Of a DNA stretch of 64,000 nt, positions 1 through 64,000 are shown piece after piece. A program made the position numbers and the translations under genes. The stretch comes from Ignavibacteriota bacterium (GTDB taxonomy: Bacteria; Bacteroidota; Ignavibacteria; Tepidaquicellales; Tepidaquicellaceae): NCBI GenBank assembly GCA_016218085.1, contig JACREY010000015.1, positions 124,001 through 188,000 on the forward strand. Direction: 5' to 3'. The notes beneath the pieces were generated by a model. It searched no databases, was not told where the DNA came from, and saw nothing but the letters and a program-made list of their open reading frames with translations. Every line of letters starts with the position of its first letter. Within the stretch, counting starts at the first letter, position 1.

Positions 1-18
1 TTTTATTGTTGGTTTCAA
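1..18 (-). CDS. start of a divergent gene cut by the window edge
   Basis: Only the first six codons would be in the window: TTG followed by codons for K-P-T-I-K. The case rests on a good AGGAG ribosome site at 26-30 (minus strand), seven bases before the TTG, and on a TAnnTTTG-type promoter further upstream at 123-153. The arrangement, AGGAG then a TTG start, resembles that at 28842 in this window. No function can be given. The alternative is that the purine run is chance and nothing starts here. Confidence 0.35.
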
Positions 19-122
19 ATTTATTCTCCTTTATTAGTTAATAATAATTTTGTTTTAAATGAGAAAGTAAATTATTATTAATACAATATCCTCTTTTATT
101 TAATGAATATATGTTTTATATA

Positions 123-153
123 CAAAAATAACTTAAAATCAAGAGAAAATCAA
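123..153 (-). promoter_or_regulatory. candidate Bacteroidota-type promoter for the leftward gene
   Basis: On the minus strand TTG (153-151), a 20-base spacer, then TATTTTTG (130-123) fits the TTG-N19/20-TAnnTTTG consensus known for the primary sigma factor of Bacteroidota. It points to the TTG start at position 18, giving a leader of about 100 bases. The region is very AT-rich, so chance matches are possible. Confidence 0.35.
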
Positions 154-269
154 GCATGAGATTTTTACCTGAAAATGCATAAATCTTTCGAAAATCACAA
201 TTTTTTATATTGCATTTGGTTATTATCCCTTATAAGTTTGAAAATATCCAAATATTAAACAATTTTTTT

Positions 270-2093
270 ATGAAAATTTTCAGACATATATTAGTAATTC
301 TTTTTTTAATAAACGGATTTTCTGCATTTTCTCAGGAAACCGACCATTTAAGCATAAAAGTATATTCGAATAAAGAGGCATACTCGGCAAAAGACACTGT
401 AAGTATTGCATTAAAGCTTAATATTAAAGAAAAATTCCATATAAATTCATATATGGTAGATGACCCGACATTAATAAAAACGACTGTAGAATTTGAAAAA
501 GGTGAATTCAGTCTTTTAAACTCATTTTTTCCATCAGATAAATTATTGAAATTCGAGTTTTCGGAAAGCAAGATAAGGGTATATGAGGGTGAAAATATAA
601 TCGGATTCAGGCTTCTGCCATCAGGTAACCCGGCAGATGGTGAATACACAGTGAAATTGAATTTTAATTACCAGGCATGTGATAATGCCGTTTGTTATCC
701 ACCGAAAACTGTGCCCGTGGATATCAAACTGAAAATCAACAATTCAAAACCTTCGAATGCAATATCCAATAAAGACATATTTGCGAAAATTGATTTTACA
801 AAACCTACCGAAACAGGCAAGAAAGATGAGACAAAGCAGAACCTGACAGAAAATACAAGAATCGAAGGTCAGAATCCTGATGAGAATAAAGTATCAAATT
901 TCATAGAAGAGAGAGGGATGTTCCTTGGATTATTATTCATATTTTTAGGCGGACTGGCACTTAATCTTACTCCGTGTATTTATCCGCTTATCCCGATAAC
1001 AATCAGCTTTTTCGGCGCTCAGTCAAGCGGTAATAAAATGCAAAGCATTATGATGGGTGTATTTTATGCCCTTGGTATGGCAGTAACATACACCGGACTC
1101 GGGCTGTTTGCGGCATTAACAGGAAGCCTTCTCGGTACAGCATTGCAAAATCCGATTGTCATTATTGGTGTAGCATTGATACTTGCCGCACTTGCGACCA
1201 GTATGTTCGGACTCTGGGAAATAAGGGTTCCTCAAAAGCTGGCACTTGCAGGAAACAAGAACCGCTCAGGATTTCTCGGTTCATTGCTGATGGGATTCCT
1301 GGTCGGATTCATAGCTGCACCCTGCATAGGACCTTTTGTATTGAGTTTACTGGTTTATGTAGGAAAGCTTGGAAATCCATTTATGGGATTCCTGTTATTC
1401 TTTGTTCTTTCAATGGGACTTGGCTTGCCATACATTTTCCTCGCAGCATTTTCGAGCGCAATCAATAAATTACCCCGCTCGGGTGAATGGATGATTGGAG
1501 TTAAGATAATTTTCGGATTTGTACTGGTAGGAATGGCAATAAATACACTCGAACCTATAATTCCAAAAGATGTTTTTATGTACCTGTATCCGCTTTTCAT
1601 AATATTTGCAGGTGTTTACCTTATTGTTTTTGACAAAAAAGGACAGAATGCACCAATATTTACAAGAATAAAATATATTCTGGCTATTGCTGCAGTTGCA
1701 TACGGCACCTGGATATTAAAACCTGAAAGCCACAGTGCAGAAGTGAACTGGCAAATGATGAATTCCGTTGAATCAATTGAGAGTTCCATAAAAAACAAGA
1801 ACACGCCAGTAATGATAGATTTCTATGCGGACTGGTGCGCGCAGTGCAAGGAGCTCGATAAATTCACTTATACGGATAAGGATGTTTCCGATTTATCAAA
1901 ATCATTCAACAATATTAAAATTGATTTAACAAAAGAAAACAAAGCAATTTCAGATAAATTCAACATTAAAGGTCTTCCTGTTGTTATATTTATGAATGCA
2001 AAAGGCGAGGAAATCAAGGAATTAAGAGTAACCGGATTTCTCAAGCCGGAGGAATTCATCAAAAAGATGAAGACCACTTTAGAGAAAAAATAA
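270..2093 (+). CDS. dsbD: thiol:disulfide interchange protein DsbD
   Basis: Carries electrons from cytoplasmic thioredoxin across the inner membrane to periplasmic thiol proteins. All three DsbD modules are present. After a signal peptide comes an N-terminal domain with the Cys pair C-D-N-A-V-C at about residues 137-142. A polytopic membrane domain follows, with one cysteine in L-T-P-C-I-Y-P and the other in A-A-P-C-I-G-P. A thioredoxin domain carries D-W-C-A-Q-C-K at about 523-526 of 607 residues. The ATG at 270 is chosen because the signal peptide M-K-I-F-R-H starts there; an upstream in-frame start at 210 only adds a non-leader extension. It heads a tight operon with gaps of 4-10 bases to the next three genes. 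Likely clients in this window are the exported thioredoxin-fold proteins at 54 kb (inference). Confidence 0.96.
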   Translation: MKIFRHILVILFLINGFSAFSQETDHLSIKVYSNKEAYSAKDTVSIALKLNIKEKFHINSYMVDDPTLIKTTVEFEKGEFSLLNSFFPSDKLLKFEFSESKIRVYEGENIIGFRLLPSGNPADGEYTVKLNFNYQACDNAVCYPPKTVPVDIKLKINNSKPSNAISNKDIFAKIDFTKPTETGKKDETKQNLTENTRIEGQNPDENKVSNFIEERGMFLGLLFIFLGGLALNLTPCIYPLIPITISFFGAQSSGNKMQSIMMGVFYALGMAVTYTGLGLFAALTGSLLGTALQNPIVIIGVALILAALATSMFGLWEIRVPQKLALAGNKNRSGFLGSLLMGFLVGFIAAPCIGPFVLSLLVYVGKLGNPFMGFLLFFVLSMGLGLPYIFLAAFSSAINKLPRSGEWMIGVKIIFGFVLVGMAINTLEPIIPKDVFMYLYPLFIIFAGVYLIVFDKKGQNAPIFTRIKYILAIAAVAYGTWILKPESHSAEVNWQMMNSVESIESSIKNKNTPVMIDFYADWCAQCKELDKFTYTDKDVSDLSKSFNNIKIDLTKENKAISDKFNIKGLPVVIFMNAKGEEIKELRVTGFLKPEEFIKKMKTTLEKK

Positions 2094-2103
2094 AAACAAT
2101 TAA

Positions 2104-2847
2104 ATGTTAAAGAAATTAATTTTAGTTTTTGCAGTAACAGTTTTTGCAGGAACATCGGTCGGGCAGGTTAAAAGCAGCGAAGAGTTTTCAAAAAAGCAGA
2201 TATTATCCGACAAGATACTTAAAACCGGTTACAGGGATTCTGTAAATACAGAGCGGATTACCGGAAACAAAAAGAATCCTACCATATCGGTATTTCTGTC
2301 TTTATTGGTTCCCGGCGCGGGACATTTATATGCAGACAGAATGGATGTCGGGAAATATTTTGTTGCGAGTGAAGCGGCGTGCTGGCTGGGTGTAGCCGGA
2401 TTAAGTCTTTACGGAAACTGGCTCAGGGATGATTCCAGAACATTTGCCGCACAGCATTCCGGACTTAACGAGGACGGCAAGGATGATGATTATTTCGGAA
2501 ACGTTGGCAATTTTGAGAGTATCTACACATATAACAATGAAAAGCTTGCAAAAGGACAATGGGATAAGATTTACGACGTGAATACACATTTCTGGAACTG
2601 GGATAATGACGCTAACAGAAATCAGTTTGACCTTCAGAGAAAGAAAAGTGAAAGAACTTATAATACAAGAATAGTATTTGCGACCGGGCTGATTGTAAAC
2701 AGATTAATCAGCGCGATAAGCGCCGTAATACTAACAAACAAAGGGAATAAAAATACTTCTTCGGGAATAAGAATTAATTCTGAATTTATAGGCACGAAGG
2801 AAAATCCATACGACGGGCTGCGGCTTAATTTCGTGAAATCATTTTAA
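2104..2847 (+). CDS. membrane protein with P-G-A-G hairpin motif, DUF5683-like
   Basis: Function unknown. The 247-residue product has a signal-like N-terminus ending near residue 20. At about 64-87 a hydrophobic segment contains L-L-V-P-G-A-G-H-L-Y-A, the kind of glycine/proline turn seen in TM2/DUF5683-like membrane proteins of Bacteroidota. The middle is polar and rich in Asp, Asn and Trp, and a last hydrophobic stretch lies at about 196-217. The protein at 3596-4528 repeats the same plan (V-L-S-G-L-I-P-G-A-G-E-F-Y-A), so the two are diverged paralogues on either side of truA. The gap to dsbD is 10 bases and to truA 9, so it is surely co-transcribed. An inner-membrane or envelope role is inferred from topology only. 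Confidence 0.75.
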   Translation: MLKKLILVFAVTVFAGTSVGQVKSSEEFSKKQILSDKILKTGYRDSVNTERITGNKKNPTISVFLSLLVPGAGHLYADRMDVGKYFVASEAACWLGVAGLSLYGNWLRDDSRTFAAQHSGLNEDGKDDDYFGNVGNFESIYTYNNEKLAKGQWDKIYDVNTHFWNWDNDANRNQFDLQRKKSERTYNTRIVFATGLIVNRLISAISAVILTNKGNKNTSSGIRINSEFIGTKENPYDGLRLNFVKSF

Positions 2848-2856
2848 GTTCCGGTA

Positions 2857-3591
2857 ATGACTAATTACAGGCTGACAATTGAATATGACGGAGTTGATTT
2901 TAACGGCTGGCAAAGGCAGAAAAACACAAAAAACACAATACAGGAATTTATTGAAAGTTCTTTAAAAAGTCTGCTGAAGCACGACATAACGCTGATAGGT
3001 GCCGGCAGGACGGATTCAGGCGTGAGCGCTCTGAACCAGGTTGCCAACTTCAAATCCGATGCCGTAACTGACAAAAGGAAACTGATATATTCACTCAACT
3101 CCATGCTGCCTGAAACAATATTTATAAAGGATATAAAAGAAGTTTCACCTGATTTTCATTCGAGATATTCCGCAAAGAAGCGGGAATATATTTACAGAAT
3201 ATCTTTAAGAAAGAAAGCATTGGAAGGAAGGTATTATCACAGACTGATATATAATATTGATTTCAGACTAATTGACAGGTTAATAGAAGTTTTTACAGGA
3301 TACAAAAGTTTCAGGTCGCTTTGCAAAAATCCGTCTGACAAGCATAACTTTTTCTGCAATGTATCGAAACTTGATTATGATTACAGAAAGAGAAAGGAAG
3401 AACTGATATTCAGGATAATATCCGACAGGTTTCTGCATTCAATGGTGCGCGGAGTTTTAGGATGCCTGACAGATGTCGGAAGAGGCAGGCTTGATTTCGA
3501 AGAGACAAAAAATGCTTTTAATAAAGGAGAAAAGATAAAAGCAGTATTTTTACCGGGTAATGCCCTATTTTTAAAAAAAATTTATTATTAG
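2857..3591 (+). CDS. truA: tRNA pseudouridine synthase A
   Basis: Converts uridines 38-40 in the anticodon arm of many tRNAs to pseudouridine. The catalytic motif G-A-G-R-T-D-S-G-V-S-A is at residues 48-58 with the nucleophile Asp53. The N-terminal Y-D-G-V-D-F-N-G-W-Q-R motif is typical, and F-L-H-S-M-V-R-G-V-L-G of the C-terminal half is also present. The length of 244 residues is normal. It is embedded in an operon between two paralogous membrane-protein genes (gaps 9 and 4 bases), which says nothing clear about its own role. Confidence 0.96.
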   Translation: MTNYRLTIEYDGVDFNGWQRQKNTKNTIQEFIESSLKSLLKHDITLIGAGRTDSGVSALNQVANFKSDAVTDKRKLIYSLNSMLPETIFIKDIKEVSPDFHSRYSAKKREYIYRISLRKKALEGRYYHRLIYNIDFRLIDRLIEVFTGYKSFRSLCKNPSDKHNFFCNVSKLDYDYRKRKEELIFRIISDRFLHSMVRGVLGCLTDVGRGRLDFEETKNAFNKGEKIKAVFLPGNALFLKKIYY

Positions 3592-3595
3592 AAGT

Positions 3596-4528
3596 ATGAA
3601 AAATATTTTTGCAATAATCATTCTGATTATATTTTCATTCGGTCAGGCCGCCGCGCAGGAATTATCCGGCAGTTCAGAAACCGGTGATTTGACTTTTTCT
3701 TCGAAATACCAGAAGAAACTTGAACTGGAGAATAAGATAATTTACGGAGAGAGCAGATTTGACAGAAAAGACACAATTGACATAAACAACACGGAAGCAA
3801 AGGAAAACCCCAATCTGAAATCACCTTTAATTGGAGGTGTTTTATCGGGATTAATTCCGGGTGCAGGAGAATTTTATGCTAAATCATACATAAAAAGCGC
3901 CGCTTTTTTTGCGGCAGAAGTAGGTTTATGGATTGCATACGGAATTTTCCAGAAGAAGGGAAATGACCAGACCGATTTATTTCAGAGTTATGCAAATCAG
4001 AACTGGGATATGCGAAAATACGCACAGTGGCTGAAGGTACAGGGTTTTACAAAATCGGGTGATATTAATCTCAGCAGTCCCGATGAAATTTTGCGGGCAC
4101 AGATAAATGCCTGCGAAGAAGTAAATTTTTCACATACCCTGCCAAGAAACGGTGAGCAGCAGTATTATGAAGTAATCGGAAAATACCAAAATTTTTTAGC
4201 AGGCTGGTCCACATCTTATTATTATGACGGAAGCAACAACATAGTTTTCAAGATGGACAAGAATAATTATCTCAATTACAGGTCTGACCAGGTAAGCGCT
4301 TACATGTCTGACAGACAGACTGCAAACGACTATTTCGACAAAGGTTCCCTGATGATGACTGTGGTTATTTTAAATCACATTGTTAGCGCTGCGGACGGTG
4401 TCTGGAGCGTAATCAGATATAATAACAGGGTTACGATTAAACCTGATGTAAGTTTTCACAGCAGATATTCTTTTAACCTGCAGAAATCCGTTATAGTCCC
4501 ACAGCTGAATGTTTCCGTAAATTTCTGA
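3596..4528 (+). CDS. membrane protein, paralogue of the gene before truA
   Basis: Function unknown. It starts four bases after truA, with a signal peptide ending at A-A-A-Q near residue 21. A hydrophobic block at about 78-122 contains G-L-I-P-G-A-G-E-F-Y-A-K followed by a second membrane-like segment. A last hydrophobic segment lies at about 251-272. The plan and the P-G-A-G-x-x-Y-A signature match the 2104-2847 product, but this copy is 63 residues longer, mainly in the polar central region. Last gene of the dsbD operon; a long hairpin follows its stop codon. Membrane localisation is inference from hydropathy. Confidence 0.72.
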   Translation: MKNIFAIIILIIFSFGQAAAQELSGSSETGDLTFSSKYQKKLELENKIIYGESRFDRKDTIDINNTEAKENPNLKSPLIGGVLSGLIPGAGEFYAKSYIKSAAFFAAEVGLWIAYGIFQKKGNDQTDLFQSYANQNWDMRKYAQWLKVQGFTKSGDINLSSPDEILRAQINACEEVNFSHTLPRNGEQQYYEVIGKYQNFLAGWSTSYYYDGSNNIVFKMDKNNYLNYRSDQVSAYMSDRQTANDYFDKGSLMMTVVILNHIVSAADGVWSVIRYNNRVTIKPDVSFHSRYSFNLQKSVIVPQLNVSVNF

Positions 4529-4538
4529 TATGATTTTA

Positions 4539-4580
4539 AATCAGTGCAGGTGAAGTATTGATACTTCATCTGTGCTGATT
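4539..4580. terminator. long hairpin between convergent genes
   Basis: Two 20-base arms (4539-4558 and 4561-4580) pair almost throughout with three G-U wobbles and a two-base turn. The hairpin lies between the stop of the rightward operon and the stop of ispE, which it touches. There is no strong T-run on either side, so it may block transcription in both directions or protect 3' ends rather than act as a textbook intrinsic terminator. Confidence 0.6.
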
Positions 4581-5436
4581 AAGAAATTCCAGCAAAATAT
4601 TTTTTTTCCTTATAATACTCGAATGCCTTAATCAGTGAATCCTGATTATTCTTTTCGAATATACCAAACATAGTAGCCCCGCTTCCGCTCATCGAGGAAT
4701 AGACGGCACCGAATTCCCTCAGCTCATTTTTTATTCTTTCGAGTTCGGGATATTTTTTGAACACAATTTTTTCAAAATCATTTTCAAGAATACCGAAAAC
4801 CGAAGGTTCGAATTTCCTGACAGTTTTAAGTTCCGAAGGCATCACTTCACCCTCTTTCATACCGAGAGTTTCGAAAGCCCATTTTGTTGAAACGTGAAGG
4901 TTCGAATTAACAAGAAGGACAGAAAAATCCTTTAATGAAAATTCATCAAGTTTTGAAATAATCTCCCCCCTGCTCTGCGCAAAGCAGGGCTTGGATACAA
5001 GAAAGAAAGGAACATCACTGCCGACGGCAAGTGCAACGCTGAGGATTTCACTTTTCCTTTGTACTATATCAATATTAAAATACCTTATCAGGTATTTCAG
5101 AATGCAGGCAGCATCGGAGCTTCCGCCGCCAAGTCCTCCTCCTACCGGAATATTTTTCTTTATGTATAAATCTATGGAATAATAATCAGTAATCCTGAAA
5201 GTTCTGAAAAATGCTTCTACAAGTCTGAAGCAAATATTGGTTCTGTCAACGGGGATAATCTTGCTGTTGGATTTAATTATTACGGAATTTGTATTTCGTT
5301 TCGAAGTGCTTATTTTAAATTCCAGTTCATCGAATAATGATACAGGATAAAATATCGTCTCAAGGTTATGGTACCCGTCTTCCCTTTTATTGATAATTTT
5401 CAGTCCGATATTTATTTTCGCAGGAGTCTTCAGCAT
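4579..5436 (-). CDS. ispE: 4-diphosphocytidyl-2-C-methyl-D-erythritol kinase
   Basis: Phosphorylates CDP-methylerythritol in the non-mevalonate (MEP) isoprenoid pathway. A GHMP-kinase fold is shown by A-K-I-N-I-G-L at residues 6-12 (catalytic Lys7), the ATP-binding loop P-V-G-G-G-L-G-G-G-S-S-D at 97-108, the G-S-D-V-P-F-F motif with the catalytic Asp, and the C-terminal S-G-S-G-A-T-M-F-G motif. Length 285 is typical. It stands alone on the minus strand: a terminator separates it from fabH upstream. Confidence 0.95.
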   Translation of the reverse strand: MLKTPAKINIGLKIINKREDGYHNLETIFYPVSLFDELEFKISTSKRNTNSVIIKSNSKIIPVDRTNICFRLVEAFFRTFRITDYYSIDLYIKKNIPVGGGLGGGSSDAACILKYLIRYFNIDIVQRKSEILSVALAVGSDVPFFLVSKPCFAQSRGEIISKLDEFSLKDFSVLLVNSNLHVSTKWAFETLGMKEGEVMPSELKTVRKFEPSVFGILENDFEKIVFKKYPELERIKNELREFGAVYSSMSGSGATMFGIFEKNNQDSLIKAFEYYKEKKYFAGIS

Positions 5437-5451
5437 AGTATTTAATATTAT

Positions 5452-5482
5452 AAAAAAGGTATTGTTAAACTACAATACCTTT
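5452..5482 (-). terminator. intrinsic terminator after fabH
   Basis: On the minus strand an 11-bp perfect stem, AAAGGTATTGT with ACAATACCTTT (arms at 5472-5482 and 5455-5465), has a 6-base loop and runs directly into six T residues. It lies about 40 bases after the fabH stop and before ispE. Confidence 0.8.
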
Positions 5483-5520
5483 ATTAATTAAAATACAGAA
5501 ACTTTTTGCAAAAGGGAATG

Positions 5521-6525
5521 CTAAATTGCCCAGCGAATGAGAATAGAACCCCAAGTCCATCCCGCTCCGAAGCTTGACAGAACGATATAATCTCCTTTTT
5601 TGATTTTACCATCTTCATAATATTCAGATACGCAGGAGGGTATTGTGCATGAAGTAGTATTACCATATTTATGGATATTCAGCATAACTTTTTCCATTCC
5701 GATTTTCATTCTTTCAGCGCATACCTGAATTATTCTCATATTAGCCTGATGCGGTACAAGGTATGCCACGTTATCAGCTTTAAGATTATTTCTTTCCATA
5801 ATTTCCACCGACACATCCGCCATGCCTTTAACAGCCGCTTTAAAAACTGCCTGCCCTTCCTGATACACATAGTGCATACCTTTATCCACGGTTTCGTGCG
5901 ACGCGGGATGGAGACTTCCTCCCGCTTTCTGGTTAAGGTGAACACCGCCGCTTCCGTCGATGTGGAGTACTGAATCAAGTATGCCCATTGTTTTATCTTC
6001 AGTCGGTTCGAGCAGAAATGCAGCGGCACCATCGCCGAAAAGAACGCAGGTATTCCTGTCCTGCATATTTACCACTGCTGACATTTTTTCTGCGCCAACA
6101 ACCAGTACTTTCTTATGAGCACCCGATTCAATAAACTGAACTCCCGTATTAAGGGCAAAAAGAAAACCCGAACAGGCGGCAAGTATATCAAATCCCCAGC
6201 AGTTTTTTGCACCAATTTTATCCTGAATCACGCATGCGGTTGAAGGATAAATCATATCCGGCGTAACGGTAGCAACGATTATAAGGTCAAGTTCATCCGG
6301 AGTAATTCCTCTTTTCTTTAAAAGAATTTCAATAGCTTTTACCGCAGCATATGAAGTCGGCTGTTCATCTTCGAGGAATCTTCTTTCGGAAATTCCCGTT
6401 CTTGCAGTAATCCATTCATCTGAAGTATCCAGATAATCCGAAAAATGCCGGTTCGTAATTACTTTTTCAGGCATCCAGTGTGCCACTGCGCTTACATAAG
6501 CATTAAACTTACTTGTTTTACTCAT
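5521..6525 (-). CDS. fabH: 3-oxoacyl-ACP synthase III (KAS III)
   Basis: Starts fatty acid synthesis by condensing an acyl-CoA with malonyl-ACP. The catalytic triad is visible: Cys118 in I-L-A-A-C-S-G-F, His259 in V-P-H-Q-A-N, and Asn289 in Y-G-N-T-T-S. G-D-G-A-A-A-F at 164-170 and the terminal S-F-G-A-G-W-T-W-G loop are standard. Length 334 is normal. It follows clpC with a six-base gap, so the two are co-transcribed, and ends at an intrinsic terminator. Confidence 0.96.
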   Translation of the reverse strand: MSKTSKFNAYVSAVAHWMPEKVITNRHFSDYLDTSDEWITARTGISERRFLEDEQPTSYAAVKAIEILLKKRGITPDELDLIIVATVTPDMIYPSTACVIQDKIGAKNCWGFDILAACSGFLFALNTGVQFIESGAHKKVLVVGAEKMSAVVNMQDRNTCVLFGDGAAAFLLEPTEDKTMGILDSVLHIDGSGGVHLNQKAGGSLHPASHETVDKGMHYVYQEGQAVFKAAVKGMADVSVEIMERNNLKADNVAYLVPHQANMRIIQVCAERMKIGMEKVMLNIHKYGNTTSCTIPSCVSEYYEDGKIKKGDYIVLSSFGAGWTWGSILIRWAI

Positions 6526-6531
6526 AATTGA

Positions 6532-9060
6532 TTAATCTTTTTTTTCTTTATGTTCTTCAAATGTATCATCAGACGGGTTTTTATCCGAGGAGCTGTCTTT
6601 TGCTGAATCGGCAAATGTCAGTTCATCCGTACCCTTCCTGTGTTTAATAGTTATATTGCTGTTTTCTTTAAATGTGCCTTTGAGAATTTCCTCGCTCAAC
6701 GGGTCCTCTACATATTTCTGGATTGCCCTTCTGAGGGGACGCGCACCGAAATTCTGGTCAAAGCCTTTATCTGCGATAAATTCTTTAGCAGGTTTTGTCA
6801 TTTCAATCTTGATATTCTGCTGTTTCAGTCTGTTCAATAATTTTTCAACTGTAATATCGACAATTTTAAGAATACTTTCTCTTTCAAGCTGATGGAAGAC
6901 AATAAAGTCATCGATTCTGTTCAGAAATTCAGGAGAGAATACTTTTTTCACTGCTTCATCGATTGTACTTTTCATTTTATCATATTTGTTGGAATCTTTA
7001 ATATCTCCGAATCCAAGCATTTTATCCAGCTTTATGTCACGGGTTCCAATGTTTGATGTCATTATCAGAATAGTATTCTTGAAATCAACTTTTCTCCCGA
7101 GGCTGTCTGTGAGGGCTCCTTCATCCAGAACCTGCAGAAGAACATTAAAAGTATCGGGATGGGCTTTTTCCACTTCATCCAGAAGTACAACGCTGTATGG
7201 CTTTCGTCTTACTTTTTCGGTAAGCTGTCCGCCTTCTTCATATCCAACATATCCCGGAGGAGCTCCGACGAGTCTGGAAACATTGAATTTTTCCATATAC
7301 TCGCTCATATCGATTCTGACGAGGGCATCTTCCGAATCGAAGAGGAATTTTGCAAGTTGTTTTGCAAGTTCAGTTTTTCCAACGCCGGTAGGTCCGAGGA
7401 AAACGAAAGAGCCAATGGGTCTGTTCGGGTCTTTCAGCCCGGCTCGCGCTCTTCTGATGGATTTTGAAATCTTGACGATTGCCTCATCCTGTCCGATAAT
7501 ATTCTTTTTAAGATATTCTTCCATTTTAACAAGCCTGGCGGATTCGGCTTCTGCAATTTTATTTACGGGAATACCCGTCATCATAGCGACTACATCGGCC
7601 ACATCCTGCTCGGATACTTCGAAGAAAGTGCTTTGTGCCTGAAGGTCCCAGTTAAACTTTGCCTGCTCGAGGTCTGCAAGTAGTTTCTTTTCCTTATCGC
7701 GCAGTCTGGCGGCTTCTTCATAGTTCTGGGTTTTAACAACATTTACTTTTTCGAGTCTTACATTTTCAATATCGCTTTCAAGTTTTACAATATCTTCCGG
7801 AACAATAATATGCGCAAGATGCACTCTTGAACCGGCTTCGTCCATAACGTCAATAGCTTTATCGGGAAGGAATCTGTCTGTTATATACCTGTCGCTGAGC
7901 TTCACGGCTTCTTCGATTGCTTTATCCGAATATTTTACCTGATGATGCTCTTCATATTTATTTTTTATATTCTTCAGGATCTGTATAGTTTCTTCGACCG
8001 ATGTCGGGTCTATCATAATTTTCTGGAATCTCCTGTCGAGGGCTCCGTCTTTTTCGATAAACTGCCTGTATTCATTCAGAGTAGTAGCGCCTATGCATTG
8101 AAGCTCCCCTCTTGAAAGTGCAGGCTTGAAGATATTCGATGCATCCAGTGAACCGCTTGCCCCACCTGCACCCACGATTGTATGCAATTCATCAATAAAG
8201 AGTATCACATCTTTTGACTTTTCCAGTTCATTCATTATTGCTTTCATTCTTTCTTCGAACTGTCCCCTGTACTTGGTTCCAGCCACCAGGGCGGCGAGGT
8301 CAAGTGTTATTACTCTTTTATTATGCAATACCCGGGATACATTTTTATTTACTATCCTGATTGCGAGACCTTCGGCAATGGCCGTTTTTCCGACTCCGGG
8401 TTCGCCGATAAGTACCGGATTATTTTTTTTCCTTCTGCTGAGGACCTGAGCTACGCGCTCGATAACTTTTTCCCTGCCGACAATAGGGTCAAGTTTATCT
8501 TCAGTTGCGAGTTTTGTCAAATCCCTGCCGAAATTATCCAGAACAGGAGTCTTAGATTTATCTCCTTTTTTCTCCTGCTGTGCTTTGGACTGTCCCGGGG
8601 CAGAATGCTGTGATGAGCTTTGTTTTCCTGTAAGAATATTGACCAGTTCAGTTTTAACAACATCATAATTGATATTGAACTGATGCAGAATCTGCGCGGC
8701 AAGGTTATCATCTTCCCTGAGAATTGAAAGCAGAAGGTGCTCAGTTCCAATTATATCCGACTTGAAAAGTTTTGCTTCAAGATATGTTATTTTCAGAACT
8801 TTTTCCGCCTGCTTTGTAAGCGGAATGTTCCCTACCGTAAGCGTACTGCTTGCGTGCTTAACCGTATCCTCAACGGCTTTTTTTATCTTAGCCGGCTCTA
8901 TTCCCAGATTATTGAAAATGCTTATTGCCACACCTTCACCTTCTCTTATAATACCTAGCAAAAGGTGTTCGGTGCCTATATAATCATGTCCGAGCCTTAG
9001 CGCTTCTTCCCTGCTGAGGCGAATGACTTCCTGCACTCTTTGTGAAAAATTACTATCCAT
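6532..9060 (-). CDS. clpC: ClpC-type AAA+ unfoldase
   Basis: Hsp100 ATPase that unfolds proteins for the ClpP peptidase. Domains in order: double Clp-N repeat (1-145), AAA+ D1 with Walker A G-E-P-G-V-G-K-T at 219-226, a UVR-like coiled segment around 420-455 (Y-E-E-A-A-R-L-R-D-K-E), and AAA+ D2 with G-P-T-G-V-G-K-T near 570, followed by a C-terminal ClpB-D2 small domain. The UVR segment and lack of the long ClpB middle domain identify ClpC. The last ~30 residues are a charged tail rich in Ser, Asp and Lys. clpP and the McsA/B adaptors are not in the window. fabH lies six bases downstream. Confidence 0.95.
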   Translation of the reverse strand: MDSNFSQRVQEVIRLSREEALRLGHDYIGTEHLLLGIIREGEGVAISIFNNLGIEPAKIKKAVEDTVKHASSTLTVGNIPLTKQAEKVLKITYLEAKLFKSDIIGTEHLLLSILREDDNLAAQILHQFNINYDVVKTELVNILTGKQSSSQHSAPGQSKAQQEKKGDKSKTPVLDNFGRDLTKLATEDKLDPIVGREKVIERVAQVLSRRKKNNPVLIGEPGVGKTAIAEGLAIRIVNKNVSRVLHNKRVITLDLAALVAGTKYRGQFEERMKAIMNELEKSKDVILFIDELHTIVGAGGASGSLDASNIFKPALSRGELQCIGATTLNEYRQFIEKDGALDRRFQKIMIDPTSVEETIQILKNIKNKYEEHHQVKYSDKAIEEAVKLSDRYITDRFLPDKAIDVMDEAGSRVHLAHIIVPEDIVKLESDIENVRLEKVNVVKTQNYEEAARLRDKEKKLLADLEQAKFNWDLQAQSTFFEVSEQDVADVVAMMTGIPVNKIAEAESARLVKMEEYLKKNIIGQDEAIVKISKSIRRARAGLKDPNRPIGSFVFLGPTGVGKTELAKQLAKFLFDSEDALVRIDMSEYMEKFNVSRLVGAPPGYVGYEEGGQLTEKVRRKPYSVVLLDEVEKAHPDTFNVLLQVLDEGALTDSLGRKVDFKNTILIMTSNIGTRDIKLDKMLGFGDIKDSNKYDKMKSTIDEAVKKVFSPEFLNRIDDFIVFHQLERESILKIVDITVEKLLNRLKQQNIKIEMTKPAKEFIADKGFDQNFGARPLRRAIQKYVEDPLSEEILKGTFKENSNITIKHRKGTDELTFADSAKDSSSDKNPSDDTFEEHKEKKD

Positions 9061-9097
9061 AGTTTAAAAAATTTAATTGTTCCGTATAAAACTGCGA

Positions 9098-9961
9098 TTA
9101 AAACCTTTTAAATTTTAATCTTTCATCAAACCATTTTTTCCTCATTACTGAAACTTCCTTCCTGTTTTTTCTGAGATAGTGGTCTCCGCCTTCAATCAAA
9201 TTCAAAGCATATTTTTCTTTGCCGTTTAAAGCCGAAATTTTATTATATAAACTGACAGAATCACTGCTCAGAACTTTTTCATCCGAAGTTCCGTGTATCA
9301 ATAAAATATCCGTTATTTTCGATATCTTTTCAGGCCAGCAGACTGCCGACCTGTTTACTTTTTCCTCCAAGAACTTTTTTTTATCTTCATTTCCGAAATT
9401 TTTTTGGAAAACTTTGCCGAGTTTCGGATTTTGATTTTCATTACTGATTAAATCTGACAAGCCTGCAACTATAATGCAGGTTTTAATTTCATCCGTTTTC
9501 GTAAGTGCAAGGTAAGACATCATTCCACCCCTGCTCCAGCCTTCCATTCCAATTCTTTCTGAATCTGAATGTTCGTATTGTTTTGCGATTTTTATCAGAT
9601 TCAGAACATCATTCAAATCCCTTCCGCCGAATTCGTCTTTATCCCTGTATTGAGAGGCAAAGACGATGTATCCCCAGGAGGCAATTTCCCCTAAAATTCC
9701 CGATGCAAGAAAATCGTCAAGTCTGCCGGATTTATCGTTCCCGCCCCTGTTCCAGATAATTACAGGCAGTTTCCCGTCAATATTTTTCGGGCAGGAGATA
9801 TATCCATCAATCATAAAACCCTCAGAATCATAACGAAACTTGAAATTATCGGTATAGTCGGAAACGCTTTTCCCCCATCCTTTTTCAATCAGTTTCAGCG
9901 AATCATAATCCGGTTTTATTTTTACCAAATCTTGCATCATCAGTAAATGCATATATGACAT
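9098..9961 (-). CDS. alpha/beta hydrolase of the prolyl-oligopeptidase/dienelactone type
   Basis: A probable cytoplasmic serine hydrolase of unknown substrate. The nucleophile elbow G-W-S-R-G-G, an Asp in L-I-H-G-T-S-D-E-K-V and a His in E-G-G-D-H-Y-L form the usual triad. The oxyanion region is I-I-W-N-R-G-G-N-D. There is no signal peptide. The start is uncertain: the frame opens with TTG at 9973, and ATG codons follow at 9961, 9952, 9940 and 9937; 9961 is taken as the first ATG. The gene is 37 bases upstream of clpC on the same strand and may be co-transcribed with it. Peptidase versus esterase activity cannot be decided from sequence. Confidence 0.85.
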   Translation of the reverse strand: MSYMHLLMMQDLVKIKPDYDSLKLIEKGWGKSVSDYTDNFKFRYDSEGFMIDGYISCPKNIDGKLPVIIWNRGGNDKSGRLDDFLASGILGEIASWGYIVFASQYRDKDEFGGRDLNDVLNLIKIAKQYEHSDSERIGMEGWSRGGMMSYLALTKTDEIKTCIIVAGLSDLISNENQNPKLGKVFQKNFGNEDKKKFLEEKVNRSAVCWPEKISKITDILLIHGTSDEKVLSSDSVSLYNKISALNGKEKYALNLIEGGDHYLRKNRKEVSVMRKKWFDERLKFKRF

Positions 9962-10025
9962 TAAATTTAGCAAAAAGAAATTCTAATATTAAGTCAATAA
10001 TATATTCATTTTTTTGAAAATCAGC

Positions 10026-10059
10026 AAAAAAAAAGCCCTCCGATTTGCATCGGAGGGCT
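10026..10059 (-). terminator. intrinsic terminator after the first BNR-repeat protein
   Basis: On the minus strand a 9-bp perfect GC-rich stem, AGCCCTCCG with CGGAGGGCT (10051-10059 and 10034-10042), with an 8-base loop is followed by about nine T residues. It lies 20 bases after the stop codon of the 10079-12988 gene. Confidence 0.88.
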
Positions 10060-10078
10060 TTATAATAAAAAGCTTATG

Positions 10079-12988
10079 TTACTTAATAAGCATCATTTTC
10101 TTTATGTCTGTAAATCCGTTGGATTCCATTCTGTAGAAATAGACACCGCTTGAAAGTTCTGCACCGTTGAAGTCTACTGAGTATTCTCCCGGAGCTTTTA
10201 CTTCGTTTACGAGTGTTTTTATTTCTCTTCCGAGTACATCATAAATCCTGAGTGTTACCAGACCCTGCTTCGGTAATGCATAGTTAATCTTTGTTACCGG
10301 GTTGAACGGGTTAGGATAGTTCTGATTCAATGAATATTCTCTCGGTATTGCATTCGAGAAATTGCCTGTGTTGCTAAGAGTTGTGACAGTGAAGCAAACA
10401 TTAGGTCTGTTTGCCTGAGCAGCGCCGCTGGTCATTGTACAACCGGTCTGGTTGTCTGTATAATAACCCCATGTTTTCCCTGCATTCGGAGTTGAATTTA
10501 CAGGTGAATATGAAGTATATGATGAGTTATCATAGCAGATTTCAACGAGCAAGTTTCCAGTTCCGTTGTATACGAAATAAGGAGCAGTCATGTCGATATA
10601 CTGCCAGCCGGTTCCCGGAACGGTATAAGTTCCTGAGAAAGCGGTTGTCCATCCGGTTGTTACCCAACCTGTTAACGAGGTAAGGGCTGTATGCTGGAAT
10701 CTAACATTAAATCCGTTCATTGCAGGAGCGCCCACGGTTATTACGTTAAATCCAATTTTAGTAATTGAACTATTCGGACCTGCGCCTGCTGCTGTCAATT
10801 CAGCTGCCGTGAAGAGCATCTGAGTTCTTCCGTCCATCCAGTAAGTAGTGAACGGATAGTTGGAAGAGGTTGTACCTGTACCGATACAAGCATTTGTAAG
10901 ATTGATAATTTTGAATTTATACATTGCAGTAGAATCTGCATTGTGACCTGATGAGTTGTCTCTTGCAAAGACTCTGTAGAATATTGAGTCATTGTAATTT
11001 ACATCCGAGTTCAGGGAGTTAAAGTTAGCTGTATATACGCCGCCTGACGGATTCAGTCTGAACTGTTTAATTCCGGTACCTGTGTTATTTTTGTACCATT
11101 TTACCCAAACAGAATCAACGCCGATATTATCTGTTACGGTAGCTGATACCGAAGTTGGCCAGAGTGATTTTGGGCAATCCGGAAGAGGAGTATGTGTAAT
11201 AACGGGTTTTACTGTATCTGTTGAAGCTGTAAAAGTATAGAAAGAACCGGGTGCTCCGGCAGGAGCTGTTGCTGTTCTGCTTAAGGAGTCTGTTGTGGTT
11301 AAATAATATTCATATGTTCCCGCGCCTGAAAGTGTGATATTCGAAGTCCAGTTCTGTCCGCCTGTATTTGTCATATTAACTGCAGTCCAGGTGGTTGTGG
11401 GTGATTTTCTGTAATTCAATTTTGTAAGACCGGGATTAATTCCTGAGTTTGCAGGAATAATCTGGCAGTTTGTTGCTCTTGTACCGGAAATCTGTTCGGT
11501 ATTTGTAAGGGCAGTATGTGTAATAGAAGGACCGATATCAACATAGCAAGTCCAGGACTGATATCTGCCGATTCTGTTGTCTGCCCAGTTGGGGAATATT
11601 CTGTTGTTAGCAGAGGTGATACCAATGTAGTCACCCTGATAACCTGTAGCTGTACCGGAGATAGGAGCCGGTCTGAATTTTGCGTCGTTGACTTTTATTT
11701 CAGTCCATGTTGCACCGCCGTCTACTGAACGGTTTACATAAGTATCGACTGAGTCGTTGTTATTTGAATTTCTGCAATCGTGATAGACAACGTTTATACC
11801 GCCGCTGGCATCAACATTGATTGCTGCGTGATACTGAAGTCTTCCGTTTGCTGCATCCTGGTTAACTCTTATAGGAGCGCTCCAGTTTGTACCCTGGTTT
11901 GATGATGTCCACATAAATACGTCTGAAGCATCACCGCCAGCAAAGTTTTTATTTGAAGCTACGACATAAATCCAGCCATTTCTGGGACCGCCGCTTCTGT
12001 CGACATCAAGTCTCGGGAAGCCGGCAACCCTGATACCCCACGGACCGAATGATGCTGCACGGATTCCGTTCATATCTGCTGCATTGTTTCTTGCTGACCA
12101 TGTTGTACCGCCGTCGGTTGATTTTGCAAAACCGAGTGAGTCTTCTGTTGAGTTCTGACCGTTTGTGGTACAGTTTGCCCAAACTGCATAGACATTACCT
12201 TCGGGACCTGCTGTTACGTCGCAACCCTGATGGTGATGGCCGGATGCTGTGGGCGGGCTGATGACCTGAACTGTTGACCAAGCCTGACCGCCGTTTGTTG
12301 TTTTTGTAAATACAATCCTATTAACATAAGAACCACCAAACTCTGTATATACGGTATAAGAATGACCATAATACGGACTTGCTGCGCAATAGTTTGTACC
12401 GGATAGGTTTTTATCAGCACTTGTCGATGCACCGGGGAAGGTGATAACACCTGACCAGTTCACACCGAAGTTGGTTGAATATGCCGCACCCATACTACCT
12501 GATAAAGTAATGTGTGAAATAATGAACACATCATTTTTATCAATCATAGGAGCCGGGTCACCGTAGTTGCTGTTGGTGATATCCGGACCGGAGAAGTTCA
12601 GACCGCCGTTTGTAGAAACATAACCCGGTGTGCTGAATGTGCTTGAGCCATTGAAATAGTTTGCTGACGAGAACACAAGGTTTGGATGCAATAAACTTGA
12701 AGTTATTGCAATTTCACTTTGTGTTGACGGAGCTGCAACGGTTTTCACCATATAGTTCGGGCTGACTGCCATTACACCCTGAGGTGAATATACGAACCTA
12801 ATCTGTGTATTAGGATTAACGTAATTGTCGAAAGACGGTTCCGGTAATGGGACATAATTTCCAACCGGAAGCATCCTTGTCATTGAAGGATGAGGATTCC
12901 ACCTGGGGCTGTCATCCTTGATGTTCTGTCCTGTCAAAAGAACAAAACCTACGAACAAAACGCTGAAGAGTAAGATTGCTTTTTTCAT
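10079..12988 (-). CDS. secreted BNR-repeat protein with type IX sorting domain
   Basis: A 969-residue exported protein of unknown substrate. After a signal peptide (about 1-20) come several sialidase-type Asp-box repeats, for example S-T-N-G-G-L-N-F, S-T-D-G-G-T-T-W, S-V-D-G-G-A-T-W, which build a beta-propeller. Two Ig-like segments (about 490-690), a beta-rich domain (about 700-870) and the type IX C-terminal domain (about 885-969) with N-Y-P-N-P-F-N-P, G-V-Y-F-Y-R and terminal K-K-M-M-L-I-K follow. The sorting domain predicts export through the outer membrane and attachment or release. A full paralogue lies directly upstream (13246-16107). Sialidase activity should not be assumed: Asp-boxes are structural and no catalytic residues were identified. 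Confidence 0.85.
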   Translation of the reverse strand: MKKAILLFSVLFVGFVLLTGQNIKDDSPRWNPHPSMTRMLPVGNYVPLPEPSFDNYVNPNTQIRFVYSPQGVMAVSPNYMVKTVAAPSTQSEIAITSSLLHPNLVFSSANYFNGSSTFSTPGYVSTNGGLNFSGPDITNSNYGDPAPMIDKNDVFIISHITLSGSMGAAYSTNFGVNWSGVITFPGASTSADKNLSGTNYCAASPYYGHSYTVYTEFGGSYVNRIVFTKTTNGGQAWSTVQVISPPTASGHHHQGCDVTAGPEGNVYAVWANCTTNGQNSTEDSLGFAKSTDGGTTWSARNNAADMNGIRAASFGPWGIRVAGFPRLDVDRSGGPRNGWIYVVASNKNFAGGDASDVFMWTSSNQGTNWSAPIRVNQDAANGRLQYHAAINVDASGGINVVYHDCRNSNNNDSVDTYVNRSVDGGATWTEIKVNDAKFRPAPISGTATGYQGDYIGITSANNRIFPNWADNRIGRYQSWTCYVDIGPSITHTALTNTEQISGTRATNCQIIPANSGINPGLTKLNYRKSPTTTWTAVNMTNTGGQNWTSNITLSGAGTYEYYLTTTDSLSRTATAPAGAPGSFYTFTASTDTVKPVITHTPLPDCPKSLWPTSVSATVTDNIGVDSVWVKWYKNNTGTGIKQFRLNPSGGVYTANFNSLNSDVNYNDSIFYRVFARDNSSGHNADSTAMYKFKIINLTNACIGTGTTSSNYPFTTYWMDGRTQMLFTAAELTAAGAGPNSSITKIGFNVITVGAPAMNGFNVRFQHTALTSLTGWVTTGWTTAFSGTYTVPGTGWQYIDMTAPYFVYNGTGNLLVEICYDNSSYTSYSPVNSTPNAGKTWGYYTDNQTGCTMTSGAAQANRPNVCFTVTTLSNTGNFSNAIPREYSLNQNYPNPFNPVTKINYALPKQGLVTLRIYDVLGREIKTLVNEVKAPGEYSVDFNGAELSSGVYFYRMESNGFTDIKKMMLIK

Positions 12989-13198
12989 AAAGATAGTTTA
13001 GTTAATAAAAAAATTTATAAAAATCCTCTTTATTGAATTTTACCTAAATAAAATAAATAAAATTGAATAAATATTACTACAATATAGAAGAAATAAAAGA
13101 AAATTACAATAAATAATATTTTTAAAAAATAGGGATTTTCAATCTGTTACAACGAATAATTCTTTTAAAAATCAAGATAAATTTTTCTCAAAATAAAA

Positions 13199-13232
13199 AA
13201 AGCCCTTTACATCGCTGTAAAAGGCCTTTTTC
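13199..13232 (-). terminator. intrinsic terminator after the second BNR-repeat protein
   Basis: On the minus strand a stem of GCC, one mismatch and TTTACA-type pairs around a GCGA tetraloop ends in a run of seven T residues. It lies just after the stop codon of the 13246-16107 gene, so each of the two paralogous genes has its own terminator. Confidence 0.78.
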
Positions 13233-13245
13233 AAAAAAAATGTTT

Positions 13246-16107
13246 TTATTTAATGAGCATCATTTTTTTAATATCAGTAAATTCCGCTGATTCCATTCTG
13301 TAGAAATACACGCCGCTCGATAGTTCTGCGCCGTTAAAGTCTATCGAATAAACTCCGGGTGTTTTTACTTCATTTACAAGTGTTTTCACTTCCCTGCCGA
13401 GTACATCAAAAATCTTAAGACTGACGAATCCCTGTTTCGGAACTTCGAAATTAATCTTTGTTACCGGATTGAAGGGGTTCGGATAGTTCTGGTTGAGTGA
13501 ATATTCCTTTGGAACTATGTTTGAAACAGGACCTGTTCCAGAAGCCGCCGTCATAGTGAAGCATGCATTTGGCCTGTTTGCCTGACCTGCTCCGCTTGTC
13601 ATAGTACAGCCCGTGCTGTTATCTGTATAATATCCCCACGTCATTCCGCTTACTGCAGTTGAATAGACTGGTGAATATGAAGTATATGCAGAGTTGTCAT
13701 AGCATACTTCAACAAGCAGGTTGCTTGTTCCGTTGTAAACAAAGTAAGGTGCGGTAAGGTCAATGTACTGCCAGCCCGTGCCGGGAACTGCATAAGTTCC
13801 GCTGAATGCATTTGTCCAGCCTGATGTTACCCAGCCCGTAAGGGATGTTTGTGTTGTATGCTGGAACTTAACGCTGAATCCGCTCATTGTCTGTGAGGCC
13901 GCGGAAATTACATTAAATCCAAGTCTTGTTATTGCATTATTCGCGCCCGCTCCGCCAGCAGTAAGTTCTGCTGCGGTATAAAGCATCTGTGTTCTTCCGT
14001 CCATCCAGTATGTTGTATAGGGATAGTTTGAAGATGCAGTACCCGTGCCGATGCAAACGTTAACAAGGTTAATAATCTTGAATTTGTATACTGCAGAAGA
14101 ATCCCTGTTATGACCTGAGGAATTATCCTGAGCAATTATTCTGTAGAAAATCGAGTCGTTGAAATTAACATCTGAATTCAGTGAATTGAATGATGCTGCA
14201 AAATTATTTCCGGTTGTAAGTAAAAGTTTGAACTGCTTGTAACCTGTGGAAGTATTATTCTTGTACCATCTTACCCATACGGAGTCAATGCCAATGTTAT
14301 CTGTTACCGAAGCTGAAACCTGAACCGGCCACTGAACTTTTGGGACATTAGCAAGAGGTGTATGAGTTATAATCGGTTTCACGGTATCGGTAGAAGCCGT
14401 GAATGAATAATAGTTGGCAGGTGCTCCCGAAGGTGCAGTAACTGTTCTTGCAAGTGAGTCCGTTGCAGTTACATAATAATTATAGGTACCTGCTCCTGAA
14501 AGAGTAATATTTGCTGTCCAGTTTGTACCGCTTGAATTTGTAAGGTTAACTGTTGTCCAGCTTGTGCTGTTCTTTGCATATTTAAGCTGAGCGGTAGAAG
14601 GATTGATACCCGAACCTGAAGGTGTAATAGTACAGTTGACAGGTATAGTTCCTGAAATCTGCTCCGTACTTCCCAGAGGGGTATGAACAATTGAAGGACC
14701 GACATCAACCGGAGCTGTCCACGCCTGCATGTGACCTGTGCTGTTATCGAACCAGAAAGGCCATAATTTTCCTGCTGCATAAGCAAGTCCGATATAATCG
14801 CCCATATATGTACCTGAGCCGCCTTCACCTCTTGGTCTCCATCTGTGGTCGCTGATTTTTATATCCGTGAAAGTTGCGCCGCCATCAATCGAGCGTGACA
14901 TGTATGTTTCGCAGGAGTCGCCGGAAGAGGGATAATTTCTGTTATCATAATAAACCACGTTCACTCCGCCGTTTCCGTCAACGCAGACAACAGGGAAGAA
15001 CTGTAATTTTCCGTTATTGAGAGGATCCTGGTTCACCCTTACGCCTGCTGACCAGGTTGTTCCGCCGTCGGTTGACCTGTGCAGAATGATATCTGCATCG
15101 GAGCCGGCCGGTGATAAATTTTTCTGAGCGTCAACTATATAAATCCATCCGTTTCTGGGACCGCCTGATTTATCCACTGCAATTCTCGGGAAATCGTTTA
15201 CCCTGACTCCCCATCCGCCGAAGTTGCTGTTATCGCGGATACCGCTTGAAGTATAAGCGAGTTCATTAACAGTCCAGTTTACTCCGCCGTTGGTTGACTT
15301 GGCAAATCCAACACCGGTAGAAACCGATGCCTGCCTTGACCAGCAAACATATACTACACCTGAAGGATTAGGACCAACTACAACGTCGCAACCCTGTGAT
15401 GTTGAAGTCGGATTATTTATCTGTGCGGCTGTTGACCAGCTTACTCCGCCGTTTGTAGTATAGGAAACCATAATGGGATACGGGCTTGACCATTTTGTCC
15501 AGACTGTATAAGACCTTCCGTAAAACGGGCTCGAAGGAACATCGTCCGATGCGGAAAGGTTTTTATCCGATGAAGAAGCATAGATAGTATAAGGAGTTGA
15601 CCAGTTCACACCGAAGTTAGTGGAATACTGACCATACATAAAAGCTGTACCTGCAGTATTCAGTGATGTGAATACGAAAGTACCGTTTTTATCTATAGCC
15701 GGAGCCGGATCGCTGGTGGAGCTGGGTTCGTTAGGCATTAAATCCGTGCCGTACCAGTTCACGCCGCCGTTTGTTGAGACATATACGCCCTGTCCGTAAG
15801 TAGAGCCGACAGTTGTATTAGCCGAGCCGAACAATAAGTTGGGCCAGATGGGAGTATAAGCAAGGTAAATCTCATCCTGCTCGTTTGAGTTCGGCAATAC
15901 TCTGAAGTTAGCACCGACACCGAGGACACCAACCGGTGTCATATAAACTGTTGTTTGTTTATTCGGGTTTTCCCATGCAGATTGCGTGATTGGGAGTTTT
16001 TGATAAAGCCCAAGCGGTTTGAAAACTCTTGGTTCAGACCATTTCACCTGAGCGAAGATATTCCCGCAAAATGCAAGAATAAAGAAGACTGCTAAAAATT
16101 TCCTCAT
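13246..16107 (-). CDS. secreted BNR-repeat protein with type IX sorting domain (paralogue)
   Basis: 953 residues, same architecture as the 10079-12988 product: signal peptide ending at N-I-F-A-Q (about residue 20), Asp-box repeats (S-T-N-G-G-V-N-W, T-T-N-G-G-V-S-W, S-T-D-G-G-T-T-W, S-I-D-G-G-A-T-F), two Ig-like segments, a beta-rich domain with the near-identical phrase Y-W-M-D-G-R-T-Q-M-L, and a type IX sorting domain (N-Y-P-N-P-F-N-P, terminal K-K-M-M-L-I-K). Conservation is strongest in the C-terminal 450 residues; the propellers differ more. The pair looks like a tandem duplication. Each gene has its own terminator and a 200-base upstream spacer, so they can be regulated separately. Role unknown; surface binding or adhesion is a guess. 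Confidence 0.85.
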   Translation of the reverse strand: MRKFLAVFFILAFCGNIFAQVKWSEPRVFKPLGLYQKLPITQSAWENPNKQTTVYMTPVGVLGVGANFRVLPNSNEQDEIYLAYTPIWPNLLFGSANTTVGSTYGQGVYVSTNGGVNWYGTDLMPNEPSSTSDPAPAIDKNGTFVFTSLNTAGTAFMYGQYSTNFGVNWSTPYTIYASSSDKNLSASDDVPSSPFYGRSYTVWTKWSSPYPIMVSYTTNGGVSWSTAAQINNPTSTSQGCDVVVGPNPSGVVYVCWSRQASVSTGVGFAKSTNGGVNWTVNELAYTSSGIRDNSNFGGWGVRVNDFPRIAVDKSGGPRNGWIYIVDAQKNLSPAGSDADIILHRSTDGGTTWSAGVRVNQDPLNNGKLQFFPVVCVDGNGGVNVVYYDNRNYPSSGDSCETYMSRSIDGGATFTDIKISDHRWRPRGEGGSGTYMGDYIGLAYAAGKLWPFWFDNSTGHMQAWTAPVDVGPSIVHTPLGSTEQISGTIPVNCTITPSGSGINPSTAQLKYAKNSTSWTTVNLTNSSGTNWTANITLSGAGTYNYYVTATDSLARTVTAPSGAPANYYSFTASTDTVKPIITHTPLANVPKVQWPVQVSASVTDNIGIDSVWVRWYKNNTSTGYKQFKLLLTTGNNFAASFNSLNSDVNFNDSIFYRIIAQDNSSGHNRDSSAVYKFKIINLVNVCIGTGTASSNYPYTTYWMDGRTQMLYTAAELTAGGAGANNAITRLGFNVISAASQTMSGFSVKFQHTTQTSLTGWVTSGWTNAFSGTYAVPGTGWQYIDLTAPYFVYNGTSNLLVEVCYDNSAYTSYSPVYSTAVSGMTWGYYTDNSTGCTMTSGAGQANRPNACFTMTAASGTGPVSNIVPKEYSLNQNYPNPFNPVTKINFEVPKQGFVSLKIFDVLGREVKTLVNEVKTPGVYSIDFNGAELSSGVYFYRMESAEFTDIKKMMLIK

Positions 16108-16332
16108 AAAAGATTTTTTAATTTTTTTACATTTTATAATATACTATTTTTAGTGCATTTATTAAACATAAATTACCGGCATAATTGTAAAAAATTGTAA
16201 CAGGGAAAATGTCTTTTATTATTTAATTAACAAATAATTATAATAAAATATTTACCTACAGAAATTTAAATTTTAAATTGGGTTTTGCACTTTAATGAAA
16301 AAGCTATTATTAATATATTGATTCAGAATAAT

Positions 16333-17307
16333 ATGAAAGAAAATTTTAAGGAAATATTTAAAAGCAAGATAACCCTTGCTCCGATGGAGGATGTGACAGA
16401 GCCGCCGTTCAGACTGATTTGCAAGAAGCTCGGCGCTGATATTACTTACACGGAATTCATTTCTTCGGACGGGCTGATACGCGATGCAAGAAAGGCGCGA
16501 AACAAACTTTTTTATTACGAAGAGGAAAGACCCGTAGGAATACAGATTTTCGGAAAGAACATAGAAGTGATGAACGAAGCGGCGAGGATAGCGGAGACGG
16601 CGAATCCTGACTTCATTGATATTAACTGCGGATGCTGGGTGAAGGATGTGGCACTGAAAGGCGCGGGTGCAGGACTGCTGAAAGACGTTCCCGCAATGAA
16701 AAACCTTGCGGAAAATATTGTAGGCGCAGTGAATCTGCCCGTCACATTGAAAACAAGACTCGGATGGGACGAGAAATCAATTGTGATAGTTGATGTTGCA
16801 AAAATAATGGAGGATATCGGAATACAGGCGCTTACCGTGCATTGCAGGATACGCGGTAAGGGCAATAAGGGCGAGGCGGACTGGAGCTGGGTGAAAAGAA
16901 TCAAGGACAGCGGAGTGAAAATTCCCATTATACTTAATGGCAACATCAAAACTCCCGAAGACGTGAAATATGTTTTCGATAACTTCGAGCCTGATGCAGT
17001 GATGATAGGTCAGGCGGCAATAACGAATCCGTGGATATTCAGGCAGTCGAAATTTTTTATTCAGAACGGATATCACGAAGAAGCTCCACCGCTGAAGGAA
17101 AGAATTGATTTATGCCTGGAGCATTTGAAGCTTTCGGTTGAGTTCAAGGGAGAGAAATACGGAGTGATGGAATTCAGGAAGCACTATTCGGGATATTTAA
17201 GGGAGTTTGCGAACATATCCCAGATACGGCTGGAGCTGATGAAGTTCACGGAGTATGCGCCGATAGAAGAGCGGCTTGCAAGATTCAGAAATGAATTTTG
17301 TGATTAG
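16333..17307 (+). CDS. dus: tRNA-dihydrouridine synthase
   Basis: Flavoenzyme that reduces uridines in the tRNA D-loop. The TIM-barrel start L-A-P-M-E-D-V-T-E-P-P-F-R is clear. The active-site stretch D-I-N-C-G-C-W-V-K carries the catalytic Cys (second Cys), and N-G-N-I-K-T-P-E-D-V and I-G-Q-A-A-I-T-N-P-W-I-F give FMN-binding and family signatures. The usual N-M/F-G-C-P is N-C-G-C-W here. The ATG at 16333 puts the family start four codons before the first strand region; an in-frame TTG at 16285 would add 16 residues without homology. 324 residues from this start. The subfamily (DusA, B or C type) is not resolved. Confidence 0.92.
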   Translation: MKENFKEIFKSKITLAPMEDVTEPPFRLICKKLGADITYTEFISSDGLIRDARKARNKLFYYEEERPVGIQIFGKNIEVMNEAARIAETANPDFIDINCGCWVKDVALKGAGAGLLKDVPAMKNLAENIVGAVNLPVTLKTRLGWDEKSIVIVDVAKIMEDIGIQALTVHCRIRGKGNKGEADWSWVKRIKDSGVKIPIILNGNIKTPEDVKYVFDNFEPDAVMIGQAAITNPWIFRQSKFFIQNGYHEEAPPLKERIDLCLEHLKLSVEFKGEKYGVMEFRKHYSGYLREFANISQIRLELMKFTEYAPIEERLARFRNEFCD

Positions 17308-17386
17308 TATTTTATTTTAATAATTGTTAGATTTGTTTAAATCAAATATAATTTAATTCAACACATCATATAAAGGAGAGGGTAAA

Positions 17387-18154
17387 ATGCAAGCATTAGT
17401 CGGAGTTCTTTTTGTGTTCGGAGGATTCGTAGCTTTTATATTTCTTATAATCCTCATCCGCTCTTTCAGAATACTGAATGAATACGAAAGAGCAGTAATA
17501 TTCAGGCTCGGTAAATACAAAGCTGTAAAGGGTCCCGGGCTTATAATTCTTGTTCCGATTTTTGACAGGATGGTAAGGGTAAGTCTGAGAATAATTGCGC
17601 TCGATGTTCCTTCCCAGGATATAATCACAAAAGACAACGTATCGGTGAAGGTAAATGCAGTTGTATATTTCAAAGTACTTGACCCGAACAAGGCAATCAT
17701 ACAGGTTGAGGACTTTATGTATGCCACATCCCTTGTTTCTCAGACTACGCTCAGAAGCGTTCTTGGGCAGAGCGAAATGGACGAACTGCTTTCCCACAGG
17801 GAAACAATAAATTCAAAATTAAAAGTATTAATAGACAACCAGACAGAGCCGTGGGGCATACAGGTTAACAATGTTGAACTGAAAAATGTTGACCTCCCGC
17901 AGGAAATGATAAGGGCGATGTCCAGGCAGGCAGAAGCCGAAAGAGACAAGAGGGCAAAAATCATCAACTCCGAAGGAGAATTCCAGTCAGCCCAGAAGCT
18001 TGCGGATGCAGCAAACATTTTAGGCGGCAATGCAAATGCAATGCAGTTAAGGTACCTGCAGGTGATGACAGAAATTGCCACGGAAAAAACATCAACATTA
18101 ATAATACCGTTACCGATGGAAATTCTTAAGTATTTCCAAAGCATGACAAAGTAA
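17387..18154 (+). CDS. slipin / stomatin-like SPFH-domain protein
   Basis: Membrane-anchored scaffold protein of the stomatin (band 7) family. An N-terminal hydrophobic anchor (about 5-27) is followed by [12 protein letters not shown] and G-P-G-L-I-I-L-V-P, hallmark slipin sequences, the SPFH domain (about 30-190), and a helical tail with [10 protein letters not shown]. Length 255 is typical. Bacterial slipins often pair with an NfeD membrane protein; none is adjacent here. A good AAAGGAG ribosome site lies nine bases before the ATG. It leads a four-gene run; the next gene begins two bases after its stop. Confidence 0.93.
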
Positions 18155-18155
18155 A

Positions 18156-19895
18156 ATGAATAAAAAGAAAATATTATTATACACTTTATTTTTTCTTTCG
18201 GTAATCTGGGGATTCGATGTTACCCGGTTTGCAAAAAAAGCTGAATACGACTGGGTTTACGACAGGATGAAATCAATGACCCTGCGGGAAAAAATAGCGC
18301 AGATGGTGATTTCCTCTTCCGAAAGTTTCAGCAAAGATGAAAACTCCGCTGACTTCAAGCGGATAAAGGGTTTAATCGAAAGTGAAAAAATCGGCGGGCT
18401 GATTTTTATGAGGGGAAATTCGCTAATCGAGGCAGAGCTGATAAATAAATTCCAGGAATTTTCGGAAACTCCCCTGCTGATATCGCAGGACTTCGAGCGC
18501 GGCACGGGAATGCGCCTGAATGACGGCTCAATATTTCCCAATAATATGGGAATCGGCGCAACAAGGAATACCGAACTTGCATATAAGATGGGACTCGAGA
18601 TTGCGAGAGAATGCAGGGCGCTTGGCGTGCATCAGAATTACTCGCCTGTAATGGACGTGAATAACAATCCGAACAACCCAATTATAAACGTGCGCTCATT
18701 CGGAGAGGACCCGCAGATTGTGGCTGAGCTGGGCAATGCGATGATAAAAGGCCTGCAGGACGGCGGGATAATAGCTACTGCAAAGCATTTCCCCGGACAC
18801 GGTGATACCGACATAGACACTCACAGCGACCTGCCCGTAATTAAATTCGACAGGGACAGACTTAACAATATCGAGCTTGTTCCTTTCAGGGAAGCAATCA
18901 AATCCGGCGTTAAATCCGTAATGACAGCGCACATTTCCTTTCCCGCGTATGATAAGACTCCGAACATTCCTGCATCGCTGTCTAATAAAATAATCGGCGG
19001 ACTGCTTTCGGATGAACTCGGATTTGGAGGGCTGAAGATTACCGATGCACTTAACATGGCAGGCGTTACAAAGCACTTCACAACATCACAGGTCGCCGTA
19101 ATGTGCGTGGAGGCAGGAATTGATTTGATCCTTATGCCCCAGGGAGAAAAGACAACAATTGACGCAATTGAAAAAGCTGTATTGAAAGGTCAGATAAGCG
19201 AATCAAGAATCGATGCATCGGTGAATAAAATTCTTGAAGCAAAAAAATGGGCAGGGCTGAACGAAAATAAATATACGGATTTAATGAAAGTTTCCGAAAC
19301 TATAAATTCAGAAGATGCAAAAAAACTTTCCCAGCTTATTGCGGATGAATCAATAACTCTCGTAAAAAACTCAGGCGGGAATCTTCCATTCGGAAGACGG
19401 ATGGGAAAGAAAAAAGAATCATGCCTTATTGTTTCGCTGAACAACGGAAATGAAAAAGCAAACTCGGATTTTTTTCTGGAAAAATTTTCGGACAGGGGTT
19501 CGGGATTGTTCACGGAACTGCACAGTTACGATATAATGGGAGATGTTAAAAATGCATCAGCCATAATAGAGGATGCAAAGAATTACACATACATAGTAAT
19601 TCCCGTTTACGCAAAAGTAAAAATGAAATCAGGAACGGTGGGACTTCCCTCCTCACAGGTTGAGTTGATTAAAAAATTAACCGAAAACGGAAATACAGTG
19701 TGCGTGATATCATTCGGTAATCCTTACCTGCTGAAGGGTTTCAGGGAAATAGACAGTTACATCTGCGCCTACGGCGACTGTGAAACTGTAATAAATGCAA
19801 CAGTAAAGTGCATGTTCGGAGATGTTGAATTCAAAGGGAAACTACCCGTTACAATAAGCGAAGAATACAAATTCGGAGACGGATTAAAAAACTGA
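18156..19895 (+). CDS. GH3 beta-N-acetylhexosaminidase (NagZ-like, two-domain)
   Basis: Removes N-acetylglucosamine from peptidoglycan fragments or related glycans. The TIM barrel holds the NagZ signature K-H-F-P-G-H-G-D-T-D-I-D-T-H at 210-223, with the Asp221-His223 dyad of this subfamily, and the nucleophile Asp297 in K-I-T-D-A-L-N-M. After about residue 370 a second alpha/beta domain follows, as in the two-domain Bacillus NagZ rather than the one-domain E. coli enzyme. The first 20 residues form a signal or anchor segment without a clear cleavage site, so the enzyme is probably periplasmic. It is two bases from both slipin and pdxH. Confidence 0.9.
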   Translation: MNKKKILLYTLFFLSVIWGFDVTRFAKKAEYDWVYDRMKSMTLREKIAQMVISSSESFSKDENSADFKRIKGLIESEKIGGLIFMRGNSLIEAELINKFQEFSETPLLISQDFERGTGMRLNDGSIFPNNMGIGATRNTELAYKMGLEIARECRALGVHQNYSPVMDVNNNPNNPIINVRSFGEDPQIVAELGNAMIKGLQDGGIIATAKHFPGHGDTDIDTHSDLPVIKFDRDRLNNIELVPFREAIKSGVKSVMTAHISFPAYDKTPNIPASLSNKIIGGLLSDELGFGGLKITDALNMAGVTKHFTTSQVAVMCVEAGIDLILMPQGEKTTIDAIEKAVLKGQISESRIDASVNKILEAKKWAGLNENKYTDLMKVSETINSEDAKKLSQLIADESITLVKNSGGNLPFGRRMGKKKESCLIVSLNNGNEKANSDFFLEKFSDRGSGLFTELHSYDIMGDVKNASAIIEDAKNYTYIVIPVYAKVKMKSGTVGLPSSQVELIKKLTENGNTVCVISFGNPYLLKGFREIDSYICAYGDCETVINATVKCMFGDVEFKGKLPVTISEEYKFGDGLKN

Positions 19896-19896
19896 T

Positions 19897-20544
19897 ATGA
19901 TTGAAAAAAGAATAATACAGGACTTAAGAAAAAACTACAAACTGAAATCGCTCGACCAGAAGGAAGTTGACACAAATCCTTTCGAGCAGTTTTCCATTTG
20001 GTTTGAGGAAGCGATGAAGTCGGAGCTTCCCGAGCCGAATTCGATGATACTGGCAACTGCCACAAAGGACGGAAAGCCATCTGCAAGGGCATTGCTGCTG
20101 AAAGGATTCGACGAGAAAGGATTTATATTTTACACGAATTACGAAAGCCGCAAAGGTAGAGAACTCGAAGAGAATAATAACGCTTCGATGCTTTTTTTCT
20201 GGGTAGAGCTGGAGCGCCAGATTAGATTAGAGGGAAAGGTAAGCAAGATAACACCTCCGGAATCGAAAAAATATTTTGATACCAGACCATACAAGAGCAG
20301 GATAGGCGCCTGGGCTTCGAATCAAAGCACTGTAATAGAAAACAGGTTTTACATTGTAAAAAAATTTTTGAAATACTTTGCAAAATTCCACAGCAGGGAT
20401 ATTCCACTCCCTCCTTACTGGGGAGGATATATTCTTGTACCCGAAAGTTTTGAATTCTGGCAGGGCAGGACAAACCGCCTGCACGACAGAGTAAGATACA
20501 GGCTCGAAGGTGAAAAGTGGATTATTGAAAGATTATCACCTTAA
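19897..20544 (+). CDS. pdxH: pyridoxamine 5'-phosphate oxidase
   Basis: FMN enzyme that oxidises pyridoxamine- or pyridoxine-5'-phosphate to the cofactor PLP. Recognised by S-A-R-A-L-L-L-K-G-F, F-Y-T-N-Y-E-S-R-K-G, the R-P-Y-K-S-R-I-G-A-W-A-S-N-Q-S segment and the C-terminal signature P-P-Y-W-G-G-Y near F-E-F-W-Q-G-R-T-N-R-L-H-D-R. Length 215 is standard. Two bases after the GH3 gene, so part of the slipin run. The window holds three PLP enzymes of other pathways, but nothing ties them to this gene directly. Confidence 0.96.
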   Translation: MIEKRIIQDLRKNYKLKSLDQKEVDTNPFEQFSIWFEEAMKSELPEPNSMILATATKDGKPSARALLLKGFDEKGFIFYTNYESRKGRELEENNNASMLFFWVELERQIRLEGKVSKITPPESKKYFDTRPYKSRIGAWASNQSTVIENRFYIVKKFLKYFAKFHSRDIPLPPYWGGYILVPESFEFWQGRTNRLHDRVRYRLEGEKWIIERLSP

Positions 20545-20554
20545 AAACCCGAAT

Positions 20555-21142
20555 ATGAAAAAAGCATTACTTTTAGCATTTATTTTAGTATCAAATTTTG
20601 CGCTTGCGCAGTTCGATTTTAAAAACCCCACTGCGCTATCAGTGAATACCGGATTTTTCTTTCCGTATTCTTCCGAAGTTTTCAAGACAGGTGTGAATAT
20701 AGGAGCGGACATTCAGCACAAGCTTGACCCGATATATATTTACCTTTCACTGGTTTATAATAATTCGGCAAGGAAGACAAACGTACCAAACGAATATTAC
20801 GAAAACACATCAGGAACAAGCATAACTGAAATAACCGGCGGCGGCAGGCTTTATATTGGCGAGAACAAATTTAAATACCTGGTCGATTTCGGAATCGGAT
20901 TTTACTTTGAGAAGAAAGGCTCTTACCGAATGAGGCAGGGAGGAATTATGACTGAATACCCATCCGAAAATAATACAACTTTCGGCGGCAGTTTCGGGAT
21001 AGGTGCGGAGTATCCTATCAATAGCGATTTTGAATTTGTGGCTAAGCTTAAATATCATCTGTATTTCGGAGTAGGCAATGATCCGTTTTTAAATCCGTAT
21101 TTTGCGCTGACAGGCGGGATAAAGTATAATATAAAATTTTAA
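20555..21142 (+). CDS. small outer-membrane beta-barrel protein
   Basis: Unknown function. The ATG at 20555 begins a clear signal peptide (M-K-K-A-L-L-L-A-F ... A-L-A-Q, about 19 residues); an in-frame start at 20510 overlaps pdxH and only adds a non-leader stretch. The mature 176 residues alternate polar and aromatic residues with many G-G and F-G-I-G turns and end in I-K-F, as outer-membrane beta-barrels do. It begins 10 bases after pdxH and closes the run at a strong hairpin. Assigned as an outer-membrane protein from pattern only. Confidence 0.8.
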   Translation: MKKALLLAFILVSNFALAQFDFKNPTALSVNTGFFFPYSSEVFKTGVNIGADIQHKLDPIYIYLSLVYNNSARKTNVPNEYYENTSGTSITEITGGGRLYIGENKFKYLVDFGIGFYFEKKGSYRMRQGGIMTEYPSENNTTFGGSFGIGAEYPINSDFEFVAKLKYHLYFGVGNDPFLNPYFALTGGIKYNIKF

Positions 21143-21146
21143 AATC

Positions 21147-21174
21147 AGGGGGATGCATTTCATCCCCCTTTTTA
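21147..21174. terminator. terminator between convergent genes
   Basis: A perfect 9-bp stem, AGGGGGATG with CATCCCCCT (21147-21155 and 21161-21169), with a 5-base loop runs into TTTTTATTTT on the plus strand. It ends the slipin-pdxH run. The minus-strand side is A-rich too, so it may also serve the convergent DUF3078 gene. Confidence 0.85.
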
Positions 21175-21184
21175 TTTTCAAATC

Positions 21185-22042
21185 TTAAAACAACACATAG
21201 GAAAAACCAATCTGCAGTGCTTCCTTTACCTGTGTTTTCATCGACTGGGACTTTTCATAAATCACATTTACCCCAAAGTTAACACTGATGTAGTCGTTAA
21301 CCTTAGCTCCAATCAGGTTGTCGAAGTTTACATCCCAGACATCAATGCTGTTGAATCTGGAAAAGAGGCGGAGTCTCCCGGTGTACATCATATTTTTCAT
21401 AAATTCAAAATTGGTTTCGGTGACGGATTCAATACCAGAATCGAATTTAAATTTTTTAATTTCGGCAGGATTATCCGGGTCAGCAGAGTACCGGTTAAAT
21501 TTATTTGTAAAAACTTCCTGGAAGCCTATACCGAGTCTTGTTGAGATATATTTCTGCGCATAAATAAATCCAAGAGACTGAGTAAGATAACCGGGGTCAA
21601 AGAAGGCAACTATCTGTGTTGCGGGATTTGTTTTATAATCGAATCCGTTTGCTAATGATGTTCTTACTTCGTTGCTTGCATAAGGATTCAGTTTCCAACC
21701 AAGTTTCTTTATAACAACAGTTTCAAATCTTAATTCGTTATCGGTAGTAAAATAGTTGTCATTTGTCTTTGCCCGTCCGTAGGCAATTTTCAGCTTATTG
21801 GAAACATCCCATTGCTTGTGGATATAGTACACGCCGAAATTTCCGAGACTTGCAAAAGACATAGAATTATCACCGCCCTGAGTCCAGTTGCTAAAGGACA
21901 TCTGGCTGAGATTAAGCGATACAGTTCCGCGGGGATTCCAGCCGGGTTTCATAGAAGTATCTATCTGCGAAAAAGCATTAGTACAAACAAGAAGAACAAG
22001 CAGTAAAGTCGAAACCTGCATTAAGAAGTAATTCTTTTTCAT
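21185..22042 (-). CDS. DUF3078 outer-membrane family protein
   Basis: Member of a Bacteroidota family of exported proteins of unknown function (DUF3078). A signal peptide ends near residue 25 at N-A-F-S-Q. The family core W-T-Q-G-G-D-N-S and the following pattern of alternating aromatic residues (S-N-K-L-K-I-A-Y-G, N-D-N-Y-F-T-T-D-N-E-L) are present, and the C-terminus ends in Y-V-L-F, all suggesting a beta-barrel in the outer membrane. 285 residues. Single-gene unit, convergent with the outer-membrane protein at 20555. Confidence 0.85.
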   Translation of the reverse strand: MKKNYFLMQVSTLLLVLLVCTNAFSQIDTSMKPGWNPRGTVSLNLSQMSFSNWTQGGDNSMSFASLGNFGVYYIHKQWDVSNKLKIAYGRAKTNDNYFTTDNELRFETVVIKKLGWKLNPYASNEVRTSLANGFDYKTNPATQIVAFFDPGYLTQSLGFIYAQKYISTRLGIGFQEVFTNKFNRYSADPDNPAEIKKFKFDSGIESVTETNFEFMKNMMYTGRLRLFSRFNSIDVWDVNFDNLIGAKVNDYISVNFGVNVIYEKSQSMKTQVKEALQIGFSYVLF

Positions 22043-22114
22043 ATAGTTTGGTTTATATAATTAATGAATTTAATTTTACATTAATCCTTATTAATTTAAA
22101 AGAAATTTTAAGAA

Positions 22115-22525
22115 ATGCCAACAATAAAAACAATATACAAAGGCGATTTAAGAACTGTTGCAACTCACCTGCAGTCAGGCGAACAGATAATCACAGACGC
22201 ACCCACAGATAACTGCGGAAAGGGCGAGTTCTTTTCCCCTACTGACATGGCAGCTGCGGCACTTGGTTCCTGCATGCTGACCATAATCGGAATAGCGGCA
22301 AACAATCATAAATTCAGCATCGACAACACGGAATTAGAAATAACAAAAATAATGGGAACCGAGCCGAGGAGGATTGTTGAAATAGTTCTCGAGTTCAGTT
22401 TTCCGAAAAACAATTATTCTGACAAGGAGAAAAAGATAATACAGCAATGTACGGTGAACTGTCCTGTCGGAAAGAGTCTTCATCCCGACCTGAAGCAGAC
22501 AATAAAGCTGAATTTTAATACATAA
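22115..22525 (+). CDS. OsmC family protein
   Basis: OsmC/Ohr-type thiol protein, a family that reduces organic hydroperoxides. Cys53 in L-G-S-C-M-L and Cys116 in V-N-C-P-V-G-K-S-L occupy the two family cysteine positions; an extra Cys112 is close by. The S-P-T-D-M-A-A-A-A-L-G motif is typical. 136 residues, full length. The gene overlaps the end of the convergent acyltransferase gene by 11 bases. Which OsmC subgroup it belongs to, and so whether it acts on peroxides, is not settled by sequence. Confidence 0.9.
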   Translation: MPTIKTIYKGDLRTVATHLQSGEQIITDAPTDNCGKGEFFSPTDMAAAALGSCMLTIIGIAANNHKFSIDNTELEITKIMGTEPRRIVEIVLEFSFPKNNYSDKEKKIIQQCTVNCPVGKSLHPDLKQTIKLNFNT

Positions 22526-23642
22526 TTTTTTTCTCGAAACATCTTCTTCTTTTATGCAGTCGGGAGTCATAATATTTCCAGTGACCCTGAACCTGCACAT
22601 TTGTTTCAAGCTCTATATTCGATTCGGCTGATATTATTTTATTTTTTATGCAGGCTTTTGTCAGTTCCGTCATAAGAAGTGCATCGGCACCTTTGCCCTG
22701 TAGGTCAGGCCTGACTGCACCGAGATAAAGGTCAACATATTTATTCTTTTTAAGAGCTCTGAGCAGGTGAATAAATCCAAAAGGAAAAAGTTTTCCTTTG
22801 CTTTTTTGAAGCGCTTTTGTTAGTGAAGGCATACCAATCACAAATCCCGCAACTTCATTTTTATCGTCCACTAGAATTTTAATAAAATCAGGAGATACAA
22901 ATCCGAAATACTGTTTTATATATCTCTGTATCTGCTTGTCGGTCAGCTCAACAAATCCGAAAAGGTTTTTATAGGCATCATTGATTACTTTAAATATTCC
23001 AGGCCCGTAGGGAAGAAGTTCTTTTCTGTTTTTCGCTTCGACTACTCTGATATTGAACTTATTTTTAACAATTGCCGCTATTCTTTCAGCTTTATCGGGA
23101 ATTGCGTCAGGCACTTTAATCTCGAACTCCACCCAGTCAGCTTCTTTTTCGAACCCCAATTTTTCAAGGTGCCGGGGATAATACTGATAATTATAGATAG
23201 TTGACATAGTGCCGATTTCATTAAATCCTTCAATCAGCATTCCTTCATAGTCGAAATCGGTGAATCCGAGAGGACCGTGTATATATTCGAGTTTTTTTTC
23301 TTTAGCCCACCGAATTACCGTATCAATAAGATTTTTCGAAACTTCTTCATCATCAATAAAGTCAATCCATCCGAAGCGGACTGCTTTCTTTCCCCATTTA
23401 TCTATGAATTTATTGTTTATGATGCCCGCTATTCTTCCGGAAATTTCATTGTCCTTATATGCAAGCCACATTCTGCATTCGCAGTATTCAAAGGCCGGGT
23501 TTTTATCGGAAGAGAGAGTCTGCAATTCATCCATAATAATCGGTGGCACCCATTGACTACAGTTTTTGTAAAGTTTATATGGGAACTTTACGAATTTTCT
23601 TAAATCACTTTTGTTCTTTACTTCCTTAATTAATACTTTCAA
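22515..23642 (-). CDS. GNAT-like acyltransferase, YghO-type
   Basis: A 375-residue protein of the family that includes E. coli YghO, usually annotated as N-acetyltransferase. The N-terminal F-V-K-F-P-Y-K-L-Y-K segment, W-V-P-P, G-R-I-A-G-I-I-N, and H-G-P-L-G-F-T-D-F-D-Y-E-G-M-L-I-E-G-F are characteristic. The C-terminal half has a GNAT-like acetyl-CoA loop (V-R-P-D-L-Q-G-K-G-A-D-A-L-L-M). Substrate unknown. No signal peptide or membrane segment. Its end overlaps osmC's end by 11 bases. Confidence 0.8.
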   Translation of the reverse strand: MKVLIKEVKNKSDLRKFVKFPYKLYKNCSQWVPPIIMDELQTLSSDKNPAFEYCECRMWLAYKDNEISGRIAGIINNKFIDKWGKKAVRFGWIDFIDDEEVSKNLIDTVIRWAKEKKLEYIHGPLGFTDFDYEGMLIEGFNEIGTMSTIYNYQYYPRHLEKLGFEKEADWVEFEIKVPDAIPDKAERIAAIVKNKFNIRVVEAKNRKELLPYGPGIFKVINDAYKNLFGFVELTDKQIQRYIKQYFGFVSPDFIKILVDDKNEVAGFVIGMPSLTKALQKSKGKLFPFGFIHLLRALKKNKYVDLYLGAVRPDLQGKGADALLMTELTKACIKNKIISAESNIELETNVQVQGHWKYYDSRLHKRRRCFEKKIMY

Positions 23643-23737
23643 AATATTTTCTGTAAATTGTTAATACGTACCATAGAATTTAACAATTTATTTAAAATAA
23701 TTAAACATAATTGAAGATATAAAAGTAAAATTTTTCT

Positions 23738-26700
23738 TTATTTTTGCCCGTTTTCTTTTGGAAATGTCAGGATGAAGGAAGTGCCTTTTCCGGGTTCGCT
23801 TTCGACAGTTATGATTCCATTGTGCAAATCGACCATTTCCTTGATTAAAATCAATCCCAGTCCTGTGCCTCTTTCCTGCGCAGTACCTTTGGTGGATATG
23901 CTTTCATTAAGCTTAAAAAGTTTATCTATTACTGATTTGTCCATTCCGATTCCGTTATCTGCAACACATATCTCCACGCTTCCGTTCTTTTCAAAGGCCG
24001 ATACTTTTACATTTCCTCCCGGATTTGTGTATTTAATTGCATTTGAAATGAGATTATGCATAATTGTTCTGAACATATTCCTGTCTGCATCCATTTGCAG
24101 ATTCATTTTTATATCAAAATCGATTTGAATGCTTTTCGTATGAAAATTTGCTTCGAATGTATCGAGAATATTTTTAATTTCCAGATACAAATCTATTCTC
24201 TGCTCCTTGAATGTCATCCTTTTTGTCTGAAGCTGTGCCCAGTTCAGAAGATTTTCGAGCAGATTAAAAGTATTTTTAATGCTCTTGTGCAGGTTTTCGG
24301 AATATTCCCTGATTCTTTCCTTTGGAAGTTCGTCAAGTTCGTTTTTCAGAAGTTCGGAATACCCAAGAAGTCCTACGAACGGGCTTTTCAGGTCGTGAGC
24401 AATAATTGAGAAGAATTTATCTTTTGAAGCATTAAGCTCCTTAAGCTGTTCGTTTACAATTCTCAGTTTATCCGTTCTTTCCCTGACTTTTTCTTCCAGA
24501 AATGCCTGAGTATTTCGTAATTCCTTTTCGGTTTCACTGAGTTTTGCCGTTCTAATCCGAACTTTGTTTTCAAGATTTATATAATATATTCGGGTAAGAT
24601 AGAGCTTGTACACCATATAAACCAGAAACGCAAAAACGGCAAATACCATAATCAGGAACCACCATTTTCTGTAATATGGCTTATCAATTGTAATCAGGGC
24701 GGAAGAGTGCATTTCGCTCCATTCGCCTGAAATATTTTTTACCGAAACAAGGAGCCGGTATTCACCGGGTTTTAAATTTGTATATCTGATTTTATCGATA
24801 GACTGCTGAGTCACTTCGTACCAATCCGCATCGAATCCTTCAAGTTTAATTTTATATTTTAAGAATTGCTCATTATAATAAGAAATACCTCTGAAATTAA
24901 AAGTAAGAGATTTTATATCGCTTTTGATTTTAAAATCATTCAAGAGGGAATGTTTCTCGCCAAGGGGGTCCTCGGCGTTCAAGAATAATATTGTTGGAAC
25001 GGGAATTTTCAGATTATTATATTCAGGACGGAAACAGGAAAGTCCGGATTCAGTACCAACCCAAATATCTCCGGATTCACTTACGCACAAAGCTGACCTG
25101 TTTACTTCTGTACCTGAGAGCCCGTTCGCCTTGACAAAAGTCCTTATTTTCTTGATTCCATTCCATTCAATTATACCGTCATTTGTTCCAAACCAGTAAT
25201 TTCCGTTTTTTTCCTGAATGATTGAGTAAACCGGTTTACTTATAGAGAAATCATTGTAACTGAACTTTACGAATTCATCATTTATTAATTCGTAAAGTCC
25301 GTCCTTTGTGCCGAGTAATATTTGTCCGTTATTGTTTTTATAGACAGAATAAATATCGTTGGCATAGGAATTATCCTTACATTTCAGATATTTTGGTTTA
25401 TTATCTCTAATTTTAACCAGAACTGTTGACGATGCCAGATAAATATCGTCATCATAAAAGAAAATCTTTCTGTAAAACTGATTTTCAACTTTAAATTTTT
25501 CCGGCTCGGTAAACCTGTCGCCGTATTTACAAAATATTCCGTTTTTTGTTGTAACCCATACTACTCCGTTTTTATCAACTGCAACGGAGCTGACATAGTT
25601 TGTTCCCGGTAATTTAGTCCAGCTGATATTACCGGCAATATCAACTTTACCCAGTCCGTTGTTTGAGCACGCAAACCAGATTGCACCATTCTTATCGGAA
25701 GAAATGTCAAGAGCCCTGATGTTACCGGGAAATTTGATGCTAATTCTCGGAAAATTAACTTTCTTTATATTGTCTTTGTTGAAAAACGATAAACCGTTAT
25801 TATGACCAAGAATCAGTTTTCCGGGTTTGTATTCATAAATAGCGGATACTTCGTCTTCAAGGAGGCCGTTATCTGTATTATAATTAACCAAATACAAATT
25901 GTTGAGTTTATCGATACCTCTGGGACCTACACGCCAGATATTTTCTTCCCTGTCTATAAAAATCGATGTACTGCCGTCGCTTTTGAAACCATTTTCATGT
26001 GAAAGGGGAAATATTTCTTTGGAAATTTTATTAAAATAAAATGTGTAATAATAATTCCCGAAATAAATCTGATTAATGTTATCGAAGCGTATAGACGGGA
26101 ATTCAAAATCGAATCCGTCCGGCAGTCTGAAATTTTCACTGACAATTATAAGTGAATTATTTTCTACATATCCTAACCAGGTTTTCCCGAGAACCCACAG
26201 TTTTTCTCCTGAAGGATTTTTCTTATCCGTTCCGAAAATTATAGGAGTATTATATTTTCCGTAAAAAATATCAGGGAAAGAATTATCGATTTTTCCTGAT
26301 TCAATTAAAGAAGCTCCGCTTTGAGTTGCTACCAGAAGTTTTTTATCGAACATGGAAATCGATATCACAATATTTCCGGATAATCCCCCGCTCGAATTTA
26401 TATTTTTCCAAACTCCCTCTTTGTAAATATAAACTCCATTAAAAGAACCGACATAAACTACGGGTTTTTCATTTTCATAATCAACGCATAAAGATGTAAC
26501 GGTGAAATCAAAATTCTCCTTTCTTTCTTCGGGAAGTTTTATTGTTGTCATGCTGTCACCGATAAAATAAACAAGTTGTTCGCACATATACTGCGGGACA
26601 GCCCATATTATTCCCTTTTCATCTGTAAAAAGTTTTCTGTAAGCAATATTTGGAAGGCTGTCTTTTTTACTTAGGTTTAACCAGTTTAATCCGTCATAAA

Positions 26701-26896
26701 CCGACAAACCCGCAGCGGTTGCAAACCACATTCTTCCATTATAATCCTGAGTTACGTCATAAATAAAACTTGTGGGCAGTCCGTTTTCTACGGAATAATT
26801 ATTAACAACATAGATCTGGCTGAAGGAATTTCCGGGAAACCTGAAACAGAAAAACAACATCAGCACAATGATTTTTTGTAATAACCTAAACTTCAA
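23738..26896 (-). CDS. propeller-sensor histidine kinase
   Basis: A 1052-residue membrane sensor kinase. Signal peptide, then a long periplasmic region with repeated regulator-propeller motifs such as G-R-M-W-F-A-T-A-A-G-L, G-V-V-W-V-T-T-K-N-G, G-N-Y-W-F-G-T-N-D-G and G-D-I-W-V-G-T-E-S-G. A Y_Y_Y domain (about 660-755), one membrane helix (about 762-782), a coiled coil, HisKA with His834 in I-I-A-H-D-L-K-S-P, and an ATPase domain with N-L-I-S-N-A, D-N-G-I-G-M and G-T-G-L-G-L follow. Unlike the hybrid systems of many Bacteroidetes it has no receiver or AraC domain, and no response regulator is next to it. The signal sensed is unknown. Confidence 0.93.
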   Translation of the reverse strand: MKFRLLQKIIVLMLFFCFRFPGNSFSQIYVVNNYSVENGLPTSFIYDVTQDYNGRMWFATAAGLSVYDGLNWLNLSKKDSLPNIAYRKLFTDEKGIIWAVPQYMCEQLVYFIGDSMTTIKLPEERKENFDFTVTSLCVDYENEKPVVYVGSFNGVYIYKEGVWKNINSSGGLSGNIVISISMFDKKLLVATQSGASLIESGKIDNSFPDIFYGKYNTPIIFGTDKKNPSGEKLWVLGKTWLGYVENNSLIIVSENFRLPDGFDFEFPSIRFDNINQIYFGNYYYTFYFNKISKEIFPLSHENGFKSDGSTSIFIDREENIWRVGPRGIDKLNNLYLVNYNTDNGLLEDEVSAIYEYKPGKLILGHNNGLSFFNKDNIKKVNFPRISIKFPGNIRALDISSDKNGAIWFACSNNGLGKVDIAGNISWTKLPGTNYVSSVAVDKNGVVWVTTKNGIFCKYGDRFTEPEKFKVENQFYRKIFFYDDDIYLASSTVLVKIRDNKPKYLKCKDNSYANDIYSVYKNNNGQILLGTKDGLYELINDEFVKFSYNDFSISKPVYSIIQEKNGNYWFGTNDGIIEWNGIKKIRTFVKANGLSGTEVNRSALCVSESGDIWVGTESGLSCFRPEYNNLKIPVPTILFLNAEDPLGEKHSLLNDFKIKSDIKSLTFNFRGISYYNEQFLKYKIKLEGFDADWYEVTQQSIDKIRYTNLKPGEYRLLVSVKNISGEWSEMHSSALITIDKPYYRKWWFLIMVFAVFAFLVYMVYKLYLTRIYYINLENKVRIRTAKLSETEKELRNTQAFLEEKVRERTDKLRIVNEQLKELNASKDKFFSIIAHDLKSPFVGLLGYSELLKNELDELPKERIREYSENLHKSIKNTFNLLENLLNWAQLQTKRMTFKEQRIDLYLEIKNILDTFEANFHTKSIQIDFDIKMNLQMDADRNMFRTIMHNLISNAIKYTNPGGNVKVSAFEKNGSVEICVADNGIGMDKSVIDKLFKLNESISTKGTAQERGTGLGLILIKEMVDLHNGIITVESEPGKGTSFILTFPKENGQK

Positions 26897-27043
26897 TTGT
26901 AATTGTTTTTTTCCTGGTCAATAAAATTTAAATCGTATATCAGATAGTAAGTCAGCAGCAAAATAAATACGATAGGAGTATATTATAGTCTCCTGACTAA
27001 ATATAGTAATAAATAATAATAAATGTAATATACTTATATTTTG

Positions 27044-27493
27044 CTACAAACCAAATTGTACTAAATGATGATTTGTGTGCTTCCATATAAGCATTCCCCA
27101 TTCACTCCTGGTTAAAGTACCGAAATACGGGTGTTTTCCCATAGCATCTGTTTGCGGGTCAAGCTGTGCAAATTTTCCGATATATTCTGTTAAAAGGCTT
27201 TTATTTGCGGTAAAATTTTCTGAACTGAAGGTCAGGAACTCTTTAGTGGTGGGTAATTCCTTTGTGAATACTTCACTTTCGAAAAGACGTCCTTTTACAA
27301 TTTTACCGATTTTAAGAAATTCTTCGTTGTATTCAGGTTCAATCTCATTAAATGCCAGCTTCAGACTTACAGAACAATGTTCCAGCATCCTGCTTGCATT
27401 CATCCTTCCCCAAGCCGGTTTTGAATCAGGTTTTAAATTATTTATTCTGGACAGCAGTTCATTTCTTTCTTTTTCATCTAATATGCTTTTCAT
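27044..27493 (-). CDS. DUF1569 (DinB-like) protein
   Basis: A 149-residue protein of the DUF1569 family, which has a DinB-like four-helix fold with metal-binding histidines. Visible: W-G-R-M-N-A-S-R-M-L-E-H-C, and the C-terminal W-K-H-T-N-H-H-L-V-Q-F-G motif. The start at 27493 (M-K-S-I-L-D-E) is chosen because family similarity starts there; the open frame extends 42 codons upstream without such similarity. Function unknown; cytoplasmic. Confidence 0.82.
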   Translation of the reverse strand: MKSILDEKERNELLSRINNLKPDSKPAWGRMNASRMLEHCSVSLKLAFNEIEPEYNEEFLKIGKIVKGRLFESEVFTKELPTTKEFLTFSSENFTANKSLLTEYIGKFAQLDPQTDAMGKHPYFGTLTRSEWGMLIWKHTNHHLVQFGL

Positions 27494-27581
27494 AAGTATT
27501 GTGATTTGTTTAATCAAAAATACTGCAAATGATAAAGATAAAAAATCAAATAATAAATCTCTGTTAAAAAAACCGTTTATC

Positions 27582-27914
27582 TTATTCTGTCTTTTTTGAA
27601 AGAATATGCATAACGGCAAGGTAGGGATGCTTGAAAATCATTCTGGGTCCGGAGAAGCGCATTACTTTTTTTACTTTTTCCCGCATATCGGATTTGTAAC
27701 AGTGAACCTCGCATTCACTGCAAACGGGCTTTTCATCTCCGAATGGACAATATTGCAATCTTTCATAAGCATAATCGTTTAACTTCCTGCATTCTTCGCA
27801 AAGATTTTCGGATGATTTATGCACTTTAAAGCAATAAATCCGAATCATTTTATATATGGTTTTCTGTTCGAGTTTTATCCGGCGAGATTCTTTTTTTTCG
27901 TTTTTATTTTCCAA
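27582..27914 (-). CDS. ygbA: YgbA-like nitrosative-stress protein
   Basis: Matches the YgbA family (named nitrous oxide-stimulated promoter protein), known in enterobacteria to be induced by nitric oxide through NsrR. Seven cysteines are placed as in the family: C28, C39-x2-C42, C56, C65-x2-C68-x3-C72, followed by the signature R-F-S-G-P-R-M. This suggests a bound metal or Fe-S centre. The start is TTG: no ATG exists upstream before a stop, and the next ATG (residue 23) would lose the conserved basic helix R-R-I-K-L-E. 110 residues. It lies 88 bases upstream of the DUF1569 gene on the same strand. Confidence 0.82.
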   Translation of the reverse strand: MENKNEKKESRRIKLEQKTIYKMIRIYCFKVHKSSENLCEECRKLNDYAYERLQYCPFGDEKPVCSECEVHCYKSDMREKVKKVMRFSGPRMIFKHPYLAVMHILSKKTE

Positions 27915-28095
27915 CTGTAATAAGCATTTACTATTTTAACAAAAATATTTTTTTAATAAATCCTGTAATTGCAGAAAAAAGCTCCCGGATATTTATGGTG
28001 TTTCATTCCTTTTGGACAAATCTCACAGAAAGATACTTGCTGACTTTGTACTAATTGAATCGTGAAAAAAACTGAATTTACTCGATATTTTACCA

Positions 28096-28132
28096 TTGAC
28101 AATAATATTTATTTACCATAAATTATTATGGT
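28096..28132 (+). promoter_or_regulatory. sigma70-like promoter with palindromic operator (copy A)
   Basis: TTGACA (28096-28101), a 17-base spacer and TAAATT (28119-28124) form a consensus-like promoter 90 bases before the DUF1579 start. The palindrome ACCATAA-ATTA-TTATGGT (28115-28132) lies over the -10, where a repressor would act. A near-identical arrangement occurs at 40636. The rest of the 300-base spacer 27915-28216 between the divergent YgbA-like and DUF1579 genes shows nothing else recognisable. Confidence 0.5.
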
Positions 28133-28216
28133 TATTTTTTAACACAGCCAAAAAACACATTGAACTTTTTAAATTTAATTAATTGTTATAATTTTCATAA
28201 ATTAAACCTCAAAAAA

Positions 28217-28777
28217 ATGAAAAAAACATTATTATTTGTATTATTGATTGCATTTTACGCAATTAATTCGTTTGCACAAGACGATGAAATGAAAAAATGG
28301 ATGGATTACGCGACACCCGGCAAAGAGCATCAGTCACTCGCTAAAATGAACGGTGAATGGAGTTTTACATCAAAAATGTGGATGGATCCCAATGCTGAAC
28401 CGCAGATTTCGACAGGTACAGCAAAATTCGAAATGCTGCTCGGGGGTAGATACCAGCAGCTGACCGTAACAGGAAAAATGATGGGAATGGATTTTATCGG
28501 AATTGGAATAAACGGTTTTGATAATGCGAAGAAAGTTTACGTAAGCAGCTGGATAGATAACGTAGGTACAGGACTAATGTTCATGGAAGGAAAATTCGAT
28601 GAAGCATCTAAGAAAATAATATTCAAGGGTGTAATGGTGGACCCGATGACAGGAAAAGATACGGAATACAAGGAAACGATAAAAGCAATCGATGATAATA
28701 ATATGGAAATGGAAATGTTTACTGTTACAGACGGAAAAGATATTAAAAATATGGAAATAAAATATACAAGAAAGTAA
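28217..28777 (+). CDS. exported DUF1579 family protein
   Basis: Member of DUF1579, a family of unknown function with a beta-barrel (lipocalin-like) fold. The ATG at 28217 starts a clear signal peptide (M-K-K-T-L-L-F-V-L-L ... F-A-Q, about 20 residues); an upstream in-frame start at 28160 has no leader features. The mature protein opens with the family phrase G-K-E-H-Q-S-L-A-K-M-N-G-E-W and continues as alternating strands. It is methionine-rich in several strands (M-M-G-M-D, N-M-E-M-E-M). 186 residues. Followed by a terminator, so probably transcribed from the promoter at 28096. Confidence 0.85.
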   Translation: MKKTLLFVLLIAFYAINSFAQDDEMKKWMDYATPGKEHQSLAKMNGEWSFTSKMWMDPNAEPQISTGTAKFEMLLGGRYQQLTVTGKMMGMDFIGIGINGFDNAKKVYVSSWIDNVGTGLMFMEGKFDEASKKIIFKGVMVDPMTGKDTEYKETIKAIDDNNMEMEMFTVTDGKDIKNMEIKYTRK

Positions 28778-28796
28778 AATATTTTTTACAAATTTT

Positions 28797-28821
28797 AAAG
28801 CCGGTTAATCCGGCTTTTTTA
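28797..28821 (+). terminator. intrinsic terminator after the DUF1579 gene
   Basis: AAAGCCGG and CCGGCTTT (28797-28804 and 28810-28817) form an 8-bp perfect stem with a 5-base loop, running into a T-tract. It sits between the DUF1579 stop and the ribosome site of the next gene. Confidence 0.85.
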
Positions 28822-28841
28822 TTATAAGGAAGGAGAATAAA

Positions 28842-29201
28842 TTGAAAACAAAAGAATGGCTTGAATCAATCGGAAAATCAATCGATTCAATGGATGCAAA
28901 CAGGTTCGCAGATTTTTTAACGGAAGACTGCACATTCAGATTCGGCAATCAGCCTGATGTTATCGGAAAAAAAGAAGTAACAGAATATGTTGCGGCATTT
29001 TTTAAGATGATTGGCGGAAGCGAGCATAAGGTAGTTGACTACTGGAAGCGAGAAGATTCCGTAGTTTGGCAGGGAGAAGTGCTTTATACCAGACTCGACG
29101 GAAAGAAAGTAAATGTTAATTTTACTAACATTTTCATGATGAACGGAAAACTTATAAAAGACTACCTCATCTATATAGATAACACACCCTTATTTGCGTA
29201 A
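28842..29201 (+). CDS. NTF2-like (SnoaL-type) protein
   Basis: A 119-residue single-domain protein of the NTF2/SnoaL-like superfamily, recognised from the pattern M-D-A-N-R-F-A-D-F-L-T-E-D-C-T-F-R-F-G and the central and C-terminal strands ending L-I-K-D-Y-L-I-Y-I-D. Members bind or convert small hydrophobic molecules, or have no known activity; nothing here fixes the substrate. The start is TTG, supported by the strong AAGGAAGGAG ribosome site eight bases before it; no ATG fits. It has its own terminator. Confidence 0.82.
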   Translation: MKTKEWLESIGKSIDSMDANRFADFLTEDCTFRFGNQPDVIGKKEVTEYVAAFFKMIGGSEHKVVDYWKREDSVVWQGEVLYTRLDGKKVNVNFTNIFMMNGKLIKDYLIYIDNTPLFA

Positions 29202-29219
29202 ATTTTTAAATGCAATTAC

Positions 29220-29258
29220 AAGCGTTTTCCGGAAATTATTTTCGGGGAACGCTTTTTC
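29220..29258 (+). terminator. intrinsic terminator after the NTF2-like gene
   Basis: AAGCGTT... and ...AACGCTT form an interrupted stem of about 14 pairs (29220-29235 and 29240-29254), followed by TTTTTCTT. Allowing for mismatches in the middle this is a reasonable terminator. Confidence 0.65.
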
Positions 29259-29566
29259 TTAACAACCGAAAAAAACAATCTCTTAATAATTATAATCGAA
29301 ATATTTTAATTTTTGTTGAAACTTATTCTGATTTATATTGTTTCTAACGGAAAGAGTTACTGAATTACATAGGAATTAGGGGGTTCTTTAAATATTCTGC
29401 AATAAATCACAAACCTGAAATTTTTCAATTAATTGGAAATATTTTCGGGTGAACTATTTTTATTACTCCCCTATTGTTTTTTGATTTACAAATTTCTGAC
29501 ATACAATTATAATATTTTGTAATATTTATTTTACTGAAAGAACAATAAAAAAAGGAGAAAACTCAA
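29259..29566. other. AT-rich leader of the next secreted protein
   Basis: No open frame, RNA gene or repeat recognised in about 300 bases. It must contain the promoter of the 29567 gene; a TATAAT at about 29505 is not backed by a good -35. A GGAGA ribosome site lies about 8-10 bases before the ATG at 29567. Confidence 0.4.
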
Positions 29567-31420
29567 ATGAAAAAAGCAACACTAGTTCTATTCGCTTTAC
29601 TCTTATTAATTACCGGAATGGTTTCCGCACAGGATGACCGGAGCCCAAATACGGTAAAGAATGTCCACACAAGATACGGCATTTCACCTCAGGAACTTGA
29701 AATGGAAAAAAATGCTGTAAAACCTACAAGCTTTCCGCCTGCTGAACTTTTCACACAGCTCGATTTAGCAAAGAGAAACGGAAACATTCAGGAAGCAGAA
29801 AGATTAAATGCTGAAATCCAGAAATACTCGGAAGGAACAAGAACATACGTACCTTCACCGGTATTGGACGGACAAATAGCTTATCCCAACAACGGTGCAC
29901 CTTTCTTACCTGATTGGGTCGGAACTGATGCCACCATTTATAACGGTTACGTAGCAGGTGCATATAATTCTGCTAACTATAGAATGATGGATATCAAAAT
30001 GGGAAAAGACGGTAATATCTATGTTGCATTCGCAACAGATTCCAGTGTAGCGGCAGTAAACAGGTATATTTGGGTTTACCGCTCAACAAATTCAGGGGCA
30101 ACCTGGACAAACCTCGGCGGAGCTTATTATAATGGAAGTTATTTCCACGGCTTATCGATGTCAGTTGACAGAAGAGCCACCACAAACGACTCCGTTAAAG
30201 TAAGCGTTTATTATCTTGTATCAGGAAACTCAAATGGAAACGGTGCAGTCCTGAATTTACTCACATTCACTGCAAGCAATTTCGGCGGTACAGCATATCT
30301 TAAATCGATTGCTACACCTACAACGGGCAGAAAACTCGGATTTCCTTCAGCAGTTACTGACGGTCAATATTATGATGCGGTAACATATCTCGGTGTTGTA
30401 TTCGGAGAATACAGCAATTCAGGTGATTCCGTAATCAGCATACAAATGACAAGAACTACAAACTGGCACAGCACATACACTTCTATTACAATTCCTTCTA
30501 TATATACGGGAGTATTCGGAGATTATTATCCTTCAGCTTCATTAAAAAGAAGTATGACAGGTTCGGATTCTGTATATATAGCGGTTGAAAGAAGATTCTC
30601 AGGCACAAATTACCTTGTAAGAGTAATAACCACACCCTGGTCACCGACAGCAGCAAACAGCACTTTATTCCTGCCTCCGACCGGAACGGGTTTATATACA
30701 AAGCCATGCCTAACAGTAAGGCAGACTTCAAGTGCCACACCGCGTGAAATAATAATAACATACCTTTATAACGGTATTGCACAGTATATGTTCTCTACTA
30801 ACGACGGATCGACCTGGACATTTAACGCATCGCTCGACCCGAATGCATCTACAAACGGTAATGCAGTCTGGTGTTCATCAGATACTTTAACAACTACAGG
30901 CCGTTTCACGGCATTATGGAAAGCCGGAGACTCTATCTGCGTGAGAAGAGGTTATCCCAATTTTATGAGTTCAGGAAACTTAGCTTATAAAATCAACTCG
31001 CACCAGAGCACGACATCGAGAACTCCCGTCTGCGTAACATACAGAGGCGGCGGTCTTCAGAGGTCAATGGTAGCATTCCCGGGCTTAGGACCGCAGAATG
31101 TTTATTTTAACAGTGAAAATCTCCCGACAGGAATCAGCGGCAACGGAACAACTCCGACAAGCTTCAAGCTTTCGCAGAACTATCCGAATCCGTTTAACCC
31201 TGTAACGACAATCAACTTCAGCATTCCTAAAAATGAAATCGTAAAAATAAAAGTTTACGACATTCTCGGAAAAGAAGTAGCAACAATAATAAATGAGCAG
31301 ATGAATGCGGGAACACATAATTTAACATTCGATGCAAGCAAACTTTCATCGGGAGTTTATATGTATAAGATAACGGCAGGAAGCTTCAGCGACATCAAGA
31401 AAATGATGCTGGTAAAATAG
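29567..31420 (+). CDS. secreted BNR-type protein with type IX sorting domain
   Basis: 617 residues, exported. Signal peptide ends near residue 21 (M-V-S-A-Q). A short helical, charged segment (about 40-90, E-L-F-T-Q-L-D-L-A-K-R) precedes a beta-rich region with Asp-box-like repeats (S-T-N-S-G-A-T-W, S-T-N-D-G-S-T-W), probably a propeller. The type IX sorting domain occupies about 535-617 with N-Y-P-N-P-F-N-P, G-V-Y-M-Y-K and terminal K-K-M-M-L-V-K. It shares the plan but not close sequence with the two large proteins at 10-16 kb and lacks their Ig-like part. No catalytic motif seen. Single-gene unit ending at a strong terminator. Confidence 0.85.
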   Translation: MKKATLVLFALLLLITGMVSAQDDRSPNTVKNVHTRYGISPQELEMEKNAVKPTSFPPAELFTQLDLAKRNGNIQEAERLNAEIQKYSEGTRTYVPSPVLDGQIAYPNNGAPFLPDWVGTDATIYNGYVAGAYNSANYRMMDIKMGKDGNIYVAFATDSSVAAVNRYIWVYRSTNSGATWTNLGGAYYNGSYFHGLSMSVDRRATTNDSVKVSVYYLVSGNSNGNGAVLNLLTFTASNFGGTAYLKSIATPTTGRKLGFPSAVTDGQYYDAVTYLGVVFGEYSNSGDSVISIQMTRTTNWHSTYTSITIPSIYTGVFGDYYPSASLKRSMTGSDSVYIAVERRFSGTNYLVRVITTPWSPTAANSTLFLPPTGTGLYTKPCLTVRQTSSATPREIIITYLYNGIAQYMFSTNDGSTWTFNASLDPNASTNGNAVWCSSDTLTTTGRFTALWKAGDSICVRRGYPNFMSSGNLAYKINSHQSTTSRTPVCVTYRGGGLQRSMVAFPGLGPQNVYFNSENLPTGISGNGTTPTSFKLSQNYPNPFNPVTTINFSIPKNEIVKIKVYDILGKEVATIINEQMNAGTHNLTFDASKLSSGVYMYKITAGSFSDIKKMMLVK

Positions 31421-31443
31421 TTTTTCTGTTATATAAAATATAA

Positions 31444-31476
31444 AAACAGGCAGGATGAATTTCATTCTGCCTGTTT
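31444..31476. terminator. bidirectional terminator between convergent genes
   Basis: A long stem (AAACAGGCAGGATGAA-type arm at 31444-31459 against its complement ending CTGCCTGTTT at 31474), with one G-T pair, separates two convergent stops. T-rich on the plus side, A-rich on the other, so it can work for both genes. Confidence 0.82.
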
Positions 31477-31478
31477 GT

Positions 31479-31886
31479 TTATAACTTAACAATCCCTGTT
31501 ATTCTCCATGAATTTTTATCCGAATCAACAAAACCTGTTATATAGGTTGTGGAATAGGGTTCATTTGCTTTATTAAATACAAAATTTATATTTAAAATAT
31601 CATTTTCATCTGCACGGGAAAGAATACCGTAAAAAAGCGTATCCATAGCGGTAATAAGCAATTTCTTATCATTCATTTTTCCTTTTAAAACACTTATAAC
31701 CTCGCCGCGGAAGCAATTCGCATACCCTATCGCGCCAACTTCTTTTACTTTGACAGCAAGTTCAAGTTCGAGAGGAATGCGGCTGCTGAATTTAATGACA
31801 TCGGTTGAATCGGAATTACCCTGAGAAATTATCCGTAGAGGCAAAAGAAAAAATAAAACAGCAATAAATATTTTTTGTAATTTCAT
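31479..31886 (-). CDS. small exported protein, unknown
   Basis: 135 residues. A hydrophobic leader (M-K-L-Q-K-I-F-I-A-V ... I-I-S-Q) ends near residue 22. The rest is beta-rich, with one cysteine in A-N-C-F-R-G-E-V-I-S-V-L-K-G. The phrase G-E-V-I-S-V-L-K-G recalls the start of beta-sandwich domains that follow N-terminal metalloprotease-inhibitor-like folds, but this is not strong enough for a family name. Its stop touches the shared terminator. The minus-strand TATCTTTG at 31947-31954, about 60 bases upstream, is a possible promoter element without a fitting TTG. Confidence 0.6.
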   Translation of the reverse strand: MKLQKIFIAVLFFLLPLRIISQGNSDSTDVIKFSSRIPLELELAVKVKEVGAIGYANCFRGEVISVLKGKMNDKKLLITAMDTLFYGILSRADENDILNINFVFNKANEPYSTTYITGFVDSDKNSWRITGIVKL

Positions 31887-31991
31887 ATTCGTAAAAGTTT
31901 ATATAATATACTTATTTATTATTAAGTTTTCAGTTACATTAGGAACCAAAGATATATATTTAAGTATAAAAATAAAGTAAATACAAATTTT

Positions 31992-32489
31992 ATGAAGAAA
32001 CTGTTAATAATATTTATTCTTTTCCCAATGTTTTGCTACGGGCAGAATATGATTATGTATGCCAGCATAGAAAAAAATACTGCGAAGGATAATCTATCGC
32101 CTTATGATTTATATTTTTTAAAAATCAGACCGGGATACAGGGACCACTCATATAAAATAGAAGTGATACAAATGGACAGCGAGGGAAAGGAAATTTTATT
32201 AGCAAAACCGGAAATAAATGTCAGGCTGATAATTCACAAAAAAGATTACAAAATGCCCGGCAGTGATAAAGTAGAATGGGATTATGAAACAGAGGTAAAA
32301 TCAAATGATACATACACAGGCGAGATTTTAAGCATTGGAGACTGTTCAGGTAAAAGAGACTTGTCCTGCTCTCTAAGATTAAAGAGCGGAGAAAAATATA
32401 CTGTGAGAGTTTATTATAACGAAAAGCATTACTTTGAATTCAGAATCGACTCTTCCTCCGAAGAAAGAATAAAAATGGAATATTATTAA
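31992..32489 (+). CDS. exported protein, unknown
   Basis: 165 residues, no recognised family. Signal peptide about 1-18 (M-K-K-L-L-I-I-F ... C-Y-G-Q). The mature part is polar with many Lys, Asp and Tyr; the two cysteines (G-D-C-S-G-K-R-D-L-S-C) are eight residues apart and could form a disulfide. The last part, S-G-E-K-Y-T-V-R-V-Y-Y-N, reads as beta-strands. The gene faces the lipoprotein gene at 32676 and its stop overlaps the end of that gene's shifted continuation. Confidence 0.6.
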   Translation: MKKLLIIFILFPMFCYGQNMIMYASIEKNTAKDNLSPYDLYFLKIRPGYRDHSYKIEVIQMDSEGKEILLAKPEINVRLIIHKKDYKMPGSDKVEWDYETEVKSNDTYTGEILSIGDCSGKRDLSCSLRLKSGEKYTVRVYYNEKHYFEFRIDSSSEERIKMEYY

Positions 32490-32680
32490 TTATTCATTTT
32501 TCTATCCGGAAAATTCCGGTATCCGATTTCAATTTCGGGTTTCAAAGATTTAATATAATAAAGAATGGCATCCCTATCTGCACAGCTTGCATCAAAAAGA
32601 GAAGGAAAAACTTCTATTGGTTCCCGAAATATTTTCGTAAGCCTGTTTGTTCCCTCGAATTTATAGGAATAATTTTTACC
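32486..32680 (-). pseudogene. shifted-frame continuation of the lipoprotein gene upstream
   Basis: Directly after the stop of the 32676-33128 gene another minus-strand frame stays open for 64 codons to a stop at 32486. It has no start codon of its own that makes sense. Its translation (Y-S-Y-K-F-E-G-T-N-R-L-T-K ... S-L-F-D-A-S-C-A-D-R-D-A-I-L-Y-Y-I-K) looks like real protein, not shadow sequence. It reads as the missing C-terminal part of the preceding lipoprotein, joined if one base is gained or lost near 32679-32690. Either a disrupted gene, a programmed shift, or a sequencing error. Confidence 0.5.
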
Positions 32681-33128
32681 TCAGAGGTTTTAGCCGTTCA
32701 CCTTCAAAGAGCATTATTATAGTGCACGCAAGCGTTACAATCTTTCCTTTATATTCTACTGGATTTTCCAATAATTTTTCTATAGTCAGATATTTTTCAG
32801 TATTTTGGTTTTTGATTAAATTAATTTCTGTAATTCCTGAAATCTCCCCTACGCACCTGTTCCAGTGCCCGTATCCGCCTTTTTTATCATAATTAAATTT
32901 ACCTTTCACTATAACATTTTTGCCGTGATACTTTTCATAGCTTACTTTGCCTTCAAGCTTTTTGCTGAAAGAATACGTGATGGCGCTATCTTCATATATT
33001 TTTATTTCGGTTGAATCGGAAATTTTTTCTTCGGATTTGGAAGTAACCTGCTTGTCTTCCTTTTTTGAACAGTTTAGAGAAATTGAAATAAGTAAAACTA
33101 TTACAAAAACTAAGGATAGTGGTTTCAT
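32676..33128 (-). CDS. lipoprotein, unknown, probably truncated by a frameshift
   Basis: 150 residues. A hydrophobic leader ends in the lipobox I-S-L-N-C at about residue 20, so the product should be lipid-anchored. A Ser/Lys/Glu-rich linker is followed by a domain with K-N-V-I-V-K-G-K-F and Y-K-G-K-I-V-T-L-A-C-T-I, a doubled beta pattern that suggests OB-like folds (inference). The end, E-G-E-R-L-K-P-L-R, comes abruptly within what looks like a strand-rich domain, and the next 64 codons in the neighbouring frame continue protein-like sequence. The full product was probably about 210 residues. Confidence 0.6.
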   Translation of the reverse strand: MKPLSLVFVIVLLISISLNCSKKEDKQVTSKSEEKISDSTEIKIYEDSAITYSFSKKLEGKVSYEKYHGKNVIVKGKFNYDKKGGYGHWNRCVGEISGITEINLIKNQNTEKYLTIEKLLENPVEYKGKIVTLACTIIMLFEGERLKPLR

Positions 33129-33202
33129 AATGTAAATTTACTTGATTAAATATAGCGAATTCAATATGGGATTGCAGTGGGAAAAAGGAGAAAAAGAACT
33201 TT

Positions 33203-33690
33203 GACCGCTGATATACGCTGAAAGATTATGATTTACACAGATAGAGCTTTTTTTATTTTTGAGATCAAAATCTTTGATCGCTGATATACGCTGAAAGATT
33301 ATGATTTACACAGATAGAGCTTTTTTATTTTTTTGTAACTGATATTAAGAACATTGGACGCTGATTTACGCTGAAAGATTATGATTTACACAGATAGAGC
33401 TTTTTTTATTTTTGAGATCAAAATCTTTGACCGCTGATTTACGCTGAAAGATTATGATTACACAGATAGAGTTTTTTTTATTTTTGAGATCAAAATCTTT
33501 GACCGCTGATTTACGCTGAAAGATTATGATTTACACAGATAGAGCTTTTTTTATTTTTGAGATCAAAATCTTTGACCGCTGATTTATGCTGAAAGATTAT
33601 GATTTACACAGATAGAGCTTTTTTTATTTTTGAGATCAAAATCTTTGACCGCTGATTTATGCTGAAAGATTATGATTTACACAGATAGAT
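33203..33690. repeat. seven-copy 73-bp tandem repeat
   Basis: Units begin at 33203, 33276, 33356, 33429, 33501, 33574 and 33647, so the period is 73, 80, 73, 72, 73 and 73. The most constant part reads CGCTGATTTACGCTGAAAG then ATTATGATTTACACAGATAG. The second half is a T-run then GAGATCAAAATCTTTGA. The third unit has a diverged spacer; the second carries the perfect inverted repeat GATCAAA-ATC-TTTGATC. AAAGATT and AATCTTT within each unit could pair. No open frame spans the array. Scattered single words of the same kind (ACTGATTCACAGATT) occur at 36821 and near 40725. The rest of the gene-free stretch 33129-33765 is the hairpin at 33701. Confidence 0.9.
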
Positions 33691-33700
33691 CTTCTTATTC

Positions 33701-33732
33701 CCTGGTTACTACGCTCCAGCGTAGTAACCAGG
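33701..33732. repeat. REP-like palindrome, 15-bp perfect arms
   Basis: CCTGGTTACTACGCT (33701-33715) and AGCGTAGTAACCAGG (33718-33732) are perfect complements around two bases. It directly follows the tandem array and lies 34 bases after the 3' end (minus strand) of the 33766-34839 gene. No T-run, so it is not a classical terminator. The GC content exceeds the surroundings. Confidence 0.75.
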
Positions 33733-33765
33733 ATATAAAATGACAAATCAATTACTATTGCAATT

Positions 33766-34839
33766 TTACAAAACCCAGCTTGCAGTAGTAACAGAGTCTA
33801 TATATACTTTATTATGCGTTTGAAACTCATAAATACATAATTTGCTGACAGTCGAATTTATAGATGAAGTAAAAAACAAAAGATACTTTCCTGTTTGCGA
33901 CCAGGAAGGACGCCTGTCATATTCATCAGGAGAGTTAGTTATATTGACTCTCTGGTTCCCGTCCCGGTCAATCACAATAATATCAGGAATACCTGAGGAA
34001 GAATATTCTTCAAAAGCAATATTTATTCCGTCACCGGAATAAGATGGCTTTCTCTGATTCAGAGAAGAATTGGTTAAGTTTACAAATCCTGTACCATCAC
34101 ATTTCACTTTACAGATATTTGAAATTGAAGATGAATTCAAGTCACTATATGCAATAGTCATATTATCACTATACCAACTTAGCATATCTTCATTACTCGC
34201 TCCGTTTAATGATATTACTTTTTTCTTATTGTTACCGGCAGTATCAATTATATATAAAACTGACTGATAATTCAAATCTTTTTCAACGAATGCAATTTTA
34301 TCATTATAAGTCGAGAATTCAGCAAGATGTTCAGTGCCCCTCATTTGATCTGAGATTTGAATAGTGCTCATTGTATTTACATTGCCTAATATTAAATAAT
34401 TTCCTTCATCAGTTGTAAATAAAAATTTTCCTCCATATCGGGTAATAGAATAATAAACAGGATAGTAATTTGTCTGAATGATTTGTTTTATACTGCCGGA
34501 TCCGGAATAATTCACAATATATGCTTCACTGAAATGAAAAATACTTAGCTTAGCGGCTATGAAAGAACTATAATAGGCTTTGCTCATCACAATTCCTTTA
34601 TCTGTGATATATCTGAGTTTCATCGAATCCAGATCCATTCCGTATGTTTTTCCGATTGAATCATTGAACGGAACTTTGCTGATAATTAAATCATAAAACT
34701 CTATTGAATAATGGGGCTGTTCATATTCCATCAGTTTAATATTGCAGGATGAAAACTGAATCGATAATAAACCAAATAAAAAAATAAATAATCTTATAAC
34801 TGTTATTTTCCCGAAATGACTTCCACTGATTTTAATCAT
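33766..34839 (-). CDS. TolB-like beta-propeller lipoprotein
   Basis: 357 residues. A long N-terminal hydrophobic stretch ends in the lipobox-like I-Q-F-S-S-C (about residue 33), suggesting a lipid anchor. The body has WD40-like PD40 repeats as in TolB: S-W-Y-S-D-N-M-T-I-A-Y, P-S-Y-S-G-D-G-I-N-I-A-F-E, P-S-W-S-Q-T-G-K-Y-L-L-F, each with D/S-G-x-x-I-A-F. No TolB N-terminal domain is visible and no tol-pal genes are near, so this is a stand-alone propeller. Role unknown. The codon and base use is a little more AT-rich than the metabolic genes around. Confidence 0.72.
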   Translation of the reverse strand: MIKISGSHFGKITVIRLFIFLFGLLSIQFSSCNIKLMEYEQPHYSIEFYDLIISKVPFNDSIGKTYGMDLDSMKLRYITDKGIVMSKAYYSSFIAAKLSIFHFSEAYIVNYSGSGSIKQIIQTNYYPVYYSITRYGGKFLFTTDEGNYLILGNVNTMSTIQISDQMRGTEHLAEFSTYNDKIAFVEKDLNYQSVLYIIDTAGNNKKKVISLNGASNEDMLSWYSDNMTIAYSDLNSSSISNICKVKCDGTGFVNLTNSSLNQRKPSYSGDGINIAFEEYSSSGIPDIIVIDRDGNQRVNITNSPDEYDRRPSWSQTGKYLLFFTSSINSTVSKLCIYEFQTHNKVYIDSVTTASWVL

Positions 34840-34924
34840 ACTGATAATGATTTAATATGAATTATCATATAATTAACAAAATTCATTTCTTTTTTCAAGG
34901 ATAATATATGCGGTTATTGATAAT

Positions 34925-34958
34925 AAAAAAACCGTCCCGAAGTTATTTGGAACGGTTT
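34925..34958 (-). terminator. intrinsic terminator after pckG
   Basis: Minus strand: AAACCGTTCC pairs with GGGACGGTTT (one bulge or mismatch) around an 11-base loop, followed by seven T residues. It lies about 25 bases after the PEP carboxykinase stop. Confidence 0.82.
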
Positions 34959-34984
34959 AATATTCTGACTTCTGAATTGCTCTT

Positions 34985-36766
34985 TTACTTTTTCAATCTC
35001 TCTTCTATCGCATCCAGCTCTGCTGAGAGTTCTTTTGGTAAATGCGTGCCGAATATTTTATAATATTCTCTCATTTCCGCAACTTCAATTACCCAGGCTT
35101 CTTTATCAACTTCGAAGAGTTTTTTGAGGTCTTCGGCTTTGATATTGAGTCCTTCTGTATCGAGCGCACCTTCTGCCGGGAGACGACCGATAGGAGTATC
35201 GATATATTTTCCTGTTCCTGCAACTCTTTCGACAACCCATTTTAGTGCGCGGATATTATCGCCGTATCCGGGCCATATAAATTTGCCTGCTTCGTTTTTG
35301 CGGAACCAGTTTGTGAAGAATATTTTCGGGAGTTTATCCGATGTAGTCATTCTACCAATCTGAATCCAGTGTCCGAAGTAATCGCCCATATGATAACCGC
35401 AGAACGGAAGCATTGCAAAGGGATCGTGGCGCAATTTTCCAACTGCGCCTGCTGCGGCGGCGGTAGTTTCGGATGCTGCTGCCGAGCCCATATAGACTCC
35501 GTGGTTCCAGCTATATGCTTCGTTTATAAGCGGTACAACGCTTCCGCGCCTTCCGCCAAAAAGGAATGCGGAAATCGGAACGCCTTTAGGGTCTTCCCAG
35601 CGGGCATCGATAACGGGGCATTGCTTTGCAGGAGCGGTGAAGCGTGAGTTCGGATGAGAGGACGGTTTTTCACTTGCAGGTGTCCAGTCATTTTTATTCC
35701 AGTCTATTAAGTGTTTGGGTTTTTCGTCTGTCATACCTTCCCACCATACATCTCCATCATCTGTATAGGCTACATTTGTGAAAATGGAATTCGATTCGCA
35801 GGAAAGCATTGCATTTGCATTTGTTTTCATCGAGGTTCCCGGAGCAACTCCGAAGAATCCGTATTCAGGATTGATTGCATAAAGTCTGCCGTCTTCGCCG
35901 AATTTCATCCAGGCAATATCATCACCTACTGTTTCAACCTTCCATCCCGGGATGGAAGGAGTAAGCATTGCGAGATTTGTTTTTCCGCAGGCTGACGGGA
36001 ATGCGGCGGCGATATATTTCTTTTCTCCGCCATCGGGAGGAGTAAGTCCGAGTATAAGCATATGCTCTGCAAGCCAGCCTTCATCGCGTGCGAGGACTGA
36101 TGCGATTCTGAGAGCAAAGCATTTTTTGCCGAGCAGTGCATTTCCGCCGTATCCGCTTCCGAATGACCAGATGGAACGCTCTTCCGGGAAGTGGCAAATA
36201 TATTTAGTTGTACTGCAAGGCCATGCGACATCTTTTACTCCTTCTGTTAAAGGCATACCGACTGAGTGCAGGCAGGGAACGAACGGACCGTTTTCACCGA
36301 GTACGTCGAGTACTGCTTTTCCCATACGGGTCATTATGCGCATATTAATTACGACGTAAGGTGAATCGGTGATTTCCACACCGACGTATGATATTTTTGA
36401 ACCGAGCGGACCCATAGAGAAAGGAATAACGTACATTGTACGGCCTTTCATACAGCCTGTAAAGAGTCCGGTTAATATTGATTTCATTTCTTTAGGAGCC
36501 ATCCAGTGATTTGTGGGACCTGCATCTTCTTCTTTTTCGGAGCAGATAAAAGTTCTGTCTTCAACGCGTGCAACGTCTGAAGGGTCAGAGACAACCCAGT
36601 AGCTATTGGGGCGTTTTGGAATCGGTTTGAAAGAACCGTTATCAACGCATAATTTTAACAGTTTATTATTTTCTTCATCAGAGCCGTCGCACCAATGGAT
36701 ATTATCGGGCTGGCACATCTTTGCGACTTCATCAACCCAAGCCAAAAGTTTTTTGTGTTTCGTCAT
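34985..36766 (-). CDS. pckG: phosphoenolpyruvate carboxykinase (GTP)
   Basis: Converts oxaloacetate and GTP to PEP, CO2 and GDP, linking the TCA cycle with gluconeogenesis. 593 residues, the size of the GTP enzyme. The P-loop F-P-S-A-C-G-K-T-N at 256-264 carries the reactive Cys260 typical of GTP-type enzymes. [15 protein letters not shown] and [10 protein letters not shown] hold substrate and GTP residues, and N-W-F-R-K is the guanine-site motif. Single gene with its own terminator. Together with fumC and the CoA-transferase nearby it gives a C4/acetyl-CoA theme, without shared transcription. Confidence 0.96.
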
Positions 36767-36872
36767 TTTTTTTCCTGTGTTTATTTAAATTAATATATGT
36801 TATTCATTTTTTGTATTGCCACTGATTCACAGATTAAAACCATGAATCTAAAATTTTCTTTTATTTTTCTTA

Positions 36873-36920
36873 GACTTCTTAATTTCTTAACTTCTGAACT
36901 TCTTAACTTCTGAACTTCTT
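36873..36920. repeat. 8-bp microsatellite abutting a stop codon
   Basis: Six 8-base units of the form AACTTCT(T/G) (first two slightly diverged) end exactly at the stop codon of the permease gene at 36921. The second half is two perfect copies of AACTTCTGAACTTCTT. Such runs are prone to slippage. The remaining bases up to pckG (36767-36872) hold only AT-rich sequence with the word ACTGATTCACAGATT. Confidence 0.8.
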
Positions 36921-37991
36921 TTAACCACTGCTCTTCGAGCCTGTCACATTCAGGGACATCAGAATCGAAATCGGACGTGTAGATTCGAATTTGCTTAAAA
37001 TAATTTTTATCATACTCATTATCGGAACGGATAGAATCATTCCTACAAGTCCCCAGAGATATCCCCAGAAAATCAATGAAAGCAAAAGAAGAATCGGGCT
37101 GAGATTAAGTTTATCTCCGAGGATTTTAGGTTCAACTATATTCCCTATCACATTTGCAGCAACAACCATTAAAATTAAAATAACAATCGGCTTTGTAAAA
37201 TCACCATCGAACTGTATAAGCGCTGTAACAAACGGCATAAGAGTGGAAATCAAAGAGCCGATAGTGGGAATAAACGCCATCAGGAATGCAAGGAATCCCC
37301 ATACTATAAAGAAATCAACTCCGAATATCCAGAGTATAACAGTGACTAAAGCGGCATAGGAAAGATTTATCAGCGTCTTCCCTACCACGTATTTTTTCAC
37401 ATCCGTAAAAATATCAGTAAGAGTGTCTGCAATCTGCCTGGAGCGCTCGGATGAAAATGCTCTCAAAACCCTGCGCCTGATGCTGCTAAATTCCGACAGG
37501 AGAAAAATAACATAAATCAGTATAAGTACAAAATTGCCGAACAGGCTCACTATGCTTGAAAAGAAATTCGTGGCAATTCCCGCAATTGTTTCGCCGTTCA
37601 CCACTTTGCTTATATCGAAAGAATTCCTGAGATATTCGTTATAGATTCCCCAATTATTCAGGTTACTATTTAATGACGCAAAAATATTTTTTGATTTTTC
37701 GGTATATTTTGGAATTTCGGAAGTAAAGGAGGTGATGCTGGTTAAAACGAAAACGCTTGTAATATTAGCGATAATTAAAATCGTAATGATAACAATTATG
37801 AGTGAAAGCGCAGCCGGTATTTTTTTCTTCTTAAGCCACTCATAATAAGGCTCGAAGAGGAATGAGATTATAAGCGCAAGAAAAAAAGGCAGCAATATGG
37901 ACTGCAACTCCTTTAAAATATAAAACGTAAAGCCGACGAGAAAGAGGGCGGCTACGAGAGTGATAAATTTATTCTGTTTAATTTCTGTCAT
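36921..37991 (-). CDS. AI-2E family permease
   Basis: A 356-residue inner-membrane protein of the AI-2E (PerM/TqsA-like) family, members of which export autoinducer-2, sodium ions or unknown small molecules. About eight membrane helices; [13 protein letters not shown] near the start, the [14 protein letters not shown] central helix, and [16 protein letters not shown] near the end are family signatures. Substrate cannot be inferred. Its ATG overlaps the queC stop as ATGA, so the two are translationally coupled. A run of 8-base repeats begins right after its stop. Confidence 0.9.
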
Positions 37992-38683
37992 TTTGCATAT
38001 TTTTTAATGACTTTATAAGAAACAGGGTCTTTCAGACCCGCCTGTTGAAATCCTCTGAGTCTCAAAGCGCAGCTGTCGCATACTCCGCAGGCCTTATCAT
38101 TACTGTTGTAACAGGACCACGTCAGATACAGGGGCGATTTAAGTTCAACCGATTTCATTACAATTTCTTTTTTTGAAAAACCTATCAACGGTGTAACAAT
38201 TTCTATATCCGTATCAGGTTTAATCCCTAAATTAATCATTTTATTAAATGAATCAAAGAACTTTTTTCTGCAATCCGGATAGCCGCTCGAATCCTCTTCC
38301 ACTGCACCGATATATATTTTTTCTGCACCGATTACCTCAGCCCAGCTCGTTGCTATTGAGAGTATATTTGCATTGCGGAAAGGCACATAGGACGACGGAA
38401 TTTTTTTTGAATTCAAGTCTGCCTTTGATACGCGGATTTTTTTATCCGTCAGCGATGAGCCGCCGATTTCTTTAAGGTAAGATATATCTACAATTAATTT
38501 TTTCTTTACATTGTAATATTTTGCAATGTCGTGAAATGCCTTCAGTTCCCGCCTTTGCGTACGCTGGCCGTAGTTCACGTGCAGGAATGCAAGCTCGTAT
38601 TTTTTAAAAGCAAAAGCGGCGGTTAATGCGCTATCCATACCGCCGCTGACTAATACAATCGCGGTTTTCTTTTTCTTAATCAT
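37988..38683 (-). CDS. queC: 7-cyano-7-deazaguanine synthase
   Basis: Makes preQ0 from 7-carboxy-7-deazaguanine with ATP and ammonia, in queuosine synthesis. The PP-loop S-G-G-M-D-S is at 14-19. The C-terminal zinc site is [15 protein letters not shown]. Length 231 is normal. Coupled to the AI-2E permease by an ATGA overlap. queF, two steps later in the pathway, is at 44120 in another operon; queD and queE are not in the window. Confidence 0.96.
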
Positions 38684-38791
38684 TTCAAATTATTAAAAAA
38701 CTATAACAATCCAAAATTTCTCAAATTCTCCAAAATGCCGTAAAATATCTGATTTCCGGCTCTTGCTCTTTCATTCTAAATTCTGATTTAT

Positions 38792-40102
38792 TTACCACAG
38801 CCATTTAAACTCTCTTGCCTTGGCTTCGAGTTCTTCCCTGAATTTCGGATGAGCGATATTAATCAAAAGTTTCGTTCTTTCCCGCAGGGTTTTTCCGTAT
38901 AAATCCGCAATACCGTATTCGGTAATAATCGTCTGCACATCGCCTCTTGTCGTTACTACACCTGAGCCGGGAGTAAGCATCGGCACGATTTTTGAAATTG
39001 TATCGTTTTTAGTGGTTGCGGGAAAAGCAAGTATAGACCTGCCGCCCTTGCTTCTCATAGCACCTCTTACGAAGTCGAGCTGTCCTCCGAAGCCCGAAAA
39101 AATCCTTGTACCCATCGAATCCGAACAAACCTGACCGCTCAGGTCAACCTGAATAGCGGAGTTTATCGAAATCATATTGTCGTTTCTTGCAATATTCACC
39201 GGGTCATTTACAAACTTCGACGACCTGAATTCTATTATCGGATTATTGTCAATATAATCGTGAACAGTTTTTGTTCCAATCACGAATGATGATACAACCT
39301 TATTCGGAAGGAAAGTTTTCTTTTCACCGTTTACAACACCAAGGTCTATAAGCTCGATAAGTCCGTCCGAAAACATTTCGGTATGAATTCCGAGGTCTTT
39401 CTTTTCTTTCAGAAAAGGAAGCACCGCATCGGGAATAGCTCCGATACCCATCTGAAGTGTGGCTCCGTCGCAGATAAGCGATGAAATGTATTCCGCAATC
39501 TTCTGGTAGATTTTCTTTTCCTCTTCGCTGGCATTTGCATCGACCATCGGAACTTCGAGAAGCTCTTCATCGACTTCCACTATGTATTTAAGCTTGCTGA
39601 CGTGAATAAAATTATCGCCGAGAACGCGGGGCATTTTCGGATTAATCTGAGCTATTACAATCTTGGCGTTTTCCGCGGCAGTTTTCGAAACTTCGTTGCT
39701 CACGCCGTATGAGCAGTATCCGTGTTCATCAGGCGGAGAAAGATGCAGCATACAAACATCGATTGGCATCCTGCCAAGTTCCATCAGCCATCCGATTTCG
39801 GATAAAAACACATTATAGACATCCGCCCTTCCTTCATTCACGGCTTTCCTGACATTACCCGCACAGAACAGAGCCACGTGAGTGAAATGTCCTGCCATTT
39901 CAGGCACGGCATAGGGTGCTTTATGAAATGTCGTTAAATGCGTTACTTTTACATTTTCAAGTTCTTTGTACCTTGCACACATCGCATTTACAAGCGCGGT
40001 CGGATAAGCGCTGTTGGCGTGGAGATACACCGTGTCGTTTGATTTGATTACTTTAACAGCTTCCTCGGCTGATACAATCCTCGATTTGAATTTTTCAAGC
40101 AT
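38792..40102 (-). CDS. acetyl-CoA hydrolase/transferase family protein
   Basis: A family I-like CoA-transferase (Cat1 / 4-hydroxybutyrate CoA-transferase group), 436 residues. The catalytic glutamate is Glu242 in I-H-T-E-M-F-S-D-G, and M-G-I-G-A-I-P-D-A-V at 218-227 is the CoA-binding loop. G-S-G-V-V-T-T-R-G-D-V and E-Y-G-I-A-D-L-Y-G-K near the end are also typical. It moves CoA between acetyl-CoA and an organic acid such as succinate, acetate or 4-hydroxybutyrate; which one cannot be read from sequence. Single-gene unit upstream of a long gene-free stretch. Confidence 0.92.
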   Translation of the reverse strand: MLEKFKSRIVSAEEAVKVIKSNDTVYLHANSAYPTALVNAMCARYKELENVKVTHLTTFHKAPYAVPEMAGHFTHVALFCAGNVRKAVNEGRADVYNVFLSEIGWLMELGRMPIDVCMLHLSPPDEHGYCSYGVSNEVSKTAAENAKIVIAQINPKMPRVLGDNFIHVSKLKYIVEVDEELLEVPMVDANASEEEKKIYQKIAEYISSLICDGATLQMGIGAIPDAVLPFLKEKKDLGIHTEMFSDGLIELIDLGVVNGEKKTFLPNKVVSSFVIGTKTVHDYIDNNPIIEFRSSKFVNDPVNIARNDNMISINSAIQVDLSGQVCSDSMGTRIFSGFGGQLDFVRGAMRSKGGRSILAFPATTKNDTISKIVPMLTPGSGVVTTRGDVQTIITEYGIADLYGKTLRERTKLLINIAHPKFREELEAKAREFKWLW

Positions 40103-40449
40103 AAATGGTAATAAATATATTTAAAATGATGTAGTAATTTTCATAACAATATAATTGCGGTTTTACAAAATAGTATATTTATTTTATATTAAAAACATAA
40201 AAAAAAGAGGATTTTTGAGGATGTGGAGTCGTTTAGTGTCAGCAGAGTGTATTGAGTACGTAAAGTATGCTGTTTATATTGTGTTAGAGAAAAGAAAGGA
40301 AATAGAAAAGAAAGAAATAGGAATAATGCTATCACACTTGTCACCCCCGAAACCTGAATGATTCTTATTGAATACTTGCCCGGAAGCATGAAATCTGAAA
40401 TTTCATAGATGTTTTCAATTTTAGAATATATTTGACTTCTTGCAAATAC
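40103..40449. other. non-coding stretch before the REP-like element
   Basis: AT-rich promoter side of the CoA-transferase gene followed by purine-rich sequence. Two short open frames here (68 aa plus, 112 aa minus) show no protein-like features and one runs through the palindromes, so neither is called. Nothing else recognised. Confidence 0.4.
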
Positions 40450-40582
40450 AGCCCATGGCTTCAGCCGTGGGAAAGGAATCGAATCAAAGCCCTGAACCGT
40501 TTCACGGTTTATAAAAGGGTAAACCATTAAAATGGTTTTGGTATCATGGCGAATTGTTTTCCCACGGCTGAAGCCGTGGGCT
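40450..40582. repeat. REP/MITE-like element made of four hairpins
   Basis: Outer units CCCATGGCT-TC-AGCCGTGGG (40452-40471) and CCCACGGCT-GA-AGCCGTGGG (40561-40580) are each self-complementary and are also inverted copies of each other over 25 bases. Between them lie AACCGT-TTC-ACGGTT (40495-40509) and AAACCATT-AA-AATGGTTT (40521-40538). Nested, GC-rich hairpins like these resemble the REP/BIME elements moved by Y1 (RAYT) transposases; no such transposase is in the window. Confidence 0.78.
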
Positions 40583-40635
40583 ACATAAAAGAGCTGATGA
40601 ATTTTGAAATCTAATTTAACATTTGAAATTTAACA

Positions 40636-40676
40636 TTGACAATTTAAAAGAATTACCATATATTATTATGGGTATA
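40636..40676 (+). promoter_or_regulatory. sigma70-like promoter with palindrome (copy B)
   Basis: TTGACA (40636-40641), 17 bases and TATATT (40659-40664), with ACCATATATTATTATGGG over the -10. The 25 bases from 40651 match 22 of 25 in copy A at 28111. No plus-strand gene follows; only AT-rich sequence up to fumC, which runs the other way. It may drive an unrecognised small RNA or be a relic. Confidence 0.4.
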
Positions 40677-40866
40677 TTTGTTCTTTTAAATACTATCGGC
40701 TTTTATCTGTTTTATCTATCAAATATCTGTGGTCAGTGTTTCTAAAAAGTGCATTTCGGATTTGTTTTTGATGAATGAAAACAAAAGTACTACAAAAGTT
40801 CACCGGTTTAAAAATGCATTTTTTTTGTTCGATAATGGCTTGGAATCGGCATTTTGTTTGCACCAA

Positions 40867-40938
40867 AAACAAAAACGTTTTCCTGTAAATTTTAATATGC
40901 TGTTTTGCAGTATATTATTTTAATATTACAGGAAAACG
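40867..40938 (-). terminator. nested hairpin terminator after fumC
   Basis: Outer arms of 13 bp (CGTTTTCCTGTAA at 40876-40888, complement at 40926-40938) enclose an inner hairpin (AATATGCTG with CAGTATATT, one mismatch). On the minus strand the structure ends in TTTTTGTTTTTGG. It lies 40 bases after the fumC stop, so it fits as its terminator; the double-hairpin shape is unusual. Confidence 0.65.
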
Positions 40939-40977
40939 CTAATAAATAAAAAAAAATGCGAATCGTGTTTATTATTC

Positions 40978-42369
40978 TTACAGATTCCCTACCATTTTTT
41001 TCGGGATAACCCACTGGTCGAACTGTTCGTTTGTTACGAGTCCGAGTTCGATAGCGACTTCCCTTAAAGTCTTGCCTTCCTTGTGCGCCTTCTTCGCAAT
41101 CTTTGCGGCGTTTTCATATCCGATGTGTGTGTTAAGCGCCGTTACAAGCATTAGTGAATTTTCCACGTGACGATTTATTACAGGAATATTTGCTTCTATT
41201 CCGATTGCACAGTTTTTATTAAACGATTCACATGCATCGCCGAGCAGGCGCGCCGAATTCAGCAGGTTGTGAATCATCACGGGTTTGAACACGTTAAGTT
41301 CAAAGTGTCCGTAGATTCCGCCGACTGTAACAGCGGTATCATTTCCGATTACCTGAGCGCAGACCATAGTGAGCGCTTCCGTCTGAGTCGGATTAACTTT
41401 GCCGGGCATAATGGAAGAGCCGGGCTCATTTTCGGGAAGCAGCAATTCCCCTATTCCGCTTCTGGGACCTGATGCGAGCAAACGGATATCATTCGCAATT
41501 TTCATAAGACTGACTGCAAGAGTTTTCAATGCGCCTGAAGATTCTACCATAGCATCGTGAGCGGCGAGTGATTCGAATTTATTTTCAGCAGTCACAAACG
41601 GAAGTCCTGTAAGGTCAGCAATATGCTTTGCAACAATAGTATCATAATTTTTCGGAACGTTCAGTCCCGTGCCCACAGCCGAGCCGCCGAGTGCGAGTTC
41701 GGAGAGGTGCGCAAGTGTATTTTTAATTGCGCGTATGCCGTGTTCGATTTGCGAAGCATAACCCGAAAATTCCTGACCGAGCGTTAGCGGAGTTGCATCC
41801 ATCACGTGCGTTCTTCCGATTTTCACTATTTCTCTGAACTTTTCGGATTTCTCTTTTATAACTTTGTGCAGCGCTTCGGCTTTCGGAATTGTGTTTTCCC
41901 ATATCAGCTTGTATCCTGCAATGTGCATTGCTGTCGGGAATGTATCGTTCGATGACTGCGACTTGTTCACATCATCATTCGGGTGCAGGACTTTTTTTGC
42001 ATCTGTAAGTTTTCCTCCACTGATAACGTGCCCGCGGTTTGCAATGACTTCGTTCACGTTCATATTGGACTGCGTTCCCGAGCCTGTCTGCCAGATAACA
42101 AGCGGAAACTGGTCGTCGAGCTTGCCTGCGAGGATTTCATCGCAGACCTGCCCAATCAGCTTCATTTTTTCTTCGGGAAGCACACCGCAGTCGAAGTTAG
42201 CCATTGCTGCGGCTTTTTTCAGTATTGCAAATGCATAGATAATTTCCTTTGGCATAAGCTGATTGCCGATTACAAAATTTTCCTTTGACCTCTGGGTTTG
42301 CGCTCCCCAATATTTATCGGCAGGGACCTTCACTTCACCCATGGTGTCGTGTTCAATTCTGAATTCCAT
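40978..42369 (-). CDS. fumC: class II fumarate hydratase
   Basis: Interconverts fumarate and L-malate in the TCA cycle. 463 residues of the fumarase/aspartase superfamily: the signature [13 protein letters not shown] (about 316-328) carries the catalytic serine loop, and [14 protein letters not shown] near residue 100, [10 protein letters not shown] and [10 protein letters not shown] are fumarase-specific. It starts 29 bases after the sulP stop on the same strand, so it may also be read from the queF-sulP transcript. Ends at a nested hairpin. Confidence 0.96.
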
Positions 42370-42398
42370 AATTTTATTATTTAATTAATTAAAAAATA

Positions 42399-44075
42399 TT
42401 ATGTTTTATTTTTTTCGATTTCTCCGAGTGCTTCTTCAATAGAGCCGAATAAATTATCTTCTCCGATTTTATCAATAAGTTCTGCCTGAACTATAGCAAA
42501 TAAAGGTTGCTTATGCAAACCCGAAATAAGGAACCTTGTTTTTTGTTTTTTTAATTGCTGGTAGAGATCTTCGAGTGCGCGGATTCCGGATGCATCTATC
42601 GAAAGCAGATTATGAGTTTCAAGAATCAGGAATTTTGGCTTTTTTTCAATCACACGCATAGATTCGGTAAACTGCTCGACTGCACCAAAGAACAGAGAGC
42701 CATAGACCTCGAATATTTCCACACTGTCAGGCATCTTAAGACTTGTTTCATTGCTTTCCTCTTTGCCTTCATAATCTTCTTTTATATCTTTAGTGATTGC
42801 ATTCACCTGGCTTACTTCAGCCATGCGTTTCATAAAGAACATTGCTGAGAGAACAACACCAACTTCTATGGCAACCGTAAGATCAACGACAACAGTCAGA
42901 ACAAAAGTTAAAAGCATAACCGCAACATCGCTTCTTGGGCTTTTCAAAAGCTTTTTAAAAGACCGCCATTCGCTCATATTGTAAGCAACAACAACGAGTA
43001 TAGCAGAAAGAGTTGGAATCGGGATTAAAGCAGCCCATTTACCGAAGAAAATCATAATAAGAAATAAAATTACACCCTGCACTATTCCCGCAACCGGTGT
43101 CCTGCCGCCGTTTTTAACATTTGTAGCTGTTCTAGCAATTGCACCTGTAGCCGGTATTCCGCCGAATATAGGAGAAAAAATATTTGCTATTCCCTGAGCA
43201 ACAAGTTCCATATTGGACCTGTGTCTTGACCTTATCATACCATCTGAAACTACAGCAGAAAGAAGGGATTCAATAGAGCCAAGAAGAGCAAGAGTAATTG
43301 CCGGTGAAAATACACCCGTTATAGTATCCCAGCTTAAAGAAGGAAGTCTCGGAGACGGAAGAGAAGAAGGAACAGCTCCGAATTTGCTGAAAATCGTATC
43401 TACTTTAATATTGAAAATCTGAACAATTACGGTAGAAGCAATAATTGCAACGAGTGGTCCAGGAATCTTCCGTGAAATTCGAGGCCAGAAGATAATTATC
43501 AGGAGCGAGAATAAGGAAACAGCAATTGCATCAAAACTGACGGCGGAAAAATTATGGAAATAAACATACCATTTAGACATAAAGTCTGCAGGTAAATCGT
43601 TTATCTGCAGACCGAGAAAATCTTTTATTTGAGAAGTAAAAATAATCAGGGCAATTCCGCTTGTAAAGCCAACAGTCAGCGGATAGGGAATAAATTTTAG
43701 AAGTGTTCCAAGTCTTGCAACACCCATAAAGATAAGAATAACCCCTGAAATGAGTGTAGCTGCGGCTAAGCCATCGATACCGTATTTCTGAACTATTCCG
43801 TAAACAATTACGATAAAAGCCCCAGTCGGTCCGGCAATCTGGACGCGGCTTCCACCTAAGACAGCGACGATAATACCTGCAATTATTGCAGTATAAAGAC
43901 CTTGCTCGGGTTTAACTCCGGAAGCAATTGCAAATGCAATTGCAAGCGGCAGAGAGACTATACCAACAATTGTACCCGCGGTTAAATCCGATAAAAAGGC
44001 TTTTTTAGAGTATCCTTCTTTTAAAACCGTAAAAAGTTTAGGGCGGAACATATTCTTCATATTATGCTCCATCAT
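42399..44075 (-). CDS. SulP family anion transporter with STAS domain
   Basis: A 558-residue inner-membrane transporter of the SulP/SLC26 family (sulfate, bicarbonate or other anions). The N-terminal F-L-S-D-L-T-A-G-T-I-V-G-I-V-S-L-P-L-A-I-A-F-A-I-A-S-G motif, about 12-14 hydrophobic segments, and a cytoplasmic STAS domain at about 440-550 with D-A-S-G-I-R-A-L-E-D-L are clear. Which anion it carries is not determined. Several Met codons stand at the start (residues 1, 2, 6); the first is used. It follows queF by 44 bases. Confidence 0.93.
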   Translation of the reverse strand: MMEHNMKNMFRPKLFTVLKEGYSKKAFLSDLTAGTIVGIVSLPLAIAFAIASGVKPEQGLYTAIIAGIIVAVLGGSRVQIAGPTGAFIVIVYGIVQKYGIDGLAAATLISGVILIFMGVARLGTLLKFIPYPLTVGFTSGIALIIFTSQIKDFLGLQINDLPADFMSKWYVYFHNFSAVSFDAIAVSLFSLLIIIFWPRISRKIPGPLVAIIASTVIVQIFNIKVDTIFSKFGAVPSSLPSPRLPSLSWDTITGVFSPAITLALLGSIESLLSAVVSDGMIRSRHRSNMELVAQGIANIFSPIFGGIPATGAIARTATNVKNGGRTPVAGIVQGVILFLIMIFFGKWAALIPIPTLSAILVVVAYNMSEWRSFKKLLKSPRSDVAVMLLTFVLTVVVDLTVAIEVGVVLSAMFFMKRMAEVSQVNAITKDIKEDYEGKEESNETSLKMPDSVEIFEVYGSLFFGAVEQFTESMRVIEKKPKFLILETHNLLSIDASGIRALEDLYQQLKKQKTRFLISGLHKQPLFAIVQAELIDKIGEDNLFGSIEEALGEIEKNKT

Positions 44076-44119
44076 TAGTCATAACTTTCAAACTATAAAA
44101 ATTTTATAAATTTATATTA

Positions 44120-44485
44120 TTACTTCTTTCCATGTACAGAAGTGACGGTAGAATACAGTCCTCCTCTTGTTGTGAATATACCTTTTACTTCCATCCATTT
44201 AGGATTCATGACAGAGACAAGGTCGTCGAGGATTCTGTTAATTACATTCTCATAAAATATACCGTCATTCCTGAATGATTGAAGATACATTTTAAGAGAT
44301 TTTAATTCCACGCATTTTTTCTTTGCTATATAGGAGATTTCGATTGTCCCGAAATCGGGCTGTCCCGTTTTAGGGCAGACGGAGGTGAACTCGCTTGTTT
44401 TATGTACGATGAGATAATTTCTGTTTGGATAAGTGTTATCGAAAACTTCAAGGAGTTTTGTTTTGTTTGTGCTTTTCATAATCAA
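44120..44485 (-). CDS. queF: NADPH-dependent preQ0 reductase
   Basis: Reduces the nitrile preQ0 to preQ1 in queuosine synthesis. The short, single-domain form (121 residues). Active-site Cys37 and Asp44 are in S-V-C-P-K-T-G-Q-P-D-F-G, and E-L-K-S-L-K-M-Y-L-Q-S-F-R-N-D-G is the NADPH-binding QueF motif. Only three bases separate it from the stop of the response-regulator gene, so they share a transcript. queC, which makes its substrate, is 6 kb away in another operon. Confidence 0.96.
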   Translation of the reverse strand: MIMKSTNKTKLLEVFDNTYPNRNYLIVHKTSEFTSVCPKTGQPDFGTIEISYIAKKKCVELKSLKMYLQSFRNDGIFYENVINRILDDLVSVMNPKWMEVKGIFTTRGGLYSTVTSVHGKK

Positions 44486-44488
44486 TAT

Positions 44489-45874
44489 TTACTTTTTAAC
44501 TGAAAATTCTTTCGGGTTGATTCCCAGCTTAGCAATCTTCTGCCGCAAGCTTATCTGATGAAATCCGATTACCCTGCCGACCTCGCTGATATTCCCCTTG
44601 CACAGTTTAAGATATTTTTTAATAAAATTCACTTCAAAATCATTTACCGCTTTTGCCTTGTTGGCTTTGTAGCTGCTGTTTGCAAAAAGGTCTTTATATT
44701 GCTCGACTTCGAGTATATTTTCCGGAAAAAGTTCTTTTCTTATAACACCGTCTGTACAAAGTATCACTACCCTTTCCGCAGTGTCCTTTAACTCGCTGAG
44801 GTTTCCGGGCCACATATAATTTATTATCATTCTTGTGACATCGGGGCTGATTTCTTTTACGGTAAGATTTTTGCTGTATGCGATTTCCTCAACAAATTTA
44901 TTAAAGAAAAAAAGTATATCTTCAGGTCTTTCTTTAAGAGGCGGGATATTAATTTCGAACAACTTTAGTTTATTATATAGGTTTTCATTGAATTTCCTTT
45001 CATAGACGAGTTTCTCCAGTCCTTCGGATGATGACACAATAATTCTTGCATTAGATATGTTCAGCTTGTTTTCCCCGAGTTTTGAAAACTGTTTTTCATT
45101 AAGCACTCTAAGAAGTTTTAGCTGAACGTAACTGCTGAGTTTTGAAATCTCATTTATGAAAATCGTACCTTTTTCAGCTATTTCAAGATAGCCTTTATTC
45201 GCACTGATAAACTTTTTCGAATATCCTTTTATGTGACCGAACAATTCGGATTCAAAAGAATCATCCGACAGCGTATTGCAGTCAAGACTAATAAATTCGT
45301 ATTTAGCGCCCTGGCTGTTATTATGAATAAACCTTGCAAGTTCCTGTTTTTCGGTTCCCGGCTCTCCTGTAATCAATATTGCAGAATCAGCAAGTGCAAT
45401 CTGCTTTGCGTTTTCCATTATGCCTTTCATTTTGTCATTATCGGAAATCAATACAGGAACGTTTTTTGTTCTTTTCAGTTCCCTGCTTAGCAGAAGGTTT
45501 TCCTTAAGCAGAGTGGCTTTTTCAATTCCGCGGCTGATAATCAGAAGCAATTCGTCTTTATTGACAGGTTTCGAAAGAAAATCAAATGCACCGAGCCTGA
45601 TAGCTTCCACTGCAGTCCTGATGGAGCCGTATGCAGTAATGAGAATTACTATCATATCAGGTTCAATCTGGAGAACTTTTTCGGTCAGTTCTATACCGTT
45701 CATCAGTGGCATATTAAGGTCTGTAAGCATTACATCGAATCTGGATGCGCTGATTTTCTTGAGTGCTTCCTCTCCGCCTGATGCAAGTGTGACTGAATAC
45801 CCGGCATCGGAAATAATTTTTTTAAGAATTGCTCTCGACGAGGATTCGTCGTCGACAATAATGATTCTTTTCAT
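44489..45874 (-). CDS. NtrC-type response regulator with degenerate AAA+ domain
   Basis: 461 residues: receiver (1-120), AAA+ (about 143-375), Fis-type HTH (about 411-455). The receiver is intact: acidic pocket D8-D9, phospho-site Asp52, Thr80, Lys102. In the AAA+ domain every catalytic position has changed. Walker A is G-E-P-G-T-E-K-Q (170-177), with Glu for the last Gly and Gln for Thr/Ser. Walker B is I-F-I-N-E (Asn241 for Asp). G-A-F-T-G-A is replaced by G-Y-S-K-K-F (217-222). The arginine fingers of F-R-E-D-L-Y-x-R-L are N296 and K302, and the sensor II Arg of N-V-R-E-L is Ser360. So it should neither hydrolyse ATP nor engage sigma-54. The fold-keeping parts (E-L-F-G-H, P-P-L-K-E-R-P-E-D-I, W-P-G-N-L) remain, suggesting selection for a DNA-binding, phosphorylation-responsive protein. 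No cognate kinase is adjacent. Confidence 0.9.
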   Translation of the reverse strand: MKRIIIVDDESSSRAILKKIISDAGYSVTLASGGEEALKKISASRFDVMLTDLNMPLMNGIELTEKVLQIEPDMIVILITAYGSIRTAVEAIRLGAFDFLSKPVNKDELLLIISRGIEKATLLKENLLLSRELKRTKNVPVLISDNDKMKGIMENAKQIALADSAILITGEPGTEKQELARFIHNNSQGAKYEFISLDCNTLSDDSFESELFGHIKGYSKKFISANKGYLEIAEKGTIFINEISKLSSYVQLKLLRVLNEKQFSKLGENKLNISNARIIVSSSEGLEKLVYERKFNENLYNKLKLFEINIPPLKERPEDILFFFNKFVEEIAYSKNLTVKEISPDVTRMIINYMWPGNLSELKDTAERVVILCTDGVIRKELFPENILEVEQYKDLFANSSYKANKAKAVNDFEVNFIKKYLKLCKGNISEVGRVIGFHQISLRQKIAKLGINPKEFSVKK

Positions 45875-46086
45875 TTTTTTATTTTTATCCTTTTAAAATA
45901 AGCTGCAACTAATCAAGGACCTGAAGACTATTTATTAGCCCGGTAAATAAAAATCGCAAGGAAGATTTAAAAAAACTGACAGCAGAAAATATTGTAGCAG
46001 CATATATTTATATTATTATAAACAAATAAAATTCTAAGATATTTCTGAGATTAAGCCGATATACCGGAAAGAGCATTTTTATTTAA

Positions 46087-47607
46087 TCATGCATATTTTG
46101 CAGTGCTTCTCTCTCTGACCTGCATTGATTGTTCATTATATTTTGCAAGAATCCAAGAATGGCTGATAGTGTCCTTGGCAGTCGAAAGTCTTCTGCGATA
46201 TGTAGAAAAATGTTTCTGCGGCAATTGCCCTGCTTTAAATAAAATTAGTTTATTAAGATATGAAACAAAGTTCTTAGTTCTGTTTTTTTCCTGCTCAGAA
46301 ATCATTTCATTCCTGTTCATGAATTTCTTGTAGCTATCGATAAGCATCAGAGCCTCTTCATAATGCCCCATTTCATAATATAACTTGAGTGCATAGTTTT
46401 TCAAATCATATTTGTAAATAAATGAATCGATTTTTATCTTATTAAGATATTTCCAACTTTTTAAATAATCGCCTTTTTCATAGTAAAGATAAGTATAAGC
46501 GAGATTCATCATATTTTCCTTATCGGATTTATGAAGCTTTGGTCCGTAGTTAATTATGAAATTCTCAACCCAGTTCATTTTTTTGAGCCTCAGTCCCAAT
46601 TGCAGGATTTCCCTGAAAAATTCATATCTAAGGTAATTCACTTTTTTATTTGTATAGTATTCATTACTCAGAATTTCCTCGTTAATTTCGAACATTTCCA
46701 GGTTATATTTATCGGAGGAGTGGTCACCGGACTGAATTTGCCTAAGGGTGCAGTAGTTAACCATATTATTATAATGAAACCATGCCTCATCTTTATCCAT
46801 TTTAGATGAATGAGCTCTGACAAGATTTTTATATTCATAATATGCATCATCGCTTTCCATATTTTCGAACATTTTCATCAGAGAGATATAAATATTTATC
46901 ATAAAGCTGTGTTCGGTTTGTGACAGAAGCGACTGAAGGTCTTCCAGATTCACCAACTTTATTGCTTTTTTAAGAAAATTATTTTCTATTGGCCTGTTAT
47001 AGTTAATCGAGTAAAAAATACTTGCAAGATACAGAGAGATTATTTCAATTACATAATGCACGGTAATATATATTCCCGAAAGATAAAGTTCATTCAAGTG
47101 TTCATCGGCAACTTTATTATCCATAATCTTTTCATTCACTGCAGAAAAATTAAATTTATTCAGTTCAATTTTATGCTTGGCGAGATAATACTCAGAATCT
47201 ACATTTTTAAGTTCGGAATAGCGGTTATTAAGTTTTTCGGAATTTCTCAGAAACACATCTGCAAGTTTTTTTTCTCTGAGTTCTTTCAGAAGATAGTCAA
47301 ACGAAAGGAGGGCAGATTTTCTGAAATTCTCCTGCATAAGGAACAATTCGGAGGAATTTACAAGGTCAGAAAGCAGGTTTCTGATTGTGGAATCATTGAA
47401 CTTTCCCTGCCCGAATAATTTGCTGCTAATAAATTCCTTCGAAAGCTTGTCCGAATTAAAATCCGGATAGAATTTCACTAAAATTTCGAACATAGAATTG
47501 ACATTCCTGCTTCTGTTGAAATACGGCGAAGCAAGAAATTTTCTGAACTGTTTAATTTCTTCTTCAGAGAGAGCTTTCAAAATATCTATAATCTGATGGT
47601 CAATCAT
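46087..47607 (-). CDS. large helical protein, unknown, TPR-like
   Basis: 506 residues with no recognised domain. The N-terminal phrase L-S-E-E-E-I-K-Q-F-R-K-F-L-A-S-P-Y-F-N-R-S-R recalls a Bacteroidota/Ignavibacteria family of uncharacterised proteins. The rest is nearly all helical with regular aromatic positions (A-Y-T-Y-L-Y-Y-E-K-G-D-Y-L-K-S-W-K-Y-L, A-L-K-L-Y-Y-E-M-G-H-Y-E-E-A-L), suggesting TPR-like helical pairs, especially after residue 370. No signal peptide. The C-terminal tail (R-R-R-L-S-T-A-K) is basic. Monocistronic; a scaffold or regulatory role is a guess. Confidence 0.65.
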   Translation of the reverse strand: MIDHQIIDILKALSEEEIKQFRKFLASPYFNRSRNVNSMFEILVKFYPDFNSDKLSKEFISSKLFGQGKFNDSTIRNLLSDLVNSSELFLMQENFRKSALLSFDYLLKELREKKLADVFLRNSEKLNNRYSELKNVDSEYYLAKHKIELNKFNFSAVNEKIMDNKVADEHLNELYLSGIYITVHYVIEIISLYLASIFYSINYNRPIENNFLKKAIKLVNLEDLQSLLSQTEHSFMINIYISLMKMFENMESDDAYYEYKNLVRAHSSKMDKDEAWFHYNNMVNYCTLRQIQSGDHSSDKYNLEMFEINEEILSNEYYTNKKVNYLRYEFFREILQLGLRLKKMNWVENFIINYGPKLHKSDKENMMNLAYTYLYYEKGDYLKSWKYLNKIKIDSFIYKYDLKNYALKLYYEMGHYEEALMLIDSYKKFMNRNEMISEQEKNRTKNFVSYLNKLILFKAGQLPQKHFSTYRRRLSTAKDTISHSWILAKYNEQSMQVRERSTAKYA

Positions 47608-47753
47608 ATGTTTATTTTAATATTTTTTAAGCGACAAATCATGTCTTTTTGTTTCCATCAATTTATGCGATTTTTTAATTAAATGCAAGTATTTTCTTCA
47701 TTCATTTATTTTTTAATATATCATTTTTTGCGACAAAATGGGGTTTTCTGTCT

Positions 47754-47784
47754 TTGGTTTGTTTTTGAATACTGCTTAATTTTG
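47754..47784 (+). promoter_or_regulatory. candidate TAnnTTTG promoter
   Basis: TTG (47754-47756), 20 bases, TAATTTTG (47777-47784): fits the Bacteroidota consensus, about 55 bases before the small exported peptide gene at 47839. The spacer also holds two copies of GCGACAAA (47631 and 47730), each near a T-run, of unknown meaning. Confidence 0.4.
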
Positions 47785-47838
47785 TATAAGTTATTTTTTT
47801 AAACTTAATTTAATTATAAAAACAGGAGAGATTTATAA

Positions 47839-48036
47839 ATGAAAGCTATCAAATCATTTTTCATCGCATTAGCCATAATAATTACACTTGGTATTTTTTC
47901 AACAGCGAGTTTGTTCGCATCCGAGCCGCCTAATACTTACAAAGTCGTGACTTTTGAAAATGATGTAAAGATCACAACATATTACAGTACACTGGATGGC
48001 GGTGTAGTCGAAATCAGAGTCGGCAATTATGACTAA
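47839..48036 (+). CDS. small exported peptide, unknown
   Basis: 65 residues. A signal peptide of about 30 residues (M-K-A-I-K-S-F-F-I-A-L ... S-L-F-A) leaves a mature peptide of about 35 residues, S-E-P-P-N-T-Y-K-V-V-T-F-E, without cysteines. A good AGGAGA ribosome site lies about ten bases before the ATG and a TAnnTTTG promoter further upstream, so it is likely expressed. No family recognised. The next small gene overlaps its end by eight bases, so they form a unit. Confidence 0.6.
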   Translation: MKAIKSFFIALAIIITLGIFSTASLFASEPPNTYKVVTFENDVKITTYYSTLDGGVVEIRVGNYD

Positions 48037-48217
48037 ATTAAGTTTTAAAAGAAAAGGGCGTCAACCAAGACGGAACAATGGGGGAGTTTCGTCGGGGAAA
48101 AAGGAAAAGCAGGAAGAGAGATTGTTTGAACAAGTATTAAACCGGGATTCCTATACAGAGGAAAGGAAATCGTACGAAAACGGCAACAAAGATAGAAATT
48201 TTTTGAATTTTAAATAA
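48029..48217 (+). CDS. small basic protein, unknown
   Basis: 62 residues, very polar: many Lys, Arg, Glu, Asn and Gln, start M-T-K-L-S-F-K-R-K-G-R-Q-P-R-R-N-N, no hydrophobic segment. The ATG lies inside the end of the preceding peptide gene (eight-base overlap), as in coupled genes. Probably disordered and nucleic-acid binding by composition, but this is inference. It might also be a non-coding overlap, since there is no recognised family. Confidence 0.4.
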   Translation: MTKLSFKRKGRQPRRNNGGVSSGKKEKQEERLFEQVLNRDSYTEERKSYENGNKDRNFLNFK

Positions 48218-48256
48218 TCTCCATTTATGTTTGAATTAAATCTAATCCCTCACAAA

Positions 48257-48460
48257 ATGAAATACGTAGGACTTACAAATAACCCGGATGTGATAAAGAG
48301 AAAGCACGGGCAACCCATGGACTGGTGGCAGCGAGTATTTGCCAGCGAGCTTGAAGCAAATAAATGGCTGAAGGTACTTATTAAGATGTACGGTTATAGG
48401 GAAGCATCCGACCAAAAGGGCTGGAAGTACGGCTATACATTCACAAACAATCCCAATTAA
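48257..48460 (+). CDS. short GIY-YIG-like protein
   Basis: 67 residues from the ATG at 48257. The start K-Y-V-G-L-T-N-N-P-D-V-I-K-R-K-H-G resembles the first strand and helix of the GIY-YIG nuclease fold (Y-V-G-x-T-x-x-P-x-x-R-x-x-x-H), and F-A-S-E-L-E-A-N-K-W-L-K and the closing G-W-K-Y-G-Y-T-F-T follow. It lacks the longer C-terminal part with the catalytic Glu of true nucleases, so catalysis is doubtful. An in-frame ATG at 48227 would add ten residues unlike the fold. Confidence 0.55.
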   Translation: MKYVGLTNNPDVIKRKHGQPMDWWQRVFASELEANKWLKVLIKMYGYREASDQKGWKYGYTFTNNPN

Positions 48461-48497
48461 AAAACACCGAAAATCATTGATTTCCGTCAAATTTTTA

Positions 48498-48523
48498 TTG
48501 GGGTTTTCGAATTTATATCTTTG
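48498..48523 (+). promoter_or_regulatory. candidate TATCTTTG promoter element
   Basis: TATCTTTG at 48516-48523 is a textbook Bacteroidota -7 element, 60 bases before the gene at 48583. The TTG at 48498 is only 15 bases upstream, shorter than the usual 19-20, so the -33 part is weak. Confidence 0.38.
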
Positions 48524-48582
48524 CAATTATTGATATTATTTAAGATTACTATATTATTTAAAGTATAATTTCAGTTAGCGAA

Positions 48583-48939
48583 ATGAAGAGAGAACAAAAA
48601 GAATGGTTATGCAAGGCGAAGCTCGAATTTGAAGAGCAGCTTCCTGAATGGAAAATCGAAAAGCAGAGAGCATCGAAGCTGCTGGATATGTGGAACTCGT
48701 TAAAGACAACCCTTGAACCCTCTAAAAAGAAATCTGCTTATCTCGGATACGGCGGCACATACCTGAAATCGTCAGACAATTCCGAGTGGCATATATTCGA
48801 TAAAACCGTTACACGCATAACTGACAGCACGATAGAAACAAGAGTTGACGTAAAAAGATATTTCGAAAAGACCATCCTTAAATCCGCACCTTCAGGAATC
48901 TTACCCGACGCATTATGCAGTCTGTTATTCGGTATATAA
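48583..48939 (+). CDS. small protein, unknown
   Basis: 118 residues, no signal peptide and no recognised family. The N-terminal half is helical and charged (E-W-L-C-K-A-K-L-E-F-E-E-Q-L-P-E-W-K). The middle has strand-like G-Y-G-G-T-Y-L-K-S and W-H-I-F-D-K-T-V-T-R-I, and the end L-P-D-A-L-C-S-L-L-F-G-I is hydrophobic. A TATCTTTG promoter element precedes it. Last of the cluster of small genes before tRNA-Ala. The 200 bases between it and the tRNA show only AT-rich sequence. Confidence 0.5.
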   Translation: MKREQKEWLCKAKLEFEEQLPEWKIEKQRASKLLDMWNSLKTTLEPSKKKSAYLGYGGTYLKSSDNSEWHIFDKTVTRITDSTIETRVDVKRYFEKTILKSAPSGILPDALCSLLFGI

Positions 48940-49138
48940 CATTTGCAACCGTAATAATTACATTTGCATACCTGTTTTATATGGGGACAAACTGATTTTT
49001 TTCTTTAAAAATTACCAATTACTTTCATTGTTTAACTCCTTAAAAATCGTTAAATTACCTTGATTTATAAGATTCTTAAAATTCATAAGATTGGAAAATT
49101 AAGAGCTTTAAAATCATATATTTATATTCGTTTAATTT

Positions 49139-49211
49139 GGGGCTATAGCTCAGTTGGTAGAGCATTTCGTTCGCAACGAAGGGGTCGCAGGTTCGAATCC
49201 TGTTAGCTCCA
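49139..49211 (+). tRNA. tRNA-Ala (anticodon CGC)
   Basis: A 73-base tRNA with a full cloverleaf. The acceptor GGGGCTA pairs with TAGCTCC and holds the G3-U70 wobble that identifies alanine tRNAs. D-arm GCTCAGTTGGTAGAGC, anticodon stem TTTCG/CGAAG with loop TTCGCAA giving anticodon CGC, T-arm with GGTTCGAATCC, discriminator A. CCA is not encoded. It reads GCG codons and lies 137 bases before gyrA. No direct repeat of its 3' end was seen, so there is no sign of integration. Confidence 0.95.
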
Positions 49212-49348
49212 CTCATATTCAATTTGAAATATTAAATTTCAAATGTTCAATCGTAAAAATTTGATTTTTTATTGAATAAAAAACAAAAAAATAATTAACA
49301 AAAACTGAGTGTACTTAGTGACCTTAGTGGTAAAAGAATATTGAAAAT

Positions 49349-51817
49349 ATGCCAAATGAAAAAATTATACCGGTCAATATAGAAGATGAAATGAAGTCAT
49401 CTTATATTGACTATTCGATGTCAGTGATAGTATCGCGCGCGCTGCCGGATGTCCGCGATGGATTCAAGCCGGTACACAGGAGAGTGCTTTTCGGAATGAA
49501 CGAATTGGGACTTGCTGCTAACAGGCCATATAAAAAATCAGCCCGTATAGTAGGAGAGGTACTGGGTAAATATCATCCGCACGGCGACCAGGCAGTTTAT
49601 TACACGATGGTAAGAATGGTTCAGGATTTTTCTTTGAGATATCCGCTTGTTGACGGACAAGGAAACTTCGGCTCGATAGACGGAGACTCTCCTGCGGCAA
49701 TGCGTTATACGGAGGCAAGACTTGCGAAGATTTCGGATACTATATTAAATGACCTTGAAAAAAATACTGTGGATTTTGTTCCGAATTTCGACGAAACCCT
49801 GAAAGAACCTGTTGTAATGCCTACAATACTGCCAAACCTTCTTGTGAACGGCTCGAACGGTATTGCAGTTGGAATGGCAACAAACATTCCACCGCACAAC
49901 CTCAGTGAAATAGTTGACGGAGTAATTTATCTAATAAAGAATAAAGATGCAGACACAAAGAAGCTGATGAAATATGTTACCGCGCCTGATTTTCCTACCG
50001 GCGGTATAATTTACGGTTATGACGCAGTAAAGGAAGCATATGAAACAGGAAGAGGCAAGCTGATTATAAGAGCGCAAGCTTCGATTGAATCCGAAAAAAA
50101 CGGAAAGCAGAATATTATTGTAACTGAACTCCCCTATCAGGTAAATAAAGCCGGATTAATCGAAACCATAGTTCACCTGGTAAGAGACAAGAAACTGGAA
50201 GACATCTCATCCATCAACGATGAAAGCGACAGGGACGGAATGAGAATTGTTATCGGACTGAAGCGCGATTCAAATCCCCACGTGGTTCTGAACAATCTTT
50301 TCAAGCACACCCAGATGCAGACCACTTTTGGCATCATTATGCTGGCACTTGTGGATGGTGTGCCGAGAATCCTGACTCTGAAACAAATGATGCAGCATTT
50401 CATAAATCACAGGCTTGAAGTGATTATAAGGCGCTCGAAATTCGACCTTGAAGCAGCCGAAAAGAGAGCGCACATCTTAGAGGGATACATTATAGCTCTT
50501 GATAATATAGATGAAATAATAAAGCTGATTAAAAAATCCAGGGACGTTCACACAGCAAAAGAAGGCCTGATGAAGAAGTTCAAGCTATCGGAAATTCAGG
50601 CAACTGCAATACTTGAGATGAGACTCCAAAGACTCACGGGACTTGAAAGAAAGAAAATCGAAGAGGAATACAAGGAAGTTCTTAAAACAATTGAAAGGTT
50701 AAAGAGAATACTTGCAAGCGAGGAACTCAGAAAAGAAATAATCACAGACGAACTGAAAGCTGTAAAGGAAAAATACGGAGACGAAAGAAGAACACACATT
50801 ATTTATGATGTAAGGAAAATGTCCGACGATGAAATGATGAAAGAGCTTGTAAAGGAAGAAGATGTTGTAATCACGATTTCAAATAAGGGATTCATAAAGA
50901 GAATTCCTGTATCTTCATACAAAGCCCAGGGCAGAGGCGGCAAGGGAATTACAGCCGCTTCGACAGGAAGCGCGGAAGATGATTTCATAGAGCACATGTT
51001 CATTGGCTCGACACACCAGTACATAATGTTTTTCACGGATATGGGTAAATGTTACTGGCTTAAGGTTTATGACATACCTGAAGGTACCAGGGCATCCAGA
51101 GGAAAATCAATTCTGAACCTAATAGAAAAAGAAAAAGACGAAAATATTTCATCTTTTGTAATGGTAAAGGATTTTGCTGCAGAACTGTATGTAACAATGG
51201 TAACTAAGATGGGAATAATCAAGAAAACCAAGCTTGACAGCTACTCAAACATCAGAAGAAACGGAATCAATGCCATTAACATTAATAAAGGCGATATGCT
51301 GGTTGATGTTAAGTTGACAAACGGCTCGCAGGAACTTGTTATCGGCACACACAGCGGTCAGGCAATCAGGTTTAATGAATCGCAAGTTCGTGATATGGGC
51401 AGGACGGCAACGGGTGTGAGAGCCGTGAAACTTGGAAAGGGTGATTTCGTGATTGGACTTGTTGCAGTAATCAGGCCGAGTGCCACAATTCTAGTTGTAA
51501 CTGATAGAGGATTCGGAAAGCGAAGCGAACTGGCGGATTACAGGGTAACTAACAGAGGCGGAAAAGGCGTTATAACAGTAAAAACTACTGAGAAGGTTGG
51601 CAAGCTGATTTCGATTAAGGAAGTAACCGATTCGGATGACCTGATGATTATAACCTCAAAAGGAATCCTGATAAGGCAGAAGATGAGGGACATCAGAGTT
51701 ATGGGAAGAAATTCCCAGGGTGTGAAGCTTATAAGACTCAGCGACCACGATACGATTTCAGCGGTAGCGAGAATTGTTGAAGATGATAAAGAAGAAAATC
51801 AGGAAAAGTTATTTTAA
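49349..51817 (+). CDS. gyrA: DNA gyrase subunit A
   Basis: Subunit that cuts and rejoins DNA in gyrase. 822 residues. The start [17 protein letters not shown], catalytic Tyr120 in [10 protein letters not shown], and the GyrA box Q-G-R-G-G-K-G in the C-terminal wrapping domain separate it from ParC. In the quinolone region, [10 protein letters not shown], Gln81 and Tyr85 stand where E. coli has Ser83 and Asp87. Monocistronic or followed by the threonine aldolase gene across a hairpin. gyrB is not in the window. Confidence 0.97.
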
Positions 51818-51840
51818 ATTAAGATTGTTTTGTTGAACCT

Positions 51841-51878
51841 CGTTCCCAAAGGAAACTTTGGGAACGATTATTTTTTTA
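51841..51878 (+). terminator. REP-like hairpin acting as terminator after gyrA
   Basis: CGTTCCCAAA (51841-51850), loop GGAAAC, TTTGGGAACG (51857-51866): a perfect 10-bp stem, then ATTATTTTTTT. It lies between gyrA and the threonine aldolase ATG. The sequence is of a kind met as scattered palindromes in many bacterial genomes, so it may be a repeat element recruited as terminator or attenuator. Confidence 0.68.
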
Positions 51879-51880
51879 AC

Positions 51881-52903
51881 ATGAAAAATATAGACTTAAG
51901 AAGCGATACAATCACAAAACCCTCCAAAGAAATGCGGCAGGCAATGTTTGATGCGGAAGTCGGAGATGATGTTTTCAGCGAAGACCCGACAGTAAACAAA
52001 TTACAGGAAAAGTGCGTGGAAATTTCAGGAAAAGAAAAAGCTCTTTATGTTCCATCCGGATGCATGGCAAACCAGCTTGCAGTGAAGGCACATACTCAGC
52101 CGGGAGACGAAGTGATATGCGAATCCGAATGCCATATTTTCAACTACGAGACAGCCGCTCCAGCTATTCTATCCAATGTGCAGATGATGACCGTTAGAGG
52201 TGAATACGGAGTGATGCAACTTGAAGAGATAAAGAAATTCGTCAGGACTAAGGAATATTATTTCCCAAGAACGAGACTGATATGTTTAGAGAATACTCAC
52301 AACAGGGCAGGTGGAGTGATACAACCGATTGAGGTGATTAAAGAGATTAGCGAATTTGCAAAAGAAATCGGAATAATGATGCATATGGACGGAGCGAGGA
52401 TATTCAATGCTTCGATTGAGACAGGAATTAGCGTTAAGGAATATTCCTCTTATTTCGATTCGATATCTTTTTGCTTTTCAAAAGGCCTTGGAGCGCCGGT
52501 AGGCTCGATTTTATGCGGGCCGGCGGATTTTATTGCTGTTGCCCATAAATGGAGAAAAATTATAGGCGGCGGAATGAGGCAGGCCGGTGTGATTGCAGCG
52601 GCGGCTTTGTATGCTCTCGAAAACAACACGAAAAGATTAAAAGAGGATAATGATAAGGCAAAATATTTCGCAAAAGAAATTTCGAAGATAAAGGAAGTAA
52701 GCATTAATCTTGAAAAAGTTCACACTAACATTGTAATTTTTGCAAATTCAAAATATCCTAAACCTGAATTGATTTCGAAGTTAAAAGAAAATGGCGTTTT
52801 AATTTCAGCGGGAAGCTTCGAAAATTTAAGAGCGGTATTTCATCTTGACGTAACAATGGAAGAAACAGAAGAAGCGGTAAGGATTTTTAAAACATTATTT
52901 TAA
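51881..52903 (+). CDS. ltaE: low-specificity L-threonine aldolase
   Basis: PLP enzyme that cleaves threonine or allo-threonine to glycine and acetaldehyde. 340 residues from the ATG at 51881 (M-K-N-I-D-L-R-S-D-T-I-T-K-P-S). The cofactor lysine is Lys201 in F-C-F-S-K-G-L-G-A-P-V-G; His85 in E-C-H-I-F and Asp170 in H-M-D-G-A-R are the ring-stacking and pyridine-N contacts. The longer open frame from 51830 runs through the hairpin and is not used. Its stop overlaps the next start by one base (TAATG). Confidence 0.93.
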   Translation: MKNIDLRSDTITKPSKEMRQAMFDAEVGDDVFSEDPTVNKLQEKCVEISGKEKALYVPSGCMANQLAVKAHTQPGDEVICESECHIFNYETAAPAILSNVQMMTVRGEYGVMQLEEIKKFVRTKEYYFPRTRLICLENTHNRAGGVIQPIEVIKEISEFAKEIGIMMHMDGARIFNASIETGISVKEYSSYFDSISFCFSKGLGAPVGSILCGPADFIAVAHKWRKIIGGGMRQAGVIAAAALYALENNTKRLKEDNDKAKYFAKEISKIKEVSINLEKVHTNIVIFANSKYPKPELISKLKENGVLISAGSFENLRAVFHLDVTMEETEEAVRIFKTLF

Positions 52904-53859
52904 TGAGAAAAAAAGTCATAAAAATATACTTAATTTTCATTTTCTGCATTCAGTTTTTAAAATTATTACATTCCCAGGATATAAACAGGGAAATCTGCAT
53001 TACAGTTGATGACTTACCCTATATAACAAAATATTTTAAAGACATTAAGACAGGTCAGTACATAACCGACAGGCTATTAACTGCTTTCAGGAAATACGGT
53101 GTAACCGCACTCGGTTCGGTTAATTCAGGAAAACTTATCACAAACGGAAATCCTGATTCAGAAAAAATCAATATTCTGAACAAATGGCTGGATTCGGAAA
53201 TGACTCTTGCAAACCACACTTATGCCCACAAAAATTACAACAGATTATTTTTCAGTGAATTTAAAAACGATATAACAGACGGGGAAATGTACCTGAAAGA
53301 TATTTTAAAAGGCAAGAATAAAGAATTGAAATATTTTAGGCATCCTCACCTGTACAGGGGTGAGACAAAGGAAAAAGCGGATTCACTTCAATCATTCCTG
53401 GATTCTCTCGGATACATCATTGCTCCTGTATCGATAGATAACTCTGACTATATTTTTTCCTGGGCTTATGAAAAAGCTCTTTCATTAAATAATGATTCGC
53501 TTGCAAAAAGAATCGGAACCGATTACATATCTTATATGGGTGAAGTACTTGATTATTATGAAAGCCAGTCGATTAATCTTCTCGGCTACAATATCAAACA
53601 TACATTATTGACTCACGCAAATCTTCTGAATGCGAATTTCATCGAAGAACTGCTGGCAATGTACATTTCAAAAGGATATAAATTCATAAGTATAGAAGAA
53701 GCATTGGAAGACAGAAGTTACACGGAACTAAAAGATGAATTTTATAAGAAATCAGGCATATCCTGGCTTCACAGATGGGCTTATACAATGGGCAAGCGAG
53801 GAGATTTTTTCAAAGGAGAGCCTGAAGTACCGGTTTATATCAGTGAATTCATAAAATAG
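52903..53859 (+). CDS. exported polysaccharide deacetylase family protein
   Basis: NodB-type deacetylase, 318 residues with a signal peptide or N-terminal anchor (about 1-24). Family motifs: I-T-V-D-D-L-P (Asp36-Asp37), the metal pair L-A-N-H-T-Y-A-H (His105, His109), and Y-F-R-H-P-H-L-Y-R-G for the third motif, where His replaces the more usual Pro. It probably removes acetyl groups from a cell-wall or surface glycan in the periplasm. It is one base overlapped with threonine aldolase, so co-transcribed without obvious functional link. Confidence 0.87.
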   Translation: MRKKVIKIYLIFIFCIQFLKLLHSQDINREICITVDDLPYITKYFKDIKTGQYITDRLLTAFRKYGVTALGSVNSGKLITNGNPDSEKINILNKWLDSEMTLANHTYAHKNYNRLFFSEFKNDITDGEMYLKDILKGKNKELKYFRHPHLYRGETKEKADSLQSFLDSLGYIIAPVSIDNSDYIFSWAYEKALSLNNDSLAKRIGTDYISYMGEVLDYYESQSINLLGYNIKHTLLTHANLLNANFIEELLAMYISKGYKFISIEEALEDRSYTELKDEFYKKSGISWLHRWAYTMGKRGDFFKGEPEVPVYISEFIK

Positions 53860-53926
53860 TTGACTGCACCTTTCCCCTGCCGGAACTTTTTTCAGCAATT
53901 TTTCATTTTTACTTAAAAAAACAATT

Positions 53927-54502
53927 ATGATTATAAAAATTATTTTTAATATAATAATAATATTTTCTTTTTTATTCATCACCAATTTAGCACAGGCAAT
54001 CGAGCCGGGAGATAAGTCGGGTGATTTCAAGATAGAAAATTTTGACGGAAAAACTTACAGGTTATCCGATAATACAAATGCAAGCGCAATAGTAATTATG
54101 TTCTGGTCAACCGAATGCCCGTTTGTACAGCCCTACACAGACAGAATAAATGCGCTCACAACTGAATACACGAAAAAGAACATTGTATTCTGGGGAATCA
54201 ATTCAAACAAGACAGAAAGCGCGGACAGAGTAAAAGAGCATCTTAATGAAAGGGGTTATCCGTTCCCGATGCTGAAGGATGAGGGAAATACTGTCGCCGA
54301 TTTATTCGGTGCAACAAGGACTCCCGAGATATTTGTACTCGATAAAAATCTTACTGTTTTATACCACGGAAGAATTGATGACAATAAAAACGAATCAGAA
54401 GTAACGACAAGCGATTTAAAAAATGCTCTCGATGAAATTCTGGCAGGCAAGGAAGTCGCGAACAAAAGCACTAAGCAGTTCGGATGCACGATAAAAAGGT
54501 GA
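53927..54502 (+). CDS. exported redoxin/peroxiredoxin-like protein
   Basis: 191-residue thioredoxin-fold protein with a signal peptide (about 1-24, L-A-Q-A). The active region is F-W-S-T-E-C-P-F-V-Q-P-Y, one cysteine (Cys64) in the PRX-like family position. A second one, Cys187 in Q-F-G-C-T-I-K-R, is a conserved end motif of this family. V-A-D-L-F-G-A-T-R-T-P-E-I-F-V-L-D is the cis-Pro region. So it likely acts as a peroxiredoxin or thiol reductase in the periplasm. The next thioredoxin-fold gene overlaps its end. Confidence 0.87.
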   Translation: MIIKIIFNIIIIFSFLFITNLAQAIEPGDKSGDFKIENFDGKTYRLSDNTNASAIVIMFWSTECPFVQPYTDRINALTTEYTKKNIVFWGINSNKTESADRVKEHLNERGYPFPMLKDEGNTVADLFGATRTPEIFVLDKNLTVLYHGRIDDNKNESEVTTSDLKNALDEILAGKEVANKSTKQFGCTIKR

Positions 54503-54975
54503 AAAAAGTATTATTACTAATATTTCTTTTTTACGGAATATCTTATACTCAGGAAATCATAACCATCAGAACAACCGAAGATCTGGACAGATTAAAAGCT
54601 GACAACAAAGGAAACGTGATGTTAGTAAATTTCTGGGCAACGTGGTGCAAACCCTGCACGGAAGAGTTTCCCGAACTGTTAAAGGTACACGAAAAATATA
54701 AAGAGCAAAATTTCAGATTAATATTAATATCACTTGATTTCAAAGAGGAATTTGAAACAAAACTGAAACCATTTTTATCCGATAAAAAAGTTAATTTCAC
54801 TTCTTATTATCTCGATACGAAAAATCCCGATGACATTATGAATTATTTTGACGTAAAGTGGGACGGTGGGATACCTGCAACTTTTATTTTCGATAAGGGT
54901 GGAAATCTGAAAAAATCCGTAATCGGCTCGAAGGATTTCGATTTTTTTGAAAAAGAAATTAATGCTTTACTTTAG
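54484..54975 (+). CDS. exported TlpA-like thiol-disulfide oxidoreductase
   Basis: 163 residues with an N-terminal hydrophobic leader (about 5-22). The thioredoxin-fold redox motif is W-A-T-W-C-K-P-C (Cys55, Cys58), and cis-Pro is in G-G-I-P-A-T-F-I-F. It is close to TlpA/ResA proteins that reduce thiols for cytochrome c or other extracytoplasmic proteins. The ATG at 54484 is inside the redoxin gene (19-base overlap). A GTG at 54499, overlapping the redoxin stop as GTGA, is an equally good start. It meets rarA tail to tail with a nine-base overlap. DsbD at the left of the window could reduce it. Confidence 0.9.
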   Translation: MHDKKVKKVLLLIFLFYGISYTQEIITIRTTEDLDRLKADNKGNVMLVNFWATWCKPCTEEFPELLKVHEKYKEQNFRLILISLDFKEEFETKLKPFLSDKKVNFTSYYLDTKNPDDIMNYFDVKWDGGIPATFIFDKGGNLKKSVIGSKDFDFFEKEINALL

Positions 54976-56289
54976 ATTTTTATTTCTGCGGTATTTCCAT
55001 TTTTCTTCCAGATATTTTTTTATTTCAGTTTCCTCCCCTATTTCAGACGGATGATAATAGATTTTATCTTTCAGTTCTTCAGGCAGATACTGCATATCCA
55101 CAAAATGTCCATCGAAGCTGTGAGCATATTGATACCCTTTATGATAACCGAGGTCTTTCATCAGTTTTGTTGGAGCATTTCTTAAATACATCGGGACATC
55201 ATAAGCAGGCAGTTCATTCACATCTACGTAAGCATTTTCCACCGACATATAAGAGGCATTGCTTTTAGGGCAGGAAGCAAGATAGGTAGCTCCCTGCGCG
55301 AGGATGATTCTTGCTTCGGGCATTCCGATGTAATTCACAGCTGTAAAAATATTCGTTGCAAGAGTTAAAGCATAAGGTTCGGCATTCCCGATATCTTCCG
55401 ATGCAAGTATAATCATTCTACGCGCAATAAATTTCGGGTCTTCTCCCCCTTTCAGCATTCGTGCAAGCCAGTAAACTGCTGCATCCGGGTCACTTCCGCG
55501 AACACTTTTAATAAAAGCTGATATTATATTGTAATGCTCTTCCTGATTCTTGTCGTATTTTATATAGTTTGTCTGAAACGCCTCTTTAATAATTTCATTC
55601 GTGAGCACGGACGTGCCATCTTTATCTTTCAGGCAGAGTTTAAGTGAAAGCTCGAGCCCGTTGAGAAGCCTTCGTGCATCGCCATTGGAAAGCTTTATAA
55701 GAAAATTCCTGTCAGGAATAAAAATCTTTTCAATTTTCAGTACTTCATCTTTTTCAATTGCACTGTCTATAATCTGCTCGAAGTCTTTTTTATTCAGTTC
55801 TTCAAGGACATATACCCTGCATCTTGAAAGCAGGGGTGAAATAACTTCGAACGAAGGATTTTCAGTAGTAGCACCTATTAAAATCAGGATACCCTTTTCC
55901 ACGCTGTGGAGAAGAGAATCCTGCTGAGCTTTATTAAACCTGTGAATTTCGTCTATGAACAGAATTGTTCTTTTCTGGTAGAAGCGTTTGTTCTTTTCAG
56001 CTTTATCGATTGCTTCCCTAACATCCTTCACACCTGATGAGACAGCTGAAAGCTGTATGAAATCTGCATTTATGGAGTTCGCAATTATCAGTGAGAGAGT
56101 TGTTTTGCCCACGCCCGGCGGACCCCATAAGATCATAGATACCAAATCATTTTTTTCGATCATCAGTCTTATCGGTTTACCTTTGCCTACAAGATGTTTT
56201 TGTCCGGCAAAACCGTCGAGAGTCTCAGGTCTCATCCGCTCGGCGAGCGGTGTTTCTTTATTATCTTTTATTTCGAAAAGTTCATTCAT
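54967..56289 (-). CDS. rarA: replication-associated recombination protein A
   Basis: AAA+ ATPase (MgsA/RarA/WRNIP1) acting at stalled replication forks. 440 residues; Walker A G-P-P-G-V-G-K-T-T at 56-64, Walker B I-L-F-I-D-E-I-H-R-F near 110, then the clamp-loader-like and C-terminal tetramer domain with S-A-F-I-K-S-V-R-G-S-D-P-D-A-A-V-Y-W-L-A-R-M and the Y-H-K-G-Y-Q-Y-A-H signature. Its ATG overlaps the stop of the upstream aminotransferase gene as ATGA. Confidence 0.95.
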   Translation of the reverse strand: MNELFEIKDNKETPLAERMRPETLDGFAGQKHLVGKGKPIRLMIEKNDLVSMILWGPPGVGKTTLSLIIANSINADFIQLSAVSSGVKDVREAIDKAEKNKRFYQKRTILFIDEIHRFNKAQQDSLLHSVEKGILILIGATTENPSFEVISPLLSRCRVYVLEELNKKDFEQIIDSAIEKDEVLKIEKIFIPDRNFLIKLSNGDARRLLNGLELSLKLCLKDKDGTSVLTNEIIKEAFQTNYIKYDKNQEEHYNIISAFIKSVRGSDPDAAVYWLARMLKGGEDPKFIARRMIILASEDIGNAEPYALTLATNIFTAVNYIGMPEARIILAQGATYLASCPKSNASYMSVENAYVDVNELPAYDVPMYLRNAPTKLMKDLGYHKGYQYAHSFDGHFVDMQYLPEELKDKIYYHPSEIGEETEIKKYLEEKWKYRRNKNLK

Positions 56290-57362
56290 AAATTACCAAA
56301 TGTGTGAATGAGTTTTTCCACTTCTTCTGATTTATGTACGGGAAAATTTCCGATTCTAAACTGAGAGTTTCTGAAATTTCCATATCCGCTGCTCAGCACG
56401 AAGCCTTTATCACTTAATTTTTTTATTATTTTTTCCGTATCTATAACCGAATCAAAAACAAGCGTGGTTTTAGACCGCAGATTAATTTCCTTAACAAATG
56501 GCCTTACAAACCTGTGATTTTCAAAAAACTTATAAAGCATATTTGCCTTTTTTTCGGTGTCTTTTCTGAGTTTATCAATTCCTCTTTCGTTAAGAAGCTT
56601 GCAGATTTTACCCAGCATATATATCGCAGGAAGATTAGGTGTTACCGGGGTTTCATACTTTTCAGCATTAGCTGCATGAGCCAGAAAATTGTGATATGAA
56701 CCGATGTTATATCCGTTTTCGAGCATCATTTCTGTTTTTTTTAAACAGCTTTTTTTAATTATGATAACTCCCATACCGGGTGGCATTCCGAAACCCTTTT
56801 GAATAGAGAAGAAAGCAATATCGATTTTGGAAAAATCAATTTTATAATAAGGTACTCCCGTAGCCACATCGAGTGCAACCGGAATATGCGGATATTTCTT
56901 TTTCAATCCGTAAATATCCTTCATATCAATTGCAGCTCCCGTGCTGGTTTCATTCTGTGTAAGGCAAATCAGTTCGGTGTCTTCAGGAATTTTAACTTTG
57001 TTAAAATCAAAACCTGAGCCGTACTCGGATTTAATGCTGTAAGGATTTTTTTTCAGTTGTTTCGCAATATTGAAGAATCTATCGGCAAAATACCCGTTTA
57101 TGAAATGATAGCTTTTCTTGCATACAAGATTCTGCAATACTCTTTCCATTGCTTCGGTAGCGGAACTGACGAAAAAAATGTGGAATTCCTTGGGGACGCA
57201 AAGCAGTTTTTTCAGTTCATTGCAGGTCTGCAGCTGAATAATCGTAAATTCTTTGCTTCTGTGCGATACAGAAAAAATTTTGTCCTTCGTAGCCATCATG
57301 GCATACGATTTTATTTCAGGAAATAATTCTGTGGGTCCTACAGTAAAATATATTCTTTTCAT
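56286..57362 (-). CDS. class V PLP-dependent aminotransferase
   Basis: 358 residues, in the phosphoserine/serine-glyoxylate aminotransferase group. F-T-V-G-P-T-E-L-F-P is the typical N-terminus, Lys189 in F-F-S-I-Q-K-G-F-G-M-P-P-G-M the cofactor lysine, and S-S-A-T-E-A-M-E-R the phosphate loop. T-Q-N-E-T-S-T-G is the central class V motif. Phosphoserine aminotransferase is possible, but the family is broad and the closing residues are not enough to call serC. Translationally coupled to rarA; tRNA-Gly lies upstream. Confidence 0.88.
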   Translation of the reverse strand: MKRIYFTVGPTELFPEIKSYAMMATKDKIFSVSHRSKEFTIIQLQTCNELKKLLCVPKEFHIFFVSSATEAMERVLQNLVCKKSYHFINGYFADRFFNIAKQLKKNPYSIKSEYGSGFDFNKVKIPEDTELICLTQNETSTGAAIDMKDIYGLKKKYPHIPVALDVATGVPYYKIDFSKIDIAFFSIQKGFGMPPGMGVIIIKKSCLKKTEMMLENGYNIGSYHNFLAHAANAEKYETPVTPNLPAIYMLGKICKLLNERGIDKLRKDTEKKANMLYKFFENHRFVRPFVKEINLRSKTTLVFDSVIDTEKIIKKLSDKGFVLSSGYGNFRNSQFRIGNFPVHKSEEVEKLIHTFGNL

Positions 57363-57398
57363 TCAAAAAAGGAAGGTATTAGTTATAAATAGTAAATG

Positions 57399-57470
57399 AG
57401 CGGGAGACGAGGATCGAACTCGCGACGTCAAGCTTGGGAAGCTTGCATTCTACCACTGAATTACTCCCGC
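57399..57470 (-). tRNA. tRNA-Gly (anticodon CCC)
   Basis: 72-base tRNA on the minus strand. Acceptor GCGGGAG/CTCCCGC, a D-arm with ATTCAGTGGTAGAAT, anticodon stem CAAGC/GCTTG with loop TTCCCAA giving anticodon CCC, T-arm GCGAG-TTCGATC-CTCGT, discriminator U as in bacterial glycine tRNAs. CCA is not encoded. Reads GGG codons. Confidence 0.95.
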
Positions 57471-57534
57471 AGTGTAAAAACCTTCAATATTTTAAGAATT
57501 ATACACAAATAAATCAATTTATTAAATTTTCCCA

Positions 57535-57574
57535 TTAAAAAAGGCAGTCATTATTGAAAAGACTGCCTTTTGTA
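57535..57574 (-). terminator. intrinsic terminator after the small type IX cargo gene
   Basis: Minus strand: AAAGGCAGTC pairs with GACTGCCTTT around an 11-base loop, with six T residues in and after the second arm. It lies about 20 bases after the 57593 gene's stop and before tRNA-Gly. Confidence 0.85.
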
Positions 57575-57592
57575 AAATTTAATTGTGTTATA

Positions 57593-58519
57593 TTATTTCA
57601 CTACAACCATTTTCTTGATGTCAGTGAAATAATCAGTAGTCAGCCTGTAATAATAAATACCGCTTGGAATATTTTTTGCAGTGAAATCCGCTTCATAATA
57701 TCCGGCAGGTTTGTATTCATTAAACAGGGTCTGTACTAACTGACCAAGATTGTTGAATACTTCAAGTTTAACCTGAGTTGATTTTGCTATATCGAATTTT
57801 ATTTTTGTTGTCGGGTTAAAAGGATTCGGATAATTCTGCTGAAGAGCAAATTTTGACGGTACGTTTGTACCAATCTGGTTTATTCCGACTGTTCCGAACA
57901 TCTGGAAGTAGTCCAGCATGACAACATAACCATCTGAATTACTACTTACATACCTGAATGCAATTCTGATATTCTGACCTGCAAAGGAACTCAAATCATA
58001 AAAATTCATCGAGAAAGCTCCATACACTGAACCTGCCGGCCATATTATTGTACCGAGATAATTAGTAAAGCTGGCAATCGTAGAGTCTGTAGTACTGACC
58101 CAAACCTGCAAACTGTCGCACCAGGAAGGAGATCCGCCGCAGGCATAAAAAGTGAAATATCCATCACCGGGAATATTGTTGAACTTCTTTGTGATAAGCC
58201 AAGCATCACAATTATCATTTGCAAGTGTGTCATTGATAATGGATGTTCCCCATGTTACATTAACTGCTTTTAATCCTTGGTAGCACCTGGAATGACGAAT
58301 CGGAGAGCAACTGATGTTCGGCATACAAAGACCGCTGTCCCTGATTGTCCAGTTTGCATATGGATAGGGAGGATTTGCAACCGGTGGATTTAAAGTCTTA
58401 TACCATCCTGCGGGCAGTGAATTCGAGTCCAATCCTTCAAAATCAGCAGTATAATATTGAGCATTCGATAAAACCGGGAGTAATAGCACAAATAAAAAGA
58501 TGTAGATATATTTTTTCAT
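57593..58519 (-). CDS. secreted protein with choice-of-anchor-like domain and type IX sorting domain
   Basis: 308 residues. Signal peptide ends near residue 21 (V-L-S-N-A-Q). The next 190 residues are a beta-sandwich-like domain (F-E-G-L-D-S-N-S-L-P-A-G-W, F-Y-A-C-G-G-S-P-S-W-C-D) with about six cysteines, resembling the choice-of-anchor J / cleaved-adhesin group. The last 85 residues are a type IX sorting domain (N-Y-P-N-P-F-N-P, G-I-Y-Y-Y-R, terminal K-K-M-V-V-V-K). Fourth type IX cargo of the window. Function unknown; binding of a surface carbohydrate is a guess. Confidence 0.83.
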   Translation of the reverse strand: MKKYIYIFLFVLLLPVLSNAQYYTADFEGLDSNSLPAGWYKTLNPPVANPPYPYANWTIRDSGLCMPNISCSPIRHSRCYQGLKAVNVTWGTSIINDTLANDNCDAWLITKKFNNIPGDGYFTFYACGGSPSWCDSLQVWVSTTDSTIASFTNYLGTIIWPAGSVYGAFSMNFYDLSSFAGQNIRIAFRYVSSNSDGYVVMLDYFQMFGTVGINQIGTNVPSKFALQQNYPNPFNPTTKIKFDIAKSTQVKLEVFNNLGQLVQTLFNEYKPAGYYEADFTAKNIPSGIYYYRLTTDYFTDIKKMVVVK

Positions 58520-58624
58520 ATGCCTTATAATTTAGTTAATAAAAGTATTTTTTATAAAGTATTAAATATTAAATAATTTGTAAAGGTATTTAAAAAAAAA
58601 TTTTTATGACTGAATGTCTCAATT

Positions 58625-58969
58625 TCAGTTCATTATTGCATTATAGATATCTTCAAAGAAATAAAGCAGGACGAAGAATAATATCGTAAGGCAAATGGCA
58701 GCAATAAAATAATTGAGGAATATTCTTTTCAGGTCGTGTGCAGGTGTATAGAGATAAATATACCCATCCCATTTACAGCTTAAGCAATGAAATTTCTTAA
58801 AGCCAAAAAAACGGGGTATTCTGTGAATTTTTTCGGCTTGAAACAGCCTTTCAAGCGAGGCAAACGAATTGCAGTTCGGGCATATATCAAAAATCGGATT
58901 CTTCTTTACAAATATCCTGTAATCAAGAAAAAATAATCCGAATAGCTTTCTGCTGTATGGTTTTCGCAT
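58625..58969 (-). CDS. small membrane protein with a zinc-ribbon-like domain
   Basis: 114 residues. Two C-x2-C pairs (C-P-N-C at 30-33 and C-L-S-C at 63-66) suggest a small metal-binding ribbon facing the cytoplasm. A single strong membrane helix lies near the C-terminus (A-A-I-C-L-T-I-L-F-F-V-L-L-Y-F). Basic N-terminus. No family recognised. It is the 5' neighbour of a type IX cargo gene but with about 105 bases between. Confidence 0.6.
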   Translation of the reverse strand: MRKPYSRKLFGLFFLDYRIFVKKNPIFDICPNCNSFASLERLFQAEKIHRIPRFFGFKKFHCLSCKWDGYIYLYTPAHDLKRIFLNYFIAAICLTILFFVLLYFFEDIYNAIMN

Positions 58970-59098
58970 TGGGTAAAATAATTAATTAATGGCATAAAAT
59001 ATATGGAAAATAAGACACATTTGCGAAATTAAATTGACTTGAAAGGTGATTAAATATTTGCAAATTTTGCATATAAGAAACCGGAAAAAGAATACTGA

Positions 59099-61162
59099 AT
59101 GGAAAGAGTTATAAAGCACCCCGTACTGAAAACAGACCTTAATAAAAAACAAGTCAACTTTTTATTTAACGGAGAGAAATTCACGGGATTGGAAGACGAG
59201 CCTGTCTCATCGGCATTATTTGCAAATAACATCAAAGTTTTTTCTATACACGAAGTCGGAGACGCTCCCCAGGGAATATTTTGCGCAAATGGACAGTGCT
59301 CTCACTGTACTCTGATTATTAACGGTGTTCCTTTGAAATCCTGCATTACTCCGTTGAAAGAAGGAATGGATGTCCGGACTCTGGTGCATTTACCCGAACT
59401 TCCGAAATCGGATGAAGGGCTCAGAAATTTCGAAATCAAGGAAATGAAATGCGATATTCTGGTTGTCGGCGGAGGACCATCAGGGCTGACATCCGCAATA
59501 GAGCTTGCAAAACTGGGATTTGAAATAATACTTGTGGACGATAAGGAAAAACTCGGCGGAAAACTATTGCTTCAGACGCATAAGTTTTTCGGCTCGATAG
59601 AAGACTGCTATGCAGGAACCCGCGGAATTGATATTGCCGATATCCTTGACAGTGAAATTCGCTCTTTTCCAAATGTCAGGATTTTCACGAATTCTTCTGT
59701 AGCAGCGGTTTACAAAGACAAAAAAGCAGGGTTGTTTATTGACTACAAGAATTATGTTATTGCTGAGTTCGAGGGTCTGATAGTATCAGCCGGCGCAAGG
59801 GAAAAGAACCTGATATTCCCCGGAAACGACCTACCCGGAGTTTATGGTGCGGGGGCTTTTCAGACACTCGTAAACAGGGACCTTATAAAAGCATCGGGCA
59901 GGGTTTTTATAGTTGGAAGCGGTAATGTCGGGCTGATAGCGGCTTACCACGCATTGCAGGCAGGAATATCGGCTGTCGGAATTGCAGAAATCCTGAAAGA
60001 AGTTTCAGGTTATAAAGTGCACGGCGATAAGATAAAAAGGATGGGCGTTCCGATATACCTTAACCATACGATATTAACAGCTGAAGGTAACGGAAAAGTT
60101 GAGAGGATTACTATTGCGGAAGTTGACGAAAATTTTAATCCCCTTCTGGAAACAGCAAAAACATTTGAAGTTGACACTTTGCTTATTGCCGTAGGATTAT
60201 CTTCCATAGACGAATTTTTCAATACTGCCGTTCAGTTCGGATTTAAGGTTGTAAAAGCAGGAGATGCGGATGAAATAGCCGAAGCTTCCTCTGCGATGTT
60301 TGGAGGAAGAATTGCCGGATTAAATATGGCAAAAATGCTCGGAAAAGAAATAGAAATTGATGAAGAGTTTTATAAAAAAGCCGAAATACTAAAATCCAGA
60401 CCGGGAAAAGTTTATGCTGAACCGGTAACGGAATTAACCGACAATTATACTCCTATTCTTCACTGTCATCAGGAAATACCGTGCAATCCCTGTATTTCTG
60501 TTTGCCCTTCGGGAGCAATCAAGCTTCAGGATGCATTAAATTCAATAATGGACCTCCCCTACTTTGACGGAGATTGCACCAGATGCGGACAGTGCATTGC
60601 AGTTTGCCCGGGACTTGCCATATCTGTTGCAAAGAAATTATACGGTGAATTCGCCGAAGTGATTTTGCCTCACGAATTTATTCCGAATTTCAGCGCGAAT
60701 GAATTCATTACTTTAACCGATACCGAAGGGAATTATCTTGAAAAAGGTGAAGTGATGAAGATTAATTACAGCAGGAAGTACAAGACTTATATGATAACGC
60801 TAAAGGTATCCATACAGAATGCAACAAGAATTGCGGGCATCAGGATTCAGGATGAAGACAGAACAAAACCCCTGCCGGAAGCCGTATATAATTACGTTCC
60901 TGATAATGCAATAGTATGCAGGTGTGAAAGGATTACAGTAAAGCAGGTTGTGGATTTTATAAAGGCAAATGATATTCGTGACGCTAACCAGCTGAAGCAG
61001 ATACGCGTAGGGATGGGCGCCTGCGGCTCAAGAACTTGCTCGGTTATGCTGCCGAGGGTTTTCTCCGCAGCCGGTATAAACTGGTATGAAGTAGCCCAAA
61101 ACACAAAAAGACCGCTAAGCATTGAAATACCAATGTGCGTTCTTGCTAATGAAAATCAATAA
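59099..61162 (+). CDS. multi-cofactor FAD/Fe-S dehydrogenase, large subunit
   Basis: 687 residues of the sarcosine-oxidase alpha / HcnAB / archaeal proline-dehydrogenase type. N-terminal [2Fe-2S] domain with Cys62, 67, 70 and 82. FAD-binding G-G-G-P-S-G-L at 124-130; a second Rossmann segment with G-S-G-N-V-G-L near residue 270. Two [4Fe-4S] motifs, C-x5-C-x2-C-x3-C-P and C-T-R-C-G-Q-C-I-A-V-C-P (about 460-510). A BFD-like [2Fe-2S] domain with C-R-C-E-R-I-T and G-A-C-G-S-R-T-C (about 605-650) closes it. Together with the small subunit 32 bases downstream it should oxidise an amino acid or amine and pass electrons out. Substrate unknown. Confidence 0.9.
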   Translation: MERVIKHPVLKTDLNKKQVNFLFNGEKFTGLEDEPVSSALFANNIKVFSIHEVGDAPQGIFCANGQCSHCTLIINGVPLKSCITPLKEGMDVRTLVHLPELPKSDEGLRNFEIKEMKCDILVVGGGPSGLTSAIELAKLGFEIILVDDKEKLGGKLLLQTHKFFGSIEDCYAGTRGIDIADILDSEIRSFPNVRIFTNSSVAAVYKDKKAGLFIDYKNYVIAEFEGLIVSAGAREKNLIFPGNDLPGVYGAGAFQTLVNRDLIKASGRVFIVGSGNVGLIAAYHALQAGISAVGIAEILKEVSGYKVHGDKIKRMGVPIYLNHTILTAEGNGKVERITIAEVDENFNPLLETAKTFEVDTLLIAVGLSSIDEFFNTAVQFGFKVVKAGDADEIAEASSAMFGGRIAGLNMAKMLGKEIEIDEEFYKKAEILKSRPGKVYAEPVTELTDNYTPILHCHQEIPCNPCISVCPSGAIKLQDALNSIMDLPYFDGDCTRCGQCIAVCPGLAISVAKKLYGEFAEVILPHEFIPNFSANEFITLTDTEGNYLEKGEVMKINYSRKYKTYMITLKVSIQNATRIAGIRIQDEDRTKPLPEAVYNYVPDNAIVCRCERITVKQVVDFIKANDIRDANQLKQIRVGMGACGSRTCSVMLPRVFSAAGINWYEVAQNTKRPLSIEIPMCVLANENQ

Positions 61163-61194
61163 TAATTACTACACGAAATAATTTTATTTAATAA

Positions 61195-62343
61195 ATGAAA
61201 ACTTTTGATGTTATAATTATCGGAGCCGGAAGCATCGGGGTTCCGATGAGTTTTTATCTTGCGAAAAAAGGATTAAAAGTTGCGGTACTGGAAAAGCTTG
61301 CTTCCGAAGGCAGAGGTCAGAACAGGGCTGCTATCGGGGGAATAAGAGCAACTCATTCAGATCCGGCAAAAATAAAAATCTGCCAGATTTCGATTGAGCT
61401 GCTGAAAAGAATGAAAGAGGAATTCGGTAAAGAGATAGACTGGATAACGGGCGGATATTTATTCCCTGTTTACGACGAAAGGACTGAAAAGGCATTAAAG
61501 AAATTATTAATAAAACAGAAAGAATTTAATCTGAACATTGACTGGATTGATGCGGAAAAAGTTGATAAGCTGGTTCCGGGAATTAATAAAACAGAATTAA
61601 GAGGCGGAACATTTTCACCCGAAGACGGCTCAGCATCCCCCCTGAAAGTTGCTGGGGCTTACCTTTCGCTGGCACGGAATGAGGGTGCGGAATTTTATTT
61701 TAATGAAGAAGTGATTTCCTTTGAAACAGAAAACTCAAAAATAATTTCAGTTACAACATCAAAGGATAAATATTCAGGGGGAATTATAATAAACGCAGCG
61801 GGCGGAGATGCAAGGGAAATTGGTTTACTAACAGGAGTTAATATTCCGGTAATTCCCGACAGTCACGAAGCAGGAATAACAGAACCCGTTAAGCCCTTCT
61901 TCAAACCGATGGTTGTGGATATCAGGCCTGACACACAATCGGCTAATTATTATTTTTACCAGAATAAGGAGGGGCAGGTCGTTTTTTGTATAACTCCAAA
62001 ACCTCCTATAGTCGGAAAGGACACAGACAGCACATCAGAATTCCTGCCACTCGTAATAAAAAGAATGCTGAATCTGTATCCGAGACTCAGAAATCTCAGG
62101 GTCAGAAGAACCTGGAGAGGGCTCTACCCAATGACTCCCGACGGATTTCCAATTGTCGGATTCACAAAGGAAATAGAAAATTTATTCCTTGCTGCAGGTA
62201 TGTGCGGACAGGGATTTATGCTTGGCCCGGGCCTGGGATTAATAACATCGGAAATAATAGCTGACGGAAACAGAAGATACGACTTCATTACGGAACAGTT
62301 GACGCTTTACAGAAATTTCTCCGGAACGGAAATGTTAAAGTAA
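61195..62343 (+). CDS. FAD-dependent dehydrogenase, DAO family small subunit
   Basis: 382 residues of the D-amino-acid oxidase (DAO) superfamily, like sarcosine oxidase beta, HcnC or D-hydroxyproline dehydrogenase. The dinucleotide motif G-A-G-S-I-G is at 9-14, and R-G-L-Y-P-M-T-P-D-G-F-P-I-V-G with A-A-G-M-C-G-Q-G-F-M-L-G-P-G are the C-terminal signatures. R-G-Q-N-R-A-A-I-G-G-I-R-A-T-H is the substrate-side loop. With the 59099 gene it forms a probable heteromeric dehydrogenase. Imino-acid or amino-acid substrate is likely but not fixed. Overlaps the convergent aminotransferase by nine bases. Confidence 0.9.
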   Translation: MKTFDVIIIGAGSIGVPMSFYLAKKGLKVAVLEKLASEGRGQNRAAIGGIRATHSDPAKIKICQISIELLKRMKEEFGKEIDWITGGYLFPVYDERTEKALKKLLIKQKEFNLNIDWIDAEKVDKLVPGINKTELRGGTFSPEDGSASPLKVAGAYLSLARNEGAEFYFNEEVISFETENSKIISVTTSKDKYSGGIIINAAGGDAREIGLLTGVNIPVIPDSHEAGITEPVKPFFKPMVVDIRPDTQSANYYFYQNKEGQVVFCITPKPPIVGKDTDSTSEFLPLVIKRMLNLYPRLRNLRVRRTWRGLYPMTPDGFPIVGFTKEIENLFLAAGMCGQGFMLGPGLGLITSEIIADGNRRYDFITEQLTLYRNFSGTEMLK

Positions 62344-63516
62344 TTTCAACAGGCAGTTTTTTATTTCGTGTATGCCTTTTTTGAGTTCGTCCTTTTTTGT
62401 CAGAAGGCTCACTACCGCATAACCTTCATCCTCGAAGTCGAAGAAATATCCGGGATGGATATAGACATTATGCTTATCGAGTAAATCATAAGCCAGTTTC
62501 TCTTCGTTAATTTTAATATTAATTTTCAGAACAGAATACCATCCGCCTTCCGTTTTCAAAACGGAAATATTCTTGTCCTTTTCGAATTCCGATTTAAGAA
62601 ATTCATAATTGGAAATAATTCTTTCTGTTATCTGCCTCTGTATATGATGCCTCCCTTCCAGAAGAGTCGAAAGGCCAATCTGGACGGGGGTTCCGACAGA
62701 CAGGTAAGTGTCGGAAATTATTTCAAGTCTGGACTTTGCCGCATCTCTGATATTTTCAGGACCATTAATTACTATCCAACTCAGTTTCATCTGGGGCAGT
62801 GCGCAAATTTTTGATATTCCGCTTAATGTGAAAGTAAGAGCACCGTCTGCCTGAACAACGGAAAGTATATTATTACCTACGGTGTTAATATTAAAATCCA
62901 GAAACACCTCATCGCAAATTAAGGCAATATTATTTGCTTTGCACAGAGAAATTAAACCGGTTAAATCCTCCTTATGAAGAAAATTTCCTGTCGGATTATT
63001 GGGATTAACAACAATGATTGCTTTTGTTTTTGGAGTCAACTGTCGCTTAATTGAATCAAAATCAATTCCGAATCCATTTTCATCCGTGTATTTTAGCGTA
63101 TAAGATTTTACAGTAACCGATTCCATTTCAGCAATAAAAGAAAACAAAGGATAGCCGGGTGAGGGAATTAATATTTCATCAAAAGAATCGGTGAGCAGCT
63201 TAAAAACGAACGAATAAGCTTCACTTGTTGAGGATGTGAGAAAAATATTTTCTTCACTTACTTTTAACCCTGCCGATTCGTAATATTCCTTTACCGCTTT
63301 TCTTGCGGCGGGAATTCCTTTAGGGTCGGGATTATATTCGAGTGAACCATAACCGGAAACTGACTCAAGAATTTTAACCGCCTCGTATTCAAAACCGGCC
63401 TTCGTGGGATTTGACTCCGTTAAATCATATAATTTCACGCCGGAATTTCTTTTTTCGGTAAGCAGTCGGCTGATTTTATTCTCTGAGGTATTATATTCGA
63501 ATTTCTTTGAAAACAT
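62335..63516 (-). CDS. class I/II PLP-dependent aminotransferase
   Basis: 393 residues. Lys236 in S-G-I-S-K-I-C-A-L-P-Q-M-K is the cofactor lysine; N-P-N-N-P-T-G at 171-177 and Asp202 in C-D-E-V complete the fold-type I signature. E-S-N-P-T-K-A near the start and Y-N-P-D-P-K-G-I-P-A-A-R are typical of the AAT-like group. Substrate cannot be told. It converges on the DAO-family dehydrogenase, which may be relevant to amino-acid turnover. An 18-bp hairpin lies just upstream. Confidence 0.9.
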   Translation of the reverse strand: MFSKKFEYNTSENKISRLLTEKRNSGVKLYDLTESNPTKAGFEYEAVKILESVSGYGSLEYNPDPKGIPAARKAVKEYYESAGLKVSEENIFLTSSTSEAYSFVFKLLTDSFDEILIPSPGYPLFSFIAEMESVTVKSYTLKYTDENGFGIDFDSIKRQLTPKTKAIIVVNPNNPTGNFLHKEDLTGLISLCKANNIALICDEVFLDFNINTVGNNILSVVQADGALTFTLSGISKICALPQMKLSWIVINGPENIRDAAKSRLEIISDTYLSVGTPVQIGLSTLLEGRHHIQRQITERIISNYEFLKSEFEKDKNISVLKTEGGWYSVLKINIKINEEKLAYDLLDKHNVYIHPGYFFDFEDEGYAVVSLLTKKDELKKGIHEIKNCLLKLL

Positions 63517-63528
63517 TCTGAATTAAAT

Positions 63529-63568
63529 GAAAATGACTTCATAAGATTATTCTTACGAAGCCATTTTC
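63529..63568 (-). terminator. 18-bp hairpin after the DUF4412 gene
   Basis: On the minus strand GAAAATGGCTTCGTAAGA (63568-63551) pairs fully with TCTTATGAAGTCATTTTC (63546-63529), using two G-U pairs and a four-base loop. The tail is ATTTAATTC, poor in T. Long enough to stop or protect the upstream transcript. The aminotransferase start is only 13 bases further, so its promoter must overlap the hairpin or lie within the DUF4412 gene. Confidence 0.6.
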
Positions 63569-63585
63569 TAATAAAGATTTGAAAT

Positions 63586-64000
63586 TTATTTTAACATTTT
63601 GTCCAGATTACTGAAGTCCATATATTCGACATCTTTCGGAGGAGCAAAGAAATCATCGGCAATTTTTATATCCTGTTCAAGGGCAGTTGCCACAAATACA
63701 TCACCTTTTTTATCCACAATTTTCAGGGCAAAAGCTTCTTTATAAATCGACAGCTTTGTTCCCTCTTTTGTTTTATAAACGTCGCATTTATATCCGAGAA
63801 CTTCATCGGTTCCTTCTTTTTCGTATTCTTTTAATTTGTCTTTGACATTAATCATTTCAGTGCTCGCATCCTTGCTTTCCGAAACGTCCATTTTCATTCC
63901 CATTTTCTTTCCTTCGAGACTTGTAATCATATAAAGGACTTTATTTTCGAAGAACATAGAAGAAGTAACTTTTTTTCCCGCTTCTTCGAAGTTAACTTCT
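63586..64000 (-). CDS. DUF4412 family protein, 5' end cut by the window
   Basis: The frame is open to the window edge, so the true start lies beyond 64000; an internal ATG at 63957 is not the start because coding sequence (V-N-F-E-E-A-G-K-K-V-T-S-S) continues upstream. The visible part has the DUF4412 pattern: Y-M-I-T-S-L-E-G, then G-T-D-E-V-L-G-Y-K-C-D-V-Y-K, then F-F-A-P-P-K-D-V-E-Y. These are exported proteins of unknown role with a LolA-like fold. Many Met and Lys residues. Ends with a hairpin. Confidence 0.8.
   Translation of the reverse strand, partial: EVNFEEAGKKVTSSMFFENKVLYMITSLEGKKMGMKMDVSESKDASTEMINVKDKLKEYEKEGTDEVLGYKCDVYKTKEGTKLSIYKEAFALKIVDKKGDVFVATALEQDIKIADDFFAPPKDVEYMDFSNLDKMLK

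Follow-up and report, generated by a model that had tools for sequence, protein, structure and literature searches.

Sigma54-dependent enhancer-binding proteins (EBPs) contact sigma54 through the L1 loop of their AAA+ domain, and hydrolyse ATP with their arginine fingers and Walker residues (PMC7175178). EBPs devoid of the GAFTGA motif are already known and act at sigma70 promoters (PMC10274813). The NtrC of Rhodobacter capsulatus requires ATP binding, the NtrC of Caulobacter requires its Walker A and B residues, and VpsR, also an EBP without GAFTGA, was reported to be active without ATP (PMC10274813). All GAFTGA-less EBPs with sequences compared here retain the ATPase motifs. A search of largely open-access literature, in which an absence weighs little, found no description of a response regulator of the EBP type that has lost every ATPase motif.

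The window analysed here is a stretch of 64,000 nucleotides from an Ignavibacteriota bacterium (contig JACREY010000015.1). Its minus strand encodes a degenerate NtrC-type response regulator of 461 residues (44489..45874), referred to below as the pseudo-EBP. The frame opens with an ATG at 45874 and contains no internal stop, as the sequence-only reading had claimed. The Pfam domain order is that of an NtrC-type response regulator, with a receiver (residues 1-115, 45530..45874; PF00072, 2e-31), a Sigma54_activat AAA+ core (residues 143-308, 44951..45448; PF00158, 3e-42) and its lid (residues 309-392, 44699..44950; PF25601, 2e-17), and a Fis-type helix-turn-helix (residues 412-457, 44504..44641; HTH_8, E 4e-4). 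The receiver residues D8, D9, D52 (the putative phospho-acceptor), T80 and K102 are present, as had been stated, and they recur in every orthologue, a set consistent with a phosphorylatable receiver. It was also fair to call the helix-turn-helix intact, its HTH_8 score of 20.5 bits (cut-off 22) being comparable to the 20.0-22.9 bits of the intact sister protein described below (20.0 for the full-length sister). The PF00158 score is 147 bits versus 219-257 bits for nine EBPs of the same genome. The genome encodes a second EBP without the GAFTGA loop, also an NtrC-type response regulator (L049, G000:C21:287116-288444; PF00158 155 bits), in which Walker A, Walker B and the finger arginines are largely intact.

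Alignment of the window protein with 41 relatives confirmed every residue previously assigned to the Walker motifs, L1 loop, sensors and arginine fingers. Walker A reads GEPGTEKQ, with G175E and a glutamine in place of the acidic residue after the P-loop lysine (G170, G173 and K176 are retained), and Walker B reads GTIFINE, with D241N and E242 retained. The L1 loop is GYSKKF and not of the GAFTGA type found in functional sigma54 EBPs, sensor I is SSS (T282S, N283S), and the arginines of both fingers and of sensor II are replaced (R296N, R302K, R360S). Relative to the sisters, G175E, D241N, N283S and the three arginine replacements leave no competent ATPase site; of the catalytic residues of the AAA+ domain only two remain, Lys176 in the P-loop and Glu242 in Walker B. 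The 'switch' Asn is altered as well (Asp198), a weak sign given that Asp occupies this position in 4 of 15 intact EBPs. All 19 sister proteins retain the Walker A Gly, the L1 F-T-G-A, the Walker B Asp and Glu, the sensor-I Thr and Asn, both arginine fingers and the sensor-II Arg; the motif loss is therefore more than chance.

Unbroken orthologues occur in seven genomes of one Ignavibacteria family, the window's genome (G000) included. Identity to the window protein is 76% in G001, the second species of the genus, 62% in G005, 53% in G003 and about 48% in G018, G014 and G004. No member was found outside the family among 294 genomes of the class, and a scan of genome contigs returned no named orthologue; its one match, in an Ignavibacteriae MAG, was to the sister. 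In a tree of 42 rows, the seven orthologues and one row from G011 form a clade (support 97/92) inside a 27-row subfamily (100/100) that contains the 19 intact sisters. The normal L1 loop and the sensor-I Asn are missing from all eight rows of the clade: in the seven, T220, the sigma54-contact Thr, has become E, Q or K, whereas in G011 part of L1 is deleted. The seven also have in common the change of arginine finger 1 to I or N and of the sensor-II Arg to S or T. Finger 2 is Lys in G003, G005 and the window's genus. G005 and this genus have further lost the Asp of Walker B, the acidic residue that follows the P-loop Lys, and most of L1; loss of the Walker A Gly is confined to the genus. On the simplest reading of these sequences, sigma54 contact and sensing would have been lost first and nucleotide chemistry last. 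The G011 protein (L035, G011:C6:129801-131165), basal in the clade and with DD in Walker B, took a separate route of degeneration, in which finger 2 was lost and the Walker B Glu became Asp independently of the seven.

Related genomes thus share the losses in nested order. Intact motifs with broken frames in sister strains, the mark of a recent decay, were looked for and not found, the frames of all seven orthologues being open. The proposed loss of the entire AAA+ engine is true of the window's genus alone: more distant orthologues retain Walker A and B, and K176 and E242 remain even in the window protein, so that the loss was gradual.

The AlphaFold2 model of the protein has a mean pLDDT of 88 (88-97 in the AAA core), from an input alignment of 31 relatives, mostly intact ones, that favours the canonical fold. 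The predicted fold matches EBP AAA+ structures across the entire domain, such as LuxO 5ep3 (Z 31.9, rmsd 1.4 over 253 residues) and NtrC1 1ny6 (Z 31.3, rmsd 1.5 over 247 residues), and also matches VpsR and FleQ. According to the model the sequence is compatible with the EBP AAA+ fold, a result that says nothing on nucleotide binding. The domains are unequally conserved. Between G000 and G001, identity of the pseudo-EBP is 88.7% in the receiver, 65.7% in the AAA core, 73.8% in the lid and 95.7% in the helix-turn-helix, versus 96.5%, 95.2%, 84.5% and 95.7%, respectively, for the intact sister in the same species pair. Changes in the AAA core amount to 57 of 166 residues in the pseudo-EBP and 8 of 166 in the sister (Fisher 4e-12). 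The pN of the core, 0.20, is relaxed about fivefold against the sister, but set against a pS of 0.76, at which synonymous sites are saturated and dN/dS is therefore not fixed, it means that the AAA core of the window's genus is relaxed but still constrained. In the less degenerate pair G014 and G004 the AAA core is 88.6% identical versus 88.0% in their sister pair; the relaxation therefore followed the later losses.

The pseudo-EBP gene is followed, on one strand and with short gaps, by queF (44120..44485, minus strand; PF14489, 1e-31), a gene for a sulP family transporter (42399..44075, minus strand; PF00916, 8e-90) and fumC. Co-transcription with queF and sulP, as previously suggested, is plausible from this tight spacing, and queF is a conserved neighbour in G000, G001, G005 and G003, but sulP is absent here in G001 and G005. 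fumC is a partly conserved neighbour, and a gyrA-like gene lies near the pseudo-EBP in G000, G001, G003, G014 and G004; the positions of queF and the gyrA-like gene are in accord with the tree. The upstream gene (46087-47607, minus strand) codes for a protein of 506 residues with no Pfam match, 56% identical in G001 versus 76-92% for the neighbours. No kinase gene adjoins the pseudo-EBP. A scan of the window for sigma54 -24/-12 promoters yielded 35 matches versus 41 expected, none of them before the pseudo-EBP gene, and a sigma70 promoter scan performed no better than shuffles. Footprinting of the upstream regions of G000, G001, G005 and G003 revealed no conserved operator, and an Rfam search before the queF cluster no riboswitch. 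The window's genome possesses rpoN and retains a GAFTGA-like loop in 9 of its 11 clear EBPs; sigma54 control as such was therefore not lost.

The window's genome also encodes an intact sister (G000:C21:199981), which is 47% identical to the window protein, belongs to the same subfamily (100/100) and keeps GSFTGA and all ATPase motifs. The sister adjoins genes for an Hpt protein and for a PAS-containing hybrid kinase that carries two receivers plus an Hpt domain. In G000, G006, G008 and G005 the stretch that separates the Hpt gene from the kinase gene contains a sigma54-like promoter (TGGCATAATTTTTGCA and variants) (L063:9831-9846 on G000:C21, L065:8120, L059:9387 and L064:11840). Sister copies with intact motifs are interrupted by one TAA in G001 (L033, G001:C80:7408-8787) and by one TAG and two TAA in G004 (L038, G004:C26:55477-56895), be these stops real or assembly errors. 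Extra sister copies of 429-434 residues, with GSFTGA intact and the helix-turn-helix absent, are present in G019 (L036, C2) and G007 (L037, C1). In five genomes a dyad, ATAGT-N6-ACTAT, lies a short distance upstream of the start of the hybrid kinase gene (L063:9967-9982; L057:4854; L059:9514; L064:11976; L065:8247), where it is a candidate operator; weak copies stand at the pseudo-EBP start codon in G004, G014 and G018. As an operator common to the sister and the pseudo-EBP it was rejected, there being none at the window's gene, and it lacks genome enrichment (10 sites versus 30 for the reversed control).

The reading preferred here, with a probability of about 0.6, is that the pseudo-EBP, an orphan response regulator descended from a sigma54 EBP, has turned into a sigma54-independent, nucleotide-free DNA-binding regulator. 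It probably acts as a simple signal-gated regulator: phosphorylation of Asp52, by a kinase that we infer to exist, would alter the receiver dimer, and the helix-turn-helix would then bind operator DNA to repress or activate target promoters that the primary sigma factor recognises. The AAA+ domain would no longer hydrolyse ATP, would probably no longer bind it, and may persist as a passive folded spacer or oligomerisation scaffold. Sigma54-independence, which the sequence-only reading had raised, is supported because every member of the clade lacks the normal L1 contact and the gene is not preceded by a good sigma54 promoter, in contrast with the sister locus and its sigma54-like promoters. 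Against an ATP-free model stand the R. capsulatus and Caulobacter NtrC precedents, which differ in their need for ATP, and the remaining Lys176 and Glu242, with which some residual nucleotide binding is possible.

The relationship with the sister suggests another role. The 11-residue reading helix SLRQKIAKLGI is identical in the two proteins, which are of the same subfamily, and unlike that of the genome's other EBPs; the pseudo-EBP might therefore be an antagonist that occupies the sister's DNA sites or joins mixed oligomers and so, in response to a phosphorylation signal of its own, lowers sigma54-dependent transcription. This role, which includes the poison subunit imagined earlier, is unlikely. 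No shared operator was found before the window's gene, and an unbroken full-length sister occurs in only three of the seven pseudo-EBP genomes (G000, G005 and G014); the sister has a stop in G001 and several in G004, and none was found in the incomplete genomes G003 and G018. The antagonist reading is weakened because some pseudo-EBP genomes have no intact sister. The more elaborate version, in which a 'dead motor' EBP copy reading its living sister's DNA evolved into a phosphorylation-controlled antagonist through an ordered series of losses that began with sigma54 contact and ended with ATP chemistry, is slightly less likely still.

The AAA+ domain could alternatively have become a sensor that binds nucleotide or another ligand without hydrolysis, in the manner of VpsR and FleQ, which bind c-di-GMP. 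The conservation of K176, E242 and the fold, and the match of the predicted fold to VpsR and FleQ, would agree with such a function, but the window's genus has Glu in place of the Walker A Gly and a fast-evolving AAA core, and R181, the Arg after Walker A that serves c-di-GMP in VfmH and FleQ, is Lys in G001. A ligand sensor is accordingly rather improbable, and a FleQ-type c-di-GMP pocket is unsupported on account of R181. A slow decay, with a regulator heading for loss and retained for now, would explain the roughly fivefold relaxed pN of the AAA core but fits poorly with frames open in seven species of several genera, a helix-turn-helix 96% conserved between the two species of the genus, pN far below pS in every domain and nested shared losses. 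The gene does not have the features of a pseudogene, decay is very improbable, and the earlier view of a stable pseudo-EBP is supported by the open frames, the nested losses and the maintenance of the receiver and helix-turn-helix.

Loss of GAFTGA alone was already known, but in this case one gene lineage preserves the intermediates between intact Walker motifs without sigma54 contact and a fully dead engine. It provides a testable order for the passage from an ATP-driven activator to a plain DNA-binding regulator, along with naturally occurring variants for probing which AAA+ residue matters for what.

The best match to the window protein in both sequence (E 2e-78) and fold is NtrC1 of Aquifex aeolicus (PDB 1ny5, 4l4u), with a REC-AAA+-HTH layout in common. 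NtrC1 has GESGVGKE, GAFTGA, LDEI, both finger arginines and the sensor-II Arg, whereas none of these motifs is intact in the window protein. VpsR of Vibrio cholerae, compared here apart from its motif residues, likewise lacks GAFTGA and matches the predicted fold, but binds c-di-GMP. Relatives without GAFTGA from Grimontia, Enterovibrio and Aeromonas still have Walker A, Walker B, finger 1 and sensor II, none of which is intact in the window protein. The NtrC proteins of R. capsulatus and Caulobacter are, like the window protein, without GAFTGA, but still require ATP binding and the Walker A and B residues, respectively (PMC10274813). NtrX of Brucella abortus (PDB 5m7n) has also lost the L1 loop and kept the receiver and helix-turn-helix, but in contrast to the window protein it retains GPSGAGKE, LDEV, FREDLFHR and WPGNLR and was crystallised with ATP and ADP. 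With its L1 loop lost and its receiver and helix-turn-helix kept, the window protein resembles the sigma54-independent EBP-like regulators represented by R. capsulatus NtrC, VpsR and NtrX.
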